A stretch of DNA of 64,000 bases, from NCBI GenBank assembly GCA_027490195.1, contig JAIXYN010000048.1, forward strand, positions 1 through 64,000, read 5' to 3'. The first letter of the stretch is position 1, and each line of letters starts with the position of its first letter. This DNA is from Verrucomicrobiaceae bacterium. GTDB taxonomy: Bacteria; Verrucomicrobiota; Verrucomicrobiia; Verrucomicrobiales; Verrucomicrobiaceae. Shown piece after piece: positions 1 through 64,000 of this stretch. A program made the translations under genes and the position numbers. The notes under the pieces are model-generated. The model ran no database searches and had not been told where the DNA came from. It was given only the letters and a program-made list of their open reading frames with translations.

Positions 1-181
1 CATGGACGGACGGGCTATCGCCACGTCCATCCTACGTCCCAGCATGGAGCGCCGGGCCTGATGCTCTGCTTGGAAAACAGACCTGTTCCTTCAGACTCAT
101 TTTCAACTGTCCTGGGTATTAAGAGCTTCAGCTCGCTCTGGAAAACGCAGCGCTCATCCCAGAACGAGCTAAAGCTCCGCA
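1..181. other. Intergenic DNA at the window edge
   Basis: No convincing gene. The stretch lies downstream of the FAD oxidoreductase gene and probably before a neighbour outside the window. The only open frame runs into the oxidoreductase stop codon and shows no family features. Confidence 0.5.
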
Positions 182-2263
182 CTACTTTTCCAAAATCCAC
201 TGCGCAGCATCAATAATGACATGGCCCTTTGTGCCCTCATTACGAACCTCCAGCCATCCGGCTTTGCCTTTTTCAAAGCGGTAGGTGCCCAGAGGAAGAA
301 GCACGTCTTTTTCAGGGGCTTTCTTCTTTTGGTTCACGACCACCGTGGCTTCACCACCTGCATGATGGATGACCACCGGCACATTGTCCGCACGATTACC
401 CAATGCACTGTAGGTGATGGCGACGCGATACTCGCCAGCGGCTGGCAGGTTGGGTGTGAAGCGGGCTTTCTGCTCGCCTTTGGCAGTGTCTCCATCGTGG
501 CGATAGCCTTCTCCGACAAAGCCAGGTGTGGTGTGGCCTTCGGACGTGAAGCCGGTGAGTTCGGCCTCGCTGTCATCGACGACGATGCCGCCGAGCTTTT
601 CTTTGCTGATCGACACATGTTCCGGCATCGGCGGTGATTCGAAGTCGAGCATCTGGCCATCGGCGAGGAGCTTCTCCTTGAGCTTGGCCATGTCGATCTG
701 CTGCAGATCTTTGCCGGAGTCGATGGCGATGACGGCTGCGGTGGCAGAACTCTGGCCCATAACCATGAAGACGGGCTCCATGCGGATGCTGCCATAGGCG
801 ATGTGCGTGGCACTCAGGCATACGGGGACGAGGAGATTGGTGCACTCCTCAGCCTTCGGCGTGATGCTCCGGTAGCTGATGGGGTAGGGGCGGGTGCCGA
901 TCTGGATGTCGCCTTCATTGCGCACAAAACCTTCTTTGGTGATGTAACGCTGCACGTTATGCGAGTCCATGTTGTAGGCGCCCATGCCCACGCTGTCCTC
1001 CACGATCTCGCGGCGCTTGCAGTTCTTCTCGCTCATGACGTAGCCGCCGATCATGCGGCGTGCCTCGCGCACGTAGAGCTGGCGGGGCCAGTTGCCGTTG
1101 TCTTTAAATTCATCCTTGGCGAGGCCGAACTTCTGGAAGGCTGCGCGCATCTTCGCAGGCACGCGGGGATGGTGCGCATAGGTCCACATGAGGCCCTTCT
1201 GCCAGTCTTCATGCGCCTGCCAAATCTTCGCGCGGGTGGCGTAGTCGGCGTCGGGATAATCAAAATTCTGGCCGATGAAGTCGGTGCTGATGGCGAAGTT
1301 GTTGTTCGTGTCGGTCTTGCGGTTTGGCATGCCAGTGGGTGCCCAGGAGATGCGGTCGTCACCGGCCTCGACATTGCGCAGGGCCAGTTCGAACCACTTC
1401 TCGTCGTAGTTGGCAGGCTTCTTCCAGTCGAGACGGTTTTCCGGCACATCGGTGGTGCACATGCGGAAATTGTAGGCCTGCAGCTTGCGGTCACCGCTTT
1501 CGTCTTCGCCGATGTCACTGGGATCAATGCCGGGCAGTACGCCGCTCTTGGGATCGCCGGGCTTCACATAAGGATCAACGTTCTTAGTGAACTGGTGGTG
1601 GATGGTTTTGACCTTTTGCACGCCGTTGATCGTCTCGCCATACATCGCATTTGCTTCACGGCCCACGGCGTAGCTCACGCCCGCCTTGGCCATCAAGTCG
1701 CCCTCATAGGTGGCGTCGATGAACATCTTACCGGTGAACTCGCGTCCGCTTTCCATGATGATTTTTGAAATGCGAGTGCCCTCTTTGATCACACCTTTTT
1801 TCAAATCCAGGCGTTCGCTGAATACCACGGTCACCTTGTCCTTTACGCTGGCCAGCATGTCATCATAGATCTCTGTCGCCACATGCGGCTCGAAGGTCCA
1901 CATCGTGTCCTCGCTGCCGGTATTGCCGTGCTGCTTTTTGGCGAAGTATTCCGCCCGCGTCTGGTGCTGCCATTTGGCAGGATCGGAGTAATACTTGAAG
2001 ACGTTGGCGTAAAACTCACGCGACATGCCGCCGATGGCCTTCTTGTTACCGATGTCCGTGGCGCCAAGCCCGCCGGTTGTCAGACCGCCGAGAAACTTGG
2101 TGGGTTCGATGAGCACCGCCGTCTTGCCCATGCGTGCCGCCTGGATCGCCGCTGTGATGCCGCCCGAGCTGCCGCCATAGACGACAATGTCATACGAATC
2201 TGCCGCCCCGAGCTGGGGTATGGCGGCGAGCGTGGCAAGCAGGATGGTTGGAAGGAGCTTCAT
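182..2263 (-). CDS. Secreted FAD-dependent oxidoreductase with golvesin-like C-terminal domain
   Basis: A 693-residue protein. I chose the ATG at 2263 because it gives a clean signal peptide (MKLLPTILLATLAAIPQLGAA) that is immediately followed by the FAD-binding fold; a longer frame upstream would bury it. The dinucleotide fold is seen as YDIVVYGGSSGG with an acidic residue at the end of the second strand (VLIEP), typical of the FAD_oxidored (PF12831) family. The C-terminal 120 residues form a beta-sandwich resembling the golvesin/xanthan-lyase C-terminal domain (GEYRVAITYSALGN). Members are common in PVC bacteria and are thought to act on secreted polysaccharide or amino-sugar substrates, but the substrate is not known. 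It stands alone, divergent from the glycine-zipper lipoprotein gene. Confidence 0.9.
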   Translation of the reverse strand: MKLLPTILLATLAAIPQLGAADSYDIVVYGGSSGGITAAIQAARMGKTAVLIEPTKFLGGLTTGGLGATDIGNKKAIGGMSREFYANVFKYYSDPAKWQHQTRAEYFAKKQHGNTGSEDTMWTFEPHVATEIYDDMLASVKDKVTVVFSERLDLKKGVIKEGTRISKIIMESGREFTGKMFIDATYEGDLMAKAGVSYAVGREANAMYGETINGVQKVKTIHHQFTKNVDPYVKPGDPKSGVLPGIDPSDIGEDESGDRKLQAYNFRMCTTDVPENRLDWKKPANYDEKWFELALRNVEAGDDRISWAPTGMPNRKTDTNNNFAISTDFIGQNFDYPDADYATRAKIWQAHEDWQKGLMWTYAHHPRVPAKMRAAFQKFGLAKDEFKDNGNWPRQLYVREARRMIGGYVMSEKNCKRREIVEDSVGMGAYNMDSHNVQRYITKEGFVRNEGDIQIGTRPYPISYRSITPKAEECTNLLVPVCLSATHIAYGSIRMEPVFMVMGQSSATAAVIAIDSGKDLQQIDMAKLKEKLLADGQMLDFESPPMPEHVSISKEKLGGIVVDDSEAELTGFTSEGHTTPGFVGEGYRHDGDTAKGEQKARFTPNLPAAGEYRVAITYSALGNRADNVPVVIHHAGGEATVVVNQKKKAPEKDVLLPLGTYRFEKGKAGWLEVRNEGTKGHVIIDAAQWILEK

Positions 2264-2396
2264 GGTGGGTTTAACCCAGCGCATACAGCGGCCTTTTGCA
2301 ACTGTGGGCATGCATCTCGGGATATGCTGAAAATTAATTCGAATACTCCTTCAAAGAGCGCGTCAGAGTGCATGACAAGATTTACAACATCACCTC

Positions 2397-2909
2397 ATGA
2401 AGACTTCTCTCGTTCGCACGCTGACCTTTGGAACCCTGCTTCTGACTTTTTCCCTGACCTCCTGCGCGGACCCCTATGGCTACGGGGGCGGTGGTTTCGG
2501 TGGATACAATAATGGCTGCAGTGGCGGCGGATACGGGCGCTCTTCCAGTGGTGGCACGGTGGCGGGGGCGCTGATCGGTGCTGGCGCGGGTGGAATCATT
2601 GGCAATCAGCGCCGCCGGGGGCTCGAAGGGGCCGCGATTGGTGGCATTCTAGGCGCGCTGGCTGGCAGTATGTTGAGCAACGGCCAGCGTGGCTACCCCC
2701 AGCAGGCGTCGTATGCGCAGCAGGGTTACGGTCAGCGGAACTGCAATCAAGGCTACGGACAGCAGCAGCCCATTTATGGTTACGGTCAGCACGGAGGGTA
2801 TAATCAGAGCTATGGTGGCCATCATGGCGGCTACTATCCCAACAGTGGCTACAGCCAGCAGCCTCCGATCAATTCCAACAATCCCTATGCCTTTGGCAAC
2901 TGGCAGTAA
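2397..2909 (+). CDS. Glycine-zipper lipoprotein with Gly/Tyr/Gln-rich tail
   Basis: A 170-residue protein with a lipoprotein signal (lipobox LTSC, Cys about residue 22). Residues 55 to 95 hold a glycine-zipper hairpin (GALIGAGAGGIIGNQ then GAAIGGILGALAGSML), as in OmpA-like or SlyB/Rcp-type outer-membrane lipoproteins. The C-terminal half is low complexity, built from Gly, Tyr, Gln and His (YGQQQPIYGYGQHGGYNQ). It probably sits in the outer membrane or periplasm, but I cannot name a specific function. A strong intrinsic terminator follows 25 bases after the stop, so it is likely monocistronic. Confidence 0.8.
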   Translation: MKTSLVRTLTFGTLLLTFSLTSCADPYGYGGGGFGGYNNGCSGGGYGRSSSGGTVAGALIGAGAGGIIGNQRRRGLEGAAIGGILGALAGSMLSNGQRGYPQQASYAQQGYGQRNCNQGYGQQQPIYGYGQHGGYNQSYGGHHGGYYPNSGYSQQPPINSNNPYAFGNWQ

Positions 2910-2933
2910 AATTTGTCTCATAGCGGGCGTTTG

Positions 2934-2966
2934 AATCGCGGCGGTTTTCCCGCCGCGATTTTTTTA
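2934..2966 (+). terminator. Rho-independent terminator
   Basis: A perfect 11-bp stem (AATCGCGGCGG paired with CCGCCGCGATT), a five-base loop (TTTTC) and a run of seven T. It lies just after the glycine-zipper lipoprotein gene and 11 bases before the next start codon, so it separates the lipoprotein transcript from the transporter gene. Confidence 0.92.
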
Positions 2967-2976
2967 TCCATCCATC

Positions 2977-4281
2977 ATGTCCGCCAACCCCGCTGCCTCC
3001 GACTCCGCCTATCCCACACCCGGACCTTCCACCGCTCGCTGGTGGCAAAATGAAGATTGGCTCGCCGTTCTGGCCGCATTGCCCATCTTGATCGCAGTCG
3101 CAAACGGCTGGACTCCCAAAATGCCCGCGCTCGGCTGGACTGGTGCTGCGGATGTGGCCAAAGTCTTCTCAGCGGACAATATCGCCCTCAGTGGCGTGCT
3201 GCTGGCCCTGTTCCTCGTCATCTCGGTGGTCGCCTTGGCGGCTGCGCTTGGTAAACGAGTCGGGGCCTTCCTGGGCGGTGCTGTGGTGGTGTTTGTGCTG
3301 GGCTGGCTTTCACATTGGATCGCTGGCTATGCCGGCATCAAAGCTTGGGGAATCGAATACGTCGTTTTCGCGCTCGGTCTGGGCATGCTCTGGAGTCATA
3401 CCCTGCCGGTGCCCGAGTGGCTGCGCGAGGCCGTGCGCACGGAATTTTTCATCAAGGTGGGCATAGTGCTTCTCGGTGCCACCATCCTGCTGCCGGAAAT
3501 GATGAAGGCGGGACTTCCCGGGCTGGTGCAGGCCGCCCTTGTCATCCCTGTGGTGTGGTATGTTTGCTTCTTCATTTCCCGCAAGCTCAAGGTGGACGAC
3601 GAATTTGGCGTCATGCTTTCCACCGCCGTCTCCATCTGCGGTGTGTCCGCTGCCATCGCCGCCTGCGGAGCGATCCAGGGGGACCGCAAAAAGCTCTCCT
3701 ACGTTACCTCCATCGTCCTGCTCTGCGCAGTGCCCATGATGATCATGATGCCCTGGGCGGTCAAATCCATGGGGCTTTCTGAAGCCGTGGGCGGAGCCTG
3801 GATTGGCGGCACTCTCGACACCAGCGGCTCCGTAGCGGCTGCGACCGAACAGGTGGGCAAGGACGCCACCAAGATCGGTGTCATTGTCAAGCTCTCGCAG
3901 AACGTGCTCATCGGCGTGGCTGCCTTTGTCTTGTCCATTTGGTGGACCCTGCGCGGCGGTAAGGACGGCGCGACCAAGGGCCAAAAACCCACCATCGGCG
4001 TCATTTGGGAACGCTTTCCCAAGTTCGTGATCGGCTTTGTCATCGCCTCCGTGGTGTTCTCGTATTTCGTGCCGACTGCCGTAGCCGAAGCCGCTAGCAA
4101 GCCCCTCAAAGGCCTGCGTGAAGTGTGGTTTGCCGCAGCATTCGTCTGCATCGGCCTAGAGACGCGCCTGGGCGAACTCTTCAATCTCGGCGGCGGCAAG
4201 CCTGCACTGGCCTTCCTCGGTGGTCAGATTTTCAACATAGCCTGGACGCTGGTTCTTGCCATGTGGCTCTTTGGCAAGTGA
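2977..4281 (+). CDS. YeiH/UPF0324-family putative sulfate exporter
   Basis: A 434-residue integral membrane protein with about ten to eleven hydrophobic helices, the usual architecture of the YeiH/UPF0324 family. Family-like segments include FIKVGIVLLGATILLPEM and the conserved core around VSICGVSAAIAACGAI and GGTLDTSGSVAAA. Members are annotated as sulfate or sulfonate-related exporters on limited evidence, and their substrate is not firmly established. The N-terminus is hydrophilic for about 25 residues. The gene runs convergently towards an Rrf2-type regulator that lacks cysteines, which would fit a sulfur-responsive pair, but the two genes do not share a promoter. Confidence 0.87.
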   Translation: MSANPAASDSAYPTPGPSTARWWQNEDWLAVLAALPILIAVANGWTPKMPALGWTGAADVAKVFSADNIALSGVLLALFLVISVVALAAALGKRVGAFLGGAVVVFVLGWLSHWIAGYAGIKAWGIEYVVFALGLGMLWSHTLPVPEWLREAVRTEFFIKVGIVLLGATILLPEMMKAGLPGLVQAALVIPVVWYVCFFISRKLKVDDEFGVMLSTAVSICGVSAAIAACGAIQGDRKKLSYVTSIVLLCAVPMMIMMPWAVKSMGLSEAVGGAWIGGTLDTSGSVAAATEQVGKDATKIGVIVKLSQNVLIGVAAFVLSIWWTLRGGKDGATKGQKPTIGVIWERFPKFVIGFVIASVVFSYFVPTAVAEAASKPLKGLREVWFAAAFVCIGLETRLGELFNLGGGKPALAFLGGQIFNIAWTLVLAMWLFGK

Positions 4282-4291
4282 GTGCCTCGGG

Positions 4292-4322
4292 CCAAGGTGC
4301 CGGGGTCTCCTGACCCCGTCCG
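4292..4322. repeat. Dispersed REP palindrome (RAYT family), minus orientation
   Basis: The reverse complement reads GACGGGGTCAGGAGACCCCGG followed by CACCTTGG, matching the palindromes clustered around the REP-associated transposase at 18.5 kb. It sits between two convergent genes and may also act as a bidirectional transcript end. Confidence 0.75.
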
Positions 4323-4342
4323 GTTCCGACCTCAGCAAGCCA

Positions 4343-4750
4343 TCAAATATCAAACGACACTGTCTCGCGGGAGCGCTCCTTCGCAATGATATGCGCCACG
4401 GTATGCTCCGCGAACCACTGCGCCACCTGATCACGCAGGCCGCTGAAGACCTGCCCCAGCGCATCCTGATCCGCGCCGGGAATGGGATCAAAGGGGCCGT
4501 CAAACAGCGTCACCACCTCTCCCAGCGTGATGCGGGCCGGGTTGGTCACAAGTTGGTAGCCGCCGCCCACGCCGCGCTTGCTGCGCAGCAGGCCTCCGTT
4601 TTTCAGTGCCAGCAGGATCTGCTCGAGAAACTTCAGGGGGATGTGTTCCTTGCTGGCCAGATCCTGAATGGAGAAGTTCGTGCCCTCGCGCTCACGCCCC
4701 ATCGCCACGAGGGCGCGGAGGGCGTATTCGGCTTTTTTGGAGAGCTTCAT
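4343..4750 (-). CDS. Rrf2-family transcriptional regulator without cysteines
   Basis: A 135-residue winged-helix regulator. The N-terminus (MKLSKKAEYALRALVAMG) and the wing segment (RSKRGVGGGYQLVTNPARIT) are diagnostic of the Rrf2 family (IscR, NsrR, CymR, RirA). The three cysteines that bind the iron-sulfur cluster in IscR and NsrR are absent; the protein contains no cysteine at all, which resembles CymR, the regulator of cysteine metabolism. It is divergent from rarA (92 bp between starts) and convergent with the YeiH-like exporter gene. A sulfur-related role is inferred from the missing cluster ligands and the neighbour. Confidence 0.9.
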   Translation of the reverse strand: MKLSKKAEYALRALVAMGREREGTNFSIQDLASKEHIPLKFLEQILLALKNGGLLRSKRGVGGGYQLVTNPARITLGEVVTLFDGPFDPIPGADQDALGQVFSGLRDQVAQWFAEHTVAHIIAKERSRETVSFDI

Positions 4751-4842
4751 CAGGGAGTGTTATCGAACATCAAACGACCCCGGGTGCAAACTGCGATTTG
4801 CTGCCGGAGCGTTTCCGCGTCATTCATCGTCCCTTCCACTGC

Positions 4843-6201
4843 ATGAGCGACGACTTTTTTGCCTCACCGCCCACTGAACCGCCTCGTGCGGGTGCAGCGG
4901 TGCACCATGCAGGCGCGCCGCTGGCTTCGCGCATGCGGCCACGCACGCTGGAGGAGTATGTCGGGCAGCAACACATCCTGGCCGAGGGCAAGCTGCTACG
5001 CCGTGCCGTGCAAGCGGACCGTTTTTCCTCGCTCATTCTTTACGGCCCGCCCGGCGTGGGCAAGACCACGCTCGCCCACATCATCTCTCAGGAGACGAAA
5101 TCGCGCTTCGTCACGCTCAGTGGTGTGGAGAGCAGCGTGGCAGACATCCGCAAAGAGGCGGAAAATGCCGGGCATCACATCCGCCTCTACAACAAGACCA
5201 CCATCCTGTTTGTGGATGAGATCCACCGCTTCAACAAAGCGCAGCAGGACGTGCTGCTGCCGCATCTGGAGCGGGGCACGCTGCGCTTCATTGGCGCGAC
5301 GACGCACAATCCCTTCTTCTATGTGAACAGCCCGCTGGTCAGCCGCTCTCAGGTCTTCACTCTGGAGCCGCTGGGGCTCTCTGATCTCGAAGCCCTGATG
5401 GATCGCGCTTTGAGCGATGTGGAGCGCGGTTTGGGCAGTATGAACGCCCGCATCGAGCCAGACGCACGCCTGCACCTCGCCACCGTGGCGGATGGAGATG
5501 CCCGCCGCTGCCTCAATGCTCTGGAACTTGCCGTGCTCTCAACGCGGCCGAATGACGCAGGAGAGATCGTGATCACGCTGGTCGCTGCGGAGGAATCCGT
5601 GCAGCAAAAAACCGTCGTTTATGATGGGGACGGCGACGCGCATTACGACACCATCAGCGCCTTCATCAAAAGCATGCGCGCCTCAGACCCAGACGCGGCG
5701 CTCTACTGGCTGGCCAAGATGCTCTACGCCGGTGAGGACATCCGCTTCATCGCCCGGCGCATTGTCATTGCCGCCAGCGAGGACATCGGCATGGCAGACA
5801 GCAATGCCCTGCGCGTGGCCGTGGCTGCTCAACAAGCCGTCGAATTCATCGGCATGCCGGAGGCGCGCATCATCCTGGCGCATGCTACCATCTACAATGC
5901 CACCGCGCCGAAGAGCAACCGCTCCTACACGGCCATCGACGCCGCTTTGGACGATGTTAAAAATGGCCGCACCCTGCCAGTACCCAAGCACCTGCGGGAC
6001 GCCCATCACAAAAAAGCTGCCAAAGAATTCGGCCACGGCGAAGGCTACATGTACCCGCACAATTACGAAGGCGGCTTTGTCCCCCAGCGCTGCCTGGAAG
6101 GTGGGAAGCAGTATTACGACCCTACCGCCAACGGCCTCGAAGCCCGCATCAAAGAACGCCTCGATCACTGGCGAAAGCTCTGGGAAGAACAGGCGGAGTA
6201 A
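4843..6201 (+). CDS. rarA: Replication-associated recombination protein RarA (MgsA)
   Basis: A 452-residue AAA+ ATPase of the clamp-loader clade, acting at stalled replication forks. The ATG at 4843 starts [10 protein letters not shown]; longer frames upstream have no family similarity. Visible motifs are the entry signature [11 protein letters not shown], Walker [10 protein letters not shown], Walker [10 protein letters not shown], sensor 1 GATTHNP with [15 protein letters not shown], and the C-terminal oligomerisation domain ([30 protein letters not shown]). Length matches the family. It is probably monocistronic, divergent from the Rrf2 gene. Confidence 0.97.
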
Positions 6202-6331
6202 ATTGGGCAAGGTAGTCAGGGAGGGGAACCCCCACCTAAAATAGTCTGTCATTGGGAGACGCGCCTGCTCCAGAAGTTATGGAAATAAAGACTTATTAAA
6301 CTTCAATAATATGAAAACTATTCTTTTTATA

Positions 6332-6360
6332 TTGAGGATGTGTGAAAATTACGGTATCAT
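6332..6360 (+). promoter_or_regulatory. Candidate sigma70-type promoter
   Basis: TTGAGG (6332-6337) and TATCAT (6355-6360) are separated by 17 bases in an AT-rich patch that stands out from the GC-rich surroundings, 26 bases before the start codon of the 3D-domain lipoprotein gene. No transcript data support it. Confidence 0.45.
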
Positions 6361-6386
6361 TTTCGTAATTCCAAAAATATCCAGCC

Positions 6387-7100
6387 ATGTACAACTCACG
6401 TTTGATCACATCTGGCCTGTACGGGGTCTTGCTGGCCACGCTTTCGGCCTGTGCTTTGCCCAAACAATCGTTGCTCTCCGCGTGGAAGGAAATGCGGCAC
6501 AAATCGGTCGCCCCTCTTGAAACCGGCGTCAAATACGAGGTGCGCAAGGCTTTGGCGAATAATGTTCCGTTCCGCCCCAGCACCATCAAGCGGTACACCT
6601 TTGTGCTGGATGACCCGAGGCCGCCGCTGCTGATGGCTTCAAATTTGGATCGCAATTCTCAGATGCACGTTCGCACTACTGCCTACACGCACAATGAGAG
6701 TGACCACCTCATCTATGGGGTGAAGAACGCGATCGGCACGAATCTGAGATTTGGCAACGTGCGCAGCGCTGCAGCAGACTGGTCGCGTTTTCCTGTCGGC
6801 ACCCAGTTCCGCATCGCTGGTCAGCCTGGAATCACCTACGTGGTCGATGACTATGGCAGCGCTCTCGTCGGCACCGGTACCATCGACTTGTACAAACCCA
6901 GCCGTTCCATGATGGACAACTGGGGCGTGCGCCATGTGGACATCGAAGTGATTCAGTGGGGGTCATTTGAAAAGAGCATGGATCTCATGCGAGATCGCAC
7001 GAAATGGCGCCATGTCCGCGCCATGATGGAAGGCATTGAGGCGCGTTTGCGCACAGCAGCTCTGCCACATGGCCGGACGCCGATCACGGCATCGCTGTAA
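6387..7100 (+). CDS. 3D-domain lipoprotein
   Basis: A 237-residue protein with a lipoprotein signal (LLATLSAC, Cys about residue 22). The second half carries a 3D domain (PF06725): VRTTAYTH at the entry, then RFPVGTQFRIAG, ITYVVDDYGSALVG and IDLYKPSRSMMDNWGVRHVDIEV, containing the three conserved aspartates that name the domain. The 3D domain occurs in lytic transglycosylase MltA and RlpA-like proteins and folds as a double-psi beta barrel that acts on or binds peptidoglycan. Without an MltA insert, this is better read as a cell-wall hydrolase-like or wall-binding lipoprotein. It is probably monocistronic. Confidence 0.82.
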   Translation: MYNSRLITSGLYGVLLATLSACALPKQSLLSAWKEMRHKSVAPLETGVKYEVRKALANNVPFRPSTIKRYTFVLDDPRPPLLMASNLDRNSQMHVRTTAYTHNESDHLIYGVKNAIGTNLRFGNVRSAAADWSRFPVGTQFRIAGQPGITYVVDDYGSALVGTGTIDLYKPSRSMMDNWGVRHVDIEVIQWGSFEKSMDLMRDRTKWRHVRAMMEGIEARLRTAALPHGRTPITASL

Positions 7101-7256
7101 ATCCGCGTTAATTCAGAGCTTTAGTTCGTGCACGAAATCACTCAAAAGAGGGAATTGTGGCGATTCTAGGCTCTGCACCTTGCGCTCACGAGTATTAAAT
7201 CTAGCTGATGGGAAATCAGCGATATTCCGCCGCATCAGGTGCCGTTAGCAACACAC

Positions 7257-8477
7257 ATGCGTGTTGTCCTTCTTTCGTTGTTCCTCATTGCCGTCAGCTT
7301 CAGTGCTGCTCAAAACAAGCCGGATGCGCAGTTGCCTATCACGCCCCGGCAGATCGCCGCTGGTTTGAAAAAAATGACGCAGTCGGAAGCGCAAAAGACG
7401 CTGCATGATCAGGTCGTGCGACTGTTTGGGCGACAAAATCTGACACAGGGGCGGGCACCGGCGAAGATCGAGGCCACCACCGTCGCCTGGGCCATCATCG
7501 ATCCCAAGCCCGCGCGCGTCGTGCAGCAGGACGGCACCTTGATTGGTGAAATGATTTCTCTAGGAGAAGACGGCCTGCAGGTTCTCGTCACTGAAATGCC
7601 TAACTTCACCCAAACCAGCTATCGTGTGGAGTCGGAGGGGATGCCCCACCTCGCTGGCAGCGTGCATGTCGAACATTTCGACTACACTGCCGACAGCTTG
7701 CCGCAGAAAAACGTGCCGCAGGGCAAATTGGAAAAGTTTGAGTGGAAAGCGAGCGCGGTTTTCCCCGACACCGTGCGCGATGTGACCGTCTATCTGCCCG
7801 CAAGCTTCCAGCCGGGCGAGGAAACCTGCCTCATGGTCTGGCAGGATGGCTCGCGCCATGTCGATCCCAACGGCTCCATCCGTGCTTCGGTTGTCTTCGA
7901 CAATCTCATCCATAAAAAGGAAATGCCCCGCACCGTGGGGGTCTTCATTGATCCAGGCCGCATGACGAAGCAGCCACCCGGCGCGAAGGCCGCCAACCGC
8001 AGCTTTGAGTACGACTCGCTTGGCCCTGCCTACGCGAATTTTTTGACCGACGAAATCCTGCCTGAAGTTGCCAAACGCTATCAAACCAAGTTTCGCCCCC
8101 AGCCTGAAGCTTGGGCGATTGCCGGCGGTTCCTCCGGCGGCATCTGCTCCTTCACCGTCGCCTGGGAGCGGCCTGACAAATTCCGCAAAGTACTCTCCTG
8201 GGTTGGCTCCTTCGTTGATCTCAAGGGGGGGGATGTTTATCCCTCGCTGATCCGCGCTTCTGAGCGTAAACCCATCCGCCTCTACCTCCTTGATGGCGAA
8301 AACGACCTCGACAACAAATTTGGCAACTGGCCCCTCGCCAACAAGCAGATGGCTGCGGCGCTCAAGTACATGAACTACGACTTCCGCATCGACTGGACCC
8401 AGTGCTTCCACGGCAGCAAAGGCATGGCCCCCAATCTCCCCGAAGCCCTCCGCTGGCTCTGGCGTGATGTGAAGTGA
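7257..8477 (+). CDS. Secreted esterase of the enterochelin-esterase-like alpha/beta-hydrolase family
   Basis: A 406-residue protein. I prefer the ATG at 7257 over an in-frame GTG at 7239 because it begins the signal peptide (MRVVLLSLFLIAVSFSAAQ). Residues 160 to 400 are an esterase D/Fes-like hydrolase: VRDVTVYLPASF at the start, the nucleophile elbow GGSSGG, an acid region in LLDGENDLDN and the histidine in FHGSKG. The N-terminal 150 residues are not recognised. The fold suggests hydrolysis of an ester, for example an acetylated or feruloylated polysaccharide, but substrate is unknown. Its stop is six bases from that of the convergent lipoprotein gene. Confidence 0.85.
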   Translation: MRVVLLSLFLIAVSFSAAQNKPDAQLPITPRQIAAGLKKMTQSEAQKTLHDQVVRLFGRQNLTQGRAPAKIEATTVAWAIIDPKPARVVQQDGTLIGEMISLGEDGLQVLVTEMPNFTQTSYRVESEGMPHLAGSVHVEHFDYTADSLPQKNVPQGKLEKFEWKASAVFPDTVRDVTVYLPASFQPGEETCLMVWQDGSRHVDPNGSIRASVVFDNLIHKKEMPRTVGVFIDPGRMTKQPPGAKAANRSFEYDSLGPAYANFLTDEILPEVAKRYQTKFRPQPEAWAIAGGSSGGICSFTVAWERPDKFRKVLSWVGSFVDLKGGDVYPSLIRASERKPIRLYLLDGENDLDNKFGNWPLANKQMAAALKYMNYDFRIDWTQCFHGSKGMAPNLPEALRWLWRDVK

Positions 8478-8483
8478 ATCCGC

Positions 8484-9110
8484 TCACTGTTGGGGGATGA
8501 TGTGCTTTTCAAGAGGCAGCATGGCCTCCAACTGCACCGCCTGCGAAAGGTCTCGTGGCGTTATCATTTCCCGTTCCAAGGGGGGCGGATCACCCGCGAT
8601 GGCGCGGATGACCTGTGCATGCGGACGCCAGTCTAGATCACCAAGCTTCACGATTTTCCCCAAACGTTCTCCGCTGGCTTGGAGGAAACCTTTGTAGATG
8701 AGCTCCGAGCAGTAGATCTTCTCATCGTCCATATCATACTGGATGTCATATGGCAGCCCGATGAACTTCTCCGCCGCAGTGATCATGGCATCCACCTTTG
8801 ACTGGTAGGCGGGTTTCAACCGGTAGACTGCAAACTCTTCCTTCCGTCCCTGGCTGATCCAGCGCTCAAGCTTTGTCAGACGCACGGGGCCGATGGCCTC
8901 CAGGACATGCCAGACGTTGTCCTGTTTCACCACGATGCCGCAGTGCGAATAGGGTGAATGGGTGCTGCCTTCAATCGCATCGATGACTGGCATGTGCGGC
9001 AGCGATTGAAACACGATGTCTCCAAGCTGCGGCTTGTAGGAAGTGACGGGGCCAGCCGCAGCACAACTGGTGAGAATGAGATGGATCGACAGCAGCAGAA
9101 CATGCTTCAT
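8484..9110 (-). CDS. YiiX-type permuted papain-fold lipoprotein
   Basis: A 208-residue lipoprotein (lipobox LTSC). The ATG at 9110 is preferred to a TTG two codons upstream. The sequence fits the YiiX/YebB-like branch of the NlpC/P60 superfamily, in which the catalytic order is permuted: the His motif comes first (SPYSHCGIVV) and the nucleophile Cys later (KIYCSELIYKGF). The segment LGDIVFQSLPH is also typical. These enzymes are proposed amidases or lipid-modifying hydrolases in the envelope; the physiological substrate is not known. The gene lies downstream of the PVC heme protein gene on the same strand with a 39-base gap, so the two may be cotranscribed. Confidence 0.85.
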   Translation of the reverse strand: MKHVLLLSIHLILTSCAAAGPVTSYKPQLGDIVFQSLPHMPVIDAIEGSTHSPYSHCGIVVKQDNVWHVLEAIGPVRLTKLERWISQGRKEEFAVYRLKPAYQSKVDAMITAAEKFIGLPYDIQYDMDDEKIYCSELIYKGFLQASGERLGKIVKLGDLDWRPHAQVIRAIAGDPPPLEREMITPRDLSQAVQLEAMLPLEKHIIPQQ

Positions 9111-9149
9111 GGTCAAAGCCTATCAAAACACCTGCCATGCTGTCACGGC

Positions 9150-11585
9150 CTATTTGCTGCCGATAAACGTCAGCACATCGGCCACGTCCTGGGCACTGAG
9201 AACGTTCTCCAGCCCCTCGGGCATGATGGAGGTTGTCAGCGTTTTGAGTTCGTGGATGTCGCTGCGAAGTACGATCATCTCCGCACCACCGGGCAGGCGA
9301 ATCGTGATGTTGCCCGGAGTCTCGGAGGCTAGTTGGCCCACGATCAACGTCTTGTCATGCTTTGTCACGCGCGTGGCTGCATTGCGTTGCTCTACGGCGC
9401 GGTTCGGATCAAAGATGGCTTCGATAAGCTGTTCGCGGGGTTTGGTGGCCACGGTGGTCAGATCGGGGCCTACTTCGACGCCGAGTTCACGCACCTTGTG
9501 GCAGGCCATGCATACCTTTTTAAACACCGAGGTTCCTCGTTTTGCATCGCCCTGCAATTGCGGCACCGCCGCTACATACTGGCCAACGACCTTCTGGCGG
9601 TTCGGGTTGTGGTTGGTAATCACCGGCATTACGGCGGACAAAATCGCTTTTGGTTGTGTCGGATTCAGCAATAATTTCTCAAATTCAGTGAACACCGCAT
9701 TCGACTTCGTGCCGGTGGCGGTCAGGGCTCCGGCACGCACCTGAGGCACTAATGGCTTGATCAATGCAAACACCTCATCCTGGCTCATTCCGCCGAGCTG
9801 CATCAGCGTGAACGCCGCCTGGATGCGGATTGGGGGTGCGGCGCCGAGCAGGGGTTTCAAATCAGCGATGGCAGAGTTCTCGTTGCGCTCAAGCAACAAC
9901 CGCTGTGCCGTGTCGCGTATCCAGCCATTGGATGATGCCATGGTAACAATTGGGGGTGTGGTGCCTTTAGGCGATCCGCTTTTGCTGATGCGATAGATTC
10001 TCCCGCGATCCTCCCCGCCGCGCAGATCCAGCCCGCGCGCGATTTCCGCTGGAATCCACTCTGGGTGTTCCAGCACGAGCCGGTACATGTCCACCACGTA
10101 TAGTGCCCCGTCTGGTCCCGTGCGTGCCATGCTGGGGCGGAACCAGTTGTCCTCACTCGCGATGAACTCGCTTTTCACATCGTCCGGATGTCGTGTGCTG
10201 GTGATGGTGCCGCCGGTGTAGTTCAGCACCTCACGATGTACCAGATTGTTCGCCGGTTCGCAGATGAACATCACCTGCGCGCCATCGGTGCCGAACGTGC
10301 TGTCTCTGAAGGGCATCGGCGAGCAGCCGGAGGTCAGGGTGTTCACCAAGCTGCCCTGGTTGAAGCGGCGCACGGGCGGGCTCGCGGGGTAGAGGCGCTT
10401 CTCATTATTCATGTCGCTGCGGATGGATTTTACCACGACTTCAGGATGCTGTTCGAGATAACGAAATGGCAGCCAGTAGTGCCAGCCGATGGTGCTGTTG
10501 TTGTTGCCAAACCAGTTGCCGAAATCATCACGCCATTTGCCATACTGGCTGCGCCCGCCTTCCAGGGCGAACTCGCCGCTGCGTGGATCAAAGCGAAAAT
10601 CGTTCGTTCCGAGGGCGATCTTTTTCCCCGCCTTCACGCAGGTGATGTCGCCGCCGCTGTCGCCATTCGCGCCGTAGAACCAGCCGTCCAGCCCCCAGCA
10701 GAAACCGTTCACCAAATGCTGGGGATTGCCCGCCGTGAAGCCGGTGTACCACGTCTCGCGCTTGTCGCACTTGCCATCGCCATCGGTGTCCTCGGCGTAG
10801 AAGATGTCCGGGATGTTGGCGATGAAGACGCCGTTCTTCCAGAGCGCGAGTCCGGTGGGGTGCTTCAGGTCGTCGAGGAAGAGGGTGGACTTGTCGTAGA
10901 TGCCGTCACCATTGGTGTCCTCCAGGATCTTCACCCGGCCTGTTTGCAGAGCGGAAACTTTTTCCTGCCCCACGCTGCCATCCTTCGTCTTTTCGCCGGG
11001 GGCAAAGGGGTAGTCCCCCATTTCCACCACCCACATGCGGCCTTTTGCATCCCAGTCGATGAACACCGGATCTTGCACAAGCGGTTCAGCAGCCACCAGC
11101 ATCGCCTCAAAGCCTGGCTTCACATGCAGCGCCTTGAGGGATTCCTGTGGAGTCTTTGGCGCTGGGCCGGGCACTTTCAGCAGCTCCGCAAACGGCATGA
11201 GCTGCTTTGTCCCGCTCCACATCGCGCCATCGCGAAAGGAGACGCCCGTGTCGCTGCCATCCGCACGCACGATCAGCGGCAGGCTGTTCGCATCTCCCGC
11301 TTTGCCCTCACGCATCACCTGCGACCAGCCTTCGTTCCATTGCAGCCCTTTCTTGGCTCGCTCCTTCGGAACGAAGAGAAACACCCCATACTCACGGGAA
11401 TTGGAAAGCACGATGTCCTCATGGCCGTCGCCATTCAGATCCACAAAGCGCACGCCATTGTCGTGCCCATGCTCGTCCTGAAGGGGGGCTGCATCGGGTA
11501 GAACATATTCGCGCAATGCGGATGGCATTTCGACGGCATTTAGAATGCTGCTGAAAATGAGGAGAGGCAGGAGGAATCTTGGCAT
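9150..11585 (-). CDS. PVC-type heme-binding CxxCH dehydrogenase with FG-GAP-like repeat
   Basis: An 811-residue secreted protein with an N-terminal signal (MPRFLLPLLIFSSILNAV). An FG-GAP/VCBS-type calcium-binding repeat follows (VRFVDLNGDGHEDIVL). The middle is a PQQ/sorbosone-dehydrogenase-like beta propeller of the membrane-bound dehydrogenase type found in Planctomycetes and Verrucomicrobia (TIGR02604), with VKILEDTNGDGIYDKS and DTDGDGKCDKRETW. Residues about 680 to 800 are a cytochrome-like domain (TIGR02603) with the heme motif CMACH and a distal region EQLIEAIFDPNRAVEQ. It likely oxidises a sugar or alcohol in the periplasm and passes electrons to its own heme. Substrate unknown. Confidence 0.93.
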   Translation of the reverse strand: MPRFLLPLLIFSSILNAVEMPSALREYVLPDAAPLQDEHGHDNGVRFVDLNGDGHEDIVLSNSREYGVFLFVPKERAKKGLQWNEGWSQVMREGKAGDANSLPLIVRADGSDTGVSFRDGAMWSGTKQLMPFAELLKVPGPAPKTPQESLKALHVKPGFEAMLVAAEPLVQDPVFIDWDAKGRMWVVEMGDYPFAPGEKTKDGSVGQEKVSALQTGRVKILEDTNGDGIYDKSTLFLDDLKHPTGLALWKNGVFIANIPDIFYAEDTDGDGKCDKRETWYTGFTAGNPQHLVNGFCWGLDGWFYGANGDSGGDITCVKAGKKIALGTNDFRFDPRSGEFALEGGRSQYGKWRDDFGNWFGNNNSTIGWHYWLPFRYLEQHPEVVVKSIRSDMNNEKRLYPASPPVRRFNQGSLVNTLTSGCSPMPFRDSTFGTDGAQVMFICEPANNLVHREVLNYTGGTITSTRHPDDVKSEFIASEDNWFRPSMARTGPDGALYVVDMYRLVLEHPEWIPAEIARGLDLRGGEDRGRIYRISKSGSPKGTTPPIVTMASSNGWIRDTAQRLLLERNENSAIADLKPLLGAAPPIRIQAAFTLMQLGGMSQDEVFALIKPLVPQVRAGALTATGTKSNAVFTEFEKLLLNPTQPKAILSAVMPVITNHNPNRQKVVGQYVAAVPQLQGDAKRGTSVFKKVCMACHKVRELGVEVGPDLTTVATKPREQLIEAIFDPNRAVEQRNAATRVTKHDKTLIVGQLASETPGNITIRLPGGAEMIVLRSDIHELKTLTTSIMPEGLENVLSAQDVADVLTFIGSK

Positions 11586-11689
11586 GACGAATGTATGAAG
11601 GAAACCAACGCTCCTGCAATGTCCCTTCCTTTGGGGTGAAGGTGAATTTGTGGTATGCTTTTTCGCTGTTCAGAGCAGTGCTGTGGTGC

Positions 11690-11890
11690 AGTGCGCAGCA
11701 GGCGGGTCGGGTCACGTTGTCCAGAACCGGCTGAAGCCGGTACTACACAACGTGCTTGTGGCCTGCGGTGTGCGGCATGCATTTCGCTGGCTTCACGATG
11801 TGCTAGAGTTCTTCGGAACGAGCTCAAGCGCGGAAGTACTTTTTCACCCCCATTTCATTCCCGCTTCATCAAGGTTTCACGCCGCTTTGG
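11690..11890 (+). repeat. Intergenic repeat unit C (partial copy of the creB upstream repeat)
   Basis: This region shares long stretches with the two tandem units at 14.3-14.85 kb. A nested hairpin is built from CACGTTGT (11713-11720), ACCGGCTGAAGCCGGT and ACAACGTG (about 11746-11753). It ends in the TTCAY box array listed separately. Open frames through it on both strands are by-products of the repeat. Confidence 0.75.
11843..11880 (+). promoter_or_regulatory. Array of four TTCAY boxes at 11-bp spacing (candidate CreB binding site)
   Basis: TTCAC (11843), TTCAT (11854), TTCAT (11865) and TTCAC (11876) repeat at exactly 11 bp, so the boxes face one side of the helix. TTCAC-N6-TTCAC is the known CreB/BlrA tag in Escherichia and Aeromonas. 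The array ends 23 bases before the start codon of the first gene of the creD transcript and recurs upstream of creB. Confidence 0.75.
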
Positions 11891-11903
11891 AGTTTGGGCG
11901 TCG

Positions 11904-13046
11904 ATGAAACCACTCATTCTCCTCCTGATCGGAACCAGCACTCTGCTGGCTCAGTCCATCACCAACGCCAAGCTCGATGATAGCGAGGTGCGCATCACCT
12001 ACGGCGAACTGAAACGCCTCGTTGCGGCCACATTGCCAAAGGAGCCGCCTCCACCTGCACCCAAACCGCTGCCTCCCATTCCTGCGGCGCTGCTCTCCGC
12101 AGTGTATCATATCGATACCCACGCCGATACCATCACCGCCGAGATGCAGGTCGAGAACTTCGACAGCGAGTGGCACACCGTTCCTCTCGCAGGCGCTGCC
12201 GCAGGCGTGCTCGCCGTGGAGCCCAAGGAGGCACGCCTCGTCGTCGCTGACGACTGCCTCTGTCTCGTCACTGACAAAGTCGGCACGCAGAATGTGAAGC
12301 TGACCTTCGCGCTTGCCAAAGCAGGGCAAGGGACCACGCTGCATCTCGCCGCCTCAGCCATCGCCTCGCTCGCGGTCAAAGAACTCCCCGAGGGCAAAGT
12401 CCTGCGCTTGCAGCACGGTGCCACGTCTCAAACCCTGACAACCGAGGGGCTTGCCGCGCTTCCGGCGCAGGGTGGCGAGGTTACCTTCGCCTTCGAAGAT
12501 GCGCGCAAGGCCGCGCAGCCTCCCATCGCCAGTCTTACGGACGACGCGATTGTGTCCATGGCATCCTACACCACGCAGGTCGTTCGCGATGGCTCCGCAC
12601 TGACCGAAGGTGCGATCACTGTACGTCACGATCACCCCGCCAGATTCATGCTGCAGCTGCCAGAGTCTGCCAAGCTGCTCCAGTGCCATGTGAATGGCGA
12701 TCCCGTGCGTCCCATAATCGGTGAAGCCAATCGCGTGGAGATTCCCCTTGATGATCCCGCCACGGATGGTGCGGAGTCGGAAGTGAAGCTCTCATTCACC
12801 GCCGTGCTCACACCTTTGCAACTCGCCGAGGGCGAACTCGATCTCGCACTGCCGCAGACTCCGCTGTTTGCGAAGCAGATCGACTGGAATGTGCAGCTGC
12901 CCGCCAGCTACGACCTCAGCTTCAGCGGTAATGTCGATGCCATTACCGACAAATCGAGCACGCCCGGACTCCAGCTTCGCAAATCTCTCTGTCGCGACCA
13001 ACAGCCCCAGGCACGCATCACCTACCGCAAACGCACCACCAACTGA
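11904..13046 (+). CDS. Secreted protein of unknown function in the cre cluster
   Basis: A 380-residue protein starting at the ATG at 11904, which opens a clear signal peptide (MKPLILLLIGTSTLLAQ). After a proline-rich linker (PPPPAPKPLPPIP) the rest looks like repeated beta-sandwich segments, for example YHIDTHADTITAEMQVENF, and no catalytic motif is visible. I do not recognise a family. It lies 32 bases upstream of the creD-like gene on the same strand and directly behind a TTCAY array, so it is probably the first gene of a creD transcript and could be a periplasmic partner of that membrane protein. Function unknown. Confidence 0.75.
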   Translation: MKPLILLLIGTSTLLAQSITNAKLDDSEVRITYGELKRLVAATLPKEPPPPAPKPLPPIPAALLSAVYHIDTHADTITAEMQVENFDSEWHTVPLAGAAAGVLAVEPKEARLVVADDCLCLVTDKVGTQNVKLTFALAKAGQGTTLHLAASAIASLAVKELPEGKVLRLQHGATSQTLTTEGLAALPAQGGEVTFAFEDARKAAQPPIASLTDDAIVSMASYTTQVVRDGSALTEGAITVRHDHPARFMLQLPESAKLLQCHVNGDPVRPIIGEANRVEIPLDDPATDGAESEVKLSFTAVLTPLQLAEGELDLALPQTPLFAKQIDWNVQLPASYDLSFSGNVDAITDKSSTPGLQLRKSLCRDQQPQARITYRKRTTN

Positions 13047-13078
13047 TTCTCTCAGCTCAACCTCATCACATCCTTGCC

Positions 13079-14263
13079 ATGAAACTCACTCATCTCACCA
13101 CCATCGCTGTCATCTTCGTCTGCACCACCATCGCCTGGTGGCTTCTCGGCGGCGTCATCACACAACGCACCGCCCATGTAGGCTATCAAACAGGAGACGA
13201 TGTCAGCGGGCGCTGGGGGCCACCGTTGCTGCAAAAGCATCCGGCCGCACGATTCACTTCATCCAGCGGTTCCAGGGTGGTGCTTCAGCCGTCGAAGAGC
13301 GATGTCAAAGTTCAGCTTTCCTACCAGCCCGTTAAAATGGGGCTGCTCTGGCAGCGCACTTACGGGGTGAAATTTGAAGGGGCCTACACCTTCACCAACA
13401 CGACGGCCATTACGCAGACTCTCAGCATTGACTTCGATCTTCCTGCTGGAAACACCCTGCTCGACAAAATCCGTTTCAGCCTCGGCGAAGGTGCCTCTGC
13501 CCGGCGCTCCGTCTCTGCGCCGCAGGAGGGAGTCATTACTGATGACGTGCAGCTTGCTCCGGGGGAAAGCATCCCGATCAACGTCAGCTACGAATGCCGT
13601 GGCATGGACTACTGGCGCTACGCCTTTGCGGATGCCAGCCGCATCCGCGAATTCACCCTCTCCATGAACACCAACTTTACGGATGTGAATTTCCCCATCA
13701 GTTCACCCACCGACCGCATGCCGACTGAGAAGGGGATGGAGCTCATCTGGAAATACGAAGACGCCATTTCCGCGCCGGGCATCGGCATGGAAATGCCGCG
13801 TGAGCTCAATGCCGGACCGGTTGCCGCCCAGATCTCCTTCTATGCGCCCCTTTCTCTGCTGCTGTTTTTTGTCGTGATCATCATCACCGCCACCTCGCGC
13901 GGCGTGTCGCTGCATCCGGTGAACTACTTTTTCCTCGCCGCCGGTTTCTTTGCCTTTCCCCTGCTGTTTTCCTACATGCTCGACGTGGTGCCCGTGCATC
14001 TCAGCTTTGTCATTGCCGCAGGGGCTTCGCTGCTGCTCGTTTGTGGTTACCTGCGTGCCGCTGCGGGGAGTTTTCTGTTTCGTGTCGGCGTCGTGGCCCA
14101 GACTGCCTATATGGTGCTCTTCAGCTATAGCTTTTTCTTCAAGGGGTTGACCGGACTGACACTGACCGTGGGTGGCATTGTCACGCTCGGCGTTTTGATG
14201 GCCCTGACTGCGAAGGTGGACTGGAGTCAGAAGCTGGGGGCGGTATCGCCGCGTCTGGCATGA
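13079..14263 (+). CDS. creD: CreD-like inner membrane protein
   Basis: A 394-residue protein with one N-terminal membrane helix, a large periplasmic beta domain (residues about 35 to 250) and a C-terminal bundle of about five to six helices. The helical part follows Escherichia coli CreD: HPVNYFFLAAGFFAFPLLF, YMLDVVPVHLSFVIAA, then CGYLRAAAG, and it closes with a DW pair (KVDWSQ). CreD (PF06123) is an inner-membrane protein of the CreBC regulon and its biochemical role remains unclear. The assignment is strengthened by the creB- and creC-like genes that follow. It is less similar to E. coli CreD in the periplasmic part. Confidence 0.85.
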   Translation: MKLTHLTTIAVIFVCTTIAWWLLGGVITQRTAHVGYQTGDDVSGRWGPPLLQKHPAARFTSSSGSRVVLQPSKSDVKVQLSYQPVKMGLLWQRTYGVKFEGAYTFTNTTAITQTLSIDFDLPAGNTLLDKIRFSLGEGASARRSVSAPQEGVITDDVQLAPGESIPINVSYECRGMDYWRYAFADASRIREFTLSMNTNFTDVNFPISSPTDRMPTEKGMELIWKYEDAISAPGIGMEMPRELNAGPVAAQISFYAPLSLLLFFVVIIITATSRGVSLHPVNYFFLAAGFFAFPLLFSYMLDVVPVHLSFVIAAGASLLLVCGYLRAAAGSFLFRVGVVAQTAYMVLFSYSFFFKGLTGLTLTVGGIVTLGVLMALTAKVDWSQKLGAVSPRLA

Positions 14264-14270
14264 GCTGATT

Positions 14271-14850
14271 TTTAATGAGGAAAGCAGGGATGCAGGTGGC
14301 GGTGGGGCTTCTTGTGTTCCTGTTTTCCTCATTTTTGAAGACTGAAAATACTGTGCAGTTCTGTAGAGCTGGGTTCGCTTTGCGGCTGGGCATAAGCCGG
14401 TTTTGGGTAGCGCGACCGGAACCGGCTGAAGCCGGTACTACACAACGTTCTTGTGGCCTGCGGTGCGCGACATGGATTTCGCTGGTTGCACGGATTGCTA
14501 GGGGTCTCCAGAATGAGCTCAAGCTTGGAAGTGCTTTTTCACTCGCATTTTTTAATGAGGAATGCTGGAGGCGGATGGGCTTCTTTTGTTTCTGTTTTCC
14601 TCATTGTTGAAGACTGAAGACACTGTGCAGTTCTGTAGCGCTGGGTTCGCTTTGCGGCTGGGCAACAGCCGGTTTTGGGTGGCGCGACCGGAACCGGCTG
14701 AAGCCGGTACTACACAACGTGCCTGTGGCCTGCGGTGCGGGGCATGGATTTCGCTGGCTGCACGGATTGCGAGGGGGCTCCAGAGCGATCTCAAGCTTGG
14801 AAGTGTTTTTTCACCCGTATTTCATCCCCGCTTCATCAAGGTTTCACGAT
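14271..14850 (+). repeat. Two tandem copies of a 280-bp intergenic repeat (units A and B)
   Basis: Unit A starts at 14271 and unit B at 14551; both begin TTTAATGAGG and share most of their length, including the palindrome ACCGGCTGAAGCCGGT (14421 and 14693) followed by ACTACACAACGT. A third, partial copy lies at 11.7 kb. Unit B ends in a complete TTCAY array; in unit A only the first box survives. The whole 14264-14974 gap between creD and creB contains no convincing gene. Confidence 0.88.
14810..14847 (+). promoter_or_regulatory. Second array of four TTCAY boxes at 11-bp spacing
   Basis: TTCAC (14810), TTCAT (14821), TTCAT (14832) and TTCAC (14843) repeat the order and spacing of the array before the creD transcript. 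The array ends 127 bases before the creB start, so it is positioned to control the creBC transcript, consistent with autoregulation. Confidence 0.75.
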
Positions 14851-14974
14851 GCTTTGGAGCTTGAGTGTTTATGCCTCTACTCCGCCCTCTCTTGCGGTTG
14901 CTGCCTCCCCTGAGATTCCCAACAAGCGTCTTGTCAGCGTCCCATCAGCGGTTCAAACATTCACCCCAGCCGAA

Positions 14975-15673
14975 ATGCCTGCCCAAATTCTCATCGTCGA
15001 AGACGAACCTTCCATCTGTGAAAACGTCGTTTATGCGCTCGAAGCCGACGGCTTTGCTGTGACCAGTGCAGGGACAGGCCGCGCTGCGCTGGAGCAAATG
15101 AAGTCGCAGGACTTCAGCCTCATTATCCTCGATGTAGGCCTGCCTGACATGACCGGCTTTGAGGTTTGCAAAACGATTCGCAAGACGCAGTCGCTGCCGA
15201 TTCTCTTTCTCACCGCGCGCTCTAGCGAAGTGGACCGTGTGGTGGGCTTGGAGATCGGCGGTGATGACTACGTGGTGAAGCCCTTCAGTCCGCGCGAACT
15301 CGTGGCACGGGTGCGCGCCATCCTGCGACGTGTTTCGGCGGTGCCGCTGCCGGCGGCGGCTGCGGATACCGCGCTGCCGCTGGTCATTGATGACACGCGC
15401 TGCCAGGCCATCTACTTCGGCACTGCCTTGAATCTCTCGCGCTACGAGTTCCGCATGCTCAAAGCTTTTGCGGCGCATCCCGGGCGGGTGTTTAGCCGTG
15501 AGCAGCTCATGGATCATGCCTCAGAAGAGCCGGATGCCTCGATGGAGCGCACGGTGGACACGCACGTCAAAACACTGCGCGCCCGCATGCGCAGCGTGCG
15601 TGAGGGGTTGGAGCCGATCGTCACGCATCGTGGCATGGGCTACTCACTGCTCGAAACCTGGCCTGACGCATGA
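14975..15673 (+). CDS. creB: CreB-like OmpR-family response regulator
   Basis: A 232-residue regulator starting MPAQILIVEDEPSIC. The receiver domain has the acidic pair in VEDE, the phospho-acceptor Asp53 (LIILDVGLPDMTGFEVC) and the Lys of DDYVVKPFSPREL. The C-terminal winged helix (about residues 130-230) follows CreB closely: LSRYEFRMLKAF, PGRVFSREQLMDHA, RTVDTHVKTLRARMR and the ending HRGMGYSL. E. coli CreB has the matching phrases, which makes this more specific than a generic OmpR call. The gene overlaps creC by four bases (ATGA) and follows a TTCAY array. Confidence 0.9.
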   Translation: MPAQILIVEDEPSICENVVYALEADGFAVTSAGTGRAALEQMKSQDFSLIILDVGLPDMTGFEVCKTIRKTQSLPILFLTARSSEVDRVVGLEIGGDDYVVKPFSPRELVARVRAILRRVSAVPLPAAAADTALPLVIDDTRCQAIYFGTALNLSRYEFRMLKAFAAHPGRVFSREQLMDHASEEPDASMERTVDTHVKTLRARMRSVREGLEPIVTHRGMGYSLLETWPDA

Positions 15674-17097
15674 GCCTCACTGTACGCTTTTTGCTGGGGT
15701 TTGCCGTGGTGACCACCGTGGGTCTGTTTGTGCTCTTCACACAGCTCATCCACCGCGTGGAGCGGCAGTATTTTGAAGCCATCGAAGAACCGATGGTCGA
15801 TGTGGCGAACATCCTTGCGGAAGTCATCGCAGCAGATGCGGATAACGGCGTGCTCAAGCCGCAGGCTGTTGAGAAGGCCGTGCGTGCCGCCCAGCAGCGC
15901 CAGATCAATGCGCAGATCTACAATCTCAGCAAGACGCGGGTGGACATGCAGGTCTATGTCACCGATGCGCAGGGCCGCGTGCTGTTTGACTCTGCTGGCA
16001 TCGAGCTGCCTGGCACGATCTCCCATCATCGAGACGTGAAGCTTACCCTGATGGGGGAGTACGGTGCGCGATCTTCCCGCAGCAGCGAATACGATCCGCT
16101 TTCCATCGTGATGTATGTCGGCGCTCCCATTCTGCATGAGGGCAAAACGATTGGCATGCTCAGTGTGGCCAAGCCCCAGCGCGGTGTGCTGGGGTTTGTG
16201 TGGGAGACGGAGCGCTGGCTGAAGTGGTCCATCATCACCACGGTGGTGATGATGCTGTTGGGCATCTACCTTGCGGCGCGCTGGGCCACACGCCCGCTGG
16301 AGGTGCTCACCCAGCATGCGCTGGCGGTGAGCCGTGGCGAGCGCTCCACCCCGCCTCGCATGCCGGGGCATCAGATGAAGACTCTCGGCAAAGCACTTGA
16401 GGACATGCGAGATGCTCTCGAAGGGCGCGAGTATGTGGAGCATTACGTGCAGAGCCTCACGCATGAATTGAAGAGCCCGGTCGCTGCGATCCTCGGTGCC
16501 GGCGAAATCCTGCAGGGCGATGTGCCGGAGCCCAAGCGTGCACGCTTTCTGCAAAACATACGCACCGAGGCAGGTAGGCTGCGCGATCTTCTTGAACGCC
16601 TGCTGCACCTTGCGGCCATCGAAAAGCAGAAGAAGCTCGAAACCAACGAGCCTGTCGATCTCGCAAATGTGCTGGACCGTTCGTGGGATCATCTGGCGCT
16701 CGTGGCACTGGGAAAAGAGGTGCGGCTAGAGCGTGACATGGTGTCAGGACTCATGACGCAGGGCGACCCTTGGCTCCTCGAACTCGCCGTGGGCAATTTG
16801 TTGCAGAATGCTATCGACTTCGCCCCGAAGGGCAGTGCCATCTCCGTGCGTGGCTACCGTTTTGATGCGAAGGTGGTGATCGAGATTGAAGACTCGGGGC
16901 CCGGCATCCCGGATTACGCCAGCACCCGTGTCTTCGAGCGCTTCTACTCGCTGCCGCGGCCCGACAGCGGGAAGAAGAGCACCGGCCTTGGGCTGTGTTT
17001 CGTCAAGGAAGTCGCGCAACTTCATGGAGGTAGCGTGGAACTGACGAATCGCGAAGGTGTGGCTGGAGCCAAGGCGATGCTGATTCTCCCAGGCTGA
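15670..17097 (+). CDS. creC: CreC-like sensor histidine kinase
   Basis: A 475-residue membrane kinase. A first helix (residues 8-28) leads into a single-cache-like periplasmic sensor (MQVYVTDAQGRVLFDS, YGARSSRSSEYDPLSIVMYV), followed by a second helix near 185-205 and a HAMP region. The dimerisation helix carries His265 in LTHELKSPVAAILGA. The ATPase domain has the N box (NLLQNAIDFAP), the G1 box (DSGPGIPDYA), the F box (VFERFYSLPR) and the G2 box (GLGLCFVKEVAQLHGG). These phrases match CreC of E. coli, including the sensor. Start overlaps the creB stop as ATGA, so the two are translationally coupled. Confidence 0.9.
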   Translation: MSLTVRFLLGFAVVTTVGLFVLFTQLIHRVERQYFEAIEEPMVDVANILAEVIAADADNGVLKPQAVEKAVRAAQQRQINAQIYNLSKTRVDMQVYVTDAQGRVLFDSAGIELPGTISHHRDVKLTLMGEYGARSSRSSEYDPLSIVMYVGAPILHEGKTIGMLSVAKPQRGVLGFVWETERWLKWSIITTVVMMLLGIYLAARWATRPLEVLTQHALAVSRGERSTPPRMPGHQMKTLGKALEDMRDALEGREYVEHYVQSLTHELKSPVAAILGAGEILQGDVPEPKRARFLQNIRTEAGRLRDLLERLLHLAAIEKQKKLETNEPVDLANVLDRSWDHLALVALGKEVRLERDMVSGLMTQGDPWLLELAVGNLLQNAIDFAPKGSAISVRGYRFDAKVVIEIEDSGPGIPDYASTRVFERFYSLPRPDSGKKSTGLGLCFVKEVAQLHGGSVELTNREGVAGAKAMLILPG

Positions 17098-17109
17098 GGG
17101 CGGGCAGGT

Positions 17110-17137
17110 TTGACAACTCAGGGAGGCTTTCTAGTCT
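17110..17137 (+). promoter_or_regulatory. Candidate promoter close to the start codon
   Basis: TTGACA (17110-17115) and TAGTCT (17132-17137) are separated by 16 bases and end only seven bases before the ATG at 17145. If used, the transcript would be leaderless or nearly so; there is no purine-rich ribosome binding site in that interval. Confidence 0.4.
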
Positions 17138-17144
17138 CAGGCTC

Positions 17145-18308
17145 ATGAGTACTCCAGAAGCCGGAAAGCCCGTTTACAACGTCAAGAACCCCTGCATCGC
17201 CAAGGTGAAGCGGATGTTCGACCTTTCCGGCCCCGATGCGCCCAAGCACACTGCGCATTATGAGATCGACCTCGCTGGTTCCGGTTTGGAGTACACTCCT
17301 GGCGACTCGCTGGCGGTGCAGCCCACGAATGATCCCGCGCTGGTGGATGATACGCTCGCGGCGCTCGGATTTTCAGGCACGGAAATCGTCAAGCATCCCA
17401 AGACGGCGGCTGAGGTGCCCATTCGTCAGGCATTGATCGAAGGCGCTCTCATCACCGAGATCGACAACAAGCTCATCAAAGCCATCATCGAAAAAACAGC
17501 AGGCGACACGCTGCTGGCCGACCTCAGTGTTCCGGAAAAAAAAGATGCGCTCAAAGAGTACCTGTGGGGCCGGTTTGTGGTGGACCTGCTGCTTGAAAAT
17601 CCCATCGCGAAGTTCACGCCCGAGGAGTTCATGCTCACGCAGAAGAGGCTTAATATCAGACTTTACTCCATCAGCAGCAGTCAGAAGGCGCACCCCGATG
17701 AAGTCCACCTCACCGTAGCCACCGTGCGATACACCAGCCACAACCGTGCGCGTGGCGGTGTGGCTTCCACCTTCCTGGCCGAACGTGTGACGCCGAATGA
17801 AACCCTGATTCCCTGCTTTGTGAATCACGGCAAAGGCTTTCGGCTCCCCGAGCCGCAGGAGGAGACGCCGATCATCATGTGCGGGCCGGGCACGGGCATT
17901 GCGCCGTTTCGTGCTTTCCTAGAGGAGCGGAAGGCGACGGGGGCGAAGGGCAAGGCGTGGCTGTTCTTTGGTGAGGTGAGCGCGAAGTCCTGCTTTTTCT
18001 ACAAGGAGGAGTTTGAAGGGTATCTCGCTGATGGGACGCTGACCAAGTTCAGCACGGCGTGGAGTCGCGATCAGGCCGAGAAGATTTATGTGCAGCACAA
18101 GATGCTGGAGAACAGCGCGGAGCTGTGGGCCTGGCTGGAGCAGGGGGCGATCTTCTATGTCTGCGGAGATGCTTCACGCATGGCCAGTGATGTGGACAAG
18201 GCGCTGCATACGATCATTGAGCAAGAGGGCGGCAAGTCGGCTGAGGAGGCTGCGGCGTATGTGCATGCGATGAAGGAGGCGAAGAGGTATCGGCGGGATG
18301 TGTATTGA
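17145..18308 (+). CDS. Stand-alone CysJ-like FAD/NADPH reductase
   Basis: A 387-residue protein equivalent to the ferredoxin-NADP-reductase half of sulfite reductase alpha subunit (CysJ). Motifs in order are GDSLAVQP, the FAD-binding RLYSISSS, the FAD phosphate segment GGVASTFL, the NADPH phosphate segment CGPGTGIAPFRAFLEER, the nicotinamide region YVCGDASRMASDVD, and the C-terminal YRRDVY that matches the aromatic end of CysJ. The N-terminal flavodoxin domain of classical CysJ is missing, so electrons must go through a separate carrier or directly to a partner. No sulfite reductase hemoprotein gene is next to it. Related stand-alone versions are usual in PVC genomes. Confidence 0.9.
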   Translation: MSTPEAGKPVYNVKNPCIAKVKRMFDLSGPDAPKHTAHYEIDLAGSGLEYTPGDSLAVQPTNDPALVDDTLAALGFSGTEIVKHPKTAAEVPIRQALIEGALITEIDNKLIKAIIEKTAGDTLLADLSVPEKKDALKEYLWGRFVVDLLLENPIAKFTPEEFMLTQKRLNIRLYSISSSQKAHPDEVHLTVATVRYTSHNRARGGVASTFLAERVTPNETLIPCFVNHGKGFRLPEPQEETPIIMCGPGTGIAPFRAFLEERKATGAKGKAWLFFGEVSAKSCFFYKEEFEGYLADGTLTKFSTAWSRDQAEKIYVQHKMLENSAELWAWLEQGAIFYVCGDASRMASDVDKALHTIIEQEGGKSAEEAAAYVHAMKEAKRYRRDVY

Positions 18309-18325
18309 GTTGTGTGGGCTCTTCA

Positions 18326-18484
18326 CCAAGGTGTGGGTGTCTCCTGACGCCCAGCTAGGATTGAGGTGTTCGATGCTTGCGGAATTTCAGACGGGGTCGG
18401 GAGACCCCGTCACCTTGGATCAGACGGGGGCGGGAGACCCCGTTGCCTTGGTTGAGATGGGGGCGGGAGGCCCCGTTACCTTGG
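18326..18484 (+). repeat. Cluster of four REP palindromes beside the RAYT gene
   Basis: Three direct copies of a palindrome of the type GACGGGGTCGGGAGACCCCG followed by TCACCTTGG lie at 18390-18418, 18423-18451 and 18456-18484; a degenerate inverted copy lies at 18326-18353. The last copy ends two bases before the transposase stop codon. The small open frame through the cluster is repeat-derived. Confidence 0.9.
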
Positions 18485-18485
18485 A

Positions 18486-19124
18486 TCAGAGTTGTTGGGC
18501 GAAGTCGCTTTCGAAATGGGTGAACGAGCCGGGTTTCAGGCCTGCCTTGGTGGGATTGCGGCGGATGTAGCGGGTGCAGTTGGCGAAATGATCGGCATCG
18601 CGGATCAAACGGTCGAAGTAGTCTTCCTGCCAGAATGGGCCGGTGCGAGCGAGATGCTTGTTGATGTTCGTGGCTGAAAAGCCTTTCCAGCTTTTGATGA
18701 TTTTTTCGAGTCGTGCTGCCGGGGCGAGCGTGGTGAGACAGTGCACGTGGTTGGGCATGATGACCCAGGCGTGGTGAAAGTGCTGCTCGCTGTCAAAATG
18801 GTTTAGAGTGTTTTCCACGATCCGACGGGTTTCATGATCGCGCAGATGGCAGGCTCCATGCCCGGCGTCGAGCCACTGGTCGATTTGTGCACTGAAGCGC
18901 GTGTGATATTCGGCGTCGGTTTCAGATGACCAGGGCTGCGGATGATGCTGCAGCCATTGTTGGCGTTCTTTTTGCCACTGGCGACGCAGTGTGGCAGGGG
19001 TGGAATCGCCGAGACGGAAGGTGATGAAATAGGTGGCACCTGGCTGCTGCCAGTGGGGAAGCATGTTTGCGGTGTGGATGATCTCCGCGAAGGGATTGAA
19101 GAACTGTAGGTCGTTCCAGGACAT
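18486..19124 (-). CDS. REP-associated tyrosine transposase (RAYT)
   Basis: A 212-residue single-stranded-DNA transposase of the IS200-like Y1 (PF01797) family. Features are the N-terminal strand GATYFITFRLGD, the metal-binding HxH pair at His126 and His128 (MPNHVHCL), the segment FWQEDYFDRLIRD, and the putative catalytic Tyr186 in TRYIRRNP. RAYT proteins are domesticated transposases that bind and cleave the REP palindromes of their own genome. Here palindromes of one family sit directly on both sides of the gene and further copies occur elsewhere in the window. The frame is intact and the key residues are present, so it is likely functional. Confidence 0.93.
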   Translation of the reverse strand: MSWNDLQFFNPFAEIIHTANMLPHWQQPGATYFITFRLGDSTPATLRRQWQKERQQWLQHHPQPWSSETDAEYHTRFSAQIDQWLDAGHGACHLRDHETRRIVENTLNHFDSEQHFHHAWVIMPNHVHCLTTLAPAARLEKIIKSWKGFSATNINKHLARTGPFWQEDYFDRLIRDADHFANCTRYIRRNPTKAGLKPGSFTHFESDFAQQL

Positions 19125-19175
19125 GCAGCTTTAGTGAAAGGTGGGTGTGGGGGGCTCGCGCCTCCCGGAATTTCG

Positions 19176-19204
19176 GACGGGGTCGGGAGACCCCGTCACC
19201 TTGG
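19176..19204 (+). repeat. REP palindrome on the upstream side of the RAYT gene
   Basis: An identical core to the copy at 18390 (GACGGGGTCGGGAGACCCCG, then TCACCTTGG), also preceded by GGAATTTC and one variable base. It sits between the RAYT start and the stop codon of the HerA-like gene. Confidence 0.9.
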
Positions 19205-19211
19205 GGTTTGG

Positions 19212-21623
19212 TTAATTCGATAGCCACAAAATACCAGTCGCTGTCACCTGGATGTTCTTCTTCAAGGGGCTGAGTTTGAAGGGTTCGAAGGTGAGGGTGG
19301 CGGGATCGTACTGATCGCGGATTTTCTGGGTGTCATCGGCGATTTGTTTTTCCAGCTCGGCTATGTCGGCTTTGAGGGACTCCAATTCATTCTGGGCGGC
19401 TTTGACATCGGCGCCCTCCTTCCAGGCGCGGGAGGCGCTGCTGATGGTGCTGGCTTTGACGAGGCTGGTCTTGCGGCCGAAGATGGCGCCGAGAATGCTG
19501 CCGCCGATCTCCACGGCAGCGCTCAGTTTGGCACCGCTGGACTGGGCCTGCTGCACATCCACCTTGCTGGCGGCTTTCTCGGCCTTGTCCTGCAGCGACT
19601 TCATGGTCTTCGCGGTTTTGGTGCGTAGTTCCTCGATGGCGGCGTCGCGCTGCTCGCGGGTGGTCTGGGTGATGCGAACTTTGAATTCGTCCTGCTTCTC
19701 GCCGGGGTTGGAATACACTTCAAGCAGTGGCGAGAAGAAGAGTTCAAGGCTGTGATTGTTAAACACCCAGTCGGTGAAGTCTTTTTTGATGCTGGTGTAG
19801 GTGGTCGTTTTCAGCGCGGGGCCGGGAAGGTCGGCATAAGCGGCGTTTTCCTTGGGTTCGCTTTCGTAGTTGGAGAGATCGTCGTCTTTCGGCACATCGA
19901 CAAATTTGTCCCAGAGGACCTTCTGCTTCTCGATATCGATCTCATTCACGAGGGTGACGATGCTGCGGCCGCTGATCTTCCGCTTGGCATCGTCAAACAT
20001 GACCGTGGCGCTGCGAAGGATGGCGGGTGTGTAGGTGATGCGTTCGCCGTCATCGTCGCTGGGCTGGAAGAGTTCGGTGGCACCTTCGGGCAGCTTTGGA
20101 CGCAGGGTGTTGCGGTCGGTGGCTGCGGCACTGCTCGCGCCGGGTGGTGCAAAGCCGTCATCTTCGGCAGCGGCGGCTGCTTTGGCTCCTGCCTTCGGAC
20201 GGATGGGGTCCATAAGGGCTTTGATCTGCGGGCGCGAGAGCGGGCCGCTGAGGTAGCTCATCAGCCAGCGTACGGTGAAGACCACGGGGTGGTCTTCATG
20301 CACGTTGTTCATGAGGAAGACACGGTTGCCGAGTCCGGCGAGTGTCTGCTCCATGAGCTGGCGGTCAAACTTGCCGCCTGCCGTGTTGGCTGCGCCTTCG
20401 AGGCCTTCGAGCACGCGCATCTTGTCGCGCTCCGTTTGCAGGCGGCCTAGCCACCAGGTGCCGATGTTTGCCAGCGCCTTGTAGTCGAGGTCGGCGGGGT
20501 TTTGCGTGGCCAGCAGGATGCCGAGGCCAAAGGCGCGCGCCTGTTTGAGCAGAATCATGAGCGGCTTTTTTGAGGGCGGCATGGCCGTCGGGGGCAGGTA
20601 GCCGTAGATCTCGTCCATGTAGAAGATGGCGCGCAGGGAGGTCGTGCCCTGCTGCGTGCGCATCCACCCAAGGAGCTGATTCATCAGCAGCGAAACGAAG
20701 AACATGCGTTCGGTATCGCTGAGATGAGCGATGCAGAAGATGGTGATGCGTGGCTTGCCCTCAGGCGTGTAGTACATGCGCTGGATGTCGAGCGCCTCGC
20801 CTTCCAGCCAGGAGCTGAAGCCGGGAGATGCGAGCAGGTTATTGAGCTTCATCGCCAGCGCGGTGCGCTTGGCCTCGGGCATGAAGCTGTCGAGATCTAC
20901 CACGCCGACCTTGCTGATGGGCGGCTGCTGGATCTGGCGCACGAGGTTTTCCAGTGTGAGATTTTGCCCCTTCTTCCAGCCGTGCGCGACGATGTTGCTC
21001 AGCAGGATGTGCTCTGGCGACTGGATGGGATCGGCATTGACGTTTAGAAGTCCCAGCATGGAGGATACGGTGCTTTCGATGCGGTCGCCGAGAGCTTCGG
21101 CATCGTCCATCACCTCGGCGGGAGGGCAGTTCAGCGAGCTGAGAATGGATACTGGCAGACCTGCATTGCTGCCGGGCGTGTAGATGGACATGTCCACGGT
21201 CTCTCGTAGTTTCTTGATGCGATCGGCGCTTTGGCCCCATTCGCCGAGGCCCTTCTGCCACAGTGCTGACTGAGCGGCAGCATAATCATCCGGCGACTGC
21301 CCTTTGCGCCTTGCCTCGTCTTCATTGATCCACGGGCGAAACTCCTCCGGCGTGAGATTGGGGAAGGTGAGCAGCGCGTTGCCGATGTCTCCTTTGGGAT
21401 CGATGGCGATGACTGGCACGCCATCCATCGCCGCTTCTTCGAGCAGGGAGAGGCAGAGGCCGGTCTTGCCGCTGCCTGTCATGCCGAGGACGACGCCGTG
21501 CGTTACCAGATCCTTTGAGTCGTAGAGAATGAGGTCGTCTTTGATCTGCTTTGAAGCGAGGTCGTATTCACGGCCGAGGTAGAAGGTGCCGAGCTTTTCG
21601 TATTGATCAGGTGAGATAGGCAT
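19212..21623 (-). CDS. HerA-like ATPase with C-terminal coiled coil
   Basis: An 803-residue ATP-binding protein. The ATG at 21623 (MPISPDQYEKLGTFYLGREYD) is preferred, since the frame further upstream is repeat-like. It has a HerA/FtsK-type RecA fold: Walker A GMTGSGKTGL (residues 48-56), AIDPKGDIGN after the second strand, Walker B AIFYMDEIYGYLPP and a sensor-like LLATQNPADLDYKAL. From about residue 640 it is charged and helical, with likely coiled coil (TRDQ-type heptads around EELRTKTAKTMKSLQDKAEKA). Such proteins are annotated as DUF853/HerA-like and may translocate DNA, but no NurA nuclease lies nearby. Function is therefore uncertain. Confidence 0.85.
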   Translation of the reverse strand: MPISPDQYEKLGTFYLGREYDLASKQIKDDLILYDSKDLVTHGVVLGMTGSGKTGLCLSLLEEAAMDGVPVIAIDPKGDIGNALLTFPNLTPEEFRPWINEDEARRKGQSPDDYAAAQSALWQKGLGEWGQSADRIKKLRETVDMSIYTPGSNAGLPVSILSSLNCPPAEVMDDAEALGDRIESTVSSMLGLLNVNADPIQSPEHILLSNIVAHGWKKGQNLTLENLVRQIQQPPISKVGVVDLDSFMPEAKRTALAMKLNNLLASPGFSSWLEGEALDIQRMYYTPEGKPRITIFCIAHLSDTERMFFVSLLMNQLLGWMRTQQGTTSLRAIFYMDEIYGYLPPTAMPPSKKPLMILLKQARAFGLGILLATQNPADLDYKALANIGTWWLGRLQTERDKMRVLEGLEGAANTAGGKFDRQLMEQTLAGLGNRVFLMNNVHEDHPVVFTVRWLMSYLSGPLSRPQIKALMDPIRPKAGAKAAAAAEDDGFAPPGASSAAATDRNTLRPKLPEGATELFQPSDDDGERITYTPAILRSATVMFDDAKRKISGRSIVTLVNEIDIEKQKVLWDKFVDVPKDDDLSNYESEPKENAAYADLPGPALKTTTYTSIKKDFTDWVFNNHSLELFFSPLLEVYSNPGEKQDEFKVRITQTTREQRDAAIEELRTKTAKTMKSLQDKAEKAASKVDVQQAQSSGAKLSAAVEIGGSILGAIFGRKTSLVKASTISSASRAWKEGADVKAAQNELESLKADIAELEKQIADDTQKIRDQYDPATLTFEPFKLSPLKKNIQVTATGILWLSN

Positions 21624-21724
21624 GGTGGCAGGGAAAGGTGTGAAATGAGCGTGGCGGGGGCGGATGGGATTGCAAAATGAGAATTGGAAAATGCAAAGTT
21701 TGAAATGACAGGCAGGATGCCACC

Positions 21725-23824
21725 ATGCGTGCCGCATATCTGCTGTTTATGATCACCGCCACACTCTCCGCTGAAGTTTTGACCTATCCCCAGACACGCA
21801 AGGAGGACGTGGTGGACGTGCATCATGGCGTGAAGACCGCTGATCCCTACCGCTGGCTGGAGGACGACAACTCGGAGGAAACCAAGGCCTGGGTGAAGGC
21901 GCAGAATGAGGTGACGTTTTCGTATCTGGAAAAACTGCCGCGCCGCGAGGAGATCAAGACGCGACTGCAGAAGCTGTGGAACTATGAGCGCATGGGGCAG
22001 CCTTTTGAGCATGGCGGGCGGTGGTTCTTCACGCACAATTCGGGTCTGCAGAATCAGGCGGTGCTGATGACGGCGGAGTCGCTGGAAGGGGAGGCCAGGG
22101 TGCTGCTGGATCCGAATGCGATGTCCGAGGATGGCACGACATCGTTGTCTGATTATGCGCCGACGGAAGATGGAAAGCTGATCGCCTACGGTGTTTCTGA
22201 GGCGGGCAGTGACTGGACGATGATCCGCGTGCGCGACATCGCAACCGGTCGCGATTTGGATGATGTGGTGAAGTGGGTGAAGTTCAGCGGTGTGTCTTGG
22301 CGGAAGGACGGCAGCGGCTTCTACTACTCACGCTATGATGAGCCGAAGGCGGGCGCGGCGCTCACGGCGAAGAATGAATTTCACAAACTCTACTTCCACG
22401 CGCTGGGAAAAGACCAGAGTGAAGATCAGCTCATTTACGAGCGCAAGGATGAGCCTAAGTGGGGCTTTGGTGGTGGGGTGACGGAGGATGGCGAGTATCT
22501 TGTGATTCAGGTGTGGCTGGGCACGGAGCCGAAGAACCGCGTGTTCTACCAGAAGATCGGTGGTGGCGGACCGGTGATGAAACTGCTGAATGATAATGAT
22601 GCGCGATATGACTTCATCGACAATGAAGGGCCGGTTTTTTACTTCCGCACGGATCTGAATGCGCCGTGTTTTCAGGTCATCGCCATCGATGTGCGCAAGC
22701 CGGAACGTGGCAACTGGCGCATTGTGGTGCCCGAGGTGCCGAAGGTGCTGCTGGAAGGCGTCAGCACGGTGGGCGGGCAGATGTTTTGCGAGTACCTGCG
22801 CGATGCAAAGACCGAGGTGAAATGCTATGATCTCGACGGCAAGCTCATCCGCGACATCAAGATGCCCGGCATTGGTAGCGCGGGTGGTTTTGGTGGTCAT
22901 CGGCATGATACCTCCACCTTTTACACCTTCACCGGTTTCACTGAGCCGGGCGCCATCTACCGCATGGATTTGAAAACCGGCGAGAGCAAGCTGTGGCGGA
23001 AACCGAAGGTGGACTTCGACGGCTCGGCTTTTGAGACGCAGCAGGTGTTTTACCACAGCAAGGACGGCACTCGTGTGCCGATGTTCATTGTTCACAAAAA
23101 AGGGCTGAAGCTTGATGGCTCGAATCCCACGCTGCTTTATGGCTACGGCGGTTTTAACATCAACCTCACTCCCGGCTTCTCCGTCTCACGCGCCGTGTGG
23201 CTGGAAATGGGCGGTGTCTTTGTGATGCCGAACCTGCGTGGCGGCGGCGAGTATGGCCGTTCGTGGCATCAGGCCGGCATTAAGCTTGGCAAACAGAACG
23301 TGTTTGATGATTTCATCGCGGCTGCTGAGTGGCTCATCTCGCACAAGTACACGGCCAGCGCCAAGCTTGCAATTCAGGGGGGAAGCAATGGTGGGCTACT
23401 TGTGGGTGCGTGCATCACGCAGCGCCCTGAGCTTTATGCTGCCGCGCTCCCGGCAGTGGGGGTGCTCGACATGCTGCGCTTTGAGAAATTCACCATCGGC
23501 TGGGGCTGGAAGAGCGATTACGGCAGCGTGGAAAACCCTGCGGAGTTCAATGCGCTGCTCAAATACTCGCCGTATCACAATCTCAGGCCTGGCATGCGGT
23601 ATCCTGCGACGCTGGTGCTGACGAGTGATCACGATGACCGCGTGGTGCCTGCACACAGCTTCAAGTTTGGTGCTCGTTTGCAGGAGTGTCAGGCGAAAGA
23701 CGGACCGCCTACGCTGGTCCGCATTGAGACGAGCGCGGGGCATGGGGCTGGGACGGCGCTGAACAAGACCATTGAGAAGACGGCGGACGAGTGGGCGTTT
23801 TTGGTGCGGGCGCTGGGGATGTGA
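21725..23824 (+). CDS. Secreted prolyl oligopeptidase (S9A serine peptidase)
   Basis: A 699-residue peptidase with a short signal sequence (MRAAYLLFMITATLSAE). The N-terminal phrase DPYRWLEDDNSEETKAWV and the seven-bladed propeller lead into an alpha/beta-hydrolase domain. The catalytic triad is visible as Ser554 in GGSNGGLLVG, Asp638 in DHDDRVVPAHS and His673 in AGHGAG. The segment MPNLRGGGEYGRSWHQAG is also diagnostic of S9A enzymes. It cleaves short peptides after proline, here presumably in the periplasm. It is divergent from the HerA-like gene with about 100 bases between starts. Confidence 0.96.
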   Translation: MRAAYLLFMITATLSAEVLTYPQTRKEDVVDVHHGVKTADPYRWLEDDNSEETKAWVKAQNEVTFSYLEKLPRREEIKTRLQKLWNYERMGQPFEHGGRWFFTHNSGLQNQAVLMTAESLEGEARVLLDPNAMSEDGTTSLSDYAPTEDGKLIAYGVSEAGSDWTMIRVRDIATGRDLDDVVKWVKFSGVSWRKDGSGFYYSRYDEPKAGAALTAKNEFHKLYFHALGKDQSEDQLIYERKDEPKWGFGGGVTEDGEYLVIQVWLGTEPKNRVFYQKIGGGGPVMKLLNDNDARYDFIDNEGPVFYFRTDLNAPCFQVIAIDVRKPERGNWRIVVPEVPKVLLEGVSTVGGQMFCEYLRDAKTEVKCYDLDGKLIRDIKMPGIGSAGGFGGHRHDTSTFYTFTGFTEPGAIYRMDLKTGESKLWRKPKVDFDGSAFETQQVFYHSKDGTRVPMFIVHKKGLKLDGSNPTLLYGYGGFNINLTPGFSVSRAVWLEMGGVFVMPNLRGGGEYGRSWHQAGIKLGKQNVFDDFIAAAEWLISHKYTASAKLAIQGGSNGGLLVGACITQRPELYAAALPAVGVLDMLRFEKFTIGWGWKSDYGSVENPAEFNALLKYSPYHNLRPGMRYPATLVLTSDHDDRVVPAHSFKFGARLQECQAKDGPPTLVRIETSAGHGAGTALNKTIEKTADEWAFLVRALGM

Positions 23825-23929
23825 GCAGTGGCGCTTTCAGTGCTCCGGCAAGGTATGTTGGACAAACGTTAGCCCTCGGGTGTGGAGGGCGCGTTGATCG
23901 ACAGACAAGAGTGTCCATCGTACTTCCAA

Positions 23930-25129
23930 TCAATCCCGCACAAAGAAATTCGCGAATGTCACTGGCGTGCCGAAATCGGCGATACCGATGGGACCTTTGG
24001 CCGATCCTTCAATCGTGGCCTCCAATGTTTGCGGATTGGCTTCCTGAGTTTCGGTGAGCGTGGCGGTGGCTTTGGTGCCTTCGAGTTTGAGGCGGAGGCG
24101 GTACCATTTACCGAGTTTCACTTGATCCGGGCCGAAGACGATGGGGGCTTTGCCGGAGCCGATGAGGACGGTGGGATTCTTTTCTCCGCGTACGTGGAAA
24201 GCGGTGCAAGCTTTGGTGAGGTTGGCGGATTTGAGGAGCTGGAAGTCCGCGATGAATTCGCCATTCGCGATTTCAGCTTCGCTCCACAGCGGGGTGGATT
24301 CCTGGCCGTCAGTGGCTTCGAGTTTGAGATTCCAGTTGGAGGGTTTCCAGCGGGCTTCGGTGCCTGCGGCGACTTTCCAGCCACGGAGGTCGAGGCCGTT
24401 GTAGAGGTGTTTCCAGTCTTGATCGAGTGGGGCGGAGTCGGCGGCGGTGGCTCCGGTGGAGGGGAGTTCTTTGATGCGCACATTGCGGAATTCGACGGGA
24501 GCGCCTTCGGATTCGAGAGCGAGGTAGCCTTTGCGCCAGAAGCATTTGTCACCGCCGCTGACGATCTTGCCATTCACGGCGAGGGTGAGGGTGCCGTTGT
24601 TGCCGGTGATGCGGTAGTGGTTCCATTCGGGCGAGGGCTTGCTGCGTTCCTCGCTGGGAAAGCTGCGCTGGCCGCTGTGGTCGCCATGGGGCTCCATGGT
24701 GGCCCCGTGGATGGGGAAGACATCGCCATGGGTGGTGAACCAGCGTGGCTTTTTGGGATCGGCATGCTTCATGTAGCCGTGGTCGAGCACCTGCACCTCG
24801 ATGCCGCGCAGAAAGGGAACACCCGGCGCGGAGATGGGGCTGCCCCAGATGAAGACGCCGGAGTTGCCACCGCTGGTGAGGTGTCGCCACTCGCACTCCA
24901 GAATGAAGTTTTCATACTGCTTTTCCGTGCGCATGGCTCCTGTTGGAATGCCGGTGCAACTGACGACGCCGTCTTTGATGCTCCAGGTTTCAGGCGCGCA
25001 GTTGGCATTGACCCAGCCGCTGAGGTCCTTGCCATTGAACATGGGCACAAAGCCGTCGTCCTCGGCAGCGTGGGAAAAGGGGAGTGTGGTTGAAAGCGCA
25101 AGAGCGCAGAGCAGCGTGGTGGATTTCAT
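23930..25129 (-). CDS. Secreted protein with two DUF1080 domains
   Basis: A 399-residue protein; the ATG at 25129 opens a signal peptide (MKSTTLLCALALSTTLPFSHA). Two DUF1080 (PF06439, 3-keto-disaccharide hydrolase-like, concanavalin-type) domains follow: the first from GFVPMFNGKDLSGWV to about residue 210, the second from DWKHLYNGLDLRGWKV to the end. The first has the full family signature (WRHLTSGGNSGVFIWG, EVQVLDHG, HGDVFP); the second is more divergent. Some DUF1080 proteins cleave 3-keto-glucosides; others may only bind sugar. It is monocistronic and fits the secreted sugar-oxidation theme of this genome. Confidence 0.9.
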   Translation of the reverse strand: MKSTTLLCALALSTTLPFSHAAEDDGFVPMFNGKDLSGWVNANCAPETWSIKDGVVSCTGIPTGAMRTEKQYENFILECEWRHLTSGGNSGVFIWGSPISAPGVPFLRGIEVQVLDHGYMKHADPKKPRWFTTHGDVFPIHGATMEPHGDHSGQRSFPSEERSKPSPEWNHYRITGNNGTLTLAVNGKIVSGGDKCFWRKGYLALESEGAPVEFRNVRIKELPSTGATAADSAPLDQDWKHLYNGLDLRGWKVAAGTEARWKPSNWNLKLEATDGQESTPLWSEAEIANGEFIADFQLLKSANLTKACTAFHVRGEKNPTVLIGSGKAPIVFGPDQVKLGKWYRLRLKLEGTKATATLTETQEANPQTLEATIEGSAKGPIGIADFGTPVTFANFFVRD

Positions 25130-25851
25130 GTGCGTGTACAAACGAAGTCAGGCGTCCAGGCTTCGCAGCGAAAATGCAAGATGTCCTGGAGCGCGGATCT
25201 CAGAATCCGCTGCATTGATTCGCTGCGCTCACCCTTCGGGCTCCTTTCAGTCGTCTTTCTCGCTCTGCTCGGTTCCGCAAAAACGCGCAGCCCAGCTACG
25301 TTCCAGCCGCCCTTTATTTGCTCATCGCCGCAGCCAGCGTGTTTGCGGCCCCGAGCGTGAAACACCGCCCGCTGAGTGGAAGCGGCCCGCTGCGGGCTCG
25401 GAGGCCCGGGCGCCTCGGGCGTTGCGGATCGTGGTGCCGCATTCACCAGAGCCTATGAAATTTGAACCCACTCATCTATACTGCCGCGCATCACAAACAC
25501 TCAAAAGAGGCCCGCTTCGGGATAAGTGGGTTCTGTGCGCCCGTCTATCGGCCACGATAAGGACGGCGGACCTTTTTGAGCGCCTGCGTCGTCGCAGACC
25601 CTAAATCACGGACCCGCACAGCGGTTCCCTACCAGCGCTGGGGCACGCGCTGCTCTGGATGGTAGGGATGCGCTGTGCGCGTCCCTGGAATCCTTCGCCC
25701 CATGACGGGCTGCTGACCCACCCTTTCCGCACCTTTCCAGCCGCTCCGCATCAGCCGTCGTGCGGTGCGTCGGTGCATCGCCCATCTGCAGAGTAGTCCC
25801 TCGCAAAATGAAGAGTTTGTGATGCGTGGCAGTATAGATCGGTCCCCAGCC
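25130..25851. other. Non-coding gap with repeat-derived sequence
   Basis: No convincing gene in about 720 bases. The part at 25561-25710 is an inverted copy of the long palindromic repeat found twice at 62.8-63.2 kb; its arms read CCGCACAGCGGTTCCCTACC and GGTAGGGATGCGCTGTGCG. The part nearer the DUF1080 gene is GC-rich with small inverted repeats but shows no open frame with family features. Confidence 0.7.
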
Positions 25852-27048
25852 TCAGAACCGCCAGTTCACCGCTGCCTGAAACCCATTCTCATACGTCACT
25901 GCGCTGCTGCCACTGGCTTGGGCGCTCCACTTCACGTATTCCAGGTAGAGATCCATGTTCTTGGTCACTGCGATGGTGACGCCGGGCACAAACATGAACT
26001 GCTTACCGCCAGGATTGGAATCATAATCCGCCGAGTAGGCGACCCGCCAGGTGACGGGACCGGTGACGTAACTAGCACCCACGATGAAGTCCGTGGTGCG
26101 CGTGCTCATGCCGCCTGAAACATAGCGCTCCGGGTTGACTGCGCCGTTGCGCTGCAAGACTTCGGCGAAGGTTTTGAATCTGTCGCGTGTGTAAGTGAGA
26201 TCGATGCCCCAGACCGTGAGCGCATGGTCGTGGTATCCGGCACTCTGCGCTTTGATCTGGCCAACAGAGGCAGAAAGCCCCAGCGCGAGACTGGAGATGG
26301 GGCTGAACCACCAGGTGGGCACGACGCGCAGCACGGCCTGATTTTGCAGGCGAAAGGCGGTCGTGCTTTCCGAATCAGCACCCGTGAGTCCGGGGCTGAT
26401 ACCGTCCTCGCGGAAAAAGAACTGCAGGTGGGATTCTAGGCTGAATTGGGGCTTGATCCAAAACGTGCGTTCCCAGGACACGCCGAGGTCGGAGTTGAGC
26501 ATGAAGCCGTCGTAATAGAGAACGTTGCCGTAGAAGCTGCCGTCCCATTCGAGGCCAATTTTGCGGCGGATCTGGCCGACTTTGAACACGCCTGCTTTGG
26601 TGCTGGCCCACGCATACATCTCAAAGGGCCAGAAGGTCGGGTCCATGGAGCTACGGAAAGCATTCTTCTCACGCAGGCGGATGTCGGCATGCAGGCCCGC
26701 GCTTTGGACGAACTTGCCATCCGTGTTCCAGGTGGGGTCGATCAGCAGGTAGTAGTAATAGGTGCCGGGCAGAGAGGGGGAGCCGTAACCGCTGGTGCCG
26801 GGGCCACCGGTGGGAATTCGCCACCAATGCCAGGCACCCAGCGTGACGGGAGCAGTGGCGCTCTTGAGGGCCTGCATGTCATCCCAGACGCGCGCTGCGA
26901 GGGTCTTGCCCAGCAGCAAACTATGCGAATCAAAATCCGTGTAGGGTGGGTCCACGCCGATGCCATCGGCATGGACGAGTGAGACGGAGGCGGCAGAGAG
27001 TGCTGCCGCTATGACAATGGAACGCAGGGAGGAGCGGGGAGGCTTCAT
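25852..27048 (-). CDS. Putative outer-membrane beta-barrel protein
   Basis: A 398-residue protein starting at the ATG at 27048, which gives a signal peptide (MKPPRSSLRSIVIAAALSAASVSLVHA). The mature part is rich in alternating aromatic strands (YYYYLLIDPTWN, TFWIKPQFSLESHLQFFF, FMFVPGVTIAVTKNMDLYL) and ends in phenylalanine (AAVNWRF), the C-terminal signature used by outer-membrane barrels for BAM recognition. The pattern of paired strands and short turns suggests around 14-16 strands. I do not recognise a named porin family, and substrate or role is unknown. No operon partner. Confidence 0.78.
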   Translation of the reverse strand: MKPPRSSLRSIVIAAALSAASVSLVHADGIGVDPPYTDFDSHSLLLGKTLAARVWDDMQALKSATAPVTLGAWHWWRIPTGGPGTSGYGSPSLPGTYYYYLLIDPTWNTDGKFVQSAGLHADIRLREKNAFRSSMDPTFWPFEMYAWASTKAGVFKVGQIRRKIGLEWDGSFYGNVLYYDGFMLNSDLGVSWERTFWIKPQFSLESHLQFFFREDGISPGLTGADSESTTAFRLQNQAVLRVVPTWWFSPISSLALGLSASVGQIKAQSAGYHDHALTVWGIDLTYTRDRFKTFAEVLQRNGAVNPERYVSGGMSTRTTDFIVGASYVTGPVTWRVAYSADYDSNPGGKQFMFVPGVTIAVTKNMDLYLEYVKWSAQASGSSAVTYENGFQAAVNWRF

Positions 27049-27194
27049 GGCTGTCGGCAGGGGTTGACTGCCTTCAGCGAGGAAAATCCCGCGCACCTAA
27101 ACGTATGGGCAAAGCTTTGATGAACGCGCGTTTATTTTTGCAACTGCGTGATGCGTTCAGAGTTGCGCGGCACAGCCCAGCGCTGTTCCTTACT

Positions 27195-27275
27195 AACCGC
27201 TTCAGCCGGTTCTGGATGTGGATGGGCGCTTAGCGCCCTACCGGAACCGGCTAAAGCCGGTACTACAATACGCGG
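27195..27275 (+). repeat. Palindromic repeat pair of the ACCGGCT family
   Basis: CAGCCGGTT at one end and ACCGGAACCGGCT then AAAGCCGGTACTACA at the other flank a separate small palindrome, GGGCGCTTAGCGCCC. The layout matches the repeat units at 11.7 and 14.3-14.85 kb. The remaining sequence between the barrel gene and the DUF1501 gene (27049-27330) shows no gene. Confidence 0.75.
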
Positions 27276-27330
27276 TTTGGGTAGCGCGGAACCATGGAGC
27301 TTTTGCAGCGCTCGGCTGCATCGTTCCGCC

Positions 27331-28596
27331 TCAGCCAAACAACGCGGCCACCGGCTTCCCACCATCCGTGATCGGCACGGGGCGTGTTCCGTCCATGAGT
27401 TCCTTGCTCGGATCAATGCCCATGGCGGCATGAATTGTCGCGTGGAAATCGACGAGTGGGACGGGATTCTCGACGGGCTTTTTGGACAGCTCATCGCTGA
27501 CTCCGTACGCTCCGCAGTGTTTCAGGCCGCCACCGGCCAGAACCATGGAAAACGTGGTGCCTTGGTGGCCGCGTCCGCCGCGTCCATCGAACTCTGGTGG
27601 GCGGCCGAACTCGGTGCCCACGACGATGAGTGTTTTGTCGAGGAGCTTCTTGTCCTTCAGATCGCGGATGAGTGCAGCGAGGGCGGTGTCGAGTTCCTGA
27701 ATGAGCAGGTGCTGGTTTTTGTAGCCTTCGTTGTGAATGTCCCAGCCAGTGCCGTTCATGAAGTTGAGGTTGTGCGAGACCTCGATGAATCGCACGCCCG
27801 CCTGCACGAGCCTGCGGGAGAGCAGGCAGCGCTGGCCGAACTCACCGCCGTAGGCATTGCGCAGTGCGGCGGGTTCCTCTTTGAGATTGAAATGCCGCAT
27901 GAACTGCGGGCCGGAGAGGCTGAGCGCCTGCTCCTGTGCCGTCTTGTAGTCGGCGATAGCAGACTCCTTCGGGGCACGCGCCATGAGTGGCGCGAGCAAC
28001 TGCTCGCGGGTCAGTGCGCGTTTTTCATCGACGAAATCCGGGCGAGTGAACCCGGCGGGGCCGGTGTTCGTGTCAGTGAGATAGACGTAGCCCGCCTTCG
28101 CACCCAGGAAGCCTGGGCCGCGGCTCACATTGGGATAACCGATGAGAATGTAGGGCGGCACTTCGCCACCCGCGGCGCCACGCTCATGCGAGATGATGGA
28201 GCCGATGCTCGGATACACCACGTTGCCGGAAATCATGCGTCCGGTATGCACGATGTTCGTGGCGAAAGCGTGCTCGTCGATGACGTGATGGTTCACCGTG
28301 CGCATCACCGTCACATGCTCCATGACCTTCGCCGTTTGGCTGAGGTGCTCCGTCAACTGCACGCCGGGGACGGTGGTGTCGATGGCCTTGTACAGCGAGC
28401 CTGCCACCTTCGTCTTGTCTGTGTTATTGCCGAGCTTCTTCGGGTCAAAGGTATCGATCTGCGCCATCCCGCCACCCAGCCAGATGAAGATGCAATGCTC
28501 CGCCTTGCCCTTGGGCATGTGCACGGGGGTATTGTTCGCAAACAACGGTGCCGCGCCAAAGGCGGCGGCGGAGGTGAGGAAGGAGCGGCGTTTCAT
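27331..28596 (-). CDS. DUF1501 protein with twin-arginine signal
   Basis: A 421-residue protein of the DUF1501 (PF07394) family, a sulfatase/alkaline-phosphatase-like fold common in Planctomycetes and Verrucomicrobia. It starts with a Tat-type signal ([17 protein letters not shown]). Family phrases are [24 protein letters not shown]-like [35 protein letters not shown] and the metal-type segment [26 protein letters not shown]1501 genes usually sit beside DUF1549/DUF1553 genes; here the partner is 8.5 kb away, yet both share the same promoter elements. Biochemical activity is not established. Confidence 0.94.
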
Positions 28597-28606
28597 GGTC
28601 TTGGGC

Positions 28607-28659
28607 TATAAACGCTGAATAAAGACGTTTTTCACTTTTTGCCGCACCTCACTTTCGTG
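28607..28659 (-). promoter_or_regulatory. Composite promoter region of the DUF1501 gene
   Basis: Read on the minus strand: the palindrome CACGAAAGTG (28659-28650), TGAAAAA (28634-28628) and AGCGTTTATA (28616-28607), with the start codon at 28596. The same three elements at the same mutual distances lie before the DUF1549/1553 gene. The TGAAA and CGTT elements, 15 bases apart, resemble an ECF sigma promoter. Confidence 0.7.
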
Positions 28660-28671
28660 GGGTGGGGTTCG

Positions 28672-29373
28672 TTATTTTGGCTGTCGCTTGATCCATTCCT
28701 CCAACTCGCTGCGGGCCACCTTTCTGAGCGGAATCGTATTTTCGAATGTGCCAAACCAACCGAAGCTCCCATAGGAGGAAAAGGTGTGCAGAGCTATTTG
28801 TTCTTTGCTGGCTGTGCTGTCATCAAGGGCAAGATTGTCAGGCAAAGGATGTGGCATGATGACACGGTTTCCATGTGATCGAAGAATGAAGTGAAGCTCC
28901 CTCAACAAGAGTTCGTTGTCATACGATTGAGCGGAATGAATGTCTGTGACATGAAGGCTGGTTCCATCACATTGGAGGCGGGCGGTATAACCGAGCAAAC
29001 CTGTCCAACTTCGTGAAACAAACAATCGGTTCTCCCATTGGAACAAATCCCATTTTTCTTCCATCTGACGGGCTGATGAAAAGCATCCTTCGGGGGGCAG
29101 TTCAGGAATAGGGAACCTTAAATTTCCGGAAACCTTGGCTGGGAGCGGTTCAGCCATGAGATGTGCGCGTCCATCGGCATTTCGGAGCTTTAAAAATGAG
29201 TCAGCGACGGATGGGTCTGTTGTGGTCGAAGTCCAGCCCATGCTGACGGGCCTGCAGTCCAGAATGCGAACTCCCCACGGATTGTCATTCGCTTCGATCC
29301 AGCGCAATGCTGTTCCAAAGGATGGTTTGGGAGGCGGACTTGAACTGAAAAGCTTCTTGAGTTTGGAAAGCAT
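28672..29373 (-). CDS. Hypothetical protein next to an antitoxin-like gene
   Basis: A 233-residue, probably cytoplasmic protein without signal or membrane helices. I do not recognise the family. It is rich in Trp and aromatic residues (RWIEANDNPWGVRILDCRP, EEKWDLFQWENRLFVSRSW, YGSFGWFGTFENT) and has an alpha/beta look. The gene starts 24 bases after the stop of the PF09720-type antitoxin gene on the same strand, in the position where a toxin would normally be. It is far longer than RelE/ParE toxins (about 90-100 residues), so a toxin role would be new; it could equally be an unrelated neighbour. Confidence 0.7.
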   Translation of the reverse strand: MLSKLKKLFSSSPPPKPSFGTALRWIEANDNPWGVRILDCRPVSMGWTSTTTDPSVADSFLKLRNADGRAHLMAEPLPAKVSGNLRFPIPELPPEGCFSSARQMEEKWDLFQWENRLFVSRSWTGLLGYTARLQCDGTSLHVTDIHSAQSYDNELLLRELHFILRSHGNRVIMPHPLPDNLALDDSTASKEQIALHTFSSYGSFGWFGTFENTIPLRKVARSELEEWIKRQPK

Positions 29374-29397
29374 GGGTCTCTTTCTGAAAAACCAATT

Positions 29398-29643
29398 TCA
29401 TCCAGCAGAAGTGAAACCAAATTCGGCACGCAGTTGGGCGAGCGCTACGTCACCCGAGATGAGCTTCACATTTCCAGCGTCGCTTGCCGTCATACGACGG
29501 CCTATTTGCTGCCAGGTGGCTTCCGAAAAAGCGGCGTCATCGTGGGGCTGCACCTGATCCCAAAAGCGTTCTGCGAGATCACGACGGTAATTAGCATCCA
29601 GCGACATGGCGGCGGCGAAGACACTGTCGAGAGTCGCATTCAT
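29398..29643 (-). CDS. Addiction-module antitoxin-like protein (PF09720 type)
   Basis: An 81-residue helical protein. The pattern fits the putative addiction module component family (PF09720/TIGR02574): a first helix with DLAERFWDQV, a second helix near residues 40-52, and the conserved tail GNVKLISGDVALAQLRAEFG (family: G-x-V-K-L-I-x-x-x-x-x-x-x-x-L). These antitoxins normally precede a RelE/ParE toxin gene. No such toxin is visible downstream; instead the 233-residue gene follows after 24 bases. It may be an orphan antitoxin or part of an unusual pair. Confidence 0.75.
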   Translation of the reverse strand: MNATLDSVFAAAMSLDANYRRDLAERFWDQVQPHDDAAFSEATWQQIGRRMTASDAGNVKLISGDVALAQLRAEFGFTSAG

Positions 29644-29692
29644 TATGGGCAGATTTTATTCCCCATCTCGAATGGTCTCAAGGATTAAAGTC

Positions 29693-29773
29693 CTACTTGG
29701 GCGCGTTGAGGAGTGGCAAGAGGATGTCTTCCCTGTTGCCGCGCCATTTGGCGGTGAGGCAGATTTCCGGGTG
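29693..29773 (-). pseudogene. C-terminal remnant of a DUF1553-type gene
   Basis: Read on the minus strand, a 26-codon stretch after an in-frame stop translates as HPEICLTAKWRG followed by NREDILLPLLNAPK and a stop. It parallels the C-terminus of the intact DUF1553 protein of this window (SRMEDVLWALLNAPEW). Nothing upstream of it looks coding. I read it as a decayed tail; the match is short. Confidence 0.4.
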
Positions 29774-30003
29774 CTATACTTCATCCCAGATGTGCGGCAA
29801 AAACCCGCCGTGATGCGGAGTGCAAGGGGTTCATTCTACTTGGGTAAGTTATCGGGGTTTGGGTGATGGTGGCACGTTCTGAGCGCGGCGGAGCTTCTGG
29901 CAAACGCTGCTGGTGGACGTGGTGTGTGGCGAAGGCGCTGGGTTTGCTTCCCGGTCTTGTGCAGCCAACCCAGGGTCGCCTCGCTGAGGCTCGGCTGACC
30001 CTG

Positions 30004-30345
30004 GGCTGATTCCGCCGCCCTTTCAGGGCTCAAGCAGACTGAGACTGGCAAGGCCGCAAAGGTGCGAACCTGCGGCTCAATCTAGCCTGTATTTCTCACA
30101 CTCACTGGGAATAGGTAAACAGTGTGTGGCACGCGTAATGTAGCTCGGTATTCCGATACCGAGTCGCACCCTTCGCGGACTCGGCACTCCGAGCAACATC
30201 GCCGGATGTCAACGTTTGGAGTGTGAGAAGTGCGGGCTAGTGCCATTCGACCCTGGCAACCTAGGCTGATTCCGCCGCCCTTTCAGGGCTCAAGCAGACT
30301 GAGACTGGCAAGGCCGCAAAGGTGCGAACCTGCGGCTTAATCTAG
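30004..30345. repeat. 82-bp direct repeat pair
   Basis: Two copies at 30004-30085 and 30264-30345, 260 bases apart, differ by about one base; both run from GGCTGATTCCGCCGCCC to GCGGCTYAATCTAG. A shorter motif, TGCCATTCGACCCTGGCAAC, recurs as 30241 and 30346. The 29774-30467 gap has no recognisable gene and appears to be repeat debris. Confidence 0.9.
30144..30163. repeat. Perfect short hairpin between the direct repeats
   Basis: CTCGGTAT, a TCCG loop and ATACCGAG form an 8-bp perfect stem. A related imperfect palindrome follows (ACTCGGCACTCCGAG). No T-run follows, so it is more likely a repeat element than a terminator. Confidence 0.6.
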
Positions 30346-30467
30346 TGCTATTCGACCCAGGCAACCTGCCAAGAACATTCCACGATGTAAGAAGTGATGC
30401 CGCAGGAAAAACATTCCGATGGATTTTATGCCCTCTGATGACTTACCCAACTAGAATTAAAGGTCAC

Positions 30468-31712
30468 TCACTCAAACCGCAGCGCGGTAATGGGGTTCAT
30501 GTTGGCGGCCTTGCGGGCGGGGTAGAACCCAAAGAATACCCCCACGATGAAGCTGATGCCGAAGGCCACGACCACGCTGCCTATGGAAACGGACGGGTGG
30601 AAGTTCGGGATCATGCTGGCGGCGGCACTCACTCCGTAGCCAAGTGCCACGCCGATGGCCCCACCGAAGAGGCTCAGGGTGATGGACTCAATGAGAAACT
30701 GCAGCAAGATATCCCGAGGCTGCGCGCCGACGGCGATACGCGTGCCGATCTCCCGCGTGCGCTCCGTAACGCTGACAAGCATGATGTTCATGATGCCGAT
30801 GCCGCCGACAAGTAGTGATAAGCCCGCGATGCCTCCCAGCAGGTACGTCAGCGAGTTGGTGATGCTGTTGACGGTGTCCGCGATCTCCTTCTGGTTGATG
30901 ATGTCGAAGTCGTTCTTGCGTTCGGCGGTCAGGTGGTGGCGCTGGCGCAGCAGCGCGGTGACCTGCTCCTGCGCGGCGCTCATGAGCCCGTCACTGCTGA
31001 TCTGGAGCGTGACGAGGCGCGGATACTTTTCGCCGGTAAGACGGCGCATGGCCGTGGTGTAAGGAATCACGATGCGGTCGTCCTGGTTGGCACCGCCGAT
31101 GCCTGCGCCTTTGCTTTTTAGCTGGCCGATGATGGTGAAGGGCATGTTCTTGATCCGCACCGTCTGCCCCAAGGGGTTCAGCGGGCCAAAGAGCTCCCGT
31201 GCCGTGCGCGAGCCGATGACGGCCACGCGTGCTGCGCTGCGCACCTCCCTCTCTGTAAACATGCTGCCGCGCGCCAGCGGCCAGTCACGGATGCGCAGGT
31301 AGCTTGGGGACTCCCCGGCGATGGTCGTGCTCCAGTTTCGGCCTGCGGCTACGGCTTGCGCGGTGAGGGTCACCTCCGGGCTTGCGGCCTGGACGCTGCG
31401 CACTTCGCGGCGGATGGCCTCGACGTCTTGCAATGTGAGGTTGCTGGACACCCCGCTGCCTGCGGCGGCGGCGTTGGTGCGACGGCTTTTGGAAAACACA
31501 ATGAGCAGGTTTGAGCCGAGCGAGGACACCTGGTCCTGGATGCGCCGCTGCGTGCCCCGCCCCAGCGCCATGATGGAGACCACGGACGCCACGCCGATGA
31601 TGATGCCCAGCGCGGTCAGTATGCTGCGCATCTTGTTCCGCCGCAGCGCGCGAAAGGCGATCATGGCCGTGAGGCCCGCGCGCAGCAGTGACGATGTGAG
31701 TGCTTGCAGCAT
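30468..31712 (-). CDS. MacB/FtsX-type ABC transporter permease
   Basis: A 414-residue permease. The first membrane helix lies in NKMRSILTALGIIIGVASVVSI, followed by a large periplasmic MacB-core domain (about residues 60-290; VIGSRTARELFG, KNMPFTIIGQLKSKG) and three C-terminal helices of the FtsX fold (SLLVGGIGIMNIMLVSVTERTREIGTRIAVGA). It is the membrane part of a type VII ABC mechanotransmission exporter. The ATPase is a separate gene ending five bases upstream, whereas E. coli MacB is a single chain. Last gene of the TolC-MacA-ATPase-permease operon. Confidence 0.94.
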   Translation of the reverse strand: MLQALTSSLLRAGLTAMIAFRALRRNKMRSILTALGIIIGVASVVSIMALGRGTQRRIQDQVSSLGSNLLIVFSKSRRTNAAAAGSGVSSNLTLQDVEAIRREVRSVQAASPEVTLTAQAVAAGRNWSTTIAGESPSYLRIRDWPLARGSMFTEREVRSAARVAVIGSRTARELFGPLNPLGQTVRIKNMPFTIIGQLKSKGAGIGGANQDDRIVIPYTTAMRRLTGEKYPRLVTLQISSDGLMSAAQEQVTALLRQRHHLTAERKNDFDIINQKEIADTVNSITNSLTYLLGGIAGLSLLVGGIGIMNIMLVSVTERTREIGTRIAVGAQPRDILLQFLIESITLSLFGGAIGVALGYGVSAAASMIPNFHPSVSIGSVVVAFGISFIVGVFFGFYPARKAANMNPITALRFE

Positions 31713-31717
31713 GGCGG

Positions 31718-32479
<762 letters not shown>

Positions 32480-32481
32480 GG

Positions 32482-33624
32482 CTAGAGTGATGGTGGCGGC
32501 CCTTCCTCTTCTACTTCTTCATCCTCTACTTTGGCTCCGCTCAGCGTGGCCGTCACGACACGCTCGCCGGCCTTCAGGCCCTCGATGACTTCCGTCTCGC
32601 TGTTGTCGGTGATGCCCATGGTGACGATGACGGCGCGCAGTGCCTGCTCTTGGTCCGCACCCTCCAGCACATAGACTAGCTGCTGCCTGCGCTGCAGCTT
32701 GGCGTCTGTCTTACCGGTGACCTTGCTGCCTTCGGGCGGTGTGAAGCGCAGAGCGGTGTTCGGCACTTTCAGCACCCCGCTTTTCTCTGCCGTCAGGATG
32801 GAAACGTCCGCCGTCATGCCGGGGAAGAGCCGCTGTTCCGGATTTCCCACGTCGATGAGCGTCTCATACGTCACCACATTCTCCTTCGTCGTGGGGGAGA
32901 TGCGCACCTGCACGACCTGGCCTTCGAACACATCATCCGGGAAGGCATCCACGGTGAAGTCCACTTTCTGCCCTGTCTTCACGCGACCAATGTCGGCCTC
33001 GGAGACCGTGGCGTTGATGCGCATTTTTTTGATGTCCTGAGCGAGGGTGAAAAGAACCGGAGTGTTCATCGCCGCGACGACTGTCTGGCCTGCGTCCACC
33101 TTGCGTGAGACTACGATGCCATCCACCGGCGCGGAGATGCTGCAGAAGCCCAGGTCTGTCTTGGCCTGGTCGAGCGCCGCTTCACGGATGGTCACGGTGG
33201 CCTCCGCCTGCCCCAGCTCCGCCACGGCCTGCTCCACATCCAGTGCCATGACTCCGCGCAGGGGGAGCAGCTCTTTCTTGCGGGCGAGGTTCTGCCGCTT
33301 CCACATGGCGCTGGCCTTGGCACCAGCCAACTCGCCCTCGGCAGCCTTGAGCTTCGCGGCATAGATGGAGGTGTCCAGCTCCGCGATGAGGTCGCCGCTC
33401 TTCACTGTGGAGTTAAAGTCTGCATAGAGCTTCATGACGCGGCCGGACACCTGACAGCCAACATCCACACTCACCACCGCACTGAGCGTGCCGCTGGCCA
33501 TTACCACGGCACGCAGGTCTCCTTTGCTGACGGTGGTTGTTTCAAAGCGGGACATGCCTGCACCGGGTGGTTTGCAGGCGGGCAGGGTGAGCAGTGATAA
33601 AAAAAATAGGATACGTGTGTTCAT
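32482..33624 (-). CDS. MacA-type periplasmic adaptor lipoprotein
   Basis: A 380-residue adaptor with a lipoprotein signal (FFLSLLTLPAC, Cys about residue 17). Its order is typical of the HlyD/MacA fold: a lipoyl-like strand (VDVGCQVSGRVMKLYADFNSTV), a helical hairpin (KLKAAEGELAGAKASAMWKRQNLARK region), a beta-barrel (KKMRINATVSEADIGRVKTG) and the membrane-proximal domain. The C-terminus is acidic (VEDEEVEEEGPP). It bridges the TolC-like channel and the MacB-like pump. Start overlaps the stop of the upstream TolC-like gene as ATGA, which indicates translational coupling. Confidence 0.94.
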   Translation of the reverse strand: MNTRILFFLSLLTLPACKPPGAGMSRFETTTVSKGDLRAVVMASGTLSAVVSVDVGCQVSGRVMKLYADFNSTVKSGDLIAELDTSIYAAKLKAAEGELAGAKASAMWKRQNLARKKELLPLRGVMALDVEQAVAELGQAEATVTIREAALDQAKTDLGFCSISAPVDGIVVSRKVDAGQTVVAAMNTPVLFTLAQDIKKMRINATVSEADIGRVKTGQKVDFTVDAFPDDVFEGQVVQVRISPTTKENVVTYETLIDVGNPEQRLFPGMTADVSILTAEKSGVLKVPNTALRFTPPEGSKVTGKTDAKLQRRQQLVYVLEGADQEQALRAVIVTMGITDNSETEVIEGLKAGERVVTATLSGAKVEDEEVEEEGPPPSL

Positions 33625-35018
33625 TTCCAGCCTCCTCCGACGGCTTGATAAAGTTTGATGCGTGCGGCCACTGCGTCATAGCGCGAGCCAATGAGGTTCT
33701 GCTGCGCGGTGAAGAGATCCTGCTGCGCCGTCATCACATTCAGGTAGGTCGCCACTCCGCGCTGATCTCTTGCGGCGGCTAGGTCATAGCGCCTCTGCTG
33801 GGCGGCGGTCAGAGCTTCCAGTGTGCGGATCTGCTCACGCGCCGCACGTTGTGCTGCCAGCGCATCGGCCACTTCCCGGAAGGCGCTCTGGATGGCCTTC
33901 TCGTAGTTTGCCACCTCGATGCGCGTGCGCACTTTCGTGGCGTCGAGGTTCGCCTTGTTACGGCCACCGGCGAAGAGGGGCAGGCTGATCTGCGGCGCAA
34001 AGCTCCACACGGCGGTGTTTGGGCCAAAGAGGCTGTTTAGCTCCGCGCTGGTCGTGCCATCGGAGGCTGTCAGCTTCACGGTTGGGAAGAAGGCCGCGCG
34101 CGCCGCGCCGATGTCCGCATTTGCCGCACGCAGCAGGTGCTCCGCAGCGAGGATGTCCGGCCGCCCCAGCAGTAGCTCCGAAGGCACACCGGGTGAGACT
34201 GCTTTCACTGGTGCATCGGCCAGCGCTCTGCCTTGTGGCAGCCCTGGAGGCAGCGGTTGGCCGAGCATGAGCACGAGGCCGTTTTCCGCCTGCGCGCGCT
34301 GACGCTGGTAGGAAATGATATTGGACTTGGCCGTGAGCACCTGCGTCTCGGACAGGCGCAGGTCCAGCTCCAGCAGTCCGCCTGCTTTGAAAATGCTCTC
34401 ATTCAGGCGGTAGCTTTCCTCCACCACGGCCAGCGTTTGCTTTGTGTTGGCAATGAGCTCATCAAACCGCCTTACCGTGTAGTATTGCGTGGCCAGCTCT
34501 CCGACGAGCGTCACTTGTGCAGCACGCTGCGTTTCCGTTTTGGCCAGGTAGGTCTCCAGCGCCTTCGCACTCAGGCTGCGGATGCGGCCAAACAAGTCCA
34601 GCTCGTACGCCGTGGAGCCCAGCTTCACTGACCACTGCTCTGTCGTCAGTCCGGCCAGGTGGCTCTGCGTCAGGTCGCCCGAAGCGGAAACGCTGGGCAG
34701 CAGCGGCGCGCGCTCGATGCGGTACTGCGCCCGCGCCTCCTCCACACGCAGCATGGCCACACGCAGATCGCGATTGTTTTCCAGAGCGATGTCGATGAGC
34801 CGCAACAGCCGCGCGTCATCCTTGAACACCGTACGCCATGCCAGCTCGCTGCTGGCGGCGCTGGTGGTGCCACCGTTCGGGTAGCGTGCACTGACTGGTG
34901 CGGCCGGGCGCTCCAGCTTCGGGATGAAGCTGCAGCCCAGCAGCATCTGGCAGCAGAGCAGGGCCAGTGCAAAGCGCCGCGTCTTGCGGGAAAAGGTGGG
35001 CTGCTTCCTGAAAATCAT
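33621..35018 (-). CDS. TolC/NodT-type outer-membrane efflux lipoprotein
   Basis: A 465-residue protein. I chose the ATG at 35018 because it opens a lipoprotein signal (ALALLCCQMLLGC); a longer frame is hydrophilic. Two outer-membrane efflux protein (OEP) repeats follow, with NNRDLRVAMLRVEEARAQY and SGDLTQSH in the first and ATKVRTRIEVANYEKAIQSAFREV in the second, plus the NodT-family phrase LLGRPDILAAEHLLRAANADIGAARAAFFP region. It forms the trimeric exit duct for the MacAB-like pump. First gene of the operon; the divergent sensor kinase gene starts about 195 bases away. Confidence 0.93.
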   Translation of the reverse strand: MIFRKQPTFSRKTRRFALALLCCQMLLGCSFIPKLERPAAPVSARYPNGGTTSAASSELAWRTVFKDDARLLRLIDIALENNRDLRVAMLRVEEARAQYRIERAPLLPSVSASGDLTQSHLAGLTTEQWSVKLGSTAYELDLFGRIRSLSAKALETYLAKTETQRAAQVTLVGELATQYYTVRRFDELIANTKQTLAVVEESYRLNESIFKAGGLLELDLRLSETQVLTAKSNIISYQRQRAQAENGLVLMLGQPLPPGLPQGRALADAPVKAVSPGVPSELLLGRPDILAAEHLLRAANADIGAARAAFFPTVKLTASDGTTSAELNSLFGPNTAVWSFAPQISLPLFAGGRNKANLDATKVRTRIEVANYEKAIQSAFREVADALAAQRAAREQIRTLEALTAAQQRRYDLAAARDQRGVATYLNVMTAQQDLFTAQQNLIGSRYDAVAARIKLYQAVGGGWK

Positions 35019-35213
35019 GCCTCCAACAATCACGGCATTCACGCACCTCGCGCTGCTATTCACACCAGCGGATGAATCAGCAGGACGAGCGGCACCGTGC
35101 GCGGATGAACGGCCTTCGCCGTTCATTGGCATTTGCCGCCGCTTATCACGGCCAGAGGCAGCCGATCATTGCAGGCTGGCTTTTCGCCGTTGGTGTCGCA
35201 GAATTGTGGGGAA

Positions 35214-36371
35214 ATGGAAGAGGACTCACACAGTACCAGCAGCACACCGCCCTTTGACGGGCACGGCTATCGCCTCATGCAGACGGGGTTCTGGTCCTTG
35301 TTTGTCCTGACCGTGGCGGTCACACTCCTTTCTGGGCCGCCTTCCTTCGCCTTTCAAGATGACGCCTCTGCCTCTGCCTCCGCAGAAGCGCTCGAAAGGG
35401 CCTTCGCCGAGCTGGAGCCGCTAATGTGGATTGAAAATGTGGCCATGATTCTCTGCGGCATCCTGGCCACCCACTGCCTGCACCTGCTCTCTCTCCGGCA
35501 TCGCTGGGACCTGCGCCCCCTCAGGCGGCTGGTCCCCGCGGTGCTGCTCTCCTGTGTGGGCCTTGCGGCGGGCATCTCCCTGCTCATCAATGCCCTGCGT
35601 TGGTTCCTCTACTCGCAGGTTTTCGGCGCAGCAGTTGCTGGCATGGGGCTGCTCATTGAGCTGGTCTCCACCGGTGCTGTGGCGCTCTTTCTGCTGGGCA
35701 TGTGGTCCGCGCTTTACTCGGCCTGCCAGGCATTCACACGGCTGCACCAGATTGAGGTCACCTCTCTGCGCCATGCCGCCGCCATCAAGGAAGCACGGCT
35801 GCAGACCATCGCTACTCAGCTCAATCCCCATTTCCTCTTCAACTCCCTCAACACCCTCCGCGCGCTCATTGATGAAAGTCCGAAAGCCGCGCGTGATGCC
35901 GTGACGCAGCTTTCTCTCGTGCTCCGTGCCTCCCTGACCTCCAGCGACCGCAAACTCATCCCCCTGCGCGATGAGCTGGCGGCGGTCAATGCGCTGCTGG
36001 ACCTCGAGTTTGCGCGCTACGGCGACAGGCTGAAGGTGGAGCGGCAGGTCGGCGTTGGCTGTGAAAAAGCACTCGTGCCGCCGCTGCTGCTCGTCACGCT
36101 GGTGGAGAATGCGGTGAAGCATGGTGTGGCTGCCAGGCTGGGCGCCGGCTTTCTGAGTTACGGGGCCAGCGTCGGTCAGGAAGGCCTCTCCCTCCACGTC
36201 CAGAACTCCGGCACCCTTGCCGAAAACTGGCAGGGCAAAGGTGGCATGGGCCTCGCTCACACGCGGGAGCGGCTCGCCCTGCTCTTTGGCAGCGCAGCCA
36301 CCATGACCCTCAGTCAAACAACGGACGGGGTGGAGGCTTCCGTCTTCGTGCCGCAACCTCAGCCAGCATGA
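35214..36371 (+). CDS. LytS/YehU-type sensor histidine kinase
   Basis: A 385-residue membrane kinase. The ATG at 35214 is preceded by a purine-rich GGGGAA at proper distance; a frame starting 27 codons earlier lacks one. Residues 20 to 190 contain about four hydrophobic helices without a recognised sensor domain. The His_kinase (PF06580) core is clear: QLNPHFLFNSLNTLRALID with the phosphorylated His, LVTLVENAVKHGV as N box and GKGGMGLAHTRERLALLFG as the G region. It overlaps the LytTR regulator gene by four bases and is divergent from the export operon, which is its likely target. Confidence 0.92.
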   Translation: MEEDSHSTSSTPPFDGHGYRLMQTGFWSLFVLTVAVTLLSGPPSFAFQDDASASASAEALERAFAELEPLMWIENVAMILCGILATHCLHLLSLRHRWDLRPLRRLVPAVLLSCVGLAAGISLLINALRWFLYSQVFGAAVAGMGLLIELVSTGAVALFLLGMWSALYSACQAFTRLHQIEVTSLRHAAAIKEARLQTIATQLNPHFLFNSLNTLRALIDESPKAARDAVTQLSLVLRASLTSSDRKLIPLRDELAAVNALLDLEFARYGDRLKVERQVGVGCEKALVPPLLLVTLVENAVKHGVAARLGAGFLSYGASVGQEGLSLHVQNSGTLAENWQGKGGMGLAHTRERLALLFGSAATMTLSQTTDGVEASVFVPQPQPA

Positions 36372-37087
36372 AAGCCCTGCTTATTGATGACGAACGCATG
36401 GCCCGCCGCGAGATGCGCCGGTTGCTGGAGGCGCATCCTGAGATCGAAGTCGTGGGTGAGGCCGATAGCGGCCATGCCGCACTGAGTCTGCTGCCCACGC
36501 TGAAGCCGGACATTCTTTTCCTCGATATCCAGATGCCGGAGATGGATGGCTTTGAATTCGTCAATGCCATGGGCGAGCCCTCGCCGCAGGTCATCTTCTG
36601 CACCGCCTACGATGCCCACGCGCTACGCGCCTTTGAGGTCAATGCCGTCGGCTATCTTTTGAAGCCCGTCGATCCGGCCCGGCTTGCCGCCGTCATTCAG
36701 AAACTGCACGATCCTGCCCCGCCGGACAGCGAAGAGCAGGAGGAGACGCTGCTTCGTGAAAACGACCGCGTGCTGCTCAAAGGCGAGCAGCGTTCGTGGT
36801 TCGTCCCCGTGCGCTCGATCTACCTGCTTCAGTCCGAAGGCAACTACACGCACGTCTTCTTTGAAGGCGGCAAAGTTTTGCTGCCCCGCTCCCTCGGCAC
36901 TTTGGAGCAGCGCCTGAATCTGCCCATGTTCTTTCGCGCGAACCGCGCCCAGCTCATCAACACCCGCGCCATCACCGACGTCACCGAATGGTTTAGCGGC
37001 GGCCTCCAGGCCACCCTCGCCTCCGGTGATAAAGTCGAAATATCCCGCCGTCAGGCCGCCCTCTTTCGGAAGCAAAAAGGGCTGTAG
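36368..37087 (+). CDS. LytTR-family response regulator
   Basis: A 239-residue regulator. The receiver domain has the acidic pair DDER, phospho-acceptor Asp53 (ILFLDIQMPEMDG) and Lys in GYLLKPVDPARL. The C-terminal LytTR DNA-binding domain (about residues 135-237) shows VPVRSIYLLQSEGNYTHVFF, RSLGTLEQRL and FFRANRAQLINTRAITDV. Partner of the LytS-like kinase, coupled by an ATGA overlap. Such pairs often control cell-envelope exporters, which fits the adjacent TolC-MacA-MacB operon. Confidence 0.95.
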   Translation: MKALLIDDERMARREMRRLLEAHPEIEVVGEADSGHAALSLLPTLKPDILFLDIQMPEMDGFEFVNAMGEPSPQVIFCTAYDAHALRAFEVNAVGYLLKPVDPARLAAVIQKLHDPAPPDSEEQEETLLRENDRVLLKGEQRSWFVPVRSIYLLQSEGNYTHVFFEGGKVLLPRSLGTLEQRLNLPMFFRANRAQLINTRAITDVTEWFSGGLQATLASGDKVEISRRQAALFRKQKGL

Positions 37088-37130
37088 CAGAGGAAGAGCG
37101 AAGACGAATCGAACAGATGCTAGCGGCTGA

Positions 37131-40100
37131 CTAAGGACTAAACTCCCACTCGGGCGCGTTGAGCAAAGCCCAGAGCACATCCTCCATGCGGCTGCGCCAT
37201 GCTGGATCAAGCTTCTCCGTGGGCGGATCACCAGCGCGGGCGGCGGCTTCCTGGGCCATGCGCACGTTGGTGGCTTCGCCGTCGAGGTGATTGGACCAAC
37301 TCACGTATTTTTCGCGGGTGCGGGTGACTGCTGGTGGCTTGATCTTGGATGCCGTCTGAATGCGCGCATCAAAGCCCGTGCTCAGGTGCTTCGTATAAAG
37401 CGCGCGCTCTTCAGCCGTGGGATGACGCGTGAGCAGCTTGAGGAAAAGCTGATCAATGAACTGGTCGAGGGATTCGTTTTGCAGAGCGAGATCGGTGACG
37501 CCGTGGTCGTTGCTCAAGCGGGTGAGCCAGATGCCCAGCGTGCCGTTGCTGAGGATCGCGGGCTGCAGCACATTCGGATCAGTGTCGCGTTTGCTGATGG
37601 GGTCCTGGCGCGAGCCACGCCAGCCGAAGGCACCGAGTACATCGGTGACGGCCTGGATGCGGGGCAGGGCGAGGCTGGGGCGGTCACGCTCATTGCTGGT
37701 GCTGGTCAGCATCCAACTGCGGTGTGGTTTGCCGAGGTGGATGGCGTTCTTGAGGTCGCGGGTATTGTCGATGTCGAGACAGACTTCCTCCGTGTGGAAA
37801 GGCTTGCCGGTGGCAGCGAAGAGGGAGTCCACAATCTGCTCCGCCTGCAGGCGTCGTGGTGCCGGGCTGGTGAAAAGCGGGCTGGTCTGCTTCAGCGCGG
37901 GATCTGTCGCACGCTGGTAGGCCTGGCTGTTCAAGATGAGGCGCGCGAGGTGTTTCATGTCATAGCCACCGCTGACGAATTCACGTCCGAGCCACTTGAG
38001 AAGCTCGGGATGCGTGGGCTTGCCTTTTTCCCAGTCTTCAATGGGCTCGACGATGCCGCGCCCCATGAAGCGCGCCCACAGACGGTTGGCGATGACTTGT
38101 GCAAAGCGTTCGTTCTGCGGTGCGGTGATCATAGCAGCCAACACATCGCGGCTGTCCTTCGGATTTTCAGCGAGCTTGCCCGCAGCTTCGTCGCAGAACT
38201 CCGCAAAGGGCCACTTGGGCTGCACTTTGGTGCCGGGTTGCAGCGTCACTTGGATCAGCGGCTTGCGGCCGCCGGCGTGGATCTTGTCCATCGGCACGCT
38301 GCTGGTCTTCGGCACTTCGATTTCCTTCGTGCCCAGCATTGCCGCGAGTTCGAAGAGGTCCTGCTGCAACGATTTGCCAGTGGGTGAATCATGGCAGCGT
38401 GCGCACTTCATTTCCACCCCGAGGAAGGCGGTGCTGACGATGGTGCCCTTGGCTGCCATCGGTACATCATTCTGCGAGGCCGTGCCAAATCCCGCCGGGC
38501 CGCCGAGGCGTTCGCTGCCACGCATGCGCAGGAGTTCGGTCACAAAGAAATCCATCGGCTTGTTGTCCTGCAGCGATTCATACAACCACCAGCGGAAGGG
38601 CCCCGTGTTGTTCAGCGTGGGATTGAGGATGTTCGGATTCTCCGCCAGCACGTCCTGCCAGTAGCCCATCCAGTTGTCGGCCCAGCGCGGGTCTTGCAGA
38701 AGCTGGTCGATGACCGCCTTGCGATCTGGGCTCTTCTGAAACGCGGCGATCTCCGCCAGCGATGGCGGCACACCCACGGTGTCCAGATAGACGCGGCGCA
38801 GGAAGGTGAGGTCGTCGGTCAGCGGGGTGAGTGTGAGGTGATCCGCGCGGATGTCCGGCCAGTGCGCGCCCTCCTTGATCCACGTGGTCATCAGCGCGAC
38901 TTCACCCTTGGTCAAGGGCTTGCCCTTGGGCGGCATGATCTCGTCTTCATCAGAGGAGGTGATGCGTGCAATGATGGAGCTGTGATCCGGCTTGCCGGGA
39001 TCGACCGCAGCACCATCCGACTTGCCGCCTTTCATCGCGTCCGCGAGCGAGTCCAGATGCAGTCCGCCTTTGGCCTTCGCGCCGCGATGGCATTCCGTGC
39101 ACTTGGCTTCGAGGATGGGCTGGATGTCTTTGAAGTAGTCGATGCTGCCTTTGTGCGAGTCCTGGGACTTCACGCTGTCAATCCTGGCGGCGATGAAGCC
39201 ATCAATGCTTCCTTCACCTGGTGGGTTGTTCGCCAGCCATGCCTCCGCAGCCTTCTGGCGCTTCGCCCAGTAGGGGGCGGACTGCGCACGCAGTTCGGCG
39301 CGTTTCTTCGCATTGATCTCCGCGTAGTGCGCGTTGCGTTCCTTCTCATAGGCGGTCCAGCCGGCATCGTTGTAGGCGACTTCGCGTTTGCCGGGGGTGA
39401 TCAGCTTCCATGCCTGACTGCCTTGCGGCGACCACGCCACTACCGTCTCACCGAGTTCCGGGCGGCGCACCGCCTTGCCGGCAAAGCTTCCCACCACCGT
39501 TTCCAGCACGATGAACTGCGGCTTGCCAGTGCCTTCAAACTCACACCACGATTCACGATTGCCCGGCGGCGCAAAACGGAAATCAGGACCCAGATCGAGG
39601 TAGCCCTGCTGGTCGGTCACGAGGTGGTGACCATCGCTGTCATTCGGCGGGAAGGGAGTGGTGAGGATCGTCTTGTTGTCGATGTAGAGATTGGTCGCGC
39701 CACGTGCGCGCAGCAGCAGGCGGTGCTTGCCTTTGGGAAAGGTCACACTGGCGGCCGCACGCAGCAGGAAGGGGACATGGCGTTCGCCGCGCACCCCGGT
39801 GTCCACATACTTCTGGGGCACTTCAAAGAAGCCGAACACATCCTCCGTGTAGGTCTCGTTCACTTTGGGATACTCACTCGGCCAAGCGTTTGCTTCGGGC
39901 ATGCCTTCCTCGGCCAGTTGCACCAGCACGCGTCCAGCAGGCACTTCCTTCTTTGTGATGGGCGGCGGTGGTGGCACAAACTGATACTTTGCTTTCAGCG
40001 CCGTGACATCGAGCGGACCACGATAGATCGCGACGTCATCCAGCCAGCCGTTCAGCGAGTGAGAGGCGGCCAGCGTGGAGCCGCTGCCGATCATGAGCGA

Positions 40101-40733
40101 GTCTCCGTCAGTGACCGGCGCACGATCCGTCTCGCCACCCATGTCCCAGACCCCATCCGTTTCACGTCCGTCGATGTAGCCCTTGATGCTCTTCAATTTG
40201 CCAAAAGTATAAGTGACCGCGATGTGGTGCCAGCCTGCGCTCGGCAGCATGTCTTTGGACCACCAGCGGTGCCATGCGCCCTTCTTGCCGGGCACATCAG
40301 TGCTGTGAAAGAGGAAGCCGATCTGTGCGCCGCCTTTCGCAGTTTGCAGGCGCAGCGCGTAGTTTTGATTTTCCGCACCAAATTCCTTGGTGCCAAGGCG
40401 GCCCTTACCCAGGATGTAGGGGCTGCCGCTGAGTTCCGCCGCTTTCACCCACGCTTCCAGGGTGATGGTTTCATTCAGGCCAAAGCGCAGCTCTTCGCTG
40501 TCCTTGATGGTGATGGCGGATTTCTTGCCATCGCCAGCGAATCGTTGCGCCGTGTTAATCTTCTTAAAACCAGGGAAGTTCGGCGCACGCGGGCCGGGCT
40601 CTTTCGCTTCATCAAACCGCCACTGCATGACCGTTTTCGCCAGCGGCTTGTCCGTGGTGTCGTTCCCATCGCTGTCATTTTGAGCGGAGGCGAGGGCGGT
40701 GAGCAGGAGAGTGGCTAGGACAAGGCGTGTCAT
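37131..40733 (-). CDS. Secreted LamG-PSCyt1-DUF1549-DUF1553 protein
   Basis: A 1200-residue protein with a signal peptide (MTRLVLATLLLTALASA); the ATG at 40733 has AAAGG just upstream. In order: a LamG/concanavalin domain (residues about 35-240; ITLEAWVKAAELSG, GWLDDVAIYRG), a linker beta domain, a PSCyt1 cytochrome-like domain with CTECH and EDEIMPPKGKPLTKGE, DUF1549 (TFLRRVYLDTVGVPPS, with a second CxxCH, CARCH), and DUF1553 (NRLWARFMGRGIVEP, SYQR-type SQAYQRAT). This architecture is characteristic of PVC bacteria, where it is thought to take part in heteropolysaccharide breakdown. It ends 43 bases from the convergent LytTR gene. Confidence 0.95.
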   Translation of the reverse strand: MTRLVLATLLLTALASAQNDSDGNDTTDKPLAKTVMQWRFDEAKEPGPRAPNFPGFKKINTAQRFAGDGKKSAITIKDSEELRFGLNETITLEAWVKAAELSGSPYILGKGRLGTKEFGAENQNYALRLQTAKGGAQIGFLFHSTDVPGKKGAWHRWWSKDMLPSAGWHHIAVTYTFGKLKSIKGYIDGRETDGVWDMGGETDRAPVTDGDSLMIGSGSTLAASHSLNGWLDDVAIYRGPLDVTALKAKYQFVPPPPPITKKEVPAGRVLVQLAEEGMPEANAWPSEYPKVNETYTEDVFGFFEVPQKYVDTGVRGERHVPFLLRAAASVTFPKGKHRLLLRARGATNLYIDNKTILTTPFPPNDSDGHHLVTDQQGYLDLGPDFRFAPPGNRESWCEFEGTGKPQFIVLETVVGSFAGKAVRRPELGETVVAWSPQGSQAWKLITPGKREVAYNDAGWTAYEKERNAHYAEINAKKRAELRAQSAPYWAKRQKAAEAWLANNPPGEGSIDGFIAARIDSVKSQDSHKGSIDYFKDIQPILEAKCTECHRGAKAKGGLHLDSLADAMKGGKSDGAAVDPGKPDHSSIIARITSSDEDEIMPPKGKPLTKGEVALMTTWIKEGAHWPDIRADHLTLTPLTDDLTFLRRVYLDTVGVPPSLAEIAAFQKSPDRKAVIDQLLQDPRWADNWMGYWQDVLAENPNILNPTLNNTGPFRWWLYESLQDNKPMDFFVTELLRMRGSERLGGPAGFGTASQNDVPMAAKGTIVSTAFLGVEMKCARCHDSPTGKSLQQDLFELAAMLGTKEIEVPKTSSVPMDKIHAGGRKPLIQVTLQPGTKVQPKWPFAEFCDEAAGKLAENPKDSRDVLAAMITAPQNERFAQVIANRLWARFMGRGIVEPIEDWEKGKPTHPELLKWLGREFVSGGYDMKHLARLILNSQAYQRATDPALKQTSPLFTSPAPRRLQAEQIVDSLFAATGKPFHTEEVCLDIDNTRDLKNAIHLGKPHRSWMLTSTSNERDRPSLALPRIQAVTDVLGAFGWRGSRQDPISKRDTDPNVLQPAILSNGTLGIWLTRLSNDHGVTDLALQNESLDQFIDQLFLKLLTRHPTAEERALYTKHLSTGFDARIQTASKIKPPAVTRTREKYVSWSNHLDGEATNVRMAQEAAARAGDPPTEKLDPAWRSRMEDVLWALLNAPEWEFSP

Positions 40734-40738
40734 GCCTT

Positions 40739-40791
40739 TATCAACGCTCATTTGCGCCCTCTTTCAGCATTTCGGGCACCCCACTTTCGTG
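40739..40791 (-). promoter_or_regulatory. Composite promoter region of the DUF1549/1553 gene
   Basis: Read on the minus strand: palindrome CACGAAAGTG (40791-40782), TGAAAGA (40766-40760) and AGCGTTGATA (40748-40739), ending five bases before the start codon at 40733. The three elements have exactly the same spacing as those before the DUF1501 gene. The start codon is so close that the last element also overlaps the ribosome-binding zone. Confidence 0.7.
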
Positions 40792-40845
40792 AGGGCGAGG
40801 AAAAAGAGCTTGCTAAAAATGGAGTGATGCATAACCTGTTACCAC

Positions 40846-41127
40846 ATGTCATACGCACTCACTCGAACCAGCATGGCTTTGGATCAGTTCACCGTGGGTG
40901 TTCTGGAGTTGCTCTCCAAAAAATGGGGTGTTCCCAAAGCTGAGGTCATGCGCAGAGCGGTGAGACGCATCAAGGAGGAGGAAGATATGAAAGACCAATG
41001 CCCCAAACCACTGAAAGCTCTCGACTGGCTCCAAAACGGAGGCGGTTTGACTGTGCAAGAAGCTAACGCCTTCCGTGACGAAGTGCAGGCAGAGCGCGAA
41101 GGCAAACGCTACTGGTGGGAAGCATGA
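40846..41127 (+). CDS. vapB: VapB-like ribbon-helix-helix antitoxin
   Basis: A 93-residue protein. The N-terminal strand and helices (LTRTSMALDQFTVGVLELL, then WGVPKAEVMRRAVRRIKEEE) fit a ribbon-helix-helix antitoxin; I keep the ATG at 40846 because it retains the full beta strand, although an ATG at 40873 is possible. The C-terminal half (LTVQEANAFRDEVQAER) would wrap the toxin. Its stop overlaps the PIN-domain toxin start as ATGA. As in other VapBC pairs, it presumably represses its own promoter. Confidence 0.85.
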   Translation: MSYALTRTSMALDQFTVGVLELLSKKWGVPKAEVMRRAVRRIKEEEDMKDQCPKPLKALDWLQNGGGLTVQEANAFRDEVQAEREGKRYWWEA

Positions 41128-41522
41128 TCCACCTGGACACGAACCTCTTGATTGATCTTGTCACCATCGGATCACCGCACATCGCGGTGATCCGTCAGTG
41201 GCTGGAGGAGGGGGAGGAGCTTGCCGTCTCCGCCATCGCGTGGTCTGAGTTTTTGAACGGTCCGCACACCAAGGCGCAAAAAGACGCTGTGCACGCTATC
41301 TTGGAGGGACGCATCATGGATTTTACGGCCAAGGATGCAGAGCAGGGCTCACGTTTGTTTCATTATACGGGACGCAAACGCGGGAGCCATGCCGACTGCA
41401 TGATTGCCGCCTGTGCGATGACCCACCAGATGCGCGTGGCGACGCGGAACATCGCCGATTTTGAGAAGTTCGTGCCGCATGGGCTCATGCTTCTGCCTGT
41501 GGAGACGGTGGCTAAATCTTGA
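41124..41522 (+). CDS. vapC: VapC-type PIN-domain toxin ribonuclease
   Basis: A 132-residue PIN-domain protein. The acidic residues that bind the catalytic metal are visible: Asp5 in HLDTNLLIDL, Glu in AIAWSEFLNG, Asp in HADCMIAACAM and Asp in TRNIADFEKF. VapC toxins cut tRNA or rRNA when released from the antitoxin. The ATG at 41124 overlaps the vapB stop. Its last bases overlap the end of the convergent NarL-type regulator gene by 11 bp, which is unusual but does not disturb either frame. Confidence 0.93.
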   Translation: MIHLDTNLLIDLVTIGSPHIAVIRQWLEEGEELAVSAIAWSEFLNGPHTKAQKDAVHAILEGRIMDFTAKDAEQGSRLFHYTGRKRGSHADCMIAACAMTHQMRVATRNIADFEKFVPHGLMLLPVETVAKS

Positions 41523-42126
41523 CCAGCCCCCTCCTGATTGCCTCCGCGGTGGCCTGGGCGCGGTCATTGACTTTGAGCTTCATGAGAATGCGGCTGACGT
41601 GCTGCTTCACGGTGTCTTCGCCGATGCCCAGGGTCGCTGCGATTTCTTTGTTGGCGTTTCCTTGCGCCACTAGGGCGAGGATTTCGCGCTCGCGTGGCGT
41701 GATCTCCGGCTCTGCGAGGCGGTCTTTGAGCCTTTGGGCGATGTCCTCAGGTAGACTGCGCTCGCCTCGGGCTACTGTGCGGATGGCCGCCAAGAGAGCG
41801 TTACGGGAGGAGGATTTTTGCAAATAACCGAGGGCTCCTGCTTTGAGTGCCGCTTGGATTTCATCATCGCGGGCAAAGGTGGAGAAGATGAGGACACGGG
41901 CGTTCGCATGATCGCGCAGCAGCGCCGCCGTGGCCTCGATGCCGCTGATGCCGGGAAGTTGCAGATCCATGAGTACGACGTCCGGATGCTTTTTGGCGAA
42001 GAGCAGGGAGGCGTCTTCGCCGCGATCGGTCTCACCAACGACCTTGAGGTCGTCCTCAAGCTCCAGTGAGGCCACGAGGCCGCTGCGCACGACGAAGTGA
42101 TCGTCGATGAGGAGGAGGGAAATCAT
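41512..42126 (-). CDS. NarL/FixJ-family response regulator
   Basis: A 204-residue regulator. The ATG at 42126 (MISLLLIDDHFVVRSGL) is the natural start; the longer frame upstream runs through GTCATTC repeats and a REP palindrome. Receiver: acidic pair IDDH, phospho-acceptor Asp54 (VLMDLQLPG), Lys in GYLQKSSSR. LuxR-type helix-turn-helix (about residues 135-200): ITPREREILALVAQGNANKEIAATLGIGEDTVKQHVS region. Partner of the kinase gene located 167 bases upstream on the same strand. Confidence 0.95.
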   Translation of the reverse strand: MISLLLIDDHFVVRSGLVASLELEDDLKVVGETDRGEDASLLFAKKHPDVVLMDLQLPGISGIEATAALLRDHANARVLIFSTFARDDEIQAALKAGALGYLQKSSSRNALLAAIRTVARGERSLPEDIAQRLKDRLAEPEITPREREILALVAQGNANKEIAATLGIGEDTVKQHVSRILMKLKVNDRAQATAEAIRRGLVKI

Positions 42127-42144
42127 GGAGGGGGAGAGAGCGGA

Positions 42145-42186
42145 CAAATGACGAATGACGAATTCAGAATGACGAATGAATGACGA
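42145..42186. repeat. GACGAATGA-type simple repeat tract
   Basis: Several tandem or near-tandem units of AATGACGAA occur between the kinase and the response regulator genes. The same unit recurs around the kinase start codon at 44.3 kb. Such GTCATTC tracts produce spurious protein extensions of the type FVIRHSEFVIRH when read as coding. Confidence 0.75.
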
Positions 42187-42263
42187 AGTGCCAAGTCCAA
42201 AGGGATGCCGAGGATTTTCTGTTTCGGCGGGAGCCTTTTGACCTCTGGGCATCCGGATTTCCG

Positions 42264-42293
42264 GAAAGGGGATCGGAGACCCCGTTGCCTTGG
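42264..42293 (+). repeat. Dispersed REP palindrome (RAYT family)
   Basis: GAAAGGGGATCGGAGACCCC then GTTGCCTTGG matches the palindromes around the RAYT gene. It abuts the stop codon of the sensor kinase gene, so it lies in the kinase 3' end and may stabilise the upstream message or mark an insertion point. Confidence 0.7.
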
Positions 42294-44372
42294 TCATTGG
42301 TCGAGCGGCAGCACAATAGTCACTCGCGACCCTTTTCCAACTCCGCTATGCCATGAAACCTCGGCCCCTATTTTTCGGGCGCGCTCGCGGATGCCCATGC
42401 AGCCGAAGTGGCCGGGCTGGCCGGTGGTTGCGGCAGCGGGGGCGAAGCCTTGGCCGTTGTCGGTGACGCGGAGTATGATCGCGTCAGCAGTGGCGGAAAG
42501 ATGCAGGGTGATCTCCGTAGCCTGCGCATGCTTGAGGGCATTGGTGATGGATTCCTGCGCGATCATGCGCAGGTGATGAGAAACCGGGCCGGGGATGGCT
42601 GGAATGGCATGCAGGTCGAGCTTCAGTGCCGGTGCATTCGACGGCATGCGGGTGAGTATTTCGCGCAGCGCGGTGATGAGTTCCGGCGGCTGCTCGGTGT
42701 CACGAAGATCGGCCACAAGATTGCGTGCTTCGCTTTGAATGCGGGAGACGAGACTGCGGGAGGTTTCGATGAGAGTGCGGGCTTTGTCTTCGAGCGGTCG
42801 TGTTGTGGCGGCATCCAATCGTAGCGAGAGGCCGGTGAGCTCCTGCTCAAGGGTGTCATGAAACTCACGTGCGATGCGCTGGCGCTCATTCAGCGTGGCC
42901 TGCTGCATGATGCGGCTGCTCAGGACGCCGATCTGCCTTCGTTGCGCGGCGATCCAGATGAAGGCTAGCAATACAATGCCCGCCAGGATGCTGCTGGCGA
43001 TGACCAGACGTTCGGTGGTCCACCATGGGGCTGAATGGATCACCCGTAGATCGCTCTCCGAACGCAGCAGGAGTGAAGCGCGTTCGGCCTCAGAGCGAAA
43101 CCCTTTGTCCTTAGATGACTCGACAAGGCAGATGCCAGTCAGTTCAACAGACGTGCCAATTTCGAGCTCGGGCGGGCTTGATTGCACCAGGAAAGCGCGC
43201 AGTGGCGTGCCTTGGGAGGTGAGGCGGAATTCGAAGCCGTCTGCGCTGCGGAAGAAATCATTGAGCACCGCAGGCGTGGTGAGGTGTATGAGATCAGCAT
43301 CGTGCGAACCGTCTTGGAATTCTTTGAGTGCAACAACAGCGGCGGCGGGTGATTCATCCGGCTCCGTGGCAAGCACGAGAGCATCTGCCAGCGAGGCGCT
43401 GAATCCGGCCATGATGGGAAAGCCGACGATTTCGGCGCGCTGACCCGGAGTGAGATTGACAGGCGTCGTGAGTCGAATCGCGATGGAGGGCGATTGCGGC
43501 GGCTTGGACAGCGCATCTTTCGGTGCTTCACGGGGTGGTGGCGGTGGGGTGGCATCACGCAAAAAAACGCGGCCATCAGGGTAGGCCGCCAGCACCGTGC
43601 CACGAATACGGGCGCGATGATGAGGCTCATCCGCAGCGCCGAATTGTAGCAGCGTGACCACGGAGGTGATGGGCAGCGCTGCGAGTGCTGGGGCGGCTTT
43701 GGCGATCTCCACGTCATTCCAGTCTGTGACGCGAATGTAGGGAAACACGAGCTGGCGGCGGTCATTGATGCCGCCTGCGGCGAGGGCGGTGATGCGGAGG
43801 CGCGCATCGATGAGCGCAGGCGCGGTTTCTAGAGGCGCATCAATGCGGACTTCCAGCACCCGGCTGCCAATGGCGAGGCGCAGCAGCGAGCGGTTCTCAT
43901 CCAGCGGCGTCAACGTGCGGCCAAGGCCTTCGACGATGACTCGCTGGTAATGAAAACGCCCCGTTGCTAGGTCATCATAGTTGGCATGAACCGCCAAGGG
44001 CGGTGCCTCATGGCCAATGATTTGCAAATGAACGACATCCACACCGGGCAAGTAAAGGCCGGCTGTGGTGGTGCCCTGAATGCGCACATGATCACCTACG
44101 CGCAGATCGTTGCGCGCGGGTTTGAAGTGCAGGTGCGTGCCTGCGGTGGAGTCTTGTACAAAAGCGGTGCCGCCGCTTTCCACGAAACCGATCGTGGCCG
44201 TGAGGTCCACCGGCAGTTTTTCCAAACTGCGCTCATACGGAAGCATGCGGATGTCGATGGCGCGCGTGAGAGGAGCACCTGCGGCGAATGACGAAACGAG
44301 AATGAGGAATGACGAAAAAATGACGCAGCGCCAAACGACCCATGCTGCACTGAGCCGTCTGTCTTTCGTCAT
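42294..44372 (-). CDS. NarX/DegS-type sensor histidine kinase with large periplasmic domain
   Basis: A 692-residue kinase. I take the ATG at 44372, which opens a signal (IFSSFLILVSSFAAG); an ATG at 44396 is also possible. The periplasmic part (about residues 30-480) is beta-rich with two OB-like or cache-like segments (LRVGDHVRIQGTTTAGLYLPG and LTPGQRAEIVGFPIMAGF); I do not recognise a named sensor. One membrane helix (VIASSILAGIVLLAFIWIAA) precedes a HisKA_3 domain with His in RIAREFHDTLEQELTGLSLR and a HATPase domain (SITNALKHAQA, VTDNGQGFAP, GHFGCMGIRERARKIGAEV). Works with the NarL-type regulator downstream. Confidence 0.9.
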   Translation of the reverse strand: MTKDRRLSAAWVVWRCVIFSSFLILVSSFAAGAPLTRAIDIRMLPYERSLEKLPVDLTATIGFVESGGTAFVQDSTAGTHLHFKPARNDLRVGDHVRIQGTTTAGLYLPGVDVVHLQIIGHEAPPLAVHANYDDLATGRFHYQRVIVEGLGRTLTPLDENRSLLRLAIGSRVLEVRIDAPLETAPALIDARLRITALAAGGINDRRQLVFPYIRVTDWNDVEIAKAAPALAALPITSVVTLLQFGAADEPHHRARIRGTVLAAYPDGRVFLRDATPPPPPREAPKDALSKPPQSPSIAIRLTTPVNLTPGQRAEIVGFPIMAGFSASLADALVLATEPDESPAAAVVALKEFQDGSHDADLIHLTTPAVLNDFFRSADGFEFRLTSQGTPLRAFLVQSSPPELEIGTSVELTGICLVESSKDKGFRSEAERASLLLRSESDLRVIHSAPWWTTERLVIASSILAGIVLLAFIWIAAQRRQIGVLSSRIMQQATLNERQRIAREFHDTLEQELTGLSLRLDAATTRPLEDKARTLIETSRSLVSRIQSEARNLVADLRDTEQPPELITALREILTRMPSNAPALKLDLHAIPAIPGPVSHHLRMIAQESITNALKHAQATEITLHLSATADAIILRVTDNGQGFAPAAATTGQPGHFGCMGIRERARKIGAEVSWHSGVGKGSRVTIVLPLDQ

Positions 44373-44390
44373 TCTAGTTTCGTCATTTTT
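44284..44390. repeat. Inverted AATGACGAA repeats across the kinase start
   Basis: Units AATGACGAA on one side (44285-44320) and TTCGTCATT on the other (44365-44388) form an inverted pair about 50 bases apart. The first side, read on the minus strand, encodes the hydrophobic core of the kinase signal peptide; the other side spans its start codon. Confidence 0.7.
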
Positions 44391-45189
44391 AATCATCCGT
44401 GGGATACACACCTCGCTGCAGTTTGCGCACGAGATCCTTCACTTTGTGGGCACTACGCATGTCCTTGAACTGTACTTCGATGCCGGCATTGGCAGCGGTG
44501 GAGAAGTCGATGGTGCCGAGACCGAGCAGGCCTTTGATGCCGGATTCGTATACATCGATGCTGCGGATGTCACAGATGCGCGCTTCTTTGGAATTGCGGC
44601 CGATGATGCCCCAGGACAGCTCCACGCGTTCGCGAGTGACGATGTAATCGTGCGAGTAACGCGCGATGCCGATAGCGATGAATGTGGAGGAGGCGCACAG
44701 CAGGGCGATGGCGGCGTACTCGAGCTGGATCACAAACAGCAGTCCGCCTGCAACCGTGAGCAGCAGGCAGAGGATCAGCGCCTTGGTGTAGCCCAGCCAG
44801 GAGGGATGCGCACGGTAAAGGATCCTCTCGCCGCTGGAGGAATAGTCGAAATCGTCATCCTTGTCTTCCTCGGGCGCTGCTTCTTCGAGTTCTTCTTCGT
44901 CATCCTCTTCATCCTCTTCTTCTTCGTCTGCCAACGGTTCATCGGGAAGCTCCGTGTCAGGGCTGATCTCACGATACATAGGCCGCGCGATCCGCGCCTG
45001 GCCGCTGCTGGCAGTGGGGCGGCGCATGCCGCTGACCAGCTCCCCCACGGTGTGCATGTGGCCGGTGGCCTCATCCATGCACATTTCTCCGCGGGCCAAG
45101 GAGCCACGGGCCACCAGCGTGTAGAGATCCTCCTTGGACAGTGGGTCGCTGAAAGCCGGGTGCTGCGGGAGTGTGTAGCGGGCGGACAT
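44389..45189 (-). CDS. Membrane protein with bacterial PH domain and acidic linker
   Basis: A 266-residue protein; the ATG at 45189 begins MSARYTLPQHPAF. Residues 10-55 form a small GYF-like module (LSKEDLYTLVARGSLARGE, HTVGELVSGM) similar to domains seen at the N-terminus of other PVC membrane proteins. A strongly acidic tract follows (EEEEDEEDDEEELEEAAPEE). Two membrane helices (ALILCLLLTVAGGLLFVIQL and YAAIALLCASSTFIAIGIA) lead to a bPH_2/YdbT-type domain (YIVTRERVELSWGIIGRNS, DIRSIDVYESGIKGLLGLG). Function unknown; likely a membrane scaffold. It follows the YbjN-like gene by 57 bases. Confidence 0.83.
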   Translation of the reverse strand: MSARYTLPQHPAFSDPLSKEDLYTLVARGSLARGEMCMDEATGHMHTVGELVSGMRRPTASSGQARIARPMYREISPDTELPDEPLADEEEEDEEDDEEELEEAAPEEDKDDDFDYSSSGERILYRAHPSWLGYTKALILCLLLTVAGGLLFVIQLEYAAIALLCASSTFIAIGIARYSHDYIVTRERVELSWGIIGRNSKEARICDIRSIDVYESGIKGLLGLGTIDFSTAANAGIEVQFKDMRSAHKVKDLVRKLQRGVYPTDD

Positions 45190-45246
45190 TGGGAAAGCCT
45201 GTTCGGTGCCACAAAAGCACAGGCGGACTGTCCGTGTCACGTCCAA

Positions 45247-45741
45247 TCACTCGGCATCCGGTACCGGGGGAAGCAAATCTTCGCGTTTCATCAGATCGGC
45301 CACCTTGAGCAGCAGCAGCTCACCTTTGGGAGTTTGGGTGATTTCGCCGAGAAAGGGCGTGAGGCGGTCCATCTCCGCGACTGCGGAATGCACAAGGCTG
45401 GCAATGATGCGCGCATCGTGTCGGTTCGGCGGGAAGACATTGGTGACGCGGAACATCACCTGGCCGCTTTCCCATTCGAGCTCGAAGTTGCCCAGGTTCA
45501 GGTCCTTGTTCGTGCGCATCAGCAGCTCGCACACCGGCAGGCGGTGGGAGTTTGGCACCTGGAGAGTGGAGTTGGAGACGACGGTGATGATGTGCGTCTC
45601 GCCAAAAACCTGCACGTGCAGAGGGATCTTGGTGTGGTGCGCTTCAAAGTCAGCCTCGATGACGGAATGCTCGGGGACTTCGCGGTAGAGCCAGCCCATC
45701 TCCTTGAAGGTGTTCAGGGCGGTGGCGTAGAGGGCGGACAT
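45247..45741 (-). CDS. YbjN-domain protein
   Basis: A 164-residue cytoplasmic protein of the YbjN (PF10722) fold, related to type III secretion chaperone-like folds. Visible features are TALNTFKEMGWLYREV at the start, the central HVQVFGETHIITVVSN strands, and the helix LVHSAVAEMDRLTPFLGEI. YbjN proteins affect stress tolerance and motility by unknown means. It lies just downstream of the tRNA-Pro gene and upstream of the PH-domain protein on the same strand. Confidence 0.8.
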   Translation of the reverse strand: MSALYATALNTFKEMGWLYREVPEHSVIEADFEAHHTKIPLHVQVFGETHIITVVSNSTLQVPNSHRLPVCELLMRTNKDLNLGNFELEWESGQVMFRVTNVFPPNRHDARIIASLVHSAVAEMDRLTPFLGEITQTPKGELLLLKVADLMKREDLLPPVPDAE

Positions 45742-45777
45742 GCGGCGGGATTGAGATCTGAGATTTTAAATCTTAGA

Positions 45778-45854
45778 TGGTCGGGGCGGCCAGATTCGAA
45801 CTGACGACTTCTTGCTCCCAAAGCAAGCGCTCTACCAGGCTGAGCTACGCCCCG
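45778..45854 (-). tRNA. tRNA-Pro (anticodon UGG)
   Basis: A complete cloverleaf: acceptor stem CGGGGCG paired with CGCCCCG, D arm starting TAGCTCAGCCTGGTAGAG, anticodon stem CTTGC/GCAAG with loop TTTGGGA (anticodon TGG), T arm with TTCGAAT, discriminator A and an encoded CCA end at 45778-45780. The 77-base length is normal. Confidence 0.97.
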
Positions 45855-45938
45855 AAGGTTGGTCCCTCATCCGCAAACGAACGAGGGGTCGCGATAGTGC
45901 CGCAGTCTGGAACAGACGCAAGAGGAATGTCGAATGAA

Positions 45939-47489
45939 TCATCTTCCTGAGGCCTTCAGAGACATGGTTCCGCTGAATTGGCCGACCAGCTCGCGTTCCC
46001 ACCATTCCTTGGAGGCTTCCCGTACTTCCGGGCTGGTGAAGCGGTAGCGGTAGAGCTTGGCGCGGACGTGGGTGATTTTTTCGATGGGGAAGGGCGGGGG
46101 CTCCAGCAAGCCCCACACGGGCTGCTTGTGCTGGAGCAGGGCGGTGCAGAACTGGCCAAACCAGTGCATGGGGGAGTTGGGGTTCGCATCCCGCTGCGGG
46201 TCGTAGTTGGGATACAACGCGGCAAACCACATCTGCCAGTCCAGCCGTGGCTGGTGCGGGGCGATGAAAGGCGGGCTGCGCTTGGTGTCACCGGGCTTGT
46301 ACTTGAATTCCAGCGGCAGGAAGAGCGCGCCGTCGTCGCTGACTTCGAGGATGATTTCGGGCCGCTCCTCGGTCATGTCTTGAAAGAGGCCGTAGGCATT
46401 AAAAGAGCGCGTGTGAGCGATGGGGGCGTCGAGTTTTTCGTGGAGTACGGCTGGGAGCGCTTGCTTGAAATGGGGAATACGCCCGGCGAGGAAGGAATCG
46501 GCGGCGAGCAGGGTGACAAGCATCACCGGTAAAACCGCAGCCAGCGCTGGCCATTGCGTCCAGCGGGCAAAGGACGGGCGAGGGGCTTCGGAATCGATGC
46601 GTAGCCAGGTGCGGATGCGTGCGGGAAACCAGCGGTCATCCAGCAGCGTGATGGCGAGCGCAGCGGTCAAAAGGTCGAAGAAATTGTAGTTCCCCGTGGC
46701 GGAAATCATGGCCATCAGGATGAGAAAACCCAGCGCCGCCGTCAGACGCCCCCAGCGGCCAAGGAAAATCGCAAAGGGCAGACCAAGCTCGATGCCATAC
46801 ATGATCCAGCAACTCGCCACATGAATCCAGCGTGGGGCATGGTGCGCGAACCACGACAAGCCATTAGGCAGCGGCTGCGTTTCGTAGTGGTAGAGCAGCG
46901 CCGTCATGTCCTGCCACGGCAGATCACCGCCACCGATCTTCACATAACCGGAGAGAAACATCAGGCGGAAGAGCAGCCAGTGCAGGAGGAAGATGGAGCC
47001 GCGTGGTGGTTCCGTCGGTCCGCGCCATGACCACAAGCGCCATGGCGCGAGGAATAGCGCGAGAAAGCCAGTCTCCAGCAGCAGTGCATCCCATTGGTAG
47101 CCCATGAAGATGCCGCCCGTGGTGGCGAAGGAGAGGTAGCCAAACCAGAGCAGCGCCAGCAGCGGCCCCTGCGCCACTCCGGTCATCACCAGTGCCGCCA
47201 GCACGCAGCAGGAGATCAGGCAGCCATGCGCAAAGGCATCGCTGTAGTGCCAGTGAAACACGCTGGGCAACTGCCAGAACAGCGTCTGCTGCTCGCGCTC
47301 TTCAAAAGCGTGGACGTTTTCGAGTAAGGTCTTCGCTGGCAGGATGCCGTTTTCACCGACGAGGCCGTCATATTGTACGCCCCATGAAATGAAGGCGATG
47401 AGGTAGATGGCTGCGAGTAGGCGTGGAAAGAGCCAGCGGACGACGGTGTAGCGTCCGCGATGGGATTCGAGCCAGGGGAGGGGGTTCAC
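45939..47489 (-). CDS. Lipase maturation factor (LMF1-like) membrane protein
   Basis: A 516-residue integral membrane protein of the lipase maturation factor family (PF06762). I prefer the GTG at 47489, which has AAGG seven bases upstream and begins after the stop of the preceding small gene; a TTG at 47537 would overlap it. Family phrases: YLIAFISWGVQYDGLVG, TGGIFMGYQWDALLLETGFLALFLAPW, LHWLLFRLMFLSGYVKIGGGD and a C-terminal periplasmic part with EFKYKPGDTKRSPPF and PHQPRLDWQMWFAAL. In animals LMF1 assists lipase folding; the role of bacterial homologues is not known. Confidence 0.92.
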   Translation of the reverse strand: MNPLPWLESHRGRYTVVRWLFPRLLAAIYLIAFISWGVQYDGLVGENGILPAKTLLENVHAFEEREQQTLFWQLPSVFHWHYSDAFAHGCLISCCVLAALVMTGVAQGPLLALLWFGYLSFATTGGIFMGYQWDALLLETGFLALFLAPWRLWSWRGPTEPPRGSIFLLHWLLFRLMFLSGYVKIGGGDLPWQDMTALLYHYETQPLPNGLSWFAHHAPRWIHVASCWIMYGIELGLPFAIFLGRWGRLTAALGFLILMAMISATGNYNFFDLLTAALAITLLDDRWFPARIRTWLRIDSEAPRPSFARWTQWPALAAVLPVMLVTLLAADSFLAGRIPHFKQALPAVLHEKLDAPIAHTRSFNAYGLFQDMTEERPEIILEVSDDGALFLPLEFKYKPGDTKRSPPFIAPHQPRLDWQMWFAALYPNYDPQRDANPNSPMHWFGQFCTALLQHKQPVWGLLEPPPFPIEKITHVRAKLYRYRFTSPEVREASKEWWERELVGQFSGTMSLKASGR

Positions 47490-47503
47490 AAATGGCCTTG
47501 CAT

Positions 47504-47761
47504 TCAATGAGTGGTTTTCACGAGAGGGGTATGGCAACTGGGCTTGCCTGTCTTCTTATTAACCCTGACTTGTATTCCAAATGGTTGCGAAGTCTTTCGC
47601 AGGCTGCGCCAGTTTGGATAATAGAAATCACACAACCAGCAGTGCTGTTGTTCTGAGATCTCGCGAGGCGAGTACAAAAGTCGTTCTTTGCCGATTCTCT
47701 TGCGAATGAAAGCCTTCGCTAGATCAGCAGCATTTTCAGAACTGATGGCGCTCGTGTTCAT
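47504..47761 (-). CDS. Small hypothetical protein
   Basis: An 85-residue open frame with an ATG start, placed between the NagA-like gene (12 bases) and the LMF-like gene (14 bases) on the same strand. The base composition is more AT-rich than the neighbours. The pattern CWLCDFYYP then FGIQVRVNKKTGKPSC faintly recalls YrhB/Imm35-type immunity domains, but this is a weak visual resemblance. It could also be a non-coding stretch. Function unknown. Confidence 0.45.
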   Translation of the reverse strand: MNTSAISSENAADLAKAFIRKRIGKERLLYSPREISEQQHCWLCDFYYPNWRSLRKTSQPFGIQVRVNKKTGKPSCHTPLVKTTH

Positions 47762-47773
47762 GCATAAATTGGA

Positions 47774-48682
47774 TTATACGGCAACCGCCAGCCTCGGATT
47801 CACGTCCAGCACCTGCTTCAAATCTGCATCACTCATCCCCAGCTCTGCGAACGCATTCGCTTTGATCCTTGGCACCGTGACGGTGCTGCCGACGAAGTGG
47901 GTGCCATCGGGCGAGCGGGCGACGAGGTCTTCGCCGATAAGGATGTCCCAGCCGGCGAGGGTGTAGCGGCCGGGGCCGAGGCGGGCGGCGGAGATGGCAT
48001 CGGTGACAAAAATGGTGCGCTCCAGGCCGATGCCGGCGAGCCAGTTTTTCAGCACAAAGAAGGGCACGTGCACGCCGTCCGGGATGAAGCAGAGCCAGAG
48101 GCGGTCATGCAGGCTGAGCGCGCGCTGGATGATGTTGTCATGACGGTGCATCTGGATGGGGCAGCCGTTGCCAAGGTGGGTGAACATCGTCAGACCGGCA
48201 TCGCAGGCGGCATTGAGCTGATCGAGCGAGGGATCGCAATGACCGGCGGAAATGGTGACGCCTTGGGAGGCAAGAAAGGCGGTGGTCTTGCTGCCTTCAT
48301 CGTGCTCTGGGGCGAGAGTCACCAGCCTGGCCAGTCCCCCGGCAGCGGCGAGGAGGCGCTTGGTGTCCTCCACATTCGCGGGTTTTACGGCCTGCGGCGG
48401 GTGGGCACCCACATAGCCTTTGATGGGATTGATGAACGGCCCCTCAATGTGGATGCCGGTGATGATGCGGCGGGCGAGTTCATCCTTTTCGCGTAGTTCG
48501 ACCAATTTGCCGATACGGCGCTCCAAGGTGGGGATTTCATCCGTGATGAAGGTGGCCAGGATGGCGTCGCACCCATCCTCCGCGAGGGCCTCACAGGCGT
48601 GGTGGAGGGATTCGGCGGTGAGATTGTCGCCATTGAAGTCGGTGCCGGCGTAGCCATTGACCTGAAGATCGAAAGGATTCAT
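47774..48682 (-). CDS. nagA: Short N-acetylglucosamine-6-phosphate deacetylase-like protein
   Basis: A 302-residue amidohydrolase close to NagA. Visible elements are the start DLQVNGYAGTDFNG, the metal Glu in HIEGPF (residues 78-83), a His in ISAGHCDPS, the His in THLGNGCPIQMHR, the catalytic Asp in FVTDAI, and the end KQVLDVNPRLAVAV. Typical NagA enzymes have about 380 residues; this one starts directly at the barrel and lacks the N-terminal beta-sandwich part. The HLFNAM motif is replaced by HLGNG. It probably removes the acetyl group of GlcNAc-6-P or a related sugar. No nagB gene is nearby. Confidence 0.85.
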   Translation of the reverse strand: MNPFDLQVNGYAGTDFNGDNLTAESLHHACEALAEDGCDAILATFITDEIPTLERRIGKLVELREKDELARRIITGIHIEGPFINPIKGYVGAHPPQAVKPANVEDTKRLLAAAGGLARLVTLAPEHDEGSKTTAFLASQGVTISAGHCDPSLDQLNAACDAGLTMFTHLGNGCPIQMHRHDNIIQRALSLHDRLWLCFIPDGVHVPFFVLKNWLAGIGLERTIFVTDAISAARLGPGRYTLAGWDILIGEDLVARSPDGTHFVGSTVTVPRIKANAFAELGMSDADLKQVLDVNPRLAVAV

Positions 48683-48978
48683 GCAGGTATTGGAGCGGGT
48701 TCGGGACGGGGAATCAAGGCTGGGAGGTGATGGCTTTTGGTATGAATGTCACTGGAAAAGTGAAAAGGGCAGGGGGTAAGGGGCAGCTTCTCGCCGCTTG
48801 GACGATGCGTGAGCCTCCCCTGCATTCATCCCCCTTGACCTCCGTCGCCTTATCCAGTTTATTTCCAGTGTTTACAAGTTATCAGTCTCGGCATAAAACA
48901 TGCTAGGTATTCCACGTCTCTCCCGAACTGGCGTGTGGTGCCAGTCTTAACCCATACTCTCTCTCTGATTTTCGGCTC
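48683..48978 (+). promoter_or_regulatory. Leader region of the exbB operon
   Basis: No gene. A possible promoter is TTTACA at 48871 with CATAAA about 15 bases further. In the likely leader a small hairpin is formed by ACTGGC (48927-48932) and GCCAGT (48940-48945). Both are suggestions from sequence only. Confidence 0.35.
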
Positions 48979-49668
48979 ATGATCGATCTTATCTCCAAAG
49001 GCGGACCGCTCGTATGGCTCCTCATAGGGTGCCTGTGCTTCGCAGGAGCTATTTTCATCGAGCGTCTGGCCTACTTTCACCGGGCGAGCATGAACGTCGG
49101 TGAATTTCTCGCTGGGCTGGCCAGCCTGATCCGCCGCAAAAACTTCGCTGAGGCCCTGCAAGAGTGCGTGGCCACACGGGTGCCCGCCGGGCGCGTGATC
49201 CACGCGGCGCTGCTGCGGCACCACGCGCCGCGCGAGCAGCTCAAAGAAATCGTGCAGGAGGCGGGTCAGCTTGAGGTCCCAAGGCTGGAGCGCTTTCTCG
49301 GCATCCTGAACGCCATCGCACACGCGGCACCGCTGATCGGCCTGCTGGGTACCGTGATCGGCCTGCTGGACAGCTTTACCAGTCTCTCCTCCGCCAATGG
49401 TGTTGCGACACAGGCTGACGTGGCTCGCGGTGTGTATCAGAGCCTCATCACCTCGGCGCTCGGTCTGGTCGTGGCGATCCCTGCCTATCTCTCTTTTGCC
49501 TTCCTCAGCGCCCGCGCCCGCTCCCTCATGCATGATTTGGAACGCGCTGGCATCGAAATCGTGAATCTCATCGAAGACGCCAACAGCACTGACAACATCG
49601 TGGAATTCCGCCCGGCGGAAGCCGCACCGCCGATGACGAAATCGCGTGGTCGCGGGATGAAAGGATAA
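48979..49668 (+). CDS. exbB: ExbB/TolQ/MotA-family channel protein with Glu-to-Gln change
   Basis: A 229-residue protein with three membrane helices (residues about 10-30, 112-133 and 155-178). It shows the family core GLLGTVIGLLDSF with the conserved Thr125, and GVYQSLITSALGLVVAIPA in the third helix. In E. coli ExbB the matching segment is GIAEALLATAIGLVAAIP with the conserved Glu176; here that position is Gln154. The partner ExbD also lacks its essential acidic residue. It should form the pentameric part of a Ton-type complex in the inner membrane. First gene of a four-gene operon. Confidence 0.9.
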   Translation: MIDLISKGGPLVWLLIGCLCFAGAIFIERLAYFHRASMNVGEFLAGLASLIRRKNFAEALQECVATRVPAGRVIHAALLRHHAPREQLKEIVQEAGQLEVPRLERFLGILNAIAHAAPLIGLLGTVIGLLDSFTSLSSANGVATQADVARGVYQSLITSALGLVVAIPAYLSFAFLSARARSLMHDLERAGIEIVNLIEDANSTDNIVEFRPAEAAPPMTKSRGRGMKG

Positions 49669-49740
49669 GCGCTCTCAGCGCATTTTCGGCTGGCCCAACC
49701 ACTCCGCGCCTCCGATACTGCGCCTACCGCCGTATCAACC

Positions 49741-50145
49741 ATGAAGCTCGAGAGTTATCTGCCCAAGCAAAGCCCCTGGCTGTACACGGTCCCGTTGCTG
49801 AACACGATTCTGCTGCTGTTGGTTTATTTCCTCCTCACCAGCAACTTTGTGGTGCAGTCCGGTATCAAGGTGGAGCAGCCGCAGTCGAACTCGCGGCTGA
49901 CAGGTTTTGACCGCGCCCACATCATCACCGTGCCCGCCGGACTGGAGAACGCCCTGTATTTTGACGGGGTTCGCACCACCATTGGCGAGCTGCGCGAAAA
50001 GCTCAAAGCGAACCGCGAAGGCGAACGACGCGCCATCATTCACGCCGCCAAGCAGGCGCAGCATGGCCGCGTCATCGAGATCGGTAACATCGCCCTCGAG
50101 CTCGGTTACGAAGTCGCGTATTCCACCGTTCCGCCAAAGGCATAA
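49741..50145 (+). CDS. exbD: ExbD/TolR-family protein with Asp-to-Asn change
   Basis: A 134-residue protein with one N-terminal membrane helix (VPLLNTILLLLVYFLLTSNFV) and a periplasmic TolR-like domain (VEQPQSNSRLTGFDRAHIITVPAG, VRTTIGELREKLKA, then a RAIIHAAKQAQHGRVIEIGN segment). ExbD and TolR carry an invariant Asp in the helix (E. coli Asp25 in TPFIDVML) that conducts protons. At this place the codon is AAC and the residue Asn21. Follows exbB by 72 bases. Because both partners are altered, this may be a complex that does not use the standard proton path. Confidence 0.88.
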   Translation: MKLESYLPKQSPWLYTVPLLNTILLLLVYFLLTSNFVVQSGIKVEQPQSNSRLTGFDRAHIITVPAGLENALYFDGVRTTIGELREKLKANREGERRAIIHAAKQAQHGRVIEIGNIALELGYEVAYSTVPPKA

Positions 50146-50161
50146 ATCGCCGCAGATCACG

Positions 50162-50902
50162 ATGTCCACGAAATCGCATCCAAACACACCTGGGCTGAAC
50201 TTCGCCTGGGGCGTGCGCGATCACTCGATGTGGCGTCTGGTCGGGGCGCTGGTGGTGCTGATGGCGGCGATGGCCGCTTTCTTCTTCATCTTCCGCATTG
50301 TGCATCCGGTGACGCAGCGGTTGCCGGTCACGCCGCAGCATGTGATCTCGCTGGACCCCAACAATCCTGCGGAGCTGGCCCTCATCCATCGGGCGCAGGA
50401 CCGCAGCTTTGCACTCTTGAGCGACGCCGACGCGGTGGCGCCGGTCGAAAGCCCGTTGCTGGCCTTTCATCCCTCCTTTGCAGGGCATGAGATCAAGCTG
50501 CGCGAACTCGAGCCCGCGACTGCCGCCATCCATCAGCCACGGCTGTTCACCGCAGCTGCGGATGTGCTGCCGCCGGTGCCACGCCGTGCTGTGCATTCAG
50601 TAGCGGCGCCACCCACCGCAAAGTTGCATGCCATCATGAGTCCATCTCTGGCCAAGCGCGGTCCGGCCAGTGTGGAACTCAGCGGCATCAAGCTAACCCA
50701 GCCCACGCGGGTGCAGTTCCGCGTCGCCATTGGCAGTGCTGGACAAATCGTCACTGCACTGCCGCTGAGCAGTGTCGAGGATGCTGAAATCATGCGGCAG
50801 TTGCATGCTGCAGTGCGCACGCTTCGGTTTATCCCTGCTGATGTGAAGCGTGTCGAGTGGGGCGAAATCTCCTTCCGCTGGGAGGTGGCCAGTAAGCCAT
50901 GA
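50162..50902 (+). CDS. TonB-like membrane-anchored protein
   Basis: A 246-residue protein with a cytoplasmic N-terminus, one membrane helix (about residues 20-45; WRLVGALVVLMAAMAAFFFIF), a periplasmic linker, and a C-terminal domain of about 75 residues (VELSGIKLTQPTRVQFRVAI, then IVTALPLSSVEDAEIMRQLH, ending ISFRWEV). Position after exbB and exbD and the single-anchor layout fit a TonB or TolA-like energy transducer, but the usual proline-rich spacer and YP motif of TonB are missing. Assignment rests on context and layout. It overlaps the next gene by four bases. Confidence 0.7.
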   Translation: MSTKSHPNTPGLNFAWGVRDHSMWRLVGALVVLMAAMAAFFFIFRIVHPVTQRLPVTPQHVISLDPNNPAELALIHRAQDRSFALLSDADAVAPVESPLLAFHPSFAGHEIKLRELEPATAAIHQPRLFTAAADVLPPVPRRAVHSVAAPPTAKLHAIMSPSLAKRGPASVELSGIKLTQPTRVQFRVAIGSAGQIVTALPLSSVEDAEIMRQLHAAVRTLRFIPADVKRVEWGEISFRWEVASKP

Positions 50903-51144
50903 TTCCCATTCCGCTCGGCGGTTTGATCATACTCTTTATGGCGGTCGGAGTCACGACAGTCTGCGTGCTGTGGTTTCACAGCTTCTGGCGTGATCGCAAA
51001 CGCGAAGTCTATCGGCGGCGCATCGCCATCCAGTGCCGCATCTGTGGCACGGCCTATGCCTGCGAGGCCAAGCGCAAGATCGACGTCACCATCTGCCCCG
51101 TCTGCCACACGCCGAACGAGCGGAACAAGCTGCAGCAGATCTAG
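50899..51144 (+). CDS. Small membrane protein with zinc ribbon
   Basis: An 81-residue protein: one membrane helix (IPLGGLIILFMAVGVTTVCVLWF), a basic stretch (RDRKREVYRRR) and a zinc-ribbon pattern with two CxxC pairs (CRICGTAYACEA and CPVCHTPNERN). The start ATG overlaps the stop of the TonB-like gene as ATGA. It would place a metal-binding cytoplasmic tail at the ExbBD complex. I know no named family; it may be a complex subunit or assembly factor. Confidence 0.8.
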   Translation: MIPIPLGGLIILFMAVGVTTVCVLWFHSFWRDRKREVYRRRIAIQCRICGTAYACEAKRKIDVTICPVCHTPNERNKLQQI

Positions 51145-51152
51145 GCGGCGTG

Positions 51153-51171
51153 TTTCAGAACTGCTCTGAAA
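51153..51171 (+). other. Hairpin after the exb-type operon
   Basis: TTTCAGA and TCTGAAA form a perfect seven-bp stem with a five-base loop, eight bases after the stop of the zinc-ribbon gene. There is no T-run, so it is not a classical terminator. A second small palindrome, GGAGTACACTCC, lies at 51177-51188. Confidence 0.45.
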
Positions 51172-51236
51172 AGCATGGAGTACACTCCTTGCATCAAGCT
51201 ATTAGGGCTGGTAGTTAATGGGCGCTCCCTCAACGG

Positions 51237-51974
51237 ATGAATTCTCCCGTATTGCCTCAAGCGCCTGCCACCTTTCCTCCCACCCTGTGGAGCATGGTGC
51301 GACTCGCTGTCGCTGAAGGGCAGCCGGGGGCGGACCGGGCGCTGAATGACCTCTGTAGGCTCTATGAGAGGCCCATCATTGTCTTCCTCCTCCGCAAAGG
51401 CCACTCGTCGGATCAAGCCGAGGATCTCAAACAAGCGTTCTTCGAGCACCTGCTCGCCAAAAACGCCTTTGCCGATGCCTCAGGACTCAAAATCAAACTG
51501 CGGGCTTTTTTGATCACCAAACTGCAGTCGTTCCTTATCGACCGCCATCGTCATGACATGGCCGCGAAGCGCGGCGGCGGCAAAGTCTCCCCCATGGCCG
51601 ATCTCAGCGAGACGCAGGCCATCCTGGCCGAACCCGTCGAGGACCGCACGCCCATCGTCGCCTTCCAGCGCCAATGGATGGAAACCATCGCGGCGAATGC
51701 GATGAAGGATCTCCGCGCCGACTACACCCAGCGCGGCCAAAGCGATCTCTTCAAAGCCCTCGCCCCCTTCATCACCGGCGGCAGCGATCAAACCCTCTCC
51801 ACCCTCGCCACGCAGCTTGCGCGCCCAGAAGGCACCCTCAAAAGCGACATTTTCCGCCTCCGCGCCCGCTGCCAGAACCTCATCCGCGAGCAGATTGCCA
51901 CCACCCTCGACGATCCCACCCCCGAAAACATCACCACCGAGCTGCGTGAGCTCATGGCCACCCGAATTCATTGA
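51237..51974 (+). CDS. ECF-like RNA polymerase sigma factor
   Basis: A 245-residue protein. Region 2 is recognised in LYERPIIVFLLRKGHSSDQAEDLKQAFFEHLL and LRAFLITKLQSFLIDRHRHD; region 4 in LSTLATQLARPEGTLKSDIFRLRARCQNLI, where the helix-turn-helix is followed by a recognition helix. The linker is long and the C-terminus extends beyond region 4 (ENITTELRELMA). In Planctomycetes and Verrucomicrobia such sigma factors lie directly before Ser/Thr kinase genes, as here: the first kinase starts five bases after the stop. The kinase may phosphorylate and switch the sigma factor on. Its target promoters are unknown. Confidence 0.88.
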   Translation: MNSPVLPQAPATFPPTLWSMVRLAVAEGQPGADRALNDLCRLYERPIIVFLLRKGHSSDQAEDLKQAFFEHLLAKNAFADASGLKIKLRAFLITKLQSFLIDRHRHDMAAKRGGGKVSPMADLSETQAILAEPVEDRTPIVAFQRQWMETIAANAMKDLRADYTQRGQSDLFKALAPFITGGSDQTLSTLATQLARPEGTLKSDIFRLRARCQNLIREQIATTLDDPTPENITTELRELMATRIH

Positions 51975-51979
51975 CGATC

Positions 51980-54856
51980 ATGGCCTCCGAGCATCCATCC
52001 CCCGGATATGATCCTGCGCAGTGGCCGCCGCCCGCGCCACAGGAGCTTCAGGCGATGCTGCCAAAGTATGAGGTGAAGTCACTGCTCGGACGCGGTGGCA
52101 TGGGAGCGGTCTATCTGGGCCGTCAGGATGCCCTTGACCGCCCTGTGGCCATCAAAATTCTGCCGCCGGGGCTGGAGCAGATCGATCCAGCGTATGGAGC
52201 ACGCTTCCGGCAGGAGGCCATGTCTCTGGCAAAGCTGAACCATCCCGGCATCGTGGCCGTGTACGACTTCGGCTGCACGGAGCAGGGGTTGTGGTACATA
52301 GTCATGGAATATGTCGATGGCACGGATGTGGCGCAGATGCTGGCCAAAAAAGGGCAGCTATCCTCCCAGGATGCCATGGCAATCACAGCGCATGTCTGCG
52401 ATGCGCTGCAATACGCCCACGCACGCGGCATCATCCACCGCGACATTAAACCGGCGAACATCATGGTTGGCTACAATGGCGTGGTGAAGGTGGCGGACTT
52501 CGGTCTCGCCAGAATGAACCGTGGTGAACAGTCCAGCCTCACCCATAGCGGCATGGCAGTGGGGACGATGCACTACATAGCCCCAGAGGCACTCATCCTC
52601 GGCAATACCGTCGATCACCGGGCAGACATCTATGCCATGGGCGTCATGCTTTACCAGATGCTCACCGGCGACCTGCCTCGGGGTATGTTTGAGCTGCCAT
52701 CGCATAAAGTCGCTGGCCTCGACCCGCGTTACGACAAGATCATCACCCGCACCCTGCAAAGTGACCGCGAGCAGCGCTACCCCAGTGTGAAAGACCTGCG
52801 CCACGACCTGGATGCGATCCTTACCGAGCCGGTGACTCAGGTCGATCCCAATGCGGCGGAGGCTCCTGCGGCGCTGAATACGACCGCGAGGCCACAGCGC
52901 CCTGCGGGGCAGCCCTACCGACCACCGCAGGGGGCCGCAAAGCCAACACCCTGGAAAAAGAAAAGCGACCTGGGCTTCTGGTTGCCTGTCAGCGGCATTG
53001 CGTTTGCGCTAGCTACCTTTTTTGTTTGGACGAACCTTCTGCAGCCAGTGAGGAAGACGATTCAGCGCATTGAAGGTGAGGCATTGGAGGTACTGAAAGT
53101 GACGGGAGGCGTAGCCGAACCGCAAGCAATGAAGCAAACCAACGCCCTCTGGAGCGGCGATGCGCATCTCTGGTGGCACGGTGGCGAGGCAGGCAATAGC
53201 CTCGATCTTGAATTCACCGTGGCGGAAGGCCAAGCGGGCAAACAGCGTCTTAAAGCCGCCTTCACCTCCTCCAGCGACTACGGCATCGTCGAGATCAGCC
53301 TCGACGGCGAAAAGCTAAAGGGGAGCATTTTCGACCTCCAGGCAAACTATGCCGTCATCACCGGCGCACGCGACCTCGGCCTTTACGACCTCGCTGCGGG
53401 GTCCCACATGCTACGCATTGCCATTCTGGACACCAGTTGCATCAACATGGATAAGCGCGTCGCATACAACATAGGCCTCGATTACCTCCAACTCGAGCCG
53501 CCTGTGAGAGATATTGTTCCGGCCGCGACTGGGACGAACATCGCTGTCAAGGCACAGCCGAGCGCCTCGTTTTGCAGTCCATACAGCCATGTTCATGTTC
53601 GCCACCTCAGTGCTTCACCAGAAAACGCCGGAAGAAAATCTTCGGATGAAGGACTGCCACAGCAGGCTTGGCATCCACACAAAGGCAGCGCCGAGTGGGT
53701 GCAGTACGAGTGGGAATCGCCTCAGGTCATTGGTGAATGCCGCGTCTTCTGGTATGATGACAGTGCGGTGCGTCGTGACGGCTGCGCCCTGCCTGCATTC
53801 TGGCGACTGCTCTACCGTGAGGAGATCACCGGAGCCTGGGTGCCAGTTCAAGTCGCCATACCATCCGCCGAGCGAGATACATGGAACAGCGTGAAATTCC
53901 CAGCCGTGCGCACCACCGCATTACGAATCGCCGTCCAGTGCCTGGATGGTTTATCAGCTGGAATCTGCCACTGGCAGGTTCTTGCCGCCGATCCCGCCTC
54001 CCTCCCTGATCCCAAAACGTACGAGCACCCTGACCTCTTCCTCGGCGATCTTTCGCCTCTTCATGCGCATACCCATTGGTCACCTTATTGGATCAATACC
54101 ATCACGGCTAACGATAGGAACGCGCACTGGTCCATCATGGTCGGCAGGAAGCCCTGCTGGCAATTCTTGTTCGCGCATGCCCACAGCCGCCTCGACTTCG
54201 CCATCCCCGCTGGCTATACCCGTTTCACCGCGTTTGGAGTCGGCGTTAGCGATGTGCGCACCGGAGAGGTAATGTCTCAAGGCCATTGGAAGCACCGTGT
54301 TCTCGTGGATGGCAAGGTCTTACAGGAATCGAACGAACTCTCCACCTACAAGGACCACGAGTTTGGCGTGGATGTTAACTTTCCCGCTGGTTCCAAAGTT
54401 CTCACCTTGATCAACGACCCTCTCGGCAGTCGCAACAGTGACTACGCCCATTGGGCCTACCCCACGCTCCTCTCAGCAGAGAGTCAGAAATTGCCATCCA
54501 CAGCGACTGTTTCAGCGCACGCTCCCGCGCTTCTCTTTCCCCCGAAAAAAATCCCCGAAGGTGCCTTGCTCACATCAACACTCAGCACGGCCCGCATGCC
54601 GTCGAAACGCCAAGGCGAGAAATTTGGTCTGCGCTTCATCAATATGATGCCAGAGACGGTGAAGCTCTACTGGCTCTCTGGCGACAAGCAACACCTCTAC
54701 CACACTATGCTCCCAGGAGACGAGCGCGTCATGATTACCTACGACGGCCATGTCTGGCTGATCACCAACGCAGCGGATGAACCGCTCGCATGCATCATGG
54801 GCAGCCCGTCCCACCCTGTCGTTGTCGTGGACTCGGCAGGGCGCGGGCTCAAGTGA
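51980..54856 (+). CDS. Receptor-type Ser/Thr kinase with carbohydrate-binding-like and VHL-like domains
   Basis: A 958-residue membrane kinase starting at the ATG at 51980. Kinase domain (about 28-280): G-loop LGRGGMGAVYLG, Lys59, catalytic HRDIKPAN with Asp155, DFGLA, and PEALIL. One membrane helix (about 329-350). The outside part has a beta-sandwich of the type found next to DUF2961 domains (384-507; GDAHLWWHGGEAGNSLDLEF), an F5/8-type sandwich (527-660; CALPAFWRLLYREE), an NPCBM-like domain (684-832; YTRFTAFGVGVSDV), and at residues 881-935 a segment like the VHL beta domain (INMMPETVKLYWLSGDK, LYHTMLPGDERVMITYDGHVW parts). It probably senses envelope or extracellular glycans. Confidence 0.88.
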   Translation: MASEHPSPGYDPAQWPPPAPQELQAMLPKYEVKSLLGRGGMGAVYLGRQDALDRPVAIKILPPGLEQIDPAYGARFRQEAMSLAKLNHPGIVAVYDFGCTEQGLWYIVMEYVDGTDVAQMLAKKGQLSSQDAMAITAHVCDALQYAHARGIIHRDIKPANIMVGYNGVVKVADFGLARMNRGEQSSLTHSGMAVGTMHYIAPEALILGNTVDHRADIYAMGVMLYQMLTGDLPRGMFELPSHKVAGLDPRYDKIITRTLQSDREQRYPSVKDLRHDLDAILTEPVTQVDPNAAEAPAALNTTARPQRPAGQPYRPPQGAAKPTPWKKKSDLGFWLPVSGIAFALATFFVWTNLLQPVRKTIQRIEGEALEVLKVTGGVAEPQAMKQTNALWSGDAHLWWHGGEAGNSLDLEFTVAEGQAGKQRLKAAFTSSSDYGIVEISLDGEKLKGSIFDLQANYAVITGARDLGLYDLAAGSHMLRIAILDTSCINMDKRVAYNIGLDYLQLEPPVRDIVPAATGTNIAVKAQPSASFCSPYSHVHVRHLSASPENAGRKSSDEGLPQQAWHPHKGSAEWVQYEWESPQVIGECRVFWYDDSAVRRDGCALPAFWRLLYREEITGAWVPVQVAIPSAERDTWNSVKFPAVRTTALRIAVQCLDGLSAGICHWQVLAADPASLPDPKTYEHPDLFLGDLSPLHAHTHWSPYWINTITANDRNAHWSIMVGRKPCWQFLFAHAHSRLDFAIPAGYTRFTAFGVGVSDVRTGEVMSQGHWKHRVLVDGKVLQESNELSTYKDHEFGVDVNFPAGSKVLTLINDPLGSRNSDYAHWAYPTLLSAESQKLPSTATVSAHAPALLFPPKKIPEGALLTSTLSTARMPSKRQGEKFGLRFINMMPETVKLYWLSGDKQHLYHTMLPGDERVMITYDGHVWLITNAADEPLACIMGSPSHPVVVVDSAGRGLK

Positions 54857-54984
54857 TCTTACCCCGGACTCACCACCCCAGTAGCCCGCGGCAATACAGA
54901 AATTCGTCCCGCCAATGACTTTGGAAACTCTTTTTTCTGCAACCGCCCGCTGCGCTTCACGAATCACCTCTTGCCATCTCATTC

Positions 54985-55019
54985 CATGTTGAACGTTCAA
55001 AGTTGAATGTTCGATGTAC
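54985..55019 (+). repeat. TTGAA/TTCAA simple inverted repeat tract
   Basis: GTTGAACGTTCAA followed by AGTTGAATGTTCGATGT is a run of half-palindromes just before the second kinase gene. Similar low-complexity leaders are common in PVC genomes and yield spurious extensions when translated. The rest of 54857-55036 shows no gene. Confidence 0.5.
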
Positions 55020-55036
55020 TCCAATCCCTCCTCCCC

Positions 55037-58000
55037 ATGACTCCGCAAGACACTCCCTCCAGTGACCCACTCTTCGGCAATGCCGCCAGCGACCTCCTTC
55101 GCGAAGCCGTCGGCACGGATGGAAAGCCGCCCTCTGATCCGCGTTACTGGCAGCCGCCGACGCCGGAGGATCTTCAGTCGCGGCTCGGAGGTTATGTGAT
55201 TGAGGCCTTTCTCGCTCGCGGCGGCATGGGTGCGGTGTATCGCGGCACTCAAACCTCACTGGAGCGTGCCGTCGCCATTAAAATCCTGCCGTCGCTGCTC
55301 AGCGAGCATGACGCGAACTTTGCGCTGCGCTTTAAACAGGAAGCACGAGCCATGGCGCAGCTCAACCACCCTGGCATCGTGAAGGTCTTCGACTTTGGCG
55401 AGATGAGCGACGGCACGCTCTTTTTTGTCATGGAGTTCATCGACGGCACGGACGTGGCTCAAATGGTGGCACGCCAGGGGCGGCTCTCTTCCGCTCACGC
55501 GCTGGCGGTCACTGCTCACGTGTGCGATGCGCTGCAATACGCCCATGAGCTGGGCATCGTTCACCGGGACATCAAACCGGCGAACATCATGGTCGGCATA
55601 GACGGACAGGTGAAGGTGGCGGATTTCGGACTCGCCAAGTCTTTCCAAAGCGGGAACACCAGCCTCACAATCACAGGCCACGTCATGGGCACGCTGCATT
55701 TCGTGGCACCGGAAGCGCTCACCCTCGGCAGCAGTGTGGATCATCGGGCAGACATCTACGCGACGGGCGTGATGCTCTACCAGATGCTTACGGGTCGCCT
55801 GCCGCAGGGCATCTTCGAGCTGCCCAGCCTGCTCGTCCCCGGCCTGGACCCGCGTTACGATCCGATAATCGCCAATGCCATGCGGGAAGACCGCGAGGTG
55901 CGCTACCAAGCCATCCTTGAAATGCGTCATGCGCTGAATGCCATCCTCACCAAACCCGTGCAGCGCTCAGAGGTCGCCAAGCAGAACATTACACCCACCT
56001 CGGCACCACAAGCTGCCACACCGCCAAAACCACAGCCCGGCCAGCAGTACTACCGCCCCCCACAGGCGCAGAATGCAGCCCCACCCCTGCGCCAGAAATC
56101 AAACACGACCACTTGGCTTCTCGCCGCCGCAGTTGTTTTGGCGCTTGGCGGGATCGCGTGGATGAATATGGGGAACTCAGCACCACCTTTACCTGTTACC
56201 GACTCCACCGCTGAAGCGCCTGATTCAGCCAAACCGAACCCGATGGGTCCAATCGGCGATCTGGTCTTTCCAACGGTGCAGTTTAACGGTGCCACCATCT
56301 CCGAGTGCGTCGAGTATTTTCAGATCAAGAGCCGTGATCTCGATCCGAACAAAAAAGGCATCACCTTCCTCGTCGATGAAGCAACTCGGAATTCCACGGT
56401 AATCATTGACCTCGATCTCAAAGACATCCGCGTGGCTGATTTCATTGAGTGCTTTGCCCGTTTTGCACGGCTGGAGGTCAGCTACGTCGGCGACGCGGTA
56501 CGGTTGAAGGCATCCCCCTCGGTGAAACCGCCATTCCCCATCGGAACGCCCACGCCGAAGCTACAGCAGCTAGGCAAAAACATCTTCCCGATCATGCATT
56601 TCGAGAAAGCGACACTTGAGGAGGCCTGCGAGTATGTGCGCGTTAAACAAAGAGACTTCTCAGGTCAGCATCTCAATCTCGTCATCGACGCTGACTTCAC
56701 CCAGAGGAAACATGAGATCACTATGGACCTTACCCAGGTTCCCCTTTCCGATGGCCTAGCCTACATCACCGAGATGTGTGACGCCGAGGTGACTTACCTT
56801 GCGGATGCGATCTACATCCAGCCAAGGTCATCCTCCACTGCAAAATTACCGCTTACAATCGGAGCACCCACTTCGAAGCTCCAGCAGTTGGGCAAGACCA
56901 TCTTCCCAACAGTCTCATTTCAAAATGCGACCCTTGCGGAAGCCTGTGAATATGTCCGCATCAAAGGAAGGGAAATTTCAGGGCAGCCTGTCAATCTCAT
57001 CATCGACCCTGACCTCAGTTTGCAAAAGCATGAGATCAGCATCGACGCCCACCGGGTTTCCCTTTCAACAGCACTCAGCTACATCGCCGAACTGAGTGAG
57101 GCTGAGGTGGCTTATATTGCCGAAGCCTTTTATTTACGGCCCAGGTCTGCCAAGCCCGTGCAGGCCGATCCTAATGCCAATCAGCCTGGGGGTGAGGCGG
57201 GCAAGGTCGTCTTCCCCAGCGTTCGCTTTCAAAACGCCACCATCGGCGAGGCGGTGGAGTACCTGAGGGTGAAGAGCCGTGATCTTGATCCACAGAAGAA
57301 AGGGATGGTGATCCTCCTGGATGATGCAGCAATCCGAGCTGCCGGCACAATCACCCTCGATAGTCAAAACATCACCGGTGCCAACGCCTTGGCGCAGATT
57401 GCCAGCGTGGCAGGTGTTGAAATTTATCGTGTTGGGGAAGCCACACGCCTGAGAGCACCTGCGACGACCATGAAACCAACTGAGACAGCACCAAAACCGG
57501 AATCACCTCCCCCCTCTGTCTCTGTCCCACCAGCGCCGTCCAAGACTGAACCCGAGTACCGCACTTTCACCAACAGCAAAGGCCAGAGCATTCGTGCTAT
57601 CTTGCTTATGGTGGCCGATGATAGCGCTGTGCTAAAGCTTGAAAACGGCCAGCGGCACACCATCAAAGCCGCCACTCTCAGCGTTGCCGACATCGAGTAT
57701 CTGAAAACCAAAGGTCTCGTCATGCCGCAGCCACCCGCTGTGGCCGCAGCAAAGGCTCCGGCACCGAAACCAGCTCCTGTAGCGCCGGTGGAGACGCCGA
57801 AGATGGTTCCCGCCCCCAGTGCCGCCACAACATATGGAAGCATGGAATTCTCCCCGAACTGGCTGCCGCAGACGCTGACAGCAAAACGGGAGTTGCTTGA
57901 GTCGCTGGAGTTTTACTGCAAGGCTGCCATTGGAAATGCACCCAAAGGCCAGGAACCCATCCCGGGTACCATTGTTGGTGGCATACGTTGGCGCATGCCG

Positions 58001-58552
58001 ATTGACCAGGCCGTCCAGACGCTGCCAAGGGGCTTCAACAAGATCATGGAACGGCCCATGGTGCACCCCTGTCTGCCGAACGACTCGCTCATCCTCTGCG
58101 GCTTCCAGTTCAAGAGTTTCGTGGATCATGGGCAGCCCTTCAACCAACTGTTCCTGCTCGTGGACAAGGAGCGGAAAGTTGTCTCCGTCCAGTTCGTGGA
58201 CCAGAACGGCAAAAATGCGAGGTGGCTCCCTGAGCCAGACGGCATCCGCGAACCCTATTTCAATTTGGTCAGTCTCACTCACAACGGCAGCAGTGGTAAA
58301 GAAGTTCCGTATCAGATTCTCCGGGGCGGCAGCAGTGCGGTTTGCATCAAGACCGCCTTTCAGGACAGAACTGGGCGAATGCCGAACATGCCTAAGCTGC
58401 CGACGAATATCCCCAATATGCCAACGATGATGCCAAGCATGACCTCCGGCAGCCGAATCTATGAAAACGTACATTGGTACATTCCAGCTCCTTTTGCGCG
58501 CTCCATCCTGGATATTGTAGAAGTCTACCGGAAAGCGGGCGTTATTCAGTGA
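55037..58552 (+). CDS. Receptor-type Ser/Thr kinase with four STN-like repeats and SHD1 domain
   Basis: An 1171-residue kinase; the ATG at 55037 (MTPQDTPSSDP) is preferred to one ten codons upstream inside repeat sequence. Kinase (about 48-298): LARGGMGAVYRG, Lys82, HRDIKPAN with Asp178, DFGLA. Membrane helix near 358-377. Then four homologous repeats of about 85 residues (410-493, 514-598, 618-705, 723-808) with phrases such as VFPTVQFNGATISECVEYF and IFPTVSFQNATLAEACEYV, resembling the secretin/TonB short N-terminal (STN) fold. An SHD1 domain follows (840-892; FTNSKGQSIRAILLMVADDS). The C-terminal 230 residues (IRWRMPIDQAVQTLPRG) are not recognised. Confidence 0.87.
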   Translation: MTPQDTPSSDPLFGNAASDLLREAVGTDGKPPSDPRYWQPPTPEDLQSRLGGYVIEAFLARGGMGAVYRGTQTSLERAVAIKILPSLLSEHDANFALRFKQEARAMAQLNHPGIVKVFDFGEMSDGTLFFVMEFIDGTDVAQMVARQGRLSSAHALAVTAHVCDALQYAHELGIVHRDIKPANIMVGIDGQVKVADFGLAKSFQSGNTSLTITGHVMGTLHFVAPEALTLGSSVDHRADIYATGVMLYQMLTGRLPQGIFELPSLLVPGLDPRYDPIIANAMREDREVRYQAILEMRHALNAILTKPVQRSEVAKQNITPTSAPQAATPPKPQPGQQYYRPPQAQNAAPPLRQKSNTTTWLLAAAVVLALGGIAWMNMGNSAPPLPVTDSTAEAPDSAKPNPMGPIGDLVFPTVQFNGATISECVEYFQIKSRDLDPNKKGITFLVDEATRNSTVIIDLDLKDIRVADFIECFARFARLEVSYVGDAVRLKASPSVKPPFPIGTPTPKLQQLGKNIFPIMHFEKATLEEACEYVRVKQRDFSGQHLNLVIDADFTQRKHEITMDLTQVPLSDGLAYITEMCDAEVTYLADAIYIQPRSSSTAKLPLTIGAPTSKLQQLGKTIFPTVSFQNATLAEACEYVRIKGREISGQPVNLIIDPDLSLQKHEISIDAHRVSLSTALSYIAELSEAEVAYIAEAFYLRPRSAKPVQADPNANQPGGEAGKVVFPSVRFQNATIGEAVEYLRVKSRDLDPQKKGMVILLDDAAIRAAGTITLDSQNITGANALAQIASVAGVEIYRVGEATRLRAPATTMKPTETAPKPESPPPSVSVPPAPSKTEPEYRTFTNSKGQSIRAILLMVADDSAVLKLENGQRHTIKAATLSVADIEYLKTKGLVMPQPPAVAAAKAPAPKPAPVAPVETPKMVPAPSAATTYGSMEFSPNWLPQTLTAKRELLESLEFYCKAAIGNAPKGQEPIPGTIVGGIRWRMPIDQAVQTLPRGFNKIMERPMVHPCLPNDSLILCGFQFKSFVDHGQPFNQLFLLVDKERKVVSVQFVDQNGKNARWLPEPDGIREPYFNLVSLTHNGSSGKEVPYQILRGGSSAVCIKTAFQDRTGRMPNMPKLPTNIPNMPTMMPSMTSGSRIYENVHWYIPAPFARSILDIVEVYRKAGVIQ

Positions 58553-58818
58553 ATCGTTATTTATCCATCATCCATTCATTCATGCCAGGCGTCTTTTTTG
58601 AGTTGGATAGTACGATGGACACTCCGCTGGCTTAAGGTTGATTCAAAGGCGCTGCTTACCGACGAAAAGAGCGTCCATTGCGCTGCCAGCCTGGAACCAG
58701 CATCATTTTGTCAGTGCAGTGAATGCAGGCTTGCGTTCCAGTCAGCCAATCGGCGACACTTGCGCACATAATCCCTCATCTCGTGTCCTCACGCGCATCC
58801 CATTCCCCCACTGACGCC

Positions 58819-59748
58819 ATGCTGCCCGCCGCCACTGCTCTGCAAGCGTCCCAACAAATCGAAAGCATCATTGCGAGTGTGTCGCAGATCATTCTTGGCA
58901 AAGAGAATGTCGTGCGCCTCGCGGTGACGTGCCTTTTGGCACGTGGCCACCTGCTGTTTGAAGACCAGCCCGGCGTTGGCAAAACGATGCTCTCTCAGGC
59001 GCTCGCGCAGGCGTTGGGGCTTGGCTTCCGCCGTGTGCAGTTCACCAGCGATCTCCTGCCCGCCGACATCCTCGGCGCTTCGGTGTATGACCGGGACACA
59101 GCGGCGTTTCATTTTCATCGCGGCCCGGTTTTCACGCAGGTGCTGCTGGCGGATGAAATCAACCGCGCCACGCCCAAGACCCAGTCAGCGCTGCTTGAAG
59201 CCATGGAGGAAGGCAAGGTGACCGCCGATGGAGCCACGCATGCGCTGCCCGAACCCTTCTTTGTCATCGCCACGCAGAATCCATCTTCGCAAATCGGCAC
59301 CTTCATGCTGCCGGAGTCGCAGATGGACCGCTTCCTCATGCGTCTGGCGCTCGGCGTGCCAGACCGCAGCGCTGAACGAGCACTTCTTGAAGGCCAGGAG
59401 CGCCGTGAAATGCTGAAGGCGATGCAGCCTGCGATGACGTTCACCGAATTGCAGCAGTTGCAGATCTGGACGCGCGCCGTGTACGCTTCACCTCCGTTGC
59501 TCGATTACTTGCAGGACCTGCTGGCCGCCAGCCGCGTGCAGGGGCACGGGCTCTCTCCGCGTGCCGGGCTTTCTCTGCTGGCCGCAGCGCGAGCCTGGGC
59601 GCTGCTCAGTGGGCGGGCGATGGTGCTGCCGGAAGACATTCAGGCTGTCGCTGTGGTCGTCATGGGGCATCGTCTCGAACATGCCGCTGATGGCATGTCC
59701 GGCGTGGAACTCGCGCGGCAGTTGATCGCTGAAACCCCCGTGCCTTGA
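58819..59748 (+). CDS. MoxR-family AAA+ ATPase
   Basis: A 309-residue ATPase; the ATG at 58819 starts MLPAATALQASQQ. Features are IILGKENVVRLAVTCLLARGHLL, Walker A EDQPGVGKTML (about residues 48-58), FTSDLLPADILGASVYD, Walker B QVLLADEINRATPKTQSALLEAMEE, and the sensor-type FVIATQNPSSQIGTFMLPESQMDRFLMRL. MoxR proteins act as chaperones for DUF58/VWA partners. Here the DUF58-transglutaminase fusion starts four bases downstream. The preceding 266 bases (58553-58818) contain no gene. Confidence 0.97.
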   Translation: MLPAATALQASQQIESIIASVSQIILGKENVVRLAVTCLLARGHLLFEDQPGVGKTMLSQALAQALGLGFRRVQFTSDLLPADILGASVYDRDTAAFHFHRGPVFTQVLLADEINRATPKTQSALLEAMEEGKVTADGATHALPEPFFVIATQNPSSQIGTFMLPESQMDRFLMRLALGVPDRSAERALLEGQERREMLKAMQPAMTFTELQQLQIWTRAVYASPPLLDYLQDLLAASRVQGHGLSPRAGLSLLAAARAWALLSGRAMVLPEDIQAVAVVVMGHRLEHAADGMSGVELARQLIAETPVP

Positions 59749-59752
59749 TCTC

Positions 59753-62665
59753 ATGAAAGTGCGCATGCGCTGGAACCGACACACGCTGGCGCTGCTGGCC
59801 ATCGTGGCGGGTATGTGGTATGCGGCGGAGGCGCAGTCCAATGGTGCCGCCCATTTGATCGCGCTGCTCACGGCGACGATGGGCCTGCTCTCATGGCTGC
59901 ATGCACGGGCAAATCTGCGTGGCTTGAATATTCGGCTGATCGGTGCCAGGCCTGCCGCACAGGATGCTGAAAAGTGCATTCCCGTGGAGCTACGTGCCAC
60001 GGGCGCTGTCTCTCCATGCGGACTCGAAGTCTATGTGATCGGTGCCTCCACGCCTGTGTTTGTTGAACGAGTGCCTGCAGGTGGCGCGGTGGTTGTCGAT
60101 CTGCCTCCGCCCCTGCACCGTACCAGTGGTTCGTTGCAGCTCATGGTGCGCAGTGTTTACCCGCTGGGCCTGTTCTCGGCGGAGTGCCTGGTTGAGACCA
60201 AGTGGGTTCGCCGCGTGCATCCCGAACCTGCCGGTGATCTACCCCTGCCTGCGCCAGACACTTCGCAGCAGGGAGAGGCTATCGCTGTTTCCACATCTCG
60301 TGGGCAGACCAGTGGTGGTGACGATTTTGCTGGTCTGCGTGAGTGGCGCGCGGGCGATTCACCACGTCACATCGACTGGCGTTCGGCGGCGCGCGGCGGC
60401 CCTCTAATGGTCAAATCCTGGAGCAGCGGTGTTCAAGGTTTGGTGGTTCTCGACTGGAACGCATTGACTCTCGATGAACCTGCCCGTGCAGCACAAATGG
60501 CACGCTGGATGGAAATCTGCGAAGATGAAAGCAAGCCGTATGAACTCCGTATGCCGGGACTCATCATTCGTGCGAGTCACGGTCCTGCCCATTTGCGGCG
60601 CTGCCTTGATGCGCTCTCCATGCAGTCGAGCACGGATGCCGGATCAGCCCTTTCGGATGAATTGCAGGCAGGCAAGGCGGCCAGTGTTCTGAGTTTGGAG
60701 CAGTCCACCTTTCTGCCCAAACGACCGCTGCTGTTTCTCAGTCTCGCGTTGCTCCTCGCCATTCTGCCGCTGCAGGGCTACATCGCCACGGCAGGCTTGG
60801 TGGTATGTGCGTTGTGCCTCATCTGGCGCGGGGTGCTGCGCATGGCGGTGCCTCATCTTCTGGTGCGCATGGGAGTCATTATCGCTGGTGCCGCCTCTGT
60901 GTATTTCAGTTATGGTGAGCTGGGTGGCATGGAGCCCGGCATCGCCATGCTGCTGGTGCTCGCCGGTGCCAAGATGCTGGAAAGCCGCACCCCACGTGAG
61001 TTCCAGGTGCTGGCGCTCATCGGCTGGTTTCTCGCCTTCTGCGCAGTCCTGCTGGAAAGCCACCTCGCCCGATCTGTATGGACCTTGTTGGTCGTCCTCT
61101 TCATCACCGCCTGCATGGTGCGCTTTCGGCGCAGCATTCCGGGCGCGCGTGAGCCGCTCCGCGTGACTGGCATGCTCTTTGCCCAGGCGCTGCCCTTGGC
61201 ACTGCTGTTGTTCTTTGTGTTTCCGCGTGGGCTGCTGGATCTGGGTTCTGCGCTCGGCCGCAGCCGCTTTGGTCAGACAGGCCTCGATAACGTTCTCGAT
61301 CCTGGCACCATCGCCAAGGCGGCCCAGAGTTCGGATGTGGCCTTCCGTGTTCGCTTTCCAGACGGCACACTCCCTTCAAACGAGACCCGCTACTGGCGCT
61401 GCCTCACGCTCTGGAACTGTGAAGGCATGCGCTGGACGCGTGGTGAACGCCTCAGCTTTGCCCCCCAGCTACCACGTCCGAGCGGCGGCGCGGATCTGCG
61501 TCAGGTCATCGACCTGGAGGCACATGGCAAACGCTGGCTGCCCGCGCTGGATCTGCCGCTCATGGCCAAGCTGCGTGGCGAGCGCCTCCCTCCCGAATTC
61601 GATCAATCGCTCGTCTCTCCTTTCATGGTGCAGAATTCAGAGCGTTTCGAGGTTGTTTCGCGCTTCGAGCTGCCGCCCTTTCGTGAGCTGCCGGAGGATC
61701 ACCGCGAAGCCGCGCTGCAACTGCCGCCAAACATCCCGCCCAAACTCAGGCAGCTCACTGACTACTGGGAATCCGTGACGCAAACGGATGAGCAGGTGGT
61801 GCAGATAGCACTCAATTACATCAGAACGCAGGGCTTTAGCTACACGCTGGAGCCGGGGGAGTACCAAGGGCCGCAGGCGCTGGAAGACTTCTTTCTGAAC
61901 CGCCGCATCGGTTTCTGCGAGCACTTCAGCGCCAGCTTTGCCACACTCATGCGCATGGTGGGAGTGCCCTCGCGCATCGTTGTCGGTTACCTTGGTGGCG
62001 AATACTCAGACCACAATGGTGGCTACCTCATCGTGAAACAAAGTGACGTGCATGCGTGGACGGAGGTCTGGCTGGAGAAATACGGCTGGTATCGCGTCGA
62101 TCCCACTGGTGCGCTCGCGCCCGACCGCGTGAACATCGACCTGCGGGCCTTCCTGGCCGGTGGTGCCGAGGAGGCGGAACGCCAGCGCCGCAGCCTGTGG
62201 GGGCGTTCCGTGCAGCGCCTGCGGCTGTGGTGGGACAGCGTCAATTACGACTGGCAAAACCAAGTCATCGACTACAACCAGGAAGCTCAGCGCGGCCTGC
62301 TTGAAAGTGTCGGTCTGCGTCAGAGCAAACTGCTGCTGCTCATCCCCAGCGCGGCCTTCGTCGCGGTGGGTGGCTTCCTCATCGCCTTGTGGCTGCGGCG
62401 TCCCGCCCGCCATGCCGATCCATGGATGCGTCTGTGGCAGAGCCTGGGCCAACGACTGGCCAAAGCTGGCGTGCCACCAGGTGCTGCATGCGAGGGGCCC
62501 CTCGCATTTGCACAGCGCGTGGCGCAGGCACGTCCAGATCTTGCCTCGCAAATGAAACGGATGACTGACATGTACGTGAGCGGCAGGTATGGAGGCGCTG
62601 ACGTGATCGAGGTCTTCAAGCAAGAGCTGAAAATCTGGCGCATCAAGCCACGCACTGCGCGGTGA
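59753..62665 (+). CDS. DUF58-TgpA fusion: DUF58 plus transmembrane transglutaminase
   Basis: A 970-residue membrane protein joining two usually separate proteins. Residues 1-310 are DUF58: two helices at 10-50, then FAGLREWRAGDSPRHIDWRS and MVKSWSSGVQGLVVLDWNAL. Residues about 320-480 carry the multi-helix DUF3488 region of TgpA (MEPGIAMLLVLAGAKMLESRTPREFQ). The transglutaminase core follows, with Cys in GFCEHFSASFATLMRMVGVPS, His in DVHAWTEVWL and Asp in YRVDPTG. A last helix (about 859-882) precedes a DUF4129-like tail (SGRYGGADVIEVFKQELK). Likely an envelope protease or transglutaminase-like enzyme served by the MoxR ATPase. Confidence 0.93.
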   Translation: MKVRMRWNRHTLALLAIVAGMWYAAEAQSNGAAHLIALLTATMGLLSWLHARANLRGLNIRLIGARPAAQDAEKCIPVELRATGAVSPCGLEVYVIGASTPVFVERVPAGGAVVVDLPPPLHRTSGSLQLMVRSVYPLGLFSAECLVETKWVRRVHPEPAGDLPLPAPDTSQQGEAIAVSTSRGQTSGGDDFAGLREWRAGDSPRHIDWRSAARGGPLMVKSWSSGVQGLVVLDWNALTLDEPARAAQMARWMEICEDESKPYELRMPGLIIRASHGPAHLRRCLDALSMQSSTDAGSALSDELQAGKAASVLSLEQSTFLPKRPLLFLSLALLLAILPLQGYIATAGLVVCALCLIWRGVLRMAVPHLLVRMGVIIAGAASVYFSYGELGGMEPGIAMLLVLAGAKMLESRTPREFQVLALIGWFLAFCAVLLESHLARSVWTLLVVLFITACMVRFRRSIPGAREPLRVTGMLFAQALPLALLLFFVFPRGLLDLGSALGRSRFGQTGLDNVLDPGTIAKAAQSSDVAFRVRFPDGTLPSNETRYWRCLTLWNCEGMRWTRGERLSFAPQLPRPSGGADLRQVIDLEAHGKRWLPALDLPLMAKLRGERLPPEFDQSLVSPFMVQNSERFEVVSRFELPPFRELPEDHREAALQLPPNIPPKLRQLTDYWESVTQTDEQVVQIALNYIRTQGFSYTLEPGEYQGPQALEDFFLNRRIGFCEHFSASFATLMRMVGVPSRIVVGYLGGEYSDHNGGYLIVKQSDVHAWTEVWLEKYGWYRVDPTGALAPDRVNIDLRAFLAGGAEEAERQRRSLWGRSVQRLRLWWDSVNYDWQNQVIDYNQEAQRGLLESVGLRQSKLLLLIPSAAFVAVGGFLIALWLRRPARHADPWMRLWQSLGQRLAKAGVPPGAACEGPLAFAQRVAQARPDLASQMKRMTDMYVSGRYGGADVIEVFKQELKIWRIKPRTAR

Positions 62666-62811
62666 TGATCTTCACCCGCTTTTGAGCCTTGAGTGCGCAC
62701 GGAACGAAAGGCGAGAATTGGCTCTTTGCTCCTTTTCTGATCCAGATGGCGGGTTGGAGAAGGCACGTGCAAGGCCAGGACGTGGGCTATCGTGGGCGGG
62801 GGCTTGTGAAA

Positions 62812-63197
62812 AGGGGGAGTGCGCTGAGGCCGCAGTCCGTGCTGGGACGAAGGATTCTAGGGACGCGCACAACGCATCCCTACCACCCCGAGCAGCGCGT
62901 GCCGCAGGGCTGGTAGGGAACCGCTGTGCGGGTCCGTGATTTCGGGTATGCCGCGTCGCGGGCGCTCAAAAAGGTGCGCCGTCGTTGATGTCTTAGAAAG
63001 CAGAAGTCGGAGGCATTGGGAAAGGGGAGGCGCTGAGGCTGCAGAGCGTGCTGGGACGAAGGATTCTAGGGACGCGCACAGCGCATCCCTACCATCCAGA
63101 GCAGTGCGTATCGCAGGGCTGGTAGGGAACCGCTGTGCGGGTCCGAAGTTTCGGGTCTGCGGCGTCGCGGGCGCTCAAAAAGGTGCGCCGTCCTTGG
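62812..63197 (+). repeat. Tandem long palindromic repeat, two copies
   Basis: Two copies of about 170 bases with a period near 209 (first 62812-62985, second 63025-63197). Each has arms GGGACGCGCACAGCGCATCCC (or a near variant) and GGTAGGGAACCGCTGTGCGG, then GGGCGCTCAAAAAGGTGCGCC. An inverted third copy lies at 25561-25710. The whole gap 62666-63451 contains no convincing gene; short open frames in it come from the repeat. Confidence 0.88.
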
Positions 63198-63451
63198 CAT
63201 GTGGAGAGGAGCGAGATGTGGGCCGTCGCCGAGATGGTTTGCAGGTGTGAAATGCCACCATCTGAGGTGGAAAACAGCTCTGCCTCTCTGCTTGAAGCTA
63301 CATCAAAACTCATTTCCAACTTCGCCTGGTATAAAATCGTGGCAAGCCGGCGCTTCTATGGCCCATGAGGAAAACCAGACCTTTGGAGCAAAGGCTCTCT
63401 TCTCATCCTTTTCAGTGGCTCCCGAAACAAAAGCTGCCAAGCATGCCGTGC

Positions 63452-63793
63452 ATGAGCGTAATCAGAACCTACGACGGCTACTTCACCTTCAATATCCTCT
63501 CCCGCGAGCAGGCAGACCATTTGGACGACCTATTCGCCGAGAAGGGCATCGAAGTGGACCTGGCCCTGCAATCCCTGGAATTCTCCTGGATGGGCCTGGA
63601 GCGCGACCATGTGATCTTGAAGCTGTTCATGGAAGTCGCCAAGACCCTCGGCGAAGCCGAAGGCGAACTGCGCTGCGAAATCGACGATGACGCCGTCGAT
63701 CCCCATTTCGAATTTTTCACCATCAAGCAGGGGCAGCTTTTGCTGCAACGCGGCAAGTTGGTCCGTGAAAGCGAGCTGATTCCGCAGGTTTAG
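63452..63793 (+). CDS. Small hypothetical protein
   Basis: A 113-residue acidic, probably cytoplasmic protein from the ATG at 63452 (MSVIRTYDGYFTFNILS). No signal or membrane helix. It has an alpha/beta look with helices around SREQADHLDDLFAEKG and LKLFMEVAKTLGEAE, and strands in ELRCEIDDDAVDPHFEFFTI. I do not recognise a family. It lies eight bases before an ankyrin-repeat gene; small acidic proteins followed by ankyrin proteins occur in immunity-gene neighbourhoods, but nothing else here supports that. Confidence 0.7.
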   Translation: MSVIRTYDGYFTFNILSREQADHLDDLFAEKGIEVDLALQSLEFSWMGLERDHVILKLFMEVAKTLGEAEGELRCEIDDDAVDPHFEFFTIKQGQLLLQRGKLVRESELIPQV

Positions 63794-63800
63794 GAGTCTT

Positions 63801-64000
63801 ATGAATACGATTGAGGAAATATTTAAAAACTACGAATCAGCCCCCGAATACTGCAACGGGCCCATTCGTGGTGTGCATCATAGGGGGATATTTGGAAATA
63901 CTCCGTTGCACACAGCTGCGCTCCAAGATGACCCTGAAAGTGCTAAAATACTCCTCGAAGCTGGTGCCGATATCGGAGCTCTCGGAGAAGACGATTTGAC
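63801..64000 (+). CDS. Ankyrin-repeat protein, truncated by the window end
   Basis: The first 66 codons of a gene starting MNTIEEIFKNYESAPEYC, with AGGAG five bases before the ATG. The visible part contains one ankyrin repeat (FGNTPLHTAALQ, then SAKILLEAGADI). The base composition is clearly more AT-rich than the genes before it, which may point to transfer. Function cannot be told from the fragment; ankyrin repeats bind proteins. It is probably cotranscribed with the small gene upstream. Confidence 0.85.
   Translation, partial: MNTIEEIFKNYESAPEYCNGPIRGVHHRGIFGNTPLHTAALQDDPESAKILLEAGADIGALGEDDL

Follow-up and report, generated by a model that had tools for sequence, protein, structure and literature searches.

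Four secretin N0/STN-type repeats in a membrane Ser/Thr kinase of a Verrucomicrobiaceae bacterium, a candidate protein-docking sensor

The window (the whole stretch of 64,000 nucleotides of contig JAIXYN010000048.1 that was analysed) carries a presumed operon on the plus strand, in which an ECF-like sigma factor gene is followed by two kinase genes. The downstream one, the subject of this analysis, is a single ORF of 1,181 amino acids; the upstream one is called the second kinase below. The features are as follows.

51237–51974, + strand: ECF-like sigma factor, at the head of the presumed operon (TIGR02937, E 2.3e-4, 20.8 of 42.9 bits)
51971–54856, + strand: second kinase; NPCBM and VHL beta-like matches follow its kinase domain
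55007–58552, + strand: Ser/Thr kinase with four N0/STN repeats, an SHD1-like stretch and a C-terminal domain (CTD); likely start 55037
55199–55804, + strand: PknB-like kinase domain, residues 65–266 (PF00069, E 2.6e-45)
56117–56173, + strand: single transmembrane (TM) segment, residues 371–389 (hydropathy)
56246–56533, + strand: N0/STN repeat 1, residues 414–509 (NF042912 match, BLAST to own secretin)
56558–56845, + strand: N0/STN repeat 2, residues 518–613 (NF042912 match, BLAST to own secretin)
56876–57163, + strand: N0/STN repeat 3, residues 624–719 (NF042912 match, BLAST to own secretin, copy tree)
57191–57478, + strand: N0/STN repeat 4, residues 729–824 (NF042912 match, structure model, fold comparison)
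57557–57709, + strand: SHD1-like stretch (PF03983, E 0.028, below the family cut-off)
57806–58549, + strand: CTD, which relatives encode in a separate SHD1-CTD gene

The PF00069 match bears out the original prediction of a Ser/Thr kinase. Its likely start is the ATG at 55037, as originally chosen, which is residue 11 of the ORF and the point where BLAST alignments to the nearest kinases of two relatives begin. The kinase motifs VAIK, HRD, and DFG were read directly in the translation. Computation provided the homology, the fold of a single repeat, the hydropathy-based TM segment, the order of the genes, the exchange of the ectodomain in a related operon, and the joining of N0 domains to BlaR1-type proteins.

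In terms of sequence, the region behind the TM segment consists of four repeats of approximately 95 residues, all of which contain the predicted motif F-P-x-V-x-F-x-x-A-T-(I/L)-x-E-(A/C)-(C/V)-E-Y, with M replacing V in repeat 2. Repeats 1 and 4 were 44% identical and repeats 2 and 3 were 55% identical, the latter value indicating that repeat 3 is likely a later duplication; the remaining four pairs were 24–31% identical. In a whole-genome search, each repeat matched within positions 254–363 of NF042912, the verrucomicrobial type IV pilus secretin (E 2.2e-9 to 2.4e-7), and the whole protein matched this family in four stretches (E 6.8e-39; 133.5 bits against a full-length cut-off of 750 bits), the best of which lay in the N domain. 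Pairwise BLAST against the genome's own secretin SecA as the single subject gave 31–41% identity (E 1.7e-14 to 5.7e-12), and the stretch EYLRVKSRDLD was identical in repeat 4 and SecA. A 20-row profile found PilQ in the PDB (E 2.8e-5; best single stretch E 0.036, covering profile positions 39–92 only), a match that is not independent of the secretin rows in the profile, and when the profile was built from just the four repeats, the PDB gave no match at E ≤ 10. The repeats are filed as having the N0/STN fold and as homologs of the secretin N domain, not as members of Pfam STN, because the protein (18.6 bits) and repeat 4 alone (12.8 bits) fell below the PF07660 cut-off of 28.4 bits. A calcium-binding loop in DLDPxKKG was also considered and dropped; SecA and other copies have an insertion there, and the copies at L093 and L094 lack the motif.

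The N0/STN order of elements is strand–helix–strand–strand–helix–strand–strand. The model of repeat 4 (mean pLDDT 83), the one repeat for which the fold was established, had this strand order with an extra short helix mid-domain, and its best structural matches were N0/STN domains (PilQ 4av2, Z 9.9; PupR 6ovk_R, Z 9.8; FpvA and XcpQ, Z 8.7); Foldseek returned no match reaching E 1e-3 for this model. Three phage-tail or monocin proteins also matched at Z 9.0–9.4. We read the phage-tail, baseplate, and VgrG entries among the structural matches, which reach Z 9.4, as a common arrangement because the sequence evidence points to secretins. In the whole-ectodomain model (mean pLDDT 54.5, pTM 0.34), for which one alignment row, the L090 SHD1-CTD protein, was partly misaligned into the repeat region, the CTD and the arrangement of the repeats are not interpretable. 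The repeats are thus of the secretin N0/STN type, as had been proposed from the letters alone, which is backed by the profiles, by BLAST to the genome's own secretins, and by the fold of repeat 4; the profile check set beforehand led to the secretin N domain and to no unrelated fold.

Comparison with related loci, where the longest non-overlapping ORFs were picked and short genes may be missed, showed that the sensor part is swappable between related operons. In an operon of genome G048 with the same gene order, the kinase region, the CTD, and the second kinase were 84%, 91%, and 59% identical to those of the window, respectively, and the kinase ends in an AhpC-TSA/thioredoxin-like part in place of the N0 ectodomain. 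Since the SHD1-CTD unit is a separate gene in relatives, the window kinase is a fusion. The SHD1 part of the prediction stood weakly: PF03983 was absent from the whole-protein Pfam list at E ≤ 1, and the segment scanned alone reached 14.7 bits (E 0.028) against a cut-off of 23.7; of the relatives' four whole SHD1-CTD proteins, two scored 14.8 and 15.5 bits and the other two were not listed. Of eight CTD members, seven were without a Pfam match at E ≤ 1 and the eighth matched weakly (E 0.13), and a search of the PDB with the CTD gave a single chance-level match (E 1.3).

These N0 domains were also present behind the M56 part of BlaR1-type proteins, in 32 ORFs from 30 genomes among 96 loci scanned; the loci were picked among the matches listed, are not a random sample, and include some overlapping pairs (e.g., L068/L088). 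One of the 32 ORFs, at L092, holds only part of an N0 domain, the following N0 being in the next ORF. A BlaI-like ORF lay directly upstream of the N0-bearing M56 gene in all 12 cases examined (PF03965 over the cut-off in 4/4 tested, the other eight judged by eye). The M56 protein with N0 in the window's own genome also carries pieces of a second secretin (52% and 32% identity). In a copy tree of 139 rows and 103 columns (50 of 136 inner branches starred), from which copies of repeated loci (L068, L069, L073, L128, and L133), domains of <75 residues, and those with E ≥ 1e-12 were left out, the kinase repeats fell into a 59-row clade (99/92) that includes M56 and other copies but none from secretins. 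Shared descent with the secretin family therefore does not imply secretin binding. N0 domains were also joined to GH62 glycosidases and occurred alone in small proteins, and their role thus need not be sensing. The occurrence on two unrelated kinds of membrane sensor suggests that pore parts have been reused as a plug-in sensing module.

We propose, at a probability of roughly one half, that the protein is a single-pass Ser/Thr kinase whose periplasmic sensor, the four tandem N0-type domains, acts as a protein-docking module. PupR and PupB dock through their STN parts, and secretin assemblies through their N0 domains; by analogy, we infer that a periplasmic partner, most plausibly an N0-bearing one such as a pilus secretin or one of its unassembled subunits, would bind the array. 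Binding would alter the clustering of the kinase and so switch phosphorylation; the output would probably run to the ECF sigma factor encoded alongside or to regulators of that factor, and the fused SHD1-CTD would probably be an accessory factor acting with the kinase. Ancestry suggests a possible link of the kinase to a secretin, and a secretin is a plausible predicted docking partner; no pilus proteins occurred among the 15 window proteins scanned. It is an unlikely, more far-reaching possibility that kinases and BlaR1-type proteins of Verrucomicrobiota pair through N0 with secretins or their unassembled subunits and read pore assembly, the array being a decoy ring segment on a switch.

The array might instead be a spacer or self-association scaffold, with sensing by another part such as SHD1-CTD, which we consider improbable. 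The number of repeats varies (four in the window kinase, three in L068/L088, two and a weak third in L069/L089), the low pTM of the ectodomain model applies to their arrangement, and the CTD is better conserved (91% identical to that of G048) than repeats 3 and 4 (60% identical to those of G023), a rough comparison as the pairs differ. However, N0 repeats occur without a CTD match in the kinases of L068 and L069 (L068 ending near a contig end), the CTD also pairs with kinases having other ectodomains, and the M56 ORFs listed with N0 show no CTD match. Somewhat less probable still is a role of the repeats in binding a small ligand, peptidoglycan or another, in the manner of the PASTA repeats of Stk1/PknB kinases. 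Four tandem repeats do stand behind the TM segment of a PknB-like kinase, and BlaR1 senses cell-wall drugs, but the protein's Pfam list at E ≤ 1 holds no PASTA family, and both the sequence relatives and the N0/STN entries among the structural matches belong to protein assemblies or signalling complexes.

What stood of the prediction that the kinase reports to the sigma factor is the gene order: an ECF homolog precedes a kinase in two of six distinct related contigs (71% identical in L071) and an N0-only gene in a third, two further ECF homologs (41%) pass PF04542, and homologs of the second kinase (56–59%) precede the kinase in L069 and L070. In EcfP-type ECF factors, as described in PMC8103513, the acidic DAED motif is replaced by uncharged residues. 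The corresponding motif, placed by eye, is QAED in the window and EAED, DAED, and DAED in three related sigma factors; a switch of the EcfP type is not indicated because the acidic AED residues are kept.

The ExbBD-like proteins that had been noted in the same locus are present (ExbB at 48979–49668 and ExbD at 49741–50145), on the same strand and about 5–6 kb upstream of the kinase. They raise the idea of Ton-type cell-surface signalling, in which a TonB receptor would touch the array and ExbB–ExbD with a TonB-like protein would supply the drive, and the STN domain of PupR is the second structural match. This route was set aside as very improbable, and with it the suggested contact with a Ton receptor: none of the nine TonB plug receptors over the cut-off in the genome (95% complete) coincided with any of the 11 places where STN matched at E ≤ 10, and the ORFs taken from 14 related loci contained no ExbB or ExbD match at E ≤ 1e-3. 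That the gene is a recent chimera or a decaying paralog without function is the least credible account: repeats and CTD were spanned by one match only in the window's own protein, among the matches listed for 68 family genomes, and SHD1-CTD stands apart in relatives, but the ORF retains its kinase motifs and has no internal stop, dN/dS against G023 was about 0.10 (kinase) and about 0.30 (repeats 3 and 4) for one pair each, and the same repeat types occur in L088, L089, and L090.

The role of the periplasmic parts of bacterial kinases is mostly unknown. Because the N0 module occurs on two unrelated signalling enzymes, and an operon with the same gene order has a thioredoxin-like domain in its place, exchanging ectodomains offers a way to test what it does. 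Were a secretin the docking partner, the cell could monitor pore assembly in its outer membrane. New here are the swappable sensor, the N0 domains on BlaR1-type proteins in 30 genomes that share a clade with the kinase repeats, and the SHD1-CTD fusion; none of the matches listed in the open-licence literature described secretin N0 domains on a kinase or a BlaR1 protein.

Among known systems, PVC Ser/Thr kinases are described, in the survey PMC11032199, as single-spanning with varied periplasmic modules, such as a sulfatase-modifying domain; this agrees with the present protein, and the word "secretin" is absent from the main text of the survey. PknB/Stk1 PASTA kinases (NF033483) share the layout of a kinase domain followed by a single TM segment and four tandem repeats, but the window protein scored 296.8 bits, under the cut-off of 450, and its repeats are not PASTA. 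The N domain of the Amuc_1098-family type IV pilus secretin (NF042912) is the sequence family of each repeat; in contrast to that secretin, the kinase has the N domain only, in four copies, C-terminal to the kinase and TM segment. PupR/FecR sigma regulators are, like the kinase, membrane regulators with a periplasmic C-terminal STN fold behind a TM segment. The window protein has a kinase instead of the anti-sigma domain and four copies of the fold, and none of the nine TonB plug receptors of its genome lay at an STN match. According to PMC7186176, PupR has an STN subdomain in its periplasmic region, which was seen in complex with the PupB domain; the C-terminal place of an STN is described there as a new arrangement, and the PupR STN alone does not bind the PupB domain, both PupR subdomains being needed. 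The BlaR1-type M56 proteins of Verrucomicrobiota differ from the window kinase in having an M56 peptidase as the catalytic part and a BlaI-like gene next to them, but they too carry N0 copies, of the same supported clade, C-terminal to a membrane signalling enzyme.

The membrane Ser/Thr kinase and its N0/STN repeats were located as follows (repeats in residues of the ORF).

55007–58552, + strand: kinase ORF, 1181 aa
residues 414–509: N0/STN repeat 1
residues 518–613: N0/STN repeat 2
residues 624–719: N0/STN repeat 3
residues 729–824: N0/STN repeat 4

Alignments with the nearest kinases from two relatives begin at residue 11 of this ORF, so translation probably starts at 55037, the start chosen in the original prediction. 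The kinase domain is PknB-like (PF00069, E = 2.6e-45), and a single hydrophobic segment (residues 371–389) lies ahead of the repeats. These are followed by a proline-rich linker, an SHD1-like stretch, and a C-terminal domain (CTD) with no Pfam or PDB relatives of note. An SHD1 domain had been expected behind the repeats; the stretch is there, with a weak SHD1 match (E = 0.028).

The Pfam STN model gave only a hint of the repeats (18.6 of 28.4 bits), and the NCBIfam model for Amuc_1098, a verrucomicrobial type IV pilus secretin, matched the kinase protein four times (6.8e-39). In the whole-genome search, each repeat matched this model with E values of 2.2e-9 to 2.4e-7, every time in its N domain; the two true secretins of the genome scored 982.7 and 908.1 bits. 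Pairwise BLAST of the kinase ectodomain against SecA, one of the genome's two Amuc_1098-type secretins (NF042912), gave four pieces with 31–41% identity (E = 1.7e-14 to 5.7e-12, for a single subject). A profile built from just the four repeats had no match in the PDB; a 20-row profile that also took in secretin N domains and other copies matched Neisseria meningitidis PilQ there (chain E = 2.8e-5, best single stretch 0.036). The model of repeat 4, computed from an 18-row alignment (mean pLDDT 83.2), has the order strand–helix–strand–short helix–strand–helix–strand–strand. Its best structural matches were PilQ (Z = 9.9), the STN part of PupR (9.8), and a FecR-like protein (9.7), followed by three phage-tail or monocin proteins (9.0–9.4) and FpvA and XcpQ (both 8.7); the best Foldseek E value was 1.7e-3. 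The secretin/STN fold originally proposed for the repeats was thus right, and their homology, in an unusual architecture, is well supported.

The 20-row profile matched 302 of 387 Verrucomicrobiota genomes at E ≤ 1e-5, and among the matches listed, many frames are secretin-sized. In 96 fetched loci, picked from the match lists and partly overlapping, N0 domains were carried by 32 M56/BlaR1-type (from 30 genomes), 22 secretin, 7 giant, 36 other, and 6 kinase ORFs, the last from four genomes (the window's own, G057, G023, and G079). A BlaI-like ORF lay immediately upstream of the M56 gene in 12 of 12 cases examined, with PF03965 above the cut-off in all four tested. N0 domains also occur on GH62 glycosidases and, as two or three copies, in small proteins, some of which by eye appear to carry a signal peptide. 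Such loci include the following.

L032 (own genome, contig C8), 4668–7925: BlaI-like repressor, then M56/BlaR1-type protein
L082, 7388–9010, and L091, 9443–11137: GH62-type glycosidase with two N0 domains, adjoining a small protein that likewise carries two

In the L032 M56 protein, a 129-column stretch is 52% identical to the N part of another own-genome secretin (contig C50), and a further piece is 32% identical to the core of that secretin (PF00263, 21 of 27.5 bits). Together with two Amuc_1098-type N0 domains, these make its C-terminal part a two-secretin patchwork. On contig C84 (L031, 3445–13230), a giant ORF of 3261 aa contains two Amuc_1098-type N0 domains, 78% and 75% identical to that of SecA; shorter relatives occur in six more of the fetched loci. 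Large ORFs near the pilus secretin gene on contig C64 (L029, 1695–7521) each match pieces of the secretin model several times.

In the domain tree, repeat 1 pairs with the first repeat of the related kinase locus L088 (support 100/97). Repeats 2 and 3 group with the middle repeats (99/94), and repeat 4 with the last repeats (100/98), of L088, L089 (also an N0-kinase locus), and L090, a three-repeat protein of Brevifollis without a kinase, the first repeat of which was placed in the repeat 1/repeat 4 group (95/87). L088 has one repeat each of the repeat 1, repeat 2/3, and repeat 4 types, which makes repeats 2 and 3 look like a later duplication. All of these repeats lie within a clade of 59 rows (99/92) made up of copies from M56, kinase, and other ORFs; it contains none from secretins, and most of its inner forks are open. 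The single N0 copy of the G079 kinase is not part of this clade and was placed in a starred group together with copies of two further genomes. Kinases are therefore likely to have taken up N0 at least twice, the G079 copy probably being an independent uptake. The G079 kinase (L132, 2060–5350), which belongs to another class of the phylum, has 15 Sel1 repeats and one C-terminal N0.

Module exchange was seen in the related genomes. G048 keeps the gene order second kinase, kinase, SHD1-CTD, with identities to the window of 59% for the second kinase, 84% for the kinase region (residues 11–324), 75% for SHD1-CTD, and 91% for the CTD; its kinase ends in an AhpC-TSA/thioredoxin-like domain, with no N0 match. 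In G031, an ECF gene (71% identity) is followed by a kinase bearing FGE-sulfatase domains and by a separate SHD1-CTD gene. The G023 kinase (kinase region 82% identical) lacks the CTD and bears two N0 repeats plus a weak third. Judged by these sequence comparisons, the sensor part of the kinase is swappable, and the simplest account of the window protein is that an N0 kinase was fused to a neighbouring gene.

In secretin assemblies, N0/STN domains have proteins as docking partners. The STN domain also docks in the PupR:PupB complex, where, as that account describes, PupR STN alone did not bind and the second subdomain was required (PMC7186176). From such docking we infer that the array's expected partner is a periplasmic protein, and the bound state may be relayed by clustering of the kinase. 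In the one pair compared, dN/dS was below 1 (~0.30 for repeats 3–4 and ~0.10 for the kinase). A secretin as the partner would be the boldest reading; a more general docking role is favoured by the placement of the repeats with M56 rather than secretin copies and by the occurrence of copies on a GH62 enzyme. A Ton receptor had also been suggested, on account of ExbBD-like proteins in the same locus, which are real.

48979–49668: ExbB
49741–50145: ExbD

We see no case for this link, as none of the nine TonB plug receptors of the genome was found at an STN place, and neither ExbB nor ExbD turned up among 14 related loci, including six distinct contigs with kinase or SHD1-CTD genes. The protein after ExbD has a TM segment and is TonB-like by eye, with no Pfam match at E ≤ 0.01.

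The stop of the ECF-like sigma factor gene (51237–51974, + strand) overlaps by four bases with the earliest start available to the second kinase, a TTG, which suggests a single operon. The sigma factor retains acidic residues at sites where EcfP-type factors are described as losing them (PMC8103513). The second kinase (51971–54856) has NPCBM and VHL beta-domain matches behind its kinase domain, and the region after the N0 kinase (58723–62665) encodes an AAA ATPase of the MoxR type as well as a TgpA-like transglutaminase protein that also matches DUF58.

Kinases with varied periplasmic parts have been described in the superphylum (PMC11032199); as far as our searches show, a secretin-type periplasmic part on such kinases is new. 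In PupR, the STN part that resembles repeat 4 (Z = 9.8) belongs to an anti-sigma factor.
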